From positions 1 to 27,274 of the IMG/VR virus record IMGVR_UViG_3300036761_004209: a stretch of DNA of 27,274 nucleotides; one strand, written 5' to 3'. The translations under genes and the position numbers were made by a program. Positions 1 to 27,274 of the stretch are shown piece by piece (within the stretch, counting starts at the first letter, position 1; each line of letters starts with the position of its first letter). Origin of the DNA: a virus. Below the pieces are notes generated by a model. The model was given only the letters and a program-made list of their open reading frames with translations, was not told the origin of the DNA and searched no databases.

Positions 1-186
1 GGGAACATCAACCTCGATGACCGCACCGCCACGCTGAACATCTGGAAGACGTACCCCGCCCACGGCCAGATTGTGCTGACGCAGATAGACGCCGATTCGA
101 TGACAGGCACGTTTGGCGACCTAAACCATGCCTTCGCCCTGGCTTCGGGTTGCTCCAGCAGCGCGGTGCTTTCTAAGCTCCATTAG
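1..186 (+). CDS. 3' end of an unknown protein (partial)
   Basis: Frame 1 is open from the first base to a TAG at 184-186 and gives 61 C-terminal residues; the start lies outside the window. The peptide alternates polar and hydrophobic residues (for example NINLDDRTATLNIW and GQIVLTQIDADSMTGTFGDL), which reads like beta strands of a small secreted or lipoprotein-type domain, then ends in a Ser/Ala-rich tail with one Cys. I do not recognise the family. The stop codon lies next to the Shine-Dalgarno sequence of the exonuclease gene that follows, so the two may share a transcript. The reading is supported by uninterrupted codons and that spacing only; a chance open frame is possible at this GC content. 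Confidence 0.5.
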   Translation, partial: GNINLDDRTATLNIWKTYPAHGQIVLTQIDADSMTGTFGDLNHAFALASGCSSSAVLSKLH

Positions 187-200
187 GGAGGCGCTAGAAC

Positions 201-1184
201 ATGGCCATCTGGGGAAAACGACTGGCGGACACACCCATCGCTGTGCTCGACTTCGAGACGACCGGGTTCTCGCCGAAGAGCGGCTGCCGGGTCATCGAGA
301 TTGCGGTTGTTCGGATCGACCCCGGCGCCGAACCGCGCCTCGTGCTGGACACTCTCGTCGATCCGGACGGGCCCGTCCACGCGACGCGAATCCACGGAAT
401 CGATCAGAGCGACGTCCTCGGCGCTCCGCTGTTCACGGATCTCGCCGCCAACGTCGCCCGGGCCCTCGAGGGCGCGGTCGTCGCGGCCTTCAACGCAGCA
501 TTCGACATGCGGTTCCTCGAGCACGAGCTTCATCGCTCTGAGCGCGGGCGACGCGCGTGGATCCCACCCCATCTATGCTTGATGTACGCCCGTCCACTGC
601 TGGGCCTCGGGCCGAAGTGCAGCTTGGCCGAGGCCTGCACCGCGTACGGTCTGTCGCCCGCGTCACATCGTGCGGCGGACGATGCGATGGCAGGCGCCCA
701 GCTCTGGCTCGTCTATCGGGACGCCGCGCGAAACGCAGGCCTAGAGTGCTTCGAGGACTTCGATGCGGACAGGTACTCCTTCACCTCGAGCTTCGAGGGC
801 GACCCCTTTACGCCGGAGCTCGTGGCGGCCCTCGCGCCGCCGGTCCCCGATGGCCAACTCAAGCCTCGGACGGTCGCGGTCCGCCCGGTGGCAGCGCGCC
901 CAGGAAGCTCCCCGGCCGATCCCCGCCGTCAGTACTGGCACATGCTCGTGGAAGCGGTGTCGGACGGGGTCGTGACGCGCGAGGAGATCTCTGCGCTTCG
1001 GGCCGCGCAGCGCCAGTTGGGCCTACCGGACGCGCAGGTGCGGGCCGTCCACGCGAAGTTCGCCGGCGAGGTCATGGCCTCTCAACTCGACGATGAAGCC
1101 GTGTCCGGGGACGAAGCGCGCGTCCTCACCACGCTCTTCGCTGTGCTGCGGGACCTCGGATGGGCTCCCGGCGACCGGGTGTGA
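201..1184 (+). CDS. DEDDh 3'-5' exonuclease (DnaQ-like) with C-terminal helical domain
   Basis: This 327-residue protein is a DnaQ-type exonuclease that should remove nucleotides from 3' ends using two metal ions. The DEDDh motifs are all present: D17 and E19 in the DFETTGF box (Exo I), D102 in FNAAFDMRF (Exo II), and H156 with D161 in HRAADDA (Exo III). The exonuclease domain covers about residues 11-175. A proline-rich linker (about 205-242) leads to an acidic helical domain (about 243-322) that resembles the TerB-like domains attached to some DnaQ-family proteins; that match is by eye. The ATG is preceded by GGGAGG at 186-191. It is the second gene of a plus-strand block facing the phage structural operon. 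It could be phage DNA metabolism, a moron or host DNA; without a polymerase nearby I would not call it a proofreading subunit. Confidence 0.88.
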   Translation: MAIWGKRLADTPIAVLDFETTGFSPKSGCRVIEIAVVRIDPGAEPRLVLDTLVDPDGPVHATRIHGIDQSDVLGAPLFTDLAANVARALEGAVVAAFNAAFDMRFLEHELHRSERGRRAWIPPHLCLMYARPLLGLGPKCSLAEACTAYGLSPASHRAADDAMAGAQLWLVYRDAARNAGLECFEDFDADRYSFTSSFEGDPFTPELVAALAPPVPDGQLKPRTVAVRPVAARPGSSPADPRRQYWHMLVEAVSDGVVTREEISALRAAQRQLGLPDAQVRAVHAKFAGEVMASQLDDEAVSGDEARVLTTLFAVLRDLGWAPGDRV

Positions 1185-1431
1185 GCGACTGAGCCATCGG
1201 ATTCAGAGGACGGGTAGCGGGATCCGTTACCGCCGAAGGGGGGAGGCTGCCTTGCCGGGGCTCAAGCGGCACAAGGCTTGGGCCGATAACTACTTAGCGC
1301 TGGTGTCTACTGCGGGCTGGAACAACCGGGCCGGCGGGCGCGTAGAATGGCTATGGACGGAGCGCTGGCGGGATGCCGCACGGGGCGATATCATTTCCTC
1401 CGCGAACCCGATCCCGACTGAGGATAGAACG
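1185..1431 (+). other. Non-coding gap with no convincing gene
   Basis: This 247-base gap separates the exonuclease from the 70-residue gene. I see no ORF with a ribosome-binding site, no tRNA and no direct repeat typical of an attachment core. It contains the hairpin at 1213-1231 and, at 1343-1348, TAGAAT, which resembles a -10 box. No acceptable -35 element lies 16-18 bases upstream, so I do not call a promoter, though the gap is the natural place for one driving the downstream pair. Confidence 0.4.
1213..1231 (+). terminator. Hairpin after the exonuclease gene (possible terminator or operator)
   Basis: GGTAGCGG and CCGTTACC form an 8-pair stem with one G-U pair around a GAT loop, starting 29 bases after the exonuclease stop. 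No T-run follows, so intrinsic termination is uncertain. As double-stranded DNA it is also a near-perfect dyad that could bind a dimeric regulator of the downstream pair. Confidence 0.3.
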
Positions 1432-1644
1432 ATGGATCATAGTGACTTCCTGGTTTCGATGCCCTCATTTCTCCGGGGAGCTGGCCGCATCGGCGACCTG
1501 TTCGCGTCCTCGAGCCACTTCTCTTACAACGAGAGCGCCACGCCGGAGCAGGCCGACGCTCGCGCGATCGCGCATGACTGGGCGCAGGTCGGCCAGGATC
1601 TCGCGCGCGCCATGGTGCCGGAAGTTCCCGCCCCCGCGAAGTAG
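1432..1644 (+). CDS. Small 70-residue protein upstream of DUF2335 gene
   Basis: The start is the ATG at 1432, preceded by GAGGA at a 7-base spacing; the same frame is open further upstream but has no good start signal there. The product is 70 residues, soluble-looking, with no membrane segment: an N-terminal stretch with FLVSMPSFLRGAGRIGDLF, a Ser/Tyr/Asn-rich middle, then a helix around DWAQVGQDLARAM. From memory this layout (SFL near the start, a central aromatic stretch, DW..VG.DL near the end) recurs in short uncharacterised bacterial and prophage proteins of 60-75 residues; I cannot name a family or function. It lies 9 bases before a DUF2335 gene, so the two are almost certainly co-transcribed and may act together. 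Confidence 0.75.
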   Translation: MDHSDFLVSMPSFLRGAGRIGDLFASSSHFSYNESATPEQADARAIAHDWAQVGQDLARAMVPEVPAPAK

Positions 1645-1653
1645 TCGACCCGC

Positions 1654-2088
1654 ATGGGTCGTCACCGTAGCTCGCAGCTCCCAGCGCAGAGACAGCCGCA
1701 ACAACAGGTCCTTGCCGCCGAGTTCTTCCGGGGCCCACTGCCTCGCCCCACCGATTTCGCGCATTACGACCAGGTCGTTCCGGGAGCGGGAGAGCGAATC
1801 CTGCACCAGTTCGAGGAGCAGTCTGCGCACCGGCGGACGCTCGAGGCAAAGGTTGTCGACTCGAACATCGCCGGCGAGCGGCGGGGCACCTACGCCGCGA
1901 CGTACCTCGCCTCGTTGTTCGTGATCGGCGGCTTCGTCCTCGTGTGGCTGGGGCAGTCCACGCCGGGCATCGGAGCGCTAGCATGGGCGGCGGCTCAGGT
2001 CTCGGGGACCTTCATCGTGAACATCCTGGGTCGGCGCGATGAGCTACGGCGGAAGCGCGAGCAGGAGCAGCAGCAGGCCCCCCGCTAG
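1654..2088 (+). CDS. DUF2335 family membrane protein
   Basis: The 144-residue product matches the DUF2335 pattern: a Gln-rich N-terminus, the motif GPLPRP (27-32), then DFAHYDQVVPGAGERIL (34-50) and EEQSAHRRTLE (54-64), followed by two membrane segments at about 79-99 and 104-125 and a charged Arg/Glu/Gln tail. Both ends are probably cytoplasmic, with a short external loop around STPG. The biochemical function of DUF2335 is not established; members occur on chromosomes and in prophages. No strong Shine-Dalgarno sequence precedes the ATG, so translation may be coupled to the 70-residue gene 9 bases upstream. The TAG stop at 2086-2088 shares bases with the stop codon of the convergent spanin-like gene. 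A role in envelope modification, superinfection exclusion or abortive infection is conceivable but only inferred. Confidence 0.85.
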   Translation: MGRHRSSQLPAQRQPQQQVLAAEFFRGPLPRPTDFAHYDQVVPGAGERILHQFEEQSAHRRTLEAKVVDSNIAGERRGTYAATYLASLFVIGGFVLVWLGQSTPGIGALAWAAAQVSGTFIVNILGRRDELRRKREQEQQQAPR

Positions 2089-2645
2089 ATCGGCCGCCTC
2101 ATCGGGATCCGCACCCCCACCATGACCGTCGGCCCGAGCGCGACCCGCTCGCCGGAGTAGGTCGCCCCGATCCCCACCGCGATCACGAGGAGTCTCCCGC
2201 CGGAGTGCTTCACCGCTTCCCCGGCGAGGGCGAGGTTCGCGTGGCGGAGCTGCTCCGAGCGCTCGAGCAGGGAGTCCGACCGCGCGAGCCGGGCGGTAGC
2301 CGCGTCCAGGGCCGTGGTGAGGTCGGCCACCGTGGCGACGTGCTCGGCGCGGATCCGCTCGAGGACGGGCGCCAGGGTGTCCGGGACGGACGGGAGGATG
2401 CTGTCGATCAGCCGCACCGTCACGGTGTCGTGCACGGCCGCTGTCGCACGAGCGTGCACGATCACCGTGTCCGCGGAGGGGCCAGCAGCCCGGTACTGCG
2501 CGATCGCACTATCGAGCTGCTGGTTGGTGGTGCGGAGCGTGTCGAGCTGGGCGGCGAGCCGGGGATCCGGCCGACGGCCCAGCCACCAGCCGAGGGCGGC
2601 GGCGAGCAGGGCGAGGAGGACCAGTGCAGACGCGTGCACGCGCAC
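2085..2645 (-). CDS. Membrane-anchored coiled-coil protein, spanin-like, with beta-rich C-terminus
   Basis: This is the last gene of the minus-strand operon. It starts with GTG at 2645, preceded by GAGG at a 5-base spacing. Of 186 residues, about 7-23 form one hydrophobic anchor (ALVLLALLAAALGWWLG) followed by Arg-Arg, so the rest should be periplasmic. Residues about 29-145 are predicted helical or coiled coil, with an Asp/Thr/Val-rich strip (SADTVIVH, VHDTVTV). The C-terminus (about 150-186) switches to short beta strands rich in Gly (LLVIAVGIGATYSG, VALGPTVMVGVRI) like an edge of a beta-barrel. The anchor plus coil fits an i-spanin or u-spanin linking inner and outer membranes at lysis, but no lipobox gene overlaps it. 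A structural periplasmic protein is the alternative. Confidence 0.65.
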   Translation of the reverse strand: MRVHASALVLLALLAAALGWWLGRRPDPRLAAQLDTLRTTNQQLDSAIAQYRAAGPSADTVIVHARATAAVHDTVTVRLIDSILPSVPDTLAPVLERIRAEHVATVADLTTALDAATARLARSDSLLERSEQLRHANLALAGEAVKHSGGRLLVIAVGIGATYSGERVALGPTVMVGVRIPMRRPI

Positions 2646-2652
2646 GTCGGCC

Positions 2653-3003
2653 TCAGAGCAGGAGCAGGGCGAGCAGTGCGCCGGCGAGCGCCGCCACGAC
2701 GTCCCGCCAGCTCATCCGGTCCGCCGCGAAAGGCCAAGGTGGCGGGGCACCGGCCGCCTGCCAGTGGCGGTAGCGGAGGAGCTCCACCGCCTCCCAGGCC
2801 CCAGACAGGATGAGAACGACGCCGAGCACTGGGATGGTGCCGAGCGTCGCCCAGCGGGCCAGCAGCAGCGCCAGCAGGGCGCCGATGACGACGTGCTGGA
2901 CCTTGTCGCGCCCCGCGAAGGGCGTCGCCTGGTCCACGAGCTCGCCACCCCAGACGCCGTCCGCGCCGCGGAATCCGTCCCCGGCCCACCAGTTCGAGTC
3001 CAT
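2653..3003 (-). CDS. Three-TM membrane protein, VanZ/YfiM-like pattern
   Basis: The 116-residue product has a soluble, Trp/Gly-rich N-terminus (1-30) and three hydrophobic segments at about 36-52, 56-76 and 101-116. Polar residues are set in a VanZ/YfiM-like order: GRDKVQH (D33, H37) before the first segment, GAWEAVE (E71) at the end of the second, and SWRDVVAALAG (D101, G108) leading into the third. This match is by eye and the superfamily's role is poorly defined. The ATG (3001-3003) abuts the stop of the BppU-like gene at 3004. In this position a holin, an antiholin or a membrane partner of the spanin-like protein (which starts 7 bases beyond the stop) is possible, but nothing in the sequence decides this. 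Confidence 0.65.
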   Translation of the reverse strand: MDSNWWAGDGFRGADGVWGGELVDQATPFAGRDKVQHVVIGALLALLLARWATLGTIPVLGVVLILSGAWEAVELLRYRHWQAAGAPPPWPFAADRMSWRDVVAALAGALLALLLL

Positions 3004-3330
3004 TCACGCCTCCACCACAACGGTGATGCTGCCGCGGCTCGGTGCCACGAGCAGGATGCTCCCCGGCAGCGTGACGCGGAAGTACGCATCGTAGGTCCCC
3101 GGCGTGTCGGTGTCGGTGCCCGACCAGTCGTACTGCACCACGCCGCCCGTGGCGGGACTGACCACGCTGGCGCTCAGGTTGTTCACCTTCACCGCGGCGG
3201 TGGCGCGGTTGACCATCCGGAGAACGGCCGTCGCGGCCGTCAGGTCCACCGCCGTCCCCGCCTGAGTGACGGTGACACGCAGGCTCGGGCGGAGCGCCCC
3301 CTGCTTGATCGTGAACTGCTCGGTCGTCAT
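3004..3330 (-). CDS. BppU-like Ig-fold baseplate/fibre protein
   Basis: The ATG at 3330 overlaps the stop of the repeat protein gene as ATGA, which fixes the start. The 108-residue protein is a single beta-sandwich unit. It follows the pattern of the BppU N-terminal domain: FTIKQGALRPSLRVTVT, then VDLTAATAVLRMVN, a Gly-Gly-Val-Val-Gln-Tyr-Asp-Trp strand (about 71-78), DTPGTYDAYFRV, and a closing SITVVVEA strand. Proteins with this domain are structural parts of siphovirus baseplates or fibre stalks. Stand-alone copies of about 100 residues downstream of fibre genes are common in phages of several phyla. The family assignment rests on motif spacing only. Confidence 0.72.
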   Translation of the reverse strand: MTTEQFTIKQGALRPSLRVTVTQAGTAVDLTAATAVLRMVNRATAAVKVNNLSASVVSPATGGVVQYDWSGTDTDTPGTYDAYFRVTLPGSILLVAPSRGSITVVVEA

Positions 3331-5450
3331 GGCAGGGTGACCTCCGTGTCCGTCCAAGCTGGCGTGGTGGCAGTCTCCTCCACCGCGAGTGTGGCATCGG
3401 CCGCGGTCCAGGCGAGCGCGATGGCAGTCTCTTCAACGGCGAGCGTGGCCTCGGCCGCGGTCCAGGCGAGCTGCACGAGCACCGGGTGCTGGACGGTCGC
3501 TTCGACGCCGAGGTAACCGGCGCCCGCCACCTGGAACGGGAGGGCGACGCTGCCGTTGGCGACAACTGCGACAGCGCCGGATCCAGAGACGGCCAGCGGC
3601 AGCGCGACGGCTCCTGCACCGCTGACAGCCACCGCGCCGGCACCGCTGACCCCCAGCGGTAGTGCAACGGCGGAGTCTCCGGTGATCGGGCTCCACGTGA
3701 CGGTTCCCGCCCCTATGCTGCTGAACGGCAGGGCGACGGCGGACGCGCCCGCGACCGCGACACTGCCCGCTCCCGCCACGGTGAGCGGCAGCGCGACAGA
3801 GGAGTCGCCCGTGACGACGGGGAATCCGACTGTGGCCGCACCCGAGACCGTGAGCGGCAGGCCGACCGCGCCGTCGGCAAGGACTGTCAGCGCCGCTGAT
3901 CCCGAGCAGGTGAACGGGAGAGCGGCGGTCCCCTGGCCCGCGATCGCCACGGCTCCGACGCCGGACACCCCCAGCGGCAGTACAACAGCGGAGTCTCCGG
4001 TAATCGGGCTCCAGGTGACAGCCCCCTCGCCCGAGCCGCTGAACGGCAGGGCGACGGTGGACGCGCCGGCGACCGCGACGCCGCCCGCACCCGAGGCGCC
4101 GAAGGGCAACGGGACACTGGAGGCCGCCGCCACCTGCATGGTGCCGGTTCCGGCGCTCCCGAAGGGCAGCGCAACGGCACTGTTCCCGAGCACGGCGACG
4201 ACCCCGGCGCCGCCGGCGCCGAAAGGCAGTGCAACGGTGGAGTCCCCGGTGATCGGGCTCCACGTGACAGTTCCCGCCCCTATGCTGCCGAACGGTAGGG
4301 CGACGGTGGACGTCGCGGCGAGCGCGACGCTGCCCGCACCCGAGGCGCCGAAGGGCAACGCAACACTGGAGGCCGCCACCACCTGCACGGTGCCGGTTCC
4401 AGCGCTCCCGAAGGGCAGCGCGACGGACCCAGCGGCGGCAATCGCGAGCACCACCGCAGCGGCCACAGCGAACGGGAGACTGACGCTGCTGTTGCCGGTG
4501 ACGCCTGCGGCCGCTGGATCCACTGTGAACGCCGGCGTCGCTACGATGGCCGCGCCCGAGGAGTTGCCCGAGGCGGGCACCGTGCCCGTGATCGTCTCCT
4601 GGGCCGTGATGTCGTACGTCGAGATCGCGGCAGCGGGGATCGTGAACGTGACTGTGTTGTCATCGGTGCGCACGACCTTCGTCAGGTCAGCGAGGAGCGC
4701 CGCCTTGACCACCGCATCCCAGCCCGCGGCCTCGCTCTGCGCCGAGTCGAGCCCGCTGACGTAGTCGGCGCGGACATCGGCGAACACCGTCATTCGGAAC
4801 GAGACGAGGATGCCGAGGCCCACGCCGTTCGAGGCCGTGCCGCCGTTGTCGGTGACGGTCAGGTTGCCCGTCGCACCGCCGGCGTGGGACAGCTGATACA
4901 GGAGGGCGTTCCCCGCGTCGTTCCCCGTCGTGCTTTCGTTCTGCGCGGCGAGGAGCCAGCTCGTCAGGGTGGCGGTGCCGTTCCAGTCGTTGCTCTTGGC
5001 CGCGATGATGAGCGCCAGGTCGCCGGCCGTGGGCGTGATACCCGTGATCGGGCCGACGTTATCGGCGCTGCTGTTCGTGCTGGTGGAGCCCGTGACACGC
5101 AGCCGGCCGTACTGGATCGCCGACGTGGGACGGAAACCGTGGATCCGCGAGAGCTGGGTATCGCCCGCGACGCCCGTGCCCGTCAGGGTCACCGTGGGCG
5201 CCGAATCGCCCGCGACGGCGATCCGGTAGTAGACGGCCAGGTTCGTCGTGCCGTTGAGCCAGCCGGTGTCGCCGCCGACGGACTCCCAGCCGGTCGGCTT
5301 GCTCGCCCGGCGGGAATCGGTCCCGCCGAAGTTGCTGACGACGAGGACGTGGAGGTCGCCCGGTGCCCAGCCCGCGGGTAGTCCAGGGGTGAGCGACGAG
5401 GCGTTGTTCCCGTTGCTCGCGGCGCCCGAGGCGTTGAAGGTCCAGCTCAT
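3327..5450 (-). CDS. Repeat-rich tail fibre / adhesin-like protein
   Basis: The start (ATG at 5450) overlaps the previous stop as ATGA; the frame is open further upstream but is then a shadow of the preceding gene. The 707 residues fall into four parts. Residues 1-219 are a beta-rich domain (APGDLHVLVVSN, PTGWESVGG, IHGFRP) of a type seen in phage tail proteins. Residues 220-318 are a second small domain (YVSGLDSAQSEAAGWD, YDITAQETITGTVPAS). Residues 320-651 are sixteen tandem units of 20 or 23 residues on the theme S-V-A-L-P-F-G-x-x-G-A-G. Residues 662-707 are two and a half copies of an 18-residue Trp-containing repeat. The low charge and regular Gly/Ala/Val pattern suggest an extended beta-structured fibre shaft. 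Exact function and receptor are unknown. Confidence 0.85.
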   Translation of the reverse strand: MSWTFNASGAASNGNNASSLTPGLPAGWAPGDLHVLVVSNFGGTDSRRASKPTGWESVGGDTGWLNGTTNLAVYYRIAVAGDSAPTVTLTGTGVAGDTQLSRIHGFRPTSAIQYGRLRVTGSTSTNSSADNVGPITGITPTAGDLALIIAAKSNDWNGTATLTSWLLAAQNESTTGNDAGNALLYQLSHAGGATGNLTVTDNGGTASNGVGLGILVSFRMTVFADVRADYVSGLDSAQSEAAGWDAVVKAALLADLTKVVRTDDNTVTFTIPAAAISTYDITAQETITGTVPASGNSSGAAIVATPAFTVDPAAAGVTGNSSVSLPFAVAAAVVLAIAAAGSVALPFGSAGTGTVQVVAASSVALPFGASGAGSVALAATSTVALPFGSIGAGTVTWSPITGDSTVALPFGAGGAGVVAVLGNSAVALPFGSAGTGTMQVAAASSVPLPFGASGAGGVAVAGASTVALPFSGSGEGAVTWSPITGDSAVVLPLGVSGVGAVAIAGQGTAALPFTCSGSAALTVLADGAVGLPLTVSGAATVGFPVVTGDSSVALPLTVAGAGSVAVAGASAVALPFSSIGAGTVTWSPITGDSAVALPLGVSGAGAVAVSGAGAVALPLAVSGSGAVAVVANGSVALPFQVAGAGYLGVEATVQHPVLVQLAWTAAEATLAVEETAIALAWTAADATLAVEETATTPAWTDTEVTLP
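3330..3467 (-). repeat. 18-residue C-terminal repeat, about 2.5 copies
   Basis: The protein ends with AWTAAEATLAVEETAIAL, AWTAADATLAVEETATTP and the half copy AWTDTEVTLP. The first two 54-bp copies are also close at the DNA level, so the duplication looks recent. The unit differs from the long array upstream and probably forms a short cap or coil at the fibre tip. Confidence 0.92.
3498..4493 (-). repeat. Sixteen tandem 20/23-residue units (60/69 bp) inside the fibre gene
   Basis: Units start at residues 320, 340, 360, 380, 403, 423, 443, 463, 486, 506, 526, 549, 569, 592, 612 and 632 of the encoded protein. Each carries [AV]-x-LP-[FL] at positions 5-8 and a Gly-rich turn at about 11-14. Units 4, 8 and 13 end in TWSPITG and unit 11 in the variant FPVVTG; these four are 23 residues, the others 20. 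Units 2-5 and 6-9 match each other position by position, which shows duplication in blocks of four. Confidence 0.95.
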
Positions 5451-6061
5451 GCCGGAATCACGGTGGCACCTGTGAGCGTCAGGACGACGGTCTTGTCGGT
5501 CGCCTTCAGGTTCACTTCCGTGATCCCCGCCGCTGCCGTGCCGGTCAGGGTGGAGAACGGGGCGTCGAGCGCCCGCCACGAATCGACTGTGTCGCCGGAC
5601 GCGACGAGGTTGATACCGGGAGTCTCCGCCGCGCTGTACGTCGCATCGGTGACGCCCGTGCCCTGCGCCACGCCGTTGTAGTACGCTCGGAGGAACGACC
5701 CGATGACTAGAATCCCGATGCGGTCGCCCGCCGCGAACGTCAGCCCCGTGGCGGCGGTCTCGATGAGGGTCACCACCCCACCGTCAACGCGGTTGATGTG
5801 TAGTGCCCCTGATTCCGCGACGACATCATACCCGTTGAACGAAACCGGCGAGCAGCGCACCAGCGGTGATATCCCGGTCGAGAAGCTGGCAATGACAACT
5901 TCGACGTACTGGTCCGCCGTCGCGGGCATCCCCGTCGTGTAGAGTGCGCCCACCGGGAATGACGACCCAACAAGCACCCCAGACACACGAGATGCGGCTC
6001 CCGCCAGCACCGCCCAGTTGCCGCTGAGTACCCCCGTGCCGTCGAAGGTGTCGAGTGACAT
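5447..6061 (-). CDS. Beta-sandwich (LamG/ConA-like) fibre-associated protein
   Basis: The 204-residue product begins with LDTFDGTGVLSGNWAVL and continues with strands such as YVEVVIASF, GYDVVAESGALHINRV, IGILVIGSFLRAYYNGV and TPGINLVASG, ending the first domain at about residue 166. This is the usual look of LamG-like jelly rolls in phage adhesins that bind glycans or other fibre subunits. The last 37 residues (GITEVNLKATDKTVVLTLTGATVIPA) look like the first half of a small Ig-like module. No clear Shine-Dalgarno sequence precedes the ATG, and the gene probably depends on coupling to the upstream gene, whose stop lies 7 bases away. Its stop overlaps the next ATG. Carbohydrate binding is inferred only. 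Confidence 0.72.
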   Translation of the reverse strand: MSLDTFDGTGVLSGNWAVLAGAASRVSGVLVGSSFPVGALYTTGMPATADQYVEVVIASFSTGISPLVRCSPVSFNGYDVVAESGALHINRVDGGVVTLIETAATGLTFAAGDRIGILVIGSFLRAYYNGVAQGTGVTDATYSAAETPGINLVASGDTVDSWRALDAPFSTLTGTAAAGITEVNLKATDKTVVLTLTGATVIPA

Positions 6062-6068
6062 CTGGTGT

Positions 6069-6452
6069 CTACAGCGACTTCGTGAACGTGGCCACCGTCA
6101 CCGTTTGCCCAGCGGCTATGTTGGTATTGTCGAGCGACATGTCGCCGCTGCCCTGGGCGACCGTACCTTCCTCGCGCTTGGTGTCCGCCGCGTTCTTGAG
6201 GCGATAGTGCGCGGCCGTGCCCGCGCCGGCGGCGGCCACGGACCAGGTGTTGGCCTTGGCCTTGCTGCCGCTGGCAGCCGCGGCCCACGGCGAGGCCGGG
6301 CTCGTGATCTCGGCCAGCAGGGACCCACCGGCGGCGTTCTCGGCGCCCGGGGGCGCGCCGGTCCGGACCTGGAGGAGCGAGCCCGCGGGGAAGTGCGTGT
6401 CATATGTGTCGAGCATCGCGTTCGCGAGCGTGTTGTTGAGGTCGACGGACAT
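6069..6452 (-). CDS. Small phage structural protein, fibre region (unknown role)
   Basis: The 127-residue product has the layout of a common uncharacterised phage protein: a short N-terminal helix (NNTLANAMLDTYDTHF), then LLQVRTGAPPGAENAA, LLAEITSPASPWAAAAS, a Lys/Ala stretch, HYRLKNAADTKREEGTV, and a closing strand pair (IAAGQTVTVATFTKSL). From memory these are encoded beside tail fibre genes and are assumed to be virion parts. The ATG has a strong Shine-Dalgarno sequence, AAGGAGGG, at 6460-6467 with a 7-base spacer, so it is probably translated independently and well. No enzymatic motif is present. Confidence 0.72.
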   Translation of the reverse strand: MSVDLNNTLANAMLDTYDTHFPAGSLLQVRTGAPPGAENAAGGSLLAEITSPASPWAAAASGSKAKANTWSVAAAGAGTAAHYRLKNAADTKREEGTVAQGSGDMSLDNTNIAAGQTVTVATFTKSL

Positions 6453-6455
6453 GAC

Positions 6456-6914
6456 TCAGCCCTCCTTCATCGGCGCGGGCTCGATGTCCGGGTTGCCCGG
6501 CACCGCGCACTGGTAGTAGATGATCGGGACGCCGGCGCCGTCCACGATGAACAGGAACCGCTGCTCGGCCAGCATGGCCGCGGCCTCGGCCGCCTTGTTC
6601 ACCGCGTTGAGCCCGGCGGCCGCCGCCGCACGATCGACCGCCGCCGCCGCGAGAGCGGGGTTGGCTTCCCGGAGGTGCGCGACGAAGGCGGCACGGGAAG
6701 CCGCGAGGCCCTTATCGAACGCCGCGGCCGCGGCCACCATCCCGTCCACGTCGTCCGAAATCGTGCCGTCAGCCAGCAGCAGCTTGCCGGCGAACTCCGC
6801 CCGCGCGGCGCGCAGCCTCAGGCCCGGCTGAGCCAACCCCTCCAGCGCGGCGTGCTGCTCGTCGGTGTATGCGCTCGGGGGGCCGGGGCTCTTGGTCCCT
6901 GTGGGGAACGTCAT
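6456..6914 (-). CDS. Ala-rich helical protein, fibre region (unknown)
   Basis: The 152-residue product has a disordered Pro/Gly-rich start (1-15), a long Ala-rich helical or coiled-coil middle (about 18-118, including GMVAAAAAFDKGLAASRAAF and an alanine-rich run with VDRAAAAAG), and a short C-terminal beta segment (FLFIVDGAGVPIIYYQCAV) ending in acidic and proline residues. I do not recognise it. AAAGGAG with a 6-base spacer supports the ATG at 6914, the first start after the 60-base gap that follows the endolysin. A chaperone for the downstream fibre proteins or a minor virion component would fit; neither is shown. Confidence 0.7.
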   Translation of the reverse strand: MTFPTGTKSPGPPSAYTDEQHAALEGLAQPGLRLRAARAEFAGKLLLADGTISDDVDGMVAAAAAFDKGLAASRAAFVAHLREANPALAAAAVDRAAAAAGLNAVNKAAEAAAMLAEQRFLFIVDGAGVPIIYYQCAVPGNPDIEPAPMKEG

Positions 6915-6933
6915 CGGTCGCTCCTTTCCGGGG

Positions 6934-6948
6934 GCGGGTCTCGCCCGC
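6934..6948 (-). terminator. Small GC hairpin between endolysin and fibre-region genes
   Basis: GCGGG and CCCGC form a 5-bp stem with a 5-base loop in the 60-base gap after the endolysin stop. There is no T-run. It may slow polymerase slightly or be incidental; it is listed because this is one of the few real gaps in the operon. Confidence 0.2.
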
Positions 6949-6974
6949 GGTGTCGGTCGTTTGTCTCGGACAGA

Positions 6975-7595
6975 TCAGGCCGCGAGCGGTGGATCCGCGG
7001 TGCGCGGCACGCCGAGCAGATCCTCGAGGTCGTCCAGCCGTCCTTCCCAGCCCTTGTACCACTTCACCTGCTTGCGGTCGCGGCCCACGAGCTGCTCGTA
7101 GCGATCGTCGCGCGCCTGCAGGAAGTCCTGGAGCACTTCGGCCTCGCGGCCGGGCACGTCGTGGCAGGCGGCGATCGCCGCGCGGGTCAGTGGCCCGACG
7201 ACCCCGTCGCCACCGAAACCCAGGGCGATCTGGAGCCGCGGGATCGCGTAGCCCTTGCCGTGGAGGACGCAGGTGTCGAACAGAGCGATCGCGAGGCGGT
7301 CGGGGCACAGGATGGGGCAGGGGAGCCAGTAGCGGTCGCGGTAGACCATGCAGACTTCCGCCGCCGTGATCGTCCAGACGTCGCGCTCCGCGGCGCCGCG
7401 ATCGGCCAGCCACTTCGTGAAGGTCCGCTGGGTGACCCCGTACGCGGTTCGGCCGCCGCGATCATCCGGATCATCCGCGAAGGCCCGGTGGTCGCCGGCG
7501 ACACCCCGCTCGAGCAGCGCCAGTCCAACGGCGCGAGGTGCCTCGTGGGTCAGCGTGAACCGCAGGGCCCTCTGGTATGCCTGGTCAGTCGCCAT
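6975..7595 (-). CDS. Endolysin, GH108-type muramidase with peptidoglycan-binding C-terminus
   Basis: I start the protein at the ATG at 7595, which has GGAGG at a 6-base spacing, giving 206 residues; the upstream open frame is only a Pro/Arg-rich shadow. Residues about 6-95 match a glycoside hydrolase 108 muramidase: FTLTHE with candidate catalytic E18, the DDPDDRGGRTAYGVTQ block (41-56), and VWTITAAEVCMVYRDRYW. Residues about 96-190 match the companion domain PG_binding_3, including LFDTCVLHG and GDGVVGPLTRAAIAA. It should cleave the glycan backbone of host peptidoglycan at lysis. Most relatives have HEGGY with the DP block close behind; here about 22 residues separate E18 from the block and the Gly-Gly is missing. 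It overlaps the holin candidate by 11 bases. No signal peptide is visible, so a holin is needed for export. Confidence 0.88.
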   Translation of the reverse strand: MATDQAYQRALRFTLTHEAPRAVGLALLERGVAGDHRAFADDPDDRGGRTAYGVTQRTFTKWLADRGAAERDVWTITAAEVCMVYRDRYWLPCPILCPDRLAIALFDTCVLHGKGYAIPRLQIALGFGGDGVVGPLTRAAIAACHDVPGREAEVLQDFLQARDDRYEQLVGRDRKQVKWYKGWEGRLDDLEDLLGVPRTADPPLAA

Positions 7596-7923
7596 CTCGC
7601 GCCTCCGAGGGCCTGGGGGGCCCTGGCTGGGGTTCTGGGGCCGGGGACGCGGGCGGGTCGCCGCGCCGTCGCCAGGCCGTGATGACCCTCGCAACCGCCG
7701 TCAGGAGCCGATCCACCTTGCCGTTGAAGGCGATGCCGGCACCGAGGACCAGTATCCCACCGAAGAGCCAGTCGTTGGCGGCATAGCCGAGGACGCGCAG
7801 CGCGGCCCCGAGCGTGATGAGCATTGTCCCGCTCACGGTCGCCGGGCTCAACCACTGATCGCTCCCGCGGCGCCGGGCCGCCCGAACCGGCAACGAGGGG
7901 CGGGTTGGCACGGGACTCGTCAT
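7585..7923 (-). CDS. Two-TM membrane protein, holin candidate
   Basis: The 112-residue product has a basic N-terminus (PVRAARRRGS), two hydrophobic segments at about 28-47 and 52-68 separated by a short AANDW turn, and a Pro-rich, partly charged cytoplasmic tail (about 85-112). That is class II holin topology. The position supports it: directly upstream of the endolysin (11-base overlap), and linked by ATGA to the coiled-coil membrane gene before it. Holins are too diverse to assign by sequence alone, so the call leans on topology and context. Confidence 0.7.
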   Translation of the reverse strand: MTSPVPTRPSLPVRAARRRGSDQWLSPATVSGTMLITLGAALRVLGYAANDWLFGGILVLGAGIAFNGKVDRLLTAVARVITAWRRRGDPPASPAPEPQPGPPRPSEARDGD

Positions 7924-8246
7924 CGCCGCACCCTCCGCGCGGACAGGGGCCGCAATTCCGCGCAGGGCAGGTCAATGTCGTCCGCATGGGCAGGGTCGAT
8001 CGATCTGCACAGGTCCTTGCCGATTGCGCGCAGGACGCGACTGTCGATCGCGGAGCGGGCCTTCAGGGTGTCGACATCGCGGCGCAGGGTGTCGATGCGT
8101 GCCGTGACGAAGGCGTCCACCTTCGCGAGATTGACCAGCGTGACTTCGACCGCCGCGAGGCCCCGTCCTGCGCGCCAGCCGAGTGCGCCGCTGGTCACGG
8201 AGAGCGTCCCGAGCGCTGTGAGGAGCACCAGCAGCCAGCGCGGCAT
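7920..8246 (-). CDS. Single-pass membrane protein with periplasmic coiled coil (i-spanin-like)
   Basis: I choose the ATG at 8246 because GGGAGG lies 8 bases upstream; an in-frame ATG at 8279 would add 11 residues (MGINGKWEAFT) with a poorer ribosome site. The 108 residues begin with one TM helix (about 3-24), followed by a helix with heptad-like leucine and valine spacing (about 30-78, including IDTLRRDVDTLKARSAIDSR), two cysteines (C80 and C95) and a basic tail. The form and the location beside the holin and endolysin candidates fit an inner-membrane spanin component or a lysis regulator. No outer-membrane lipoprotein with a lipobox is embedded in it as far as I can see. It ends in ATGA overlap with the holin candidate. 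Confidence 0.65.
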   Translation of the reverse strand: MPRWLLVLLTALGTLSVTSGALGWRAGRGLAAVEVTLVNLAKVDAFVTARIDTLRRDVDTLKARSAIDSRVLRAIGKDLCRSIDPAHADDIDLPCAELRPLSARRVRR

Positions 8247-8298
8247 CGTGAACGCCTCCCACTTCCCGTTGATGCCCATCGTTCGGCCCGTCCCCTCT

Positions 8299-8394
8299 CT
8301 AGGTCTCAGCCGGCCACATGTGCGGCGGCCCCAGGTCAGCGACCAGCGCCCCGATCCCGGCGGCATCCGCCGCGCCCACGAGTCCCCCGAGCAT
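8299..8394 (-). CDS. 31-residue mini-gene after the tail tip gene
   Basis: A short frame, ATG at 8394 to TAG at 8299-8301, lies in the 170-base gap between the tail hub gene and the lysis genes. GGAGG sits 7 bases before the ATG, as good a ribosome site as its neighbours have. The peptide starts MLGGLVGAADAAGIGALV and ends PPHMWPAET, so it has a Gly/Ala-rich amphipathic stretch and a Trp/Pro end. Very short genes at the tail-to-lysis junction are known in phages (the XkdX group, for example), but I see no firm similarity. Translation is supported only by the ribosome site and by its fit in the gap. Confidence 0.45.
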   Translation of the reverse strand: MLGGLVGAADAAGIGALVADLGPPHMWPAET

Positions 8395-8416
8395 CAGCCG
8401 GCCTCCGTGTGCATGG

Positions 8417-11341
8417 TCACGCAACCTCACAGGCGTGGGCGGTGAAGCCGGAGATCTCATCGGCCAGGGCGGTGTCGATCACGGCCCCCGCGCTGTCGAG
8501 CAACTCAGCCTTGTACTGGATCGTGGTGGGCTGGCCGCCCCTGCTCTCCACGAGGTAGTAGTAGCCCGGCGCCGTGTCCTGCTTGCTGGTGTTCGTCACC
8601 GGACTGGCCTCCGTGTGCCATGTCTCCCAGGGGTCGCCGTTCACCGAGCGCCAGAGCCGGACGTTGTGCGTGCCCGGCACGGCCCCGCCGTTGCTCGCGT
8701 CCGCAGTGGTCCAGCTACAGGTGTACTTGGCCTGATCGCCCGTGTCGCACCCGATGCCGTTGCTGTCGAGGGCCGCGCTGAGCGCCGTGAACCGCGGCGA
8801 CGCGGCACCACTCATCGTCCGGCTCGTGGTCACCCGGTCGCCGACGTTGCCGGCGCCGTCCACCGGGACGAGGATCACCTTCACGACGGCGGCGGGGGCG
8901 TAGCCCGCCTCGCTCCACTGCGTCCCGCCGACACCGGTCCCGCCGCTCATGCCGGTGAGCGGCGCGCCGAGCCGGCTCACGGCGCCACCGTCGGCCGCGA
9001 TCCAGATCGTGCCCACGAGCTGTGCTTCGTCGAGCACGCCGGCGACGTTGTTGTTCAGCGTGGGCCAGCCGTTCCCGCTGCCGTTCTTTTTCCGGTAGAG
9101 CCGCACGGAGGCAACGTCGTCATCCGGCGTCCACGTCACGATCGCCGTGCCGCCGGGGTTCTCGGTGATGGCGGCGGCCACCGAGGGGACGGTGTCCCGG
9201 TCGACGATCCAGGTCTGCGCGCGGCTGTAGCGCGAGCCGAGCCGCGCGTAGGCCGAGAGCTGGCGGTGGGTGGTCTCCAGGCGCGAGAGCACGAAGCTCA
9301 CCCCGTAGGCCGCCCACTCCCCCGTGCCGCCCACGAGGCCGAGGACTGGCACGGTGTCGCCCTCCTCCTGGACGATGTAGTAGATCCCATCCGCCGCGGG
9401 CCGGGCCGAGAGCGTGACGCGCACGTGGCCCGGATCGCCGGCCAAGTCCTCGAAGCGCGCCGAGACCGCCGGTTCGACGTCCGCCGCGGCGTTGGTCACC
9501 GGGCGCTGCCTCCGGGCCGGCCGCACCAGGGCGTCGGTCAGATCCTCGGCGCGGTTCGAGAGCTCGACGGCCGTCTCGAGCGCGGCGAAAACGTTCCGCT
9601 CGAGTGCGACGATGCGCGTGCTGATGTCGTCGCCCATGTCGGGGTCGAGGTAACGCACCGTGCCGCCGAGGACCAGCTGCTCGCCGGCGAACACCGCCGC
9701 ATCGAGCCGATAGCGATCGAGCAGCTCCACCCTGATGCTGACGGCCGGGTCCTTGCGCACGGCCAGGGCGTCATTCACCGCTTGCCAGAGGGCCGTCGCG
9801 CCGGCGCCGGCGTAGAAGGCCTCCTGGGCAGCCGTCTGCGTACACTGCGCCGCGTCCACGTAGAATGTCGCAGCGCCCCCATCGGCGACGATCCGGACCT
9901 GTGCGCTGGTGGCGCCGACGACCAAGAGGTCCGCGCCCTGGTAACCCAGCTCCTTCCAGACGGTAAGCTCCCCGGTCCAGGCCTTCGCCGCGGTCCCGTC
10001 CGGGTAGAGGCGGCCGGTGCTATCCACGAACTCGACCCGGACCTTGCCGGCGGTCAGCAGGACGGAGGCGAAGGCCGCGAAGTTGGGCTGGTCGCTCGTC
10101 GGACGGACGGTGAAGGCGCTGCAGACGAGGCCCTGGCCACCGGCGGTCGCGACGACCTTGCAGCTCTTCCCGCCGTAGCGGGCGTAGAGACTCGCCGTCT
10201 CCTCACTCGTCGTCGGACTGCCGACCTTGGACCACCCGGACGGCAGGCCGCTCCCGTAGGTCCCGTTGAGCTGGGGGTTCGGGACCAGGTTGCGGACCGG
10301 CGGGAGGTCGGTGCGATCCAAGACCGCCACGAGCAGGCCGTAGGTGGCCTTCGCCGCGGGCGCCTCGAGGTACGTGAGGTCGTCGCCGGCGCTGTTCCGC
10401 TCGAACCGGCCGACGTCGCCCACCGCGAGGCCCGTGACCGCGGCGAGCGTCACCTTCTGCGTCGCGGCGACGCTGTCGTTCACGAGGAGCCCGCTCGCGG
10501 CCCCGTCCTCGCGGAAGTAGAGCCCGTTCAGCTGGTCGTCGAAGCCGATCGGGCCGTCGGCCCCGTTCGGGTCCTCGAGCGTGACGTCGCTGCCGGCGAT
10601 CGCGCTGACGCGCCAGCGGGCCTCCGCAATCGTGAGCTTCCGGATCTCCTCGCCGGCCCCGCGGCCATAGATCCGCGTCGCGTGCTCGCTCGTCTCCCGG
10701 CTGCGGCGGAACCCGAGAACGTTCTTCCCGAGGCGCAGCGTCACCACGGCGGCGCTGGCCCCGATCGCAGTGACCAGGTCAACGTAGTAGCCCGTGGTGC
10801 CGTTCCGCCGGACCTGCAGCTCCGCGCCAGTGAGCTCGGCCAGGGCGCGCAGGGCCGCGAGGGGGGTGGTGGCGTCGAAGGCGAGGTCCACGGGGGCCGC
10901 GGGGTTCACGGTCCCGAGCGCGAAGTAGCTCGGTGCTGCCGGCAGGATGATCGTGCTCAGGAACGCGCTGGGCGTGAGACCCAGGAGCTCGAACTGCGGC
11001 CAGACGCTCCCATCGGCCTCCGTGCGCTCGATCATCCCGCGGCCCAGGTCCAGCAGCGGCGAGGCGGCGAGGACCTTGGCGGTGGCGCCAGCCTGCTCCT
11101 CCGGGATCCCCGTGATGCGCCACTCGTCGAAGGTGCCGTCCGCCCAAACGACCCGGAGTACTCGGTGCTCGCGGACCAGTGACCAGGCATCGGAGCGCCG
11201 CGGCAGTGTGAGGGTGAGCGTGTCGTCGCCGTCGAGCTGTCGGCGCTCGGGGAGGGCGATCGCATCCGCGATCGTCCCCAGCCGCGTCCCGCTCGCGCAG
11301 GCGAGGTCGCTCCAGATCTCGAGGCGGGCGAAGGCGGGCAT
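8417..11341 (-). CDS. Tail hub / tip protein (Tal or Gp37-like), multidomain
   Basis: The 974-residue protein is the large tail gene downstream of tape measure and distal tail protein, where siphoviruses encode the hub that plugs the tail and carries host-interaction domains. Residues about 1-330 resemble the Gp37/Tal hub family: ERRQLDGDDTLTLTLPR, VWADGTFDEWRITGI, LAELTGAELQVRRNG, and GFRRSRETSEHATRIYGRG. Residues about 349-497 look like a carbohydrate-binding jelly roll (RNLVPNPQLNGTYGSGLPSG, FYVDAAQ). After a helical linker (VALERNVFAALETAVELSNR) come Fn3-like domains, for example around TAIVTWTPDDDVASVRLYRKK, and a final beta domain with two Cys (NGIGCDTGDQAKYTCSW). I see no peptidase motif. 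The ATG is 6 bases beyond the stop of the CxxC gene. Confidence 0.85.
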   Translation of the reverse strand: MPAFARLEIWSDLACASGTRLGTIADAIALPERRQLDGDDTLTLTLPRRSDAWSLVREHRVLRVVWADGTFDEWRITGIPEEQAGATAKVLAASPLLDLGRGMIERTEADGSVWPQFELLGLTPSAFLSTIILPAAPSYFALGTVNPAAPVDLAFDATTPLAALRALAELTGAELQVRRNGTTGYYVDLVTAIGASAAVVTLRLGKNVLGFRRSRETSEHATRIYGRGAGEEIRKLTIAEARWRVSAIAGSDVTLEDPNGADGPIGFDDQLNGLYFREDGAASGLLVNDSVAATQKVTLAAVTGLAVGDVGRFERNSAGDDLTYLEAPAAKATYGLLVAVLDRTDLPPVRNLVPNPQLNGTYGSGLPSGWSKVGSPTTSEETASLYARYGGKSCKVVATAGGQGLVCSAFTVRPTSDQPNFAAFASVLLTAGKVRVEFVDSTGRLYPDGTAAKAWTGELTVWKELGYQGADLLVVGATSAQVRIVADGGAATFYVDAAQCTQTAAQEAFYAGAGATALWQAVNDALAVRKDPAVSIRVELLDRYRLDAAVFAGEQLVLGGTVRYLDPDMGDDISTRIVALERNVFAALETAVELSNRAEDLTDALVRPARRQRPVTNAAADVEPAVSARFEDLAGDPGHVRVTLSARPAADGIYYIVQEEGDTVPVLGLVGGTGEWAAYGVSFVLSRLETTHRQLSAYARLGSRYSRAQTWIVDRDTVPSVAAAITENPGGTAIVTWTPDDDVASVRLYRKKNGSGNGWPTLNNNVAGVLDEAQLVGTIWIAADGGAVSRLGAPLTGMSGGTGVGGTQWSEAGYAPAAVVKVILVPVDGAGNVGDRVTTSRTMSGAASPRFTALSAALDSNGIGCDTGDQAKYTCSWTTADASNGGAVPGTHNVRLWRSVNGDPWETWHTEASPVTNTSKQDTAPGYYYLVESRGGQPTTIQYKAELLDSAGAVIDTALADEISGFTAHACEVA

Positions 11342-11347
11342 GGCGGC

Positions 11348-11791
11348 CTAGAGCAACTCGGCCGGGTCGTCGCCGGCGAAGATCACCCGCAGCGTCGGCG
11401 GCCCCTCGAGTACCGTGTCGGAGTCCAGCACGGCGGTCGAGGGCACCGCCGACTCTACCGGGGCAACCTTGCCGTCTGGCCCCTTCTCGCTGCGCCGGAC
11501 GCGCGTCATCGTGAACTGATCGGCCATCGAAGCTGCCAGCTCTGAGAGCCGCCCGCCGAGGCGCTTCCCGCCCGCCGCCTCAAGCGCCGGATTGGGATCC
11601 ACGGCGCTGAGGAGGTAGACGGTCTTCGCGCTGCGGCCGCACTCGATGCACTGGCTCGGGCGACCCGGGAGGGTAGCTCGCGCGAGCGCCGCGACGTCCG
11701 CCGTGGCGGGCTCCCCGTGAATGAGCGCGTCGGCCGGCGCGGCGCCCTCGTCGGGCCAGACCGCGAGGGATAGCGAGTAGAAGGCGCGCAT
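11348..11791 (-). CDS. Unknown 147-residue tail-region protein with CxxC
   Basis: The start is the ATG at 11791, sharing one base with the previous stop (TGATG); the longer open frame upstream is a shadow of the fibre gene. The product starts with beta-like segments (FYSLSLAVWP), has a central C48-I-E-C51 pair in RPSQCIECGRSAKTVYLLSAVD that could bind a metal with a partner or form a disulfide, a helix (about 75-92), a basic segment, and a beta-like end (LRVIFAGDD). I do not recognise it. Siphoviruses often encode a small protein between Dit and the hub, sometimes an NlpC/P60 peptidase or a tail-tip assembly protein, but no such catalytic motif is present here. Confidence 0.72.
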   Translation of the reverse strand: MRAFYSLSLAVWPDEGAAPADALIHGEPATADVAALARATLPGRPSQCIECGRSAKTVYLLSAVDPNPALEAAGGKRLGGRLSELAASMADQFTMTRVRRSEKGPDGKVAPVESAVPSTAVLDSDTVLEGPPTLRVIFAGDDPAELL

Positions 11792-13098
11792 CAGAAGGCA
11801 CTCCTCATGTAGTCCATCGTCCGCACGCCGGCGGCGATGCGTACGGAGTGGACGGCGCCGTACATCTTTTGACTCGCCATGCCGGCGCCCAGACACCCGA
11901 CCGTGAGCAGGGGACTCGACCACGCGGCGGCCAGGGGGGTCGCCGCGGACGCGGCGGTGACCACCTCGGCGGCGCCATTGATCGCCTGCCCCAGGTATAC
12001 CGCGCCGTCCGCCTGCAGGACGCCGCGCAGCTCGACGAGGTCGCCGACCGCCGGCGTGGCGACGGCGAGGGCGTGAACCTCTCCCGCGCCGGCATCGTGA
12101 TAGACGCGATTCACTCCGGCCCAGGCGTCGAGAAGGAAGTGCGCCGGGTTCGTGCCCACGTCGCTCACGATGCAATAGGTGCGGTTGTTCGCGCCCGTTG
12201 CCCGGTTCAGGAGCCGCGCGTACCACGTCATCGCCTGCGGCGTCGCCGCGAACGGGTAGCTCAGCGCGTCGGAGTCGCGGGCCACGGCGGCGGCCAGGGT
12301 CTTGGTGTAGGACGAGGGGAAGGTCGCATCCTCGGCCTGGAACCCGCCGACGTACACCGCGCCGGTCGCTGCCGCCACGGCCCCGGCGGGGTAGACGTTC
12401 AGCTTGTTCGCGTCCGTGTGGTTGATCCCCGTGAGTTGGGCCAGGACGCGATAAAGTGCGGGTCCGACCAACTCGGTGAGGAGCACCACGCCGCCGTAGG
12501 TTCCACCCCCGCCGGCTACGACCGACGGCACGCCCGCCGTCCACGTCGCGACGAAGTCGACGACGTTCGCGCCGGCGCCCGTGACGGCGACCCGCGTGCT
12601 CGCCGCCGTCGCCGCCGAGAGGTGGAAGCTGAGCGCCCGCGTGCCGGACGCGGTGAAGCCGATGGCGGCGGTACTCTGCTTGCCCTCGATGCCGGCGCCG
12701 TTGTCGTCCCCCAGGAGGTCGAGCGAGAGACCGCCCCACACCCGGGGCGTTCCCAGGGTCGGCGTGCCGATATTGGTCCATGCGGCGTTGCTGAGGTCCT
12801 GACTGTAGGGGATGAGGTTCGTCCTCGGCCCCTCCAGCAGCAGCCCCGGCGTCTCCCACAGGCCCGTGACGGCGTTGTAGCCCGAGAGTTCGAAGCGCGG
12901 CTGCGCCTGCGCGAAGTCGTGCGGGCAGCCTCGCGCATCGGCCACCATCCCGCCGCCTGAGGCGCGCGCGAAGGTCGGCACCTCGCCGGTGACGGGCGTG
13001 AGGCTGAGGTCAGCCGCGCGCCAGTGGAATAGGAGCCGCGAACGGCGTGCGAGGCGCTGGTTCACATAGCCGGGCAAGACCTTCGGCGCGATGATCAT
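11791..13098 (-). CDS. Spike/fibre protein with phage head-spike-like and LamG-like domains
   Basis: The ATG at 13098 is set by a near-perfect Shine-Dalgarno sequence at 13103-13110, which overlaps the stop codon of the distal tail gene. The 435-residue product has an N-terminal region with a basic patch (QRLARRSRLLFHW), then GLLLEGPRTNLIPYSQDLSNAAW (about 84-107, cited in part), a signature of fibre domains seen in many phages. Jelly-roll strands follow and close with GGFQAEDATFPSSYTKT (about 247-263). Residues about 270-435 form a second, LamG-like sandwich ending in YGAVHSVRIAAGVRT. Such proteins bind surface glycans or form appendages. It is unusual to find one between Dit and the hub, so it may be a baseplate-side fibre. 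It overlaps the next gene by one base. Confidence 0.8.
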   Translation of the reverse strand: MIIAPKVLPGYVNQRLARRSRLLFHWRAADLSLTPVTGEVPTFARASGGGMVADARGCPHDFAQAQPRFELSGYNAVTGLWETPGLLLEGPRTNLIPYSQDLSNAAWTNIGTPTLGTPRVWGGLSLDLLGDDNGAGIEGKQSTAAIGFTASGTRALSFHLSAATAASTRVAVTGAGANVVDFVATWTAGVPSVVAGGGGTYGGVVLLTELVGPALYRVLAQLTGINHTDANKLNVYPAGAVAAATGAVYVGGFQAEDATFPSSYTKTLAAAVARDSDALSYPFAATPQAMTWYARLLNRATGANNRTYCIVSDVGTNPAHFLLDAWAGVNRVYHDAGAGEVHALAVATPAVGDLVELRGVLQADGAVYLGQAINGAAEVVTAASAATPLAAAWSSPLLTVGCLGAGMASQKMYGAVHSVRIAAGVRTMDYMRSAF

Positions 13099-13102
13099 CC
13101 GG

Positions 13103-13110
13103 ACCTCCTT
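13103..13110 (-). promoter_or_regulatory. Strong Shine-Dalgarno sequence of the fibre gene
   Basis: AAGGAGGT on the minus strand, 4 bases before the ATG at 13098, is fully complementary to the 16S rRNA tail. It decides the start against a longer open frame reaching 13197 and suggests high, independent translation, unlike the coupled starts around it. Confidence 0.85.
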
Positions 13111-13903
13111 AGAGCCACGCCTTACGGTAGAGGGCCTCGCCCATGCAGGCCGGCGAGACCTCGAGGGTCGGCCACACGGCGTTCGCCGCGTCGCCATCGT
13201 CCGGATCGAGCCGCATGAAGTCGCCCGTGAGGGGCAGCACCTCGCCGGAGGCCCGCACGCCCGCGGTCCAGCGCCAGAGCTTCATCAGCTCGCAATCGAT
13301 GTCGAGCGCCTCCGTGGCCCCCAGGGTCACGGTGATGCCGACCTGGCCCTGCTGGACGCCCCGCGCATCCCGATACGTGATGACGGGGTTGGTCACGGCT
13401 CCGTGGATCCGGATGGTCGGGAGACTGATCGCGGTCCCCAGCGGCACCGGCGCCCGGACGGTCGTGAACCCGAGCACCGTGCCCTGGCGGGCGTAGAGCA
13501 GCGGGTCGAACGCCTTGAGGCTCAGCGTCACTTCGACGCAGGCCGTCGCGAAGTCGGGGTCCTTGCCTCGGATCTCGCAGTCCTCCGCCCGCACGTAGAA
13601 CAGCCGCTCCGGGTCGTCCGCGAACCGCACCTCGAGCGTGCCCCCGTAGCAGCGGCTCTTGAGTTCGTCGAGCGCCGCGCGTGCCGCCGTGACCGAGCTG
13701 CCGCGGATCCACCCTGAGACCTTCAGCACGCGCGGCGTGACCTCAGCTTCCTGGGCAAGCGCAACCTCGCCGACGCGCTTCGGCACCTGCGTCACGCGGT
13801 CCTTCACCGACAGTCCATCCCGACGGCCATCACAGCGCTCGATACCGAGCCCGAGCCGCGAGGTGTCGTAGTCGTTGATGTAGAGCGCCGTCAGGGATCC
13901 CAT
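13109..13903 (-). CDS. Distal tail protein (Dit-like)
   Basis: The 264-residue protein lies directly after the tape measure gene, the standard place for the hexameric distal tail protein that joins the tail tube to the hub. Visible features fit: an N-terminal beta domain containing LYINDYDTSRLGLGIE, the segment VTPRVLKVSGWIRGSSVTAARAALDELK (about 55-82, cited in part) that occurs in Dit-like proteins, and GTLEVRFADDPERLFYVRAEDCEI. The sequence then closes the first domain with VTLSLKAFDPLLYARQG (about 125-141) before a C-terminal galectin-like beta sandwich (about 150-255). The ATG at 13903 follows the tape measure stop by 14 bases, with a GGGGCGAGG stretch upstream. The family call rests on order and motif pattern. 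Confidence 0.82.
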   Translation of the reverse strand: MGSLTALYINDYDTSRLGLGIERCDGRRDGLSVKDRVTQVPKRVGEVALAQEAEVTPRVLKVSGWIRGSSVTAARAALDELKSRCYGGTLEVRFADDPERLFYVRAEDCEIRGKDPDFATACVEVTLSLKAFDPLLYARQGTVLGFTTVRAPVPLGTAISLPTIRIHGAVTNPVITYRDARGVQQGQVGITVTLGATEALDIDCELMKLWRWTAGVRASGEVLPLTGDFMRLDPDDGDAANAVWPTLEVSPACMGEALYRKAWL

Positions 13904-13919
13904 GGCTGCCTCGCCCCTC

Positions 13920-16900
13920 TCAGTTCAGGATCGTGCGTCCGGCGGCGCGCGCGCGGACCCGCGAGCGGCGGCCGAGTTCTCGATCGATGACGTCCATCGC
14001 GGCCTCGCCGATCCGCATACCCACCGTCTGGGCGAGTGCCGGCGTGGCGGGACCTCCGATGACGATCTGAATCGCGCCGGGCGCGAACGTGACGGTGAGC
14101 TCTCCCGCGCCCTGGTAGCGATCCAGCTCCTCCTGCGTCGGCGGCTGGATCCCCGCGCTCACGAGCAGCGACTCGAGAAAGTTGGCCATCCGCTGCGTCG
14201 CCTGGGCCGTCTGCTGGTTCCAGTAGACGTCGGTGGTGAGCAGCGCCCCGAGCCGGCTCGCCGTCACCTCGGTCACCGAGCGATTGACGCCGATGTTCGC
14301 GGTGCCGGTGACGTCGCCGGCGTCCTGATTCGCCTCGTCGACCGTGCTCTCGAGCTGCAGGATGGCGTCCAGGAGCTGCTGCGCTGTCATGTTGCCGAGC
14401 TGCTCGGCCGTTAGCGTCCCGGCCTGCATCTGTCCGAGGATGGCCTGTAACCGTGCTTCCAGCGTCGCCCGGTCCTCGGCCTTGGTGAGATCGAGGCCGG
14501 CGAGCGCCTCCGCAATCGCGGGCGAGAAGGCGGACATCGTGGTCCGCAGCTTTTCGAGCTGCCGGATGGGATCCGTGATGTCGAACAACTCAAACTCCGC
14601 CTGGAGCGCGGTCATCTGCCCCGCGAAGGTCTCGGCGAACCGGGCCAGCTCGACCTGGGCGATGGCCCGCGCCAGCGTCTTCAGTTCTTCCAGCGTGTCG
14701 AGTGTGCCGTCGAACTCCAGGCCCAGCTCGGCAAAGACTGTGCGGAGGTCTTGGGCGGTAATGCCGAGCTGTGTCATCTGCGCGCGGAACGTGCCCAGCG
14801 GGTCAGGGTTCTCAACCGGAATGCCGCCGGGTATGCCCGGATATGCCTGCCTGCCCACGGGCCGGAACGCCACGTCCAGTGCCGTCTGGACGTTGGCGAC
14901 CTGCGTCCCCGTGAGATTGAGGCCGAACTCCCCGATCTGCCGCGTGAGGGCTTCGATGGCCTCGGAGTTCTTTTGCAGCGCCTCGCGGCGCGCCTGCTCC
15001 TCTGGTGACTCCCCACCTCCACCAAGGAGCCCCTGCACGATGCCCGCGATCGCCCCCACCACCGGCAAGGCCGCGCCGATGATGCCCGCAGTCCCGCCCT
15101 TGGCGATCGCGGCGATGAGGGAGGGGATGTTGGCCGCGAGCTGCGCGACGTTCTCCAACGTCGCGGCCGTCTTCTCGTCCGCCAGGCCAAAGGCCGAGGC
15201 GAGTTGCAGTGCCCCCCGTGCCGCGGCCTCGATGTTACGCGCCTGGGCCTGCAAGTCCCCCAGCCGGTCCTCGTCCTGGTGCGCCAGGACCTTCCCGGTG
15301 CTGGCCTGGCCCTGCTTGGCGGCCAGCACCCGCTGCTCGAGGTCCGCGATCTGCCCCAGCGTCGCCCGGTAGCGGTCCCGCTGCTCAGTGCTAAGGTTCT
15401 CATCGTCCAGCATCCGCTGGACATGGTCGCGCTGCGCGGCGAGCGCGGCGAGTTGCGCCTGGTATTCCTCCGTGGTGGCGTGACTATTCCCGGTGACCGC
15501 CTGCGTCTTCTCGGCCAGCGCATCCATCTGACGGCCGAGGTTCGAGACCAGCACATCGCCCAGCGCCGCGCCCCGGAGCCGCTCGAGTCCCCGGGTCACC
15601 TCCTCGGGTATCCTGGTGCCGAACTTCTCCCGGAACTGCGCTTCGATCGCATCCAGCTGCCGCACGGTGATGGCGTAGGTGTCGCCCATCAGCTGCGACA
15701 CGCGGTCCCGGAGGTCGTCCATCAGGCTGAGGCGCGCTTTCGCCGCGGCCCGGGCGGCCCTCAATTCGTCCTCTGTCGCGACATGGCGGCGCCGGGGCGG
15801 CGTGGGCAGTCCCGGCTCCGGCACGGGACCGGACCGTGGGCCGGCAGCGAAGGCCGCCCCCATCACTGTACCCAAGACGCCCCCCGGCGAGAGGACGCGC
15901 CCCGCCTGCCGTCGCCACCACTCCTCCATGCGCTCGTCGAACGCCAGGAAGTCATTGACCAGGCCAGCCAGGGTTCCGCCGACGGTGAGGGCGCGTGCCG
16001 TGAATGTGTTGATGAACTGCTTCCAGGCTAGGTTGGCGCCCGCAGCGGTATGTTTCGCGGCGCGCGCTGCGGCACCCGAGGCGTCGGCAACCTCGCGCTG
16101 CGCGGCGGCGAAGGCTTCTGCGCCCCGGCCCGCCAGGACATAGGTGTCGCCCACGCGCTTGATGGTGACGCCGAGCTGCTTGTCGAGCTGCGTATCGAGC
16201 CCGTCGGCCGCATCCTGTAGCCCGGTGAACTCTTGGCGGAGCATCCGCACCTGCTGACCGGCGGGCACACCGATGTCGTCGAGCGCTACGATCATCGCCA
16301 CGAGGTTGGCCAGCGGCACACCGGCAGCCGCGGCCGACGGGGCCACTGACTCCAGTATCCCTCCTAGCGCGCTGAAGGGCACGCCAGCCTGCCCGGCCTT
16401 GACCGTGAGATCAAGGACCTCGGCGGCGGCGCGGTTCCCGCTCAGGCCGAACGCATCCATGACCCCATCGAGCGTCCGGATGATGCCGCTCATGTCTTCG
16501 CCTGTGGCGAGGGCGCCGCGGGTGGCCAGTTCGAGCCGCCCCATCGCCATCGCGGGCTCGCGCATCTCGCGGCCGCCCACTTCGACGACGGTGCGCAGCG
16601 CTGCGGCGAGTGCTTGCGCATCGAAAGGGGTGCGAGACGAAAGGTCGATCACGCGCGCCTTCAGATCCTCGAGCTTGGCGGCCGCATCTGGGAGGAGGGC
16701 CGTCACGCGGCGCATCGCGCCGTCGAAGCCCACGGCCATCTTGGCTGCCTCGGCCCCGATCAACACCATGGTCGCGACCAGCCCGCCGAGCGCCGCCACG
16801 GGGTGCCGCTTCACGAGACCCGCGAACTGCTGCATCCGCCGCTCGGCGGCGCCGAAGCCCTTGGCCAGGGTCTCGGTGCGGGCCTCGAGGTCGTAATAGA

Positions 16901-16922
16901 GGGTCTCGACGCGGATGCCCAT
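13920..16922 (-). CDS. Tail tape measure protein
   Basis: At 1000 residues this is the longest gene, in the canonical place between the chaperone-position gene and the distal tail gene. It should set tail length and be ejected with DNA. The N-terminus (EARTETLAKGFGAAERRMQQF) is helical, followed by a hydrophobic segment (about 43-64). Residues about 85-290 match the TP901-type tape-measure core: LSSRTPFDAQALAAALRTV, ATRGALATGEDMSGIIRTLD, GVPFSALGGILESVAPSAAA, GQQVRMLRQEFTGLQDA. A coiled coil lies at about 487-537, a glycine/hydrophobic segment at about 590-637 (PSLIAAIAKGGTAGIIGAAL) that could span or insert in a membrane, then more helix. No lytic transglycosylase or peptidase motif is evident. 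Length predicts a tail of very roughly 150 nm using about 1.5 Å per residue. Confidence 0.95.
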   Translation of the reverse strand: MGIRVETLYYDLEARTETLAKGFGAAERRMQQFAGLVKRHPVAALGGLVATMVLIGAEAAKMAVGFDGAMRRVTALLPDAAAKLEDLKARVIDLSSRTPFDAQALAAALRTVVEVGGREMREPAMAMGRLELATRGALATGEDMSGIIRTLDGVMDAFGLSGNRAAAEVLDLTVKAGQAGVPFSALGGILESVAPSAAAAGVPLANLVAMIVALDDIGVPAGQQVRMLRQEFTGLQDAADGLDTQLDKQLGVTIKRVGDTYVLAGRGAEAFAAAQREVADASGAAARAAKHTAAGANLAWKQFINTFTARALTVGGTLAGLVNDFLAFDERMEEWWRRQAGRVLSPGGVLGTVMGAAFAAGPRSGPVPEPGLPTPPRRRHVATEDELRAARAAAKARLSLMDDLRDRVSQLMGDTYAITVRQLDAIEAQFREKFGTRIPEEVTRGLERLRGAALGDVLVSNLGRQMDALAEKTQAVTGNSHATTEEYQAQLAALAAQRDHVQRMLDDENLSTEQRDRYRATLGQIADLEQRVLAAKQGQASTGKVLAHQDEDRLGDLQAQARNIEAAARGALQLASAFGLADEKTAATLENVAQLAANIPSLIAAIAKGGTAGIIGAALPVVGAIAGIVQGLLGGGGESPEEQARREALQKNSEAIEALTRQIGEFGLNLTGTQVANVQTALDVAFRPVGRQAYPGIPGGIPVENPDPLGTFRAQMTQLGITAQDLRTVFAELGLEFDGTLDTLEELKTLARAIAQVELARFAETFAGQMTALQAEFELFDITDPIRQLEKLRTTMSAFSPAIAEALAGLDLTKAEDRATLEARLQAILGQMQAGTLTAEQLGNMTAQQLLDAILQLESTVDEANQDAGDVTGTANIGVNRSVTEVTASRLGALLTTDVYWNQQTAQATQRMANFLESLLVSAGIQPPTQEELDRYQGAGELTVTFAPGAIQIVIGGPATPALAQTVGMRIGEAAMDVIDRELGRRSRVRARAAGRTILN

Positions 16923-16925
16923 GGC

Positions 16926-17738
16926 CTACGCCGTCCCCTTGGGCTGTTCGGGTTCCGGGGGCGGCGCGGCCAGCTTCACCGCCATGAGGAGGAGCAGGAG
17001 CGGGCGATCGCGCATCAGCTGGTCCGCCGGGGTGCGCATCCGCAGCTCAAGCTGCCCGAAGAACACGGACCAGCTCGGCCGTTGGCGGGAGACCCCGGGT
17101 CGGGTCGGCGCCAGGAGCCGCTCCACGACCTCGAGGTTGGCCGCGTTCACGCGCATGAAGGCGTCCTGGATGCGCGTGATGTCGACCGCCATCAGCTCCG
17201 CGAAGGGCGGCGGGATCTCGGGCCGCTCGTCCGTATAGGCGACCGGCACGCCGCAGCCGGCGGTACAGGCCGCCCAGCAACAGAGGAGGCTCTGGTAGCA
17301 GATCTCCAGGGTGGCGCGCTCGATCAGCGCCGTGTCTTCCAGGAGCCCGTGATCGACCAGCGCCTGGCGCCGATCGGTGAGCCAGAGGAGGTGTTGCTCC
17401 CGCACGTGGAAGAACCACGCCAGCGGCTCGAAGGCCTTGGCGTGGACCTCGACGCGGGTGCCGGGGGGATGGGTGAGGGTGAGGGTCAGGGGCCGCGCCA
17501 GGAGCGACGCGGCCACCTGCGCATCGGCCTCGGGGTCCTCGAGTAGTGAGGCCCTCAGGGCGCCGCGCTGCAGGAAGCCCCCGAGGACAACGTAGTAGCG
17601 GACCCACGCCTTGAGTGGCGCGGCCCGGGACCGCGGGCGCACGGCGGCGACCTCCTCCGCCGTTGCCAGGCTGCGGCTGAGCACGTGCTGCGCCTTGTGC
17701 TCGCAGTCCCGGATCCAGTCCTGCTTGGAGTCCGCCAC
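16926..17738 (-). CDS. Putative tail assembly chaperone (positional)
   Basis: The 270-residue protein sits between the major tail gene and the tape measure, where siphoviruses encode the chaperone that coats the tape measure. It is mostly helical: a charged N-terminus, RAAPLKAWVRYYVVLGGFL (about 38-56), a Cys-rich stretch (CYQSLLCCWAACTAGCG, about 147-163), IQDAFMRVNAANLEVVERLL, and a Pro/Glu end. It starts with GTG at 17738 with only weak ribosome-site character and stops 3 bases before the tape measure ATG. I found no canonical slippery heptamer or overlapping second frame, so the usual -1 frameshifted long form may be absent. The protein is longer than many chaperone G-type products. The role is inferred from position alone. 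Confidence 0.6.
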   Translation of the reverse strand: MADSKQDWIRDCEHKAQHVLSRSLATAEEVAAVRPRSRAAPLKAWVRYYVVLGGFLQRGALRASLLEDPEADAQVAASLLARPLTLTLTHPPGTRVEVHAKAFEPLAWFFHVREQHLLWLTDRRQALVDHGLLEDTALIERATLEICYQSLLCCWAACTAGCGVPVAYTDERPEIPPPFAELMAVDITRIQDAFMRVNAANLEVVERLLAPTRPGVSRQRPSWSVFFGQLELRMRTPADQLMRDRPLLLLLMAVKLAAPPPEPEQPKGTA

Positions 17739-17747
17739 CGGCTGCGC

Positions 17748-18494
17748 CTACTGCCAGCTGAGGATCAGGATGCCGGACGTCGGCCGGCTCTCGACCGGCG
17801 TGACGAACTCGTCGCCGCCCAGCTTGTAGCGGCTCTTCAGCGCCTTCGACCAGTCGATCTCGACGCCCCATGCCTGGACCTCGACGTTGGTCAGGGTGTC
17901 GTGCAGCACCCCGGTCCAGTACAGCCACTGGTCGACATCGAGCCCGAGCTTGGTGCCGTCGATGAACAGCCGGCGCGGATCCACCGACGTCGAGGTGCCG
18001 GCGACCTCGCTCTCCTTCATCCCCAGGGAGAACGCGAGGTTCTCCTGGTTGAAGTTCTTGAGCCCGAACTTGAGGATCGGCGAGAAGTGCTCGCCGTTCA
18101 GGCCGAAGAACAGGCGCCGCGTGCCGGCGAAGAGCGCCGTCATGCTGGCCTCGAGGTCGGTGTCGACCCCGTCGTCCGTGGTCGGGCCGAGGTTCGTCTT
18201 CTGCTGCTCGACGCAGGCCACGCCCGAGAGGTGCGCCTTCTGCACCGGATACCGCGGGGTGACGACGAGCGTCGCGACCGAGGCCACGACGCAGATCTCG
18301 CTGTCGCTGCCGGTGTCGAGCCGCACGGTCACGCCGGCCGTGAGGCCGGTCGCCGAGGCGACGGCGAACGTCGCCCCGCCGGCCGCGACGTCGGCCGTGA
18401 TCGTGGTGGCGTTGCCGGCGGTCTTGTTCCGGCCCACTCCGACCTGGCTGAGCTGCGACCAGAGCTGTGCATTGCTGGTGCCACGTGCCATCAT
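17748..18494 (-). CDS. Major tail (tube) protein
   Basis: The 248-residue product precedes the chaperone-position and tape measure genes, as major tail proteins do. It is beta-rich with a loop-like N-terminus (TSNAQLWSQLSQVGVGRNK), an inserted domain of Val/Thr/Ala strands (about 30-90), and a C-terminal section with FFGLNGEHFSPILKFGLKNF, VDPRRLFIDGTKLGLDVDQW and VEVQAWGVEIDWSKALK. It should form stacked hexameric rings around the tape measure. Two tandem ATGs (18494 and 18491) are possible starts; GAGGGGG is better spaced for the second, a one-residue difference. Its stop is 9 bases before the next GTG. Confidence 0.82.
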   Translation of the reverse strand: MMARGTSNAQLWSQLSQVGVGRNKTAGNATTITADVAAGGATFAVASATGLTAGVTVRLDTGSDSEICVVASVATLVVTPRYPVQKAHLSGVACVEQQKTNLGPTTDDGVDTDLEASMTALFAGTRRLFFGLNGEHFSPILKFGLKNFNQENLAFSLGMKESEVAGTSTSVDPRRLFIDGTKLGLDVDQWLYWTGVLHDTLTNVEVQAWGVEIDWSKALKSRYKLGGDEFVTPVESRPTSGILILSWQ

Positions 18495-18507
18495 TTCCCC
18501 CTCTCGC

Positions 18508-18951
18508 CTAGGCGAGCTTCACGTTGAACCGCACCTCGCCGTCGAGGCGAGAGACGCCCAGCTCGTGGGCCGCGAGATCCGCGACGCCCTCGCGCACGTG
18601 CCAGGGCAAGAGCGGGGCGGCGTCTACCCCGCGTGCTACGAATGCCGGCTGCGCCAGGATGTCCATCGCGCGCTTGAGAAGGTCCTCGCAGCGCGCCTCG
18701 GCCCCCGTCGTATCGTCAGCCACGGCGGTGAGCTGGAGCTGCGGCTCCCAGTGCTCGCCTGCCTGGCCGGTGCGGTGCTCGTCCACGATCAGGAACCCCA
18801 GCGCCGGCAGCGGGACATCCGGTAGGTGGCGCCAGCCGACGCAGAGCTTCGTCGTCCGGTTGCACAGCGTCCGAATCGTGGCGTCGGCCGTCACGATCGC
18901 GACGAGAGCCTGCCGGAAGGTCTTCACGGCGTCCTCTGCTGCTGGCGCCAC
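18508..18951 (-). CDS. Tail terminator / tail completion protein
   Basis: The 147-residue protein has the form of the DUF3168/gpU-like terminator that caps the tail tube and contacts the head: an N-terminal helix (EDAVKTFRQALVAIVTADATI), the segment CVGWRHLPDVPLPALGFLIVD, then EPQLQLTAVADDTTGAEARCEDLLKRAM (about 69-96, cited in part) where a strand is followed by the typical helix, and a closing strand LDGEVRFNVKLA. It follows the gp10-like gene with a 28-base overlap, a normal order. The call rests on pattern and order. Confidence 0.78.
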   Translation of the reverse strand: MAPAAEDAVKTFRQALVAIVTADATIRTLCNRTTKLCVGWRHLPDVPLPALGFLIVDEHRTGQAGEHWEPQLQLTAVADDTTGAEARCEDLLKRAMDILAQPAFVARGVDAAPLLPWHVREGVADLAAHELGVSRLDGEVRFNVKLA

Positions 18952-19451
18952 CGGAAGGCCAGCCCGCGTTCCTTCGCCGAGAGCCGACCGCGGACCTTGA
19001 GCTTGGCCACGAGCACGGTGGTCATCGCCCCCTTCTCCTGCTCGTAGCTGGGCCGGAAGAACGGGTGCGGGAGAATCCCGCCGGCCTTCCCGCGGGCGAA
19101 GAATCCGAACTCCTCCGCCGGCGCGCCCGGATCCGTCGTGAAGACGCGCACCTTCATCCGGCGACGAAGCGCGTGGACCGCGCGGCCCTCGACGATCCGC
19201 ACCGCGATCGAGCCCTGCAGCTCGCCGCGCTGGCGCGCCGGCGGGGCGCCGGGTGCGGCCGCGCGCTGCTTCCGCCCACCGGCCCGGTAGAGCGTCCCGG
19301 ATCCGCTGCCCCCCAGGGCCTGCCGGATCCGCCCCGCGAGCCGCTCGCCGCAGGCGACGATGTCGTCGACGCCGACCAACTGATTGACCAGCGTGCTCGG
19401 ATCCGTGAGTCGCGACGTGCCGCGGGCCAGGGCAAGCAGGTTGACGGCCAT
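18924..19451 (-). CDS. HK97 gp10-like head-tail joining protein
   Basis: The start at 19451 shares one base with the previous stop (TGATG), giving 175 residues; a longer upstream frame is a shadow. Family hallmarks are the segment APGAPPARQRGELQGSI (about 66-82), matching the 'APG-PPA-tG-L-SI' pattern of HK97 gp10-family proteins, and EFGFFARGKAGGILPHPFFRP (about 114-134, cited in part) with the conserved HPFFRP at 129-134, followed by a basic C-terminus. These proteins act at the head-tail junction or in tail completion. The N-terminal helix contains the expected LVNQLVGVDDIVACGERLAG. Confidence 0.85.
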   Translation of the reverse strand: MAVNLLALARGTSRLTDPSTLVNQLVGVDDIVACGERLAGRIRQALGGSGSGTLYRAGGRKQRAAAPGAPPARQRGELQGSIAVRIVEGRAVHALRRRMKVRVFTTDPGAPAEEFGFFARGKAGGILPHPFFRPSYEQEKGAMTTVLVAKLKVRGRLSAKERGLAFRWRQQQRTP

Positions 19452-19777
19452 CAGGTCTCCCGCCGCTTGCAGAGCAGGCGGAGCCACACCCGCTCCGGGT
19501 CGGGGAGCACGCCCTCGATGTCGTAGCGCGTGCCGCGGTGGTTCACGAGCATCGTCTTCGCCACAACGTCGGTGCGATGTCGGACCGTCCAGACGACGTC
19601 GACCTCTGCGACCGTGCGGCCCGCCAGTTCCGGGAACTCCCGTCCTCCCTGGACGTCGAGGGCCGCCCAGACGGTCGCGACGATCACGGGCGCACCGGGC
19701 ACCAGGCCACCGACGCCGTCCTCGGTCAGGGCCGTCTGTTCGAGCACGATCCGCTCGCGGAGGCGCCCGGTATCCAT
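19451..19777 (-). CDS. Head closure / head-tail adaptor protein
   Basis: The ATG at 19777 overlaps the connector stop as TGATG and yields 108 residues, the usual size. The start MDTGRLRERIVLEQTALTED and the sequence VWAALDVQGGREFPELAGR, then VWTVRHRTDVVAKTMLVNHR and YDIEGVLPDPERVWLRLLCKR, match the SPP1 gp16/HK97 gp7-type closure family (the 'G.LR.RI..E' opening and 'W....HR..YDI.G.....' core). It forms a ring below the connector that stops DNA leakage and docks the tail. Confidence 0.9.
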   Translation of the reverse strand: MDTGRLRERIVLEQTALTEDGVGGLVPGAPVIVATVWAALDVQGGREFPELAGRTVAEVDVVWTVRHRTDVVAKTMLVNHRGTRYDIEGVLPDPERVWLRLLCKRRET

Positions 19778-20364
19778 CAGCGGAACTCCAGCATGCGGTG
19801 CGGGGCCCAGAGGCGCCGCACGCCATCGGGGATCTCGCTCATCACGGCCGGGCTCACCGACTCTCGGTTCCGGTAGAGCGTGCCGATCCAGAGCTTCATC
19901 CCCACGCGGATCGCCGCCGGCACGTTGGCCGCGCTGGTCCAACCGGCCACGAAGTCGATCTGCACGGCGTTCAGCACGCCCTGCGTGGTGGGCCAGGTCT
20001 GGTCCACGGCCAGCTGGAGCCGCCCCGGCTGGGTGATCGCATCGACCACATACTTCGCGGCGCTGAGCGTCTGTAGCACGCCGGCCGCGTCGAGGTACTT
20101 GACGCTCGAGACCGACTGCAGCGGGGGCTTGGGCAGGTGAAGCACCGCGTCACTCGAGGCCGGGAAGGCGTCCGCCGTCCAACGCAACGTCTGCGTCAGG
20201 AGGGCCCGGCGCAGTTCGCTCTCCGCCGCCTGGCGCACGGCCAGCATGAGGCCGGAGATCAGCGCATCGTCGTCCGTGACGCTGAGCTCGACCTTGCAGT
20301 GGAGCTTCGCCTCATCGAGCGACAGCGGCTCGACCACGGGCGCGGTGACGAGCGTCAAGCCCAT
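19777..20364 (-). CDS. Head-tail connector protein (phiE125 gp8 / HK97 gp6-like)
   Basis: The 195-residue product opens with LVTAPVVEPLSLDEAKLHCKV and DDALISGLMLAVRQAAESEL, the standard opening of the phiE125 gp8-type connector family: 'P.epvtL.EaK.hLRvd...dD.li..li.aAr...E'. The strands LLTQTLRWTADAFP, LHLPKPPLQSVSSVKYLDAAG and AVQIDFVAGW also fit, as does the closing helical part (VPAAIRVGMKLWIGTLYRNRE). It binds the portal and forms the first neck ring. It starts 7 bases beyond the stop of the preceding small gene. Confidence 0.92.
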   Translation of the reverse strand: MGLTLVTAPVVEPLSLDEAKLHCKVELSVTDDDALISGLMLAVRQAAESELRRALLTQTLRWTADAFPASSDAVLHLPKPPLQSVSSVKYLDAAGVLQTLSAAKYVVDAITQPGRLQLAVDQTWPTTQGVLNAVQIDFVAGWTSAANVPAAIRVGMKLWIGTLYRNRESVSPAVMSEIPDGVRRLWAPHRMLEFR

Positions 20365-20370
20365 CGGTCG

Positions 20371-20727
20371 CTATGCCTCGGGCTCCGACGGGGCCGGCTC
20401 CGCCAGCTCCTTGAGCCGAACCTCGATCGCCCGCAGCACGGTGGTCCGGCCACGGGGGTAGCCGGGATTGGCTCGCTCCGAGATCTCGAGCGCCTCGAGG
20501 GTCGCCGGGTCGTCCAGCGCCTCGACATAGGCGACGGCCTCTCTCACGTTGAGGGAGTGCGTCGGCCCCGTGGGGGCCGCATCGGTGTCCTCCGCCGGCT
20601 CCGCCCAGCCCTCGCCGATCGCGATCACTGCGATGTGCTCCGGCAACTCCTCGATCCCGACCGTCGCGACGGCGTTGTCGTAGCCGTGCGGCGAGTATGG
20701 GAACTCCACCAGCACCTTGACTCGCAT
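20371..20727 (-). CDS. Small acidic protein between capsid and connector genes (unknown)
   Basis: The 118-residue acidic product begins with MRVKVLVEFPYSPHGYDNAV and a short beta/alpha unit (LPEHIAVIAIGEGWAEP), passes through an acidic Pro/Thr-rich linker, and contains a helix-rich section (VREAVAYVEALDDPATLEAL) and a charged end (IEVRLKELAEP). Proteins with this opening occur between capsid and connector genes in other phages, by memory, but have no assigned function. The helical half recalls 'DDPATLEALEAAE' motifs that act as short dimerisation repeats. GGGAGGAG immediately upstream supports the ATG. Confidence 0.72.
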   Translation of the reverse strand: MRVKVLVEFPYSPHGYDNAVATVGIEELPEHIAVIAIGEGWAEPAEDTDAAPTGPTHSLNVREAVAYVEALDDPATLEALEISERANPGYPRGRTTVLRAIEVRLKELAEPAPSEPEA

Positions 20728-20750
20728 CTACTCCTCCCGTCGATGGTGCC

Positions 20751-20785
20751 GGGGAGGGCCGGCCGAACGGCGCCGCGCCCTCCCC
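20751..20785 (-). terminator. Strong hairpin between the head-associated gene and the small acidic gene
   Basis: The 70-base gap holds a perfect 9-bp inverted repeat, GGGGAGGGC and GCCCTCCCC, around a 17-base GC-rich loop that can itself pair partly. It lies 12 bases downstream of the stop at 20798. No T-run follows, so it would be a partial or Rho-assisted terminator, or an RNA-stabilising structure that raises the yield of the upstream capsid transcripts. Confidence 0.5.
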
Positions 20786-20797
20786 GCGGTTGAGTGA

Positions 20798-21217
20798 CTA
20801 CGCCGGCGGGTTCGCCGTCGGCCGGATCGCCGGGTGGCCGAGCACCGCGACGATTGCGATCGGCGCGGAGCCGGTGTTAGCGGACGGGGTCACGGTGCAC
20901 CGGACATACCGCTTGATGCCGCGGTAGCCGATCTTCCGCGCCTTCTGGTCGGCCGCGAACGTGAAGGCCGCCAGGACCTCGGTGCCGATCAGGTCCGCGT
21001 CGGCCACGGCCGCCGCGTCGCTCAGGGCGGAGTTGTCGCCCTCCTCCACCAGCACGGCGAACGTCGCGTCCGCGTCGGCCAGGGTGCCGGCGCCGATCAG
21101 GAACGTGAGGCTGTCGTAGCCCCGCACGTCCACGATCGGCGAGACGACCGGCGTGTTGTCCGAGACGGTGACGACCTCGGCGCCCACCGGATGGATGTTG
21201 TTCACCAGGTCCCGCAT
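20798..21217 (-). CDS. Head-associated protein next to capsid (decoration-like candidate)
   Basis: The 139-residue product begins MRDLVNNIHPVGAEVVTVSD and contains VDVRGYDSLTFLIGAGTLAD, DATFAVLVEEGDNSALSDAA, DLIGTEVLAAFTFAADQKAR and KIGYRGIKRYVRCTVTPSAN, ending in a Pro/Ala tail. From memory this protein is common and highly conserved immediately downstream of HK97-type capsid genes in siphophages and prophages, usually annotated as hypothetical. A beta-rich fold and high-expression setting (CAGGAGG with a 6-base spacer) suggest a virion decoration or head fibre component. No experimental role is known to me. Confidence 0.8.
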   Translation of the reverse strand: MRDLVNNIHPVGAEVVTVSDNTPVVSPIVDVRGYDSLTFLIGAGTLADADATFAVLVEEGDNSALSDAAAVADADLIGTEVLAAFTFAADQKARKIGYRGIKRYVRCTVTPSANTGSAPIAIVAVLGHPAIRPTANPPA

Positions 21218-21241
21218 GTAGTGCCTCCTGCCAGGGTCAGG

Positions 21242-21271
21242 GGGGGTGCGGGCACGGGGCCCGCGCTCCCC
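21242..21271 (-). terminator. Hairpin downstream of the major capsid gene
   Basis: GCGGGC (21248-21253) and GCCCGC (21259-21264) pair around a 5-base loop, and the stem can extend outward through flanking G/C runs (21242-21246 with 21266-21270) with mismatches. It sits in the 70-base gap between capsid and head-associated genes with no T-run. It is a candidate attenuator or mRNA-stability structure. Confidence 0.4.
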
Positions 21272-21287
21272 ATCAGGTCGTGAGCGG

Positions 21288-22619
21288 TCAGACCGAGAAG
21301 TCGATCAGCTTCACAGCCTCGAAGTTCACGACGTCCCCGCCGACGCGGCGGGTCGTGTAGAACTTCACGTACGGCTTCGCGGTGTACGGATCGCGGAGCA
21401 CGGTCATCCCGCGGCGGTCCACGATCTGGTACGCCTCGAGGAAGTCCGCGAGCGCGATGGAGAGGCTGCCCGTCGCGATCGCGGGCATGTCCTCGAACAG
21501 CGAGACCGGGTGGCCGCAGAGCAGCGAGGGCACGCCGGCCTGGAAGCTGGGCTGCCAGAGGTAGTTGTTCTGGCCGTCCTTCTGCTTCCGCACCGCGGCC
21601 TCGGTGGTCCGGTTCATCGACCACCGCGCGCGGGCGCGGAAGGCGGCCTTGAGGAGGCCGATCGTCGTGAGGAAGACGTCGCCCGGCAGCGTCGCGTGGA
21701 AGGCGCCGTTGACGCCGGTCTTCGTCTGCTCGATGACGTTGAAGGCGGTGGCCGTGGGGGTGCCCGACGCGTAGGTCAGGAAGCCGCGGGGCTTCGCGAC
21801 GCCAGTGCCGACGACGAACGCGTTGGCCTCGAGGCGGGCGAGCTTCATCCCGATGTTCCGGACGAGCCAGGCCTCGATGTCGAAGTCGGCGTCGTCGAGC
21901 TCGTCCTGCGTGGCCTTCGGCTCGGCGTACATGTCGTGCACCGGGATCTTCCACGCGCCGAGGGTCGGCGCGGCGGTCTCGCCGATCCCCGAGCCCACTT
22001 CGTTGGTCCAGCCCGCCCCCGCCTCGCCGAGGTCGAGCTTGCCGGTCTTCTCCTTCCGGCTCGTGGTGTCCACCGCGGCGAACTCCCGGATGGGCGAGGT
22101 CTCGCGGACGAACTGGATGATCCGGCCGGTGAGGTCCGGCGGCACAGCGTAGCCGCCCTCCGGATCGGAGCCGGTCGTGAGCGCCGCCCGCACGTCGCGC
22201 TCGAGCACCTCATCGCCGCGCCGGACGTAGCGGGCGAAAGCCGACCGGTAGGCCCGGTAGCTCGCCAGCTCCGGCTCGCCGATCGCGACGGGCGCCGCGC
22301 GGCCCTGCCGCGCGGCCATGATGCCGTGGAACGCCAGCGCGTGCGTCGCCTCCACGCGCGCCGCCTCGTCGGGGCTCCTGCGCCCCAGGGCCTCGAGGCG
22401 GGCCACCAGGGTCTCCTGCTCCTTCTGGTTCCGCTGGAGCTCGTCCAGCTTAGTCTGCGCGGTCGTGATCGCCGCGTTCGCGCGATCGACCTTCTGTTCG
22501 AGCTCCGCGCCCGCGGACTTCTTGGCCTCGATCGCCTGCAGCCGCGCATCGTTCGCTTCCTTGAAGGCCGCGAACGCGCCGCGCAGCTCATCCATCAACC
22601 TCTTGATTTCCGGATCCAT
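21288..22619 (-). CDS. Major capsid protein, HK97 fold, with N-terminal delta domain
   Basis: The 443-residue product shows the HK97 gp5 layout. Residues about 1-85 form a charged coiled coil (RLMDELRGAFAAFKEANDAR) acting as the scaffold-like delta domain. The linker about 85-145 should contain the protease cut site. The mature shell domain begins near ALTTGSDPEGGYAVPPDLTG and continues with IIQFVRETSPIREFAAVDTT, the E-loop region with GWTNEVGSGIGETAAPTLG, the spine helix region (DDADFDIEAWLVRNIGMKLA), FVVGTGVAKPRGFLTY, SMNRTTEAAVRKQKDGQNNY and the closing FLEAYQIVDRRGMTVLRDPY. The ClpP-like protease directly upstream fits maturation by cleavage. GAGGGAGAG precedes the ATG. I cannot say whether the Lys-Asn crosslink of HK97 exists here. 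Confidence 0.95.
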   Translation of the reverse strand: MDPEIKRLMDELRGAFAAFKEANDARLQAIEAKKSAGAELEQKVDRANAAITTAQTKLDELQRNQKEQETLVARLEALGRRSPDEAARVEATHALAFHGIMAARQGRAAPVAIGEPELASYRAYRSAFARYVRRGDEVLERDVRAALTTGSDPEGGYAVPPDLTGRIIQFVRETSPIREFAAVDTTSRKEKTGKLDLGEAGAGWTNEVGSGIGETAAPTLGAWKIPVHDMYAEPKATQDELDDADFDIEAWLVRNIGMKLARLEANAFVVGTGVAKPRGFLTYASGTPTATAFNVIEQTKTGVNGAFHATLPGDVFLTTIGLLKAAFRARARWSMNRTTEAAVRKQKDGQNNYLWQPSFQAGVPSLLCGHPVSLFEDMPAIATGSLSIALADFLEAYQIVDRRGMTVLRDPYTAKPYVKFYTTRRVGGDVVNFEAVKLIDFSV

Positions 22620-22631
22620 GGTCTCTCTCCC

Positions 22632-23456
22632 TCACGTCTTCAGGGTGGTGATGAGTGTGCGCAGGCCGTCCACCACCTCGCCCGCATCCCACGGGGAGAG
22701 TGCCTGCTTGCCGGCCGAGGCGATCGCCGCGGCCTCCGAGCGGCTGAAGCCTGCGTCCCGCAGGAGCCGCTCGACGTCCCGCACGGTCGGCTTCGTGGCC
22801 GCGGCCGCGGCCAGCTCCGCCGGCACGTGCCGGTAAGCGCTCAAGTCGAAGCGCGCCGTCCCGGCGCGCGCCGCGGGCGCCACATCGTCGATCTCGTCCA
22901 CGAACCCGGCCTCGGCCGCCGCCGCGGCGCCGAACCAGGTCTCCTCGTCCATCCAGTTCGTGACCTGCTTGGGCGTCGCACCGGTCTTCCCGGCGTAGAT
23001 GGCGATCATCGCGCCTGCGATCTGGTCCAGGACCTCGGCCGTCTTCCGGTGCTCGGCCGCGTCACCGAGCGTCACGCCGAAGGGGTTGTGGATCATGTAG
23101 AACGCGTTGCTCGCGATGCGGACTTCGTCGCCGGCCAGGGCGATGATGCTGGCGATCGACGCGGCAAGGCCGTCGATCTGGGTAATGAGACGCATCGATG
23201 ATCGGCCGACGTGCTGCCGGAGCGCCGAGTAGATGGCCATCCCCTCGAACACATCGCCGCCGGGGCTATTGATCCGCACGCGCAGTGTCGGGGCCGTCAC
23301 GTCCCTGAGCGCGCGGACGACGTCCTCGGCGCGGATCCCGAAATAGCCGATCTCGTCGTAGAGCAGGAGCTCGGCCTCGGCGGTGTCGCCGCTCGCGCGC
23401 ACGAGGCGGGGGGCCGGTCGCGGGGAGAAGGGGCTGCGCTGCCAGGTCGTCGTCAT
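22632..23456 (-). CDS. ClpP-like prohead protease
   Basis: This 274-residue serine protease should process the capsid scaffold domain during prohead maturation. The Clp protease fold covers about residues 28-195. Catalytic candidates are S100 in DGLAASIASIIAL, H123 in FYMIHNPFG and D170 in NWMDEETWF; the oxyanion glycines are in INSPGGDVFEG (about 63-72). A phage-type C-terminal extension (about 200-274) contains a possible helical segment (VRDVERLLRDAGFSRSEAAA) of the kind that binds capsid precursors or gives scaffold function. It overlaps the portal stop as ATGA and is followed 12 bases later by the capsid gene. Confidence 0.94.
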   Translation of the reverse strand: MTTTWQRSPFSPRPAPRLVRASGDTAEAELLLYDEIGYFGIRAEDVVRALRDVTAPTLRVRINSPGGDVFEGMAIYSALRQHVGRSSMRLITQIDGLAASIASIIALAGDEVRIASNAFYMIHNPFGVTLGDAAEHRKTAEVLDQIAGAMIAIYAGKTGATPKQVTNWMDEETWFGAAAAAEAGFVDEIDDVAPAARAGTARFDLSAYRHVPAELAAAAATKPTVRDVERLLRDAGFSRSEAAAIASAGKQALSPWDAGEVVDGLRTLITTLKT

Positions 23457-24724
23457 GCCGCCAGATCCTCCGGCCGCGGGGACGCGTCGGCGCCGGGCGC
23501 CGCGGCGCCCTCGCGCACGTTGAGCGGGGTGATGAACTCGTCGAGCTGGTCGGGACCGCGCTCGAGGTTCTCCCTCTCGCGCCCCTCGTTGCGGGTCATG
23601 ACACCCGTCATGACCATGGTGCGGAGGTAGCTCGCGCGGCTCTGGCTGTCGCCGCGCAGGAGCCCGTCCACCAAGAACTCGAAGTAGTGATCGCGCCGAT
23701 CGGCGTCACTGAGCAGACTGCGAGCCAGCCGCTGCTCCCAGCGCACGAACCAGGGCAGCATTGTGTACTTCACGAACTCAAGCGACTGGTGTTCGATGTT
23801 TGAGAAGGTGCTCCGCTCGAGGTCGCCGATGAGATGCGGGGGGACCCGGAAGATGGCGGCGATCTCCGACCGCGAGAACTTCCGGCTCTCGAGGAACTGC
23901 GCCTCCTCGGAGCTCATGCCCGCCTTCTCGAATTTCGCCCCCTCCTCGAGGATGATCGTCTTGCCCGCGTTGTCGGCGCCGGCGTACTCCGCCTCGAAGG
24001 AGTCCTTGAGCCGCTTGTAGGCGTCATCGGAGAAAAGGCCGGCCACGCTCACGACGCCGCGGATCAGCGCCCCGCGCTTGAAGAGCCCGGCACCGTGCTT
24101 CACGAGCTGCATCGCGAGGCCGATCGTCTCGCGCTGGACCTGCACGGGCGAAAGGCCGACGACGCCGTCCGACGAGAGACCGCGCAGGTGCAGCATACGC
24201 TCCGCCGGCACCGTGAGGAGTGTCCCGTCTGGCCAGCGCACTTCATAGGCGATGCGCTTGTTGACCGGGTCCTGCTGCGGGGTGACACGGTCGGGGACGA
24301 CAGGGAGCAGCTCCCGCACCTCGCCACGTACGACGGTCTTGATGCAGTAGGCGTTGCCCTGCAGGCACAGATGCCCCTGCAACATCTCCCGCCACTCCAT
24401 GGACGTCTGCCATCCGTTGGGCTCGATCCGCACGAGCGCCGCCACCTGGTGCTCCGGCACGCGGACGCGACCGCGTGCCGGATCCCGGCGGTAGAGGATG
24501 AGTGGCACGGAGGCGAGTGTCTCCGCGAGCACCCGCTTGCAGGCGTAGACGGTCGCGACGCGCATCGCGCTGTCCGGCGTCACGTACGCGCCGCTGTCCG
24601 TCTCGTGCCCGTGGGCCAGCAGCTCGGCTAGCTCGCGCGAGGTGATGTTCGCCTTGAACCGCCCGCGCAGTACTGCCGCAGCCAGCTTCAGCCGGTGCAT
24701 GAGCCGCCCGGTGCGCGTGCTCAT
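23453..24724 (-). CDS. Portal protein, HK97 gp3 family
   Basis: The 423-residue protein forms the dodecameric DNA entry vertex. Family landmarks are SAMRVATVYACKRVLAETLA (about 52-71), VPLILYRRD, LQGHLCLQGNAYCIKTV, VPDRVTPQQDP, VPAERMLHLRGLSSDGVVGL (about 176-195), and GMSSEEAQFLESRKFSRSEI followed by AAIFRVPPHLIGDLERSTFS. FSNIEHQSLEFVKYTMLPWF then leads into the clip and crown part with the helical LLRGDSQSRASYLRTMVMTG. The length fits the family. ATGA overlaps join it to the large terminase and to the protease. Confidence 0.96.
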   Translation of the reverse strand: MSTRTGRLMHRLKLAAAVLRGRFKANITSRELAELLAHGHETDSGAYVTPDSAMRVATVYACKRVLAETLASVPLILYRRDPARGRVRVPEHQVAALVRIEPNGWQTSMEWREMLQGHLCLQGNAYCIKTVVRGEVRELLPVVPDRVTPQQDPVNKRIAYEVRWPDGTLLTVPAERMLHLRGLSSDGVVGLSPVQVQRETIGLAMQLVKHGAGLFKRGALIRGVVSVAGLFSDDAYKRLKDSFEAEYAGADNAGKTIILEEGAKFEKAGMSSEEAQFLESRKFSRSEIAAIFRVPPHLIGDLERSTFSNIEHQSLEFVKYTMLPWFVRWEQRLARSLLSDADRRDHYFEFLVDGLLRGDSQSRASYLRTMVMTGVMTRNEGRERENLERGPDQLDEFITPLNVREGAAAPGADASPRPEDLAA

Positions 24725-26307
24725 ACGGTCCGCACCCCGCGCGTCGCGTAGACGCTGGGCTTCTGCGCGTGTGCGCCACGGACCGCGAGGTCGTGGGCGA
24801 TGATCGCCGCCACGGTGAGATCGATATGCCGCGCCGAGTCGGAGTACTCCTTCACGATCCGGGGCCCGCGGCTGTCGATGCGCACGACGGCGTTGGCGGT
24901 GTGCTGCAAGAGGCGGGCGTCCCCGTCATGGGTGAGGCGGTTGCCGGTGACGGCCTCGTAGAACTGCGTGCACGCCGGCGCCATACGACTCGCCGAGTGG
25001 CTGGGCCACTCGAGGATCGGGAGCCCTTCGGCCTGCAGCACCGCGAGGGACCGCTGCCAGCGGAACGGGTCGCAGCCGATCGCCGTCACGCGCCACCGCT
25101 GGCACGCCTGCCGCACTGTCTGCTCAACGTCGAGGATATCGACACGCCAGTCGGCCTGCCCCTCGGGCTTCTCCCACGCGCCGATGACGAACAGGTGCTC
25201 GTCCGTGGTGCAGCCGAGCACTGCCGTGGAGTCGCCCGCGTAGGAGCCGTCGAAGCCGATCGTGATGAGCGCCTTGTCCGCGACCGTGCGGTCCTGACGC
25301 GCGCGTGCCTCGAAGACGCCGGCCGGGAACCACCGCTGCGGCGCGCTCGTCCACTGGTTGAGGTGGTAGCGGCGGAACTCGAACTCCGGCATCTCGCGAT
25401 ACCGGGCCCGGAGGTTCTCGATCGGGAGGAAATCGCCAGCCGCTGGGTTGGCGGCACGGATCGCCTGCTCGAACTGCACGGGGTCGCCGAGGTCCAATTC
25501 CTTGGGCGCCTCGTACCAGATGAACAGGAACCCGGGATCCACCTCGTCGCCGGCGCGCACGCGCAGGCCATGCGTGTACGCCTTCCCGAGGAGCGACTGC
25601 GCGTTCCAGCCTGCGGTGCTGATGTCGAGCTGCCACGAGCCCTTCCGCTTCGCGCGGCCGTTCGAGAGCACCAGGTGCACGCGCTCTTTCCGGCCTTCCC
25701 ACTCGTGCACCTCGTCGGCGACGAAGAAGCTCGGGCGCGCGCCGTCGTTCGTGCCGGCCTCGGCCGCCACGCGATACAGCTTCCCGGTGCGACCCTTGAG
25801 CAGGATCTCCGTGTCGTAGACCTCGCAGTGCAGCTTGAGCGGGCCGTGGCGGACCATCGTGGCCGCGGTGGCGAAGACCAGGTCCGCCTGCTTGAAGGAG
25901 GCAGCGGCGATCGGGATGTCGGGCGAGGTGCGGGAGCGGCCAATCGGCGGGCCGTTCTCGCGCCAGCCCGCGAACTCGGAGGGTCCACCGAGCTCCACGA
26001 GCGCGATGGCCGCGGCGAGCTCGCTCTTTCCGTTCCCCTTGGGGAGGCCGAGGAGGACCCGCTCGTAGCGGCGCGTGCCATCCGGCTTCAGTTCGTACGC
26101 ACGGTAGATGATGGCGCGTTCCCATTCGCGCGGGCGGAAGGGCTGGCCGAGGTAGTCGCCCTCTCCGTGCACGAGGAAGTGCTCCATCCACGCGCAGACG
26201 AGGGGCCCGAGCGTCGGCGCCAGCGCCGGCGCACGGCCGCGTCGCACCGGGCGCTTACGCGCGCGCGATCGCGAGCCGCGGGTCCGCGGGGCTCTGGCCG
26301 TCCTCAT
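24721..26307 (-). CDS. Terminase large subunit
   Basis: The 528-residue packaging motor has an ATPase domain with Walker A LPKGNGKS (88-95) and Walker B SFFVADE (193-199, catalytic E199), followed by the coupling motif region DISTAGW (228-234). The C-terminal RNase H-like nuclease has acidic residues D353 in ITIGFDGSYAGDST, D413 in AIGCDPFRW and D496 in ARHIDLTVAA. The first 30 residues are very basic (RSRARKRPVRRGR), plausible for DNA or small-subunit contact. It translocates and cuts concatemeric DNA. It starts 53 bases inside the small-subunit gene with GAGGA upstream, and ends in ATGA overlap with the portal. The subtype resembles HK97/phiC31-like enzymes, which would predict cos packaging, but this is not established here. 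Confidence 0.96.
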   Translation of the reverse strand: MRTARAPRTRGSRSRARKRPVRRGRAPALAPTLGPLVCAWMEHFLVHGEGDYLGQPFRPREWERAIIYRAYELKPDGTRRYERVLLGLPKGNGKSELAAAIALVELGGPSEFAGWRENGPPIGRSRTSPDIPIAAASFKQADLVFATAATMVRHGPLKLHCEVYDTEILLKGRTGKLYRVAAEAGTNDGARPSFFVADEVHEWEGRKERVHLVLSNGRAKRKGSWQLDISTAGWNAQSLLGKAYTHGLRVRAGDEVDPGFLFIWYEAPKELDLGDPVQFEQAIRAANPAAGDFLPIENLRARYREMPEFEFRRYHLNQWTSAPQRWFPAGVFEARARQDRTVADKALITIGFDGSYAGDSTAVLGCTTDEHLFVIGAWEKPEGQADWRVDILDVEQTVRQACQRWRVTAIGCDPFRWQRSLAVLQAEGLPILEWPSHSASRMAPACTQFYEAVTGNRLTHDGDARLLQHTANAVVRIDSRGPRIVKEYSDSARHIDLTVAAIIAHDLAVRGAHAQKPSVYATRGVRTV

Positions 26308-26770
26308 CCTGGTCCTCGTTCAAGCGGCGGTTCATGTCCTCGAGCGACTTCTGCGCCTCGCCGAGCGTGATGCCGAGCGCCAGCCGCGCCCGCGGCGTGA
26401 GGCCGAAGCGGTCCTCGAGCTGGCGGATCTCCGAGTCCATCACCGCGGCGTGGCGCCACAACGGGTTCAGCACGAGCTGGCCCTGGGACCCGCGCACCAA
26501 GCGCTTCTCCCGGAACGCGCGATAGGCGCGCTCGCGCTCGTCGAAGAGGGAGAAGAGCCGACGGAGCGCGTGGGCATCGGTCGCAGCGTCGACGGCCTGC
26601 GCGAGTTCGGAGCCCCAGAACGCCTCCCACACCCGGCGCGTCTGCACCAGGAACTCCCTCGGGCAAACGGGCACGGCAGTGCAGACGCGTGCACCGCGCA
26701 CCAGCGCGAGCACGTGCGACGCGCGATGGCCTTGGCGGCGATGTGAGGGCTTCTTCGCGGGACCGGGCAC
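26255..26770 (-). CDS. Terminase small subunit (P27 family)
   Basis: The 171-residue protein begins MPGPAKKPSHRRQGH, close to the MPGPxPKPTxL opening of P27-type small terminases. It continues with a helical core: VWEAFWGSELAQAVDAATDA, HALRRLFSLFDERERAYRAF, and GQLVLNPLWRHAAVMDSEIR followed by QLEDRFGLTPRARLALGITL, the family signature 'NP....i......i..le..fGLtP.aR..lgi'. It recognises packaging sites and stimulates the large subunit. It uses GTG at 26770 with GGGGGAGGG 7 bases upstream. It is in the same frame as the HNH gene, separated from it by one TGA and one sense codon. Confidence 0.9.
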   Translation of the reverse strand: MPGPAKKPSHRRQGHRASHVLALVRGARVCTAVPVCPREFLVQTRRVWEAFWGSELAQAVDAATDAHALRRLFSLFDERERAYRAFREKRLVRGSQGQLVLNPLWRHAAVMDSEIRQLEDRFGLTPRARLALGITLGEAQKSLEDMNRRLNEDQDEDGQSPADPRLAIARA

Positions 26771-26773
26771 CGA

Positions 26774-27274
26774 TCAGCCCTCCCCCTTCGGGGGAGCGTC
26801 CCATCCCGATAAAAAAAGCCCTGGAACCTGGGCCGGATCGAAGCGTCCCCCCCGCACGGTCTCGGCCCCAGAACCGTAGCGATTCGACACACCCTCCCCC
26901 CCATCGACGCGCCGGCGCCCGAAGCCGCCATCCTGGCGCGACGTCTTGCGGTCGTGGCACGTCTTGCTCATCGCGCACCAGTTCGACTGGTCCCAGAAGA
27001 GCCGCGGGTCGCCGCGGTGGGCGATGATGTGGTCCACCACAGACGAGGCCTTGAGCTCGCCTGTGCGCCGGCACTCGTCGCATTCGCAGAGCGGATGCTG
27101 TGCGAGGTACGCGCGCCGTGCCGCGTCCCAGCGGGCGCCGTAGCCGCGCCGCGCCGCACTCGGGCGCCGCGCGTCGGCACTGCGATCCCGCTGCCGCTGG
27201 TGCTGCGGGCAGCGCCCGTGCTCCACGAGCTCCGGGCAGCCCGACACCACGCACGGCTTCCGGAAGCCCTTCAT
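26774..27274 (-). CDS. HNH endonuclease of the packaging module
   Basis: The start codon occupies the last three bases of the window, so a longer N-terminus cannot be excluded. The 166-residue protein has an N-terminal zinc-knuckle-like set (C8, C13, C22, H25), a basic linker with GYGARWDAARRAYLAQHPLC, a second cluster (C63, C65, C68), and the HNH core: D81-H82 in VVDHIIAHRGD, N98 in WDQSNWC, and H107 in SKTCHDRK, with C100 and C106 as likely zinc ligands. HNH proteins encoded beside terminase, such as HK97 gp74, are needed for efficient specific cutting by the packaging enzyme. The last 45 residues are Gly/Arg-rich, outside the domain, and contain a run of seven T in the DNA followed by a hairpin. 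Confidence 0.92.
   Translation of the reverse strand: MKGFRKPCVVSGCPELVEHGRCPQHQRQRDRSADARRPSAARRGYGARWDAARRAYLAQHPLCECDECRRTGELKASSVVDHIIAHRGDPRLFWDQSNWCAMSKTCHDRKTSRQDGGFGRRRVDGGEGVSNRYGSGAETVRGGRFDPAQVPGLFLSGWDAPPKGEG
26780..26816 (-). promoter_or_regulatory. Candidate -1 frameshift signal at the end of the HNH gene
   Basis: On the coding strand, T TTT TTA (26816-26810) is in the correct X XXY YYZ phase with the HNH frame. Thirteen bases later a perfect 7-bp hairpin follows (CTCCCCC at 26796-26790 read on the minus strand, pairing with 26786-26780, 3-base loop). The spacer is longer than the usual 5-9 bases. The -1 frame stays open over the small terminase gene. Transcriptional slippage on the T7 run, or chance, are alternatives. 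Confidence 0.35.

Follow-up and report, generated by a model that had tools for sequence, protein, structure and literature searches.

The window analysed here is a 27,274-base virus record from IMG/VR with a G+C content of 70.5%, and it raises a simple question: what is the long tandem array encoded near its tail and lysis genes for, how did it arise, and how is the protein that bears it fastened to the particle? The record carries an HK97-type capsid gene and a terminase with phiC31-type phages among its best phage matches; its tail and lysis genes, a GH108 endolysin among them, lie on the minus strand. The array protein belongs to an uncultured HK97-type tailed phage. Along the minus strand one meets a tail protein with a Prophage_tail endopeptidase domain (8417-11341; PF06605, 4.5e-16), a virion structural protein (6069-6452; phrog_3758, 1.6e-19), a 204-residue protein with a virion structural match (5447-6061; phrog_2804, 4.3e-5), the 707-residue array-bearing fibre protein (3327-5450) and a protein with a BppU_N domain (3004-3330; PF10651, 24.3 bits against a cut-off of 23.1). 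The fibre gene starts with an ATG at 5450 that overlaps the upstream stop, and its own stop overlaps the ATG of the BppU_N gene. On the plus strand, opposite to the structural genes, 201-1184 encode a DEDDh exonuclease-like protein, possibly in the host flank of a prophage or possibly a phage gene. Searches with the tail protein found no relatives of this phage in genomes or phage records. The sole viral contig related through it (L004) is distant (29%), and carries a different array of ~14-residue LPxEW-type units at 18428-19288, in its late structural region.

Our main reading, to which we assign a probability of roughly 0.6, is that the array is the exchangeable shaft of a virion fibre protein and that it grew by old duplications of blocks. 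The protein would consist of an N-terminal beta-rich domain (domain D, residues 1-227; 4770-5450, minus strand), one half of an Ig-like anchor module (the second half, residues 228-316; 4503-4769, minus strand) and a C-terminal array of sixteen units (residues 317-652; 3495-4502, minus strand), the array serving as a spacer or shaft between the particle and the C-terminal end. We infer that it is a virion component and that its units stack as a shaft.

The units are recognized by their LP[FL] motif, with successive spacings of 20, 20, 20, 23, 20, 20, 20, 23, 20, 20, 23, 20, 23, 20 and 20 residues. L9 and P10 are invariant in 16/16 units, and V7 and G15 are present in 15/16. Units 4, 8 and 13 end in WSP followed by ITGDS (extensions at 4254-4262, 4005-4013 and 3687-3695, minus strand), and unit 11 has GFPV followed by VTGDS (a variant three-residue extension, FPV, at 3816-3824, minus strand). 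An earlier note on this DNA had described a repeat fibre-like protein with sixteen 20-residue units, extended to 23 at units 4, 8 and 13 and in variant form at unit 11, and all of this is confirmed; it placed the repeat at 3498-4493, and the true span is 3495-4502.

The array has a higher-order structure. Units 2-5 (4194-4442, minus strand) and units 6-9 (3945-4193, minus strand) align without a gap over 249/249 nucleotides at 79.1% nucleotide and 69.9% amino acid identity, against a mean of 57.9% nucleotide identity over all pairs of units. The best block-of-four score was matched in 0.2% of 20,000 permutations of the unit order (p=0.002), and Tandem Repeats Finder (TRF) independently reports a period of 249 with 2.0 copies. 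That these units align as whole blocks, and that the array grew block by block, had both been proposed from the sequence and hold up under these tests. Two further features were absent from that account: units 12-14 (3627-3815, minus strand) are a third, partial copy resembling units 3-5 and 7-9, with units 13-14 sharing 81% nucleotide identity both with units 8-9 and with units 4-5, and the last 55 residues of the protein hold another short tandem repeat with an 18-residue (54 bp) unit (3368-3471, minus strand; TRF, 1.9 copies, 90% matches). Blocks of four (249 bp) would have been duplicated, followed by partial blocks, all long ago, and the array would now be kept rather than reshuffled.

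Is the length of such an array readily variable? The earlier note suggested that the array grew by unequal exchange of blocks into a shaft of variable length, plausibly a host-range or display mechanism; put more strongly, the number of units would change readily and so tune host range or display. The block duplication on which this idea builds is well supported, and some exchange or conversion does appear more recent: units 3 and 7 are 93% identical, with a 29-nt exact match that is the longest exact repeat left, and the copies of the C-terminal 54-bp repeat are 90% alike. The near-identity of units 3 and 7 may reflect later conversion. However, the NG86 dS between blocks is 0.37-0.58, and the block duplications are therefore old. 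Moreover, among array-bearing homologues the single pair that can be compared at a moderate distance (L066 and L067, 63% identical over 998 aligned residues) shows no gap of at least five residues within the arrays; the more distant pair L034 and L035 (43% identity) shows unit-sized gaps of 20, 21 and 44 residues. With the block copies old and the L066 and L067 arrays equal in length, array length seems to change slowly, over long evolutionary distances rather than readily. We therefore consider a readily length-variable adhesin improbable on a comparison of arrays from homologues none of which is close to the window phage.

The 20-residue unit itself has no match over cut-off in Pfam, PHROGs, NCBIfam or PDB sequences, whether searched as the whole protein or as a three-unit profile; this rules out a known repeat family among these collections and agrees with the earlier note, which did not recognise the unit as a named family. 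We scanned IMG/VR and GTDB genomes with degenerate DNA patterns for two successive LPF-type units with their conserved residues at 20-residue spacing and found 0 matches there; a looser version of the two-unit pattern picks up six sites in the window itself. The single match of a one-unit pattern elsewhere is spurious, running antisense to an unrelated small gene. In sequence the window repeat is a new type, while in kind it is familiar, a fibre-shaft repeat.

The stretch of ~90 residues directly before the array proved far more widespread. Used together with the fibre N-terminal part as a first query, it matched two viral contigs; as an alignment query on its own it matched 24 and then 98 loci, of which the best 80 of 98 were kept. 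Our survey of it covers 86 IMG/VR loci, of which some share a contig. Three module queries against 50,697 phage records and one against plasmids gave no match, within the limits set by low-complexity filtering and the sensitivity of tblastn, and the module matches neither a Pfam family above its cut-off nor a PDB sequence. The second half in the window fits the family pattern GLDSAQSEAxGWDAxV ... VRTSDTVVTITL ... YDITAQETITVTVP, is 46-60% identical to its counterparts elsewhere in the family, and stands at the 4th percentile of fused-copy scores. The first half sits in the upstream gene, whose product ends in LTGTAAAGITEVNLKATDKTVVLTLTGATVIPA followed by the stop (5450-5548, minus strand). It fits the pattern TGTxTAxITEADIVxGGKTIIITLTGDT, shares 58% identity over 33 residues with L066 (E 7e-8) and scores at the 2nd percentile of fused copies, yet far above shuffled sequences.

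What follows the module differs widely between phages: past it the protein continues for at most 25 residues in 30/86 loci and for more than 100 in 46/86. The arrays it bears mostly have a period of 20 (L039, L043, L046, L066, L067, L070), 21 (L010, L013, L034, L035) or 22 (L026, L058, L090, L095) residues, with exceptions at 12, 14, 18 and 24. The window array is of the LPF type; those of L033 (24 units), L043, L066, L067 and L070 are of a GxxxVxxxG type, L039 has the unit AGTSGMTSTNYKASxDTL, L013 has GTVARTNxxDTSxVxGK, with occasional units two to three residues longer, and L034 and L035 have DSASVSES. In L026, APPVADTVVTAFAPSIASGV arrays lie on both sides of the module, and still other array types occur. 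The arrays of L033/L046, L066, L067, L070, L013 and L026 thus share the anchor and a similar period (20-22 residues) with the window, but have no demonstrable sequence relation to its units: profile comparisons of the window array with those of L026, L013 and L033, and with a pooled GxxxVxxxG profile, are no better than column-shuffled controls (p 0.39 and 0.76). A G-x3-V-x3-G-x-S spacing common to the window and L033 is for the same reason mere resemblance. Since the same module carries sequence-unrelated arrays in other phages, the module is a chassis and the shafts behave as exchangeable cassettes.

The module runs uninterrupted through each of the 47 distinct sequences that make up the alignment. 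In seven loci, namely the window, L026, L033, L061, L066, L067 and L095, it is split between two open reading frames at an identical point: the first half is the C-terminus of the upstream frame, with a stop 7-8 residues past a core strand, and the second half lies on a downstream frame, which is the neighbouring one in most loci but is separated by 0.9-1.5 kb in L033 and L026. The second-half protein carries an array in 6/7 split loci, L061 being the exception. First halves of L026, L033, L066 and L067 score as high as fused copies, and those of the window and L061 fall in the low tail; L095 was misaligned and left out of this scoring. Three other loci (L002, L013, L014) keep a single chain with a domain inserted at the split point inside the Ig-like module, and domain D of the window stands where these have their insert; a BLAST comparison of domain D with the N-terminus of L066 gave no match. 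Loci whose module is not simply fused carry arrays more often than the others (12/22 against 10/61, Fisher p 0.0013); this count includes loci that are not independent of one another, and its pattern misclassed the second module of L066 as fused.

How are the two halves expressed? The fibre ATG at 5450 is without a Shine-Dalgarno sequence, whereas the BppU_N gene is preceded by a clear GGAGGT, which suggests that translation of the fibre is coupled to that of the upstream gene. A programmed frameshift joining the two was considered and rejected, as no slippery sequence is seen at GTGATTCCGGCATGAGC; in L061 and L066 the ATG directly follows the stop in the same frame. With no slippery sequence seen and no Shine-Dalgarno before the fibre ATG, we prefer termination-reinitiation. 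An assembly indel as the source of the split is possible for the window alone, and fails for L026, L033, L061 and L066.

The fused module, modelled with AlphaFold2 from the 47-sequence alignment, is confidently predicted to be mostly beta (pLDDT 91.9, pTM 0.82); its first half contributes strands 12-17 and 34-40, and its second half most of the others. Foldseek finds mainly Ig-like neighbours for it, with weak scores (best PDB E 3.7e-3, TM <0.5, none with E <=0.001), and the Ig-like fold is accordingly a putative one. One structural protein would then end in the first two strands and the shaft protein would contain the remainder, the two together making up one domain. We infer that the halves dock in trans, the circumstantial evidence being a split that recurs at one point in seven loci. 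The wider picture, in which uncultured phages mount exchangeable shafts through an Ig-like domain divided over two proteins whose halves snap together, is a tentative one, and we hold it to be rather less probable than its opposite.

Where on the particle would the shaft stand, and is it a shaft at all? The setting is structural: phrog_3758 and phrog_2804 matches, an HK97 capsid, a terminase, a tail endopeptidase, a GH108 endolysin and a BppU_N neighbour. In other phages the gene next to the module gene is portal-like or head-tail connector-like, and terminase-like in L002 (all judged by eye); module genes adjoining such genes fit a structural role. The same neighbours lend themselves to a head fibre or a capsid decoration protein, with the same shaft at another place on the particle, and phrog_3758 and phrog_2804 are both filed under head and packaging. 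The window gene, however, sits at the tail and lysis end: the tail endopeptidase gene precedes it by ~3 kb and the BppU_N gene directly follows it. It is through BppU N-terminal domains that receptor-binding components are fastened to Dit or to tail-tube proteins (PMC7291167). With tail and lysis genes nearby, a BppU_N gene after it and a tail endopeptidase gene upstream, a fibre at the tail tip is the likelier arrangement and a place on the head is unlikely, if a serious alternative. We found no close homologue whose place in the virion is known, and no match among cultured phages. The gene after the L033 array gene looks like BppU_N by eye, but Pfam gives no BppU_N match for it and BLAST shows no similarity between it and the gene of the window.

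That the array might instead be low-complexity filler, largely disordered or elastin- or silk-like and devoid of a shaft fold, is suggested by its composition: A/G/V/S/T/L/I/P make up 90% of its 336 residues, Lys and Arg are absent and Asp/Glu number seven. AlphaFold2, run on the single sequence, also models the whole protein poorly (mean pLDDT 46.7, array about 49-67). A good monomer model would prove little, since AlphaFold2 makes confident beta-solenoids from random 20-residue repeats (PMC11795689). Such filler is hard to reconcile with an LP pair that is invariant, and V7 and G15 that are nearly so, across sixteen units, with dN below dS in every block comparison (units 3 versus 7 alone excepted), and with unrelated arrays on the same module that cluster at periods of 20-22. 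We regard it as improbable, and return to the shaft: each unit probably forms two short beta strands.

Among known systems, the upper baseplate proteins BppU and BppA of the lactococcal phages TP901-1 and Tuc2009 (PF10651 is the BppU N-terminus) are brought to mind by the very next gene of the window, which encodes BppU_N. In Tuc2009, BppA domain 2 and an extension of BppU make up a titin-like domain (PMC7291167), a link between two neighbouring gene products that is solved there and proposed here. Unlike in the window, no long tandem array is described in the cited passage, and no sequence similarity of the anchor module to BppA or BppU has been shown. Ig-like domains on virion proteins of tailed phages, some as out-of-frame extensions (PMC5009743, citing Fraser et al. 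2006), are similarly mobile, found on varied structural proteins and sometimes out of frame with the neighbour; the split of the window, in contrast, falls inside the domain and not before it, and the anchor module lacks both a Pfam match above threshold and a PDB sequence match, its fold matches being weak. SWM_repeat (PF13753) weakly matches the first half of the module (E 0.0036, 17.9 bits), but this is below the curated cut-off of 27 bits, and 0/47 fused modules match.

More interesting than the repeat itself is an anchor family with exchangeable arrays and a split that recurs. One module, which belongs to no Pfam family and has no match in the cultured-phage records, bears many unrelated arrays of near-equal period, so that the sequence of the shaft is replaceable without loss of anchor or period. 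In its split form the module suggests how a phage might fix a fibre to its particle, a mechanism open to direct test and with a counterpart in the solved BppA/BppU link; it would also help to annotate a class of nameless repeat proteins in environmental phages.

The module also occurs in other arrangements. L022, L023 and L025 have it whole in two or three tandem copies per protein, and in L047 serine/proline-rich SESASPSASPS repeats flank it on both sides. In L041, L042 and L049 it is followed by 24-residue repeats, which we take to resemble BspA-type leucine-rich repeats. Finally, ~2.4 kb before the array gene of L033, positions 2127-2561 match PF23140 (Podophage GP4 fiber I protein gp80).
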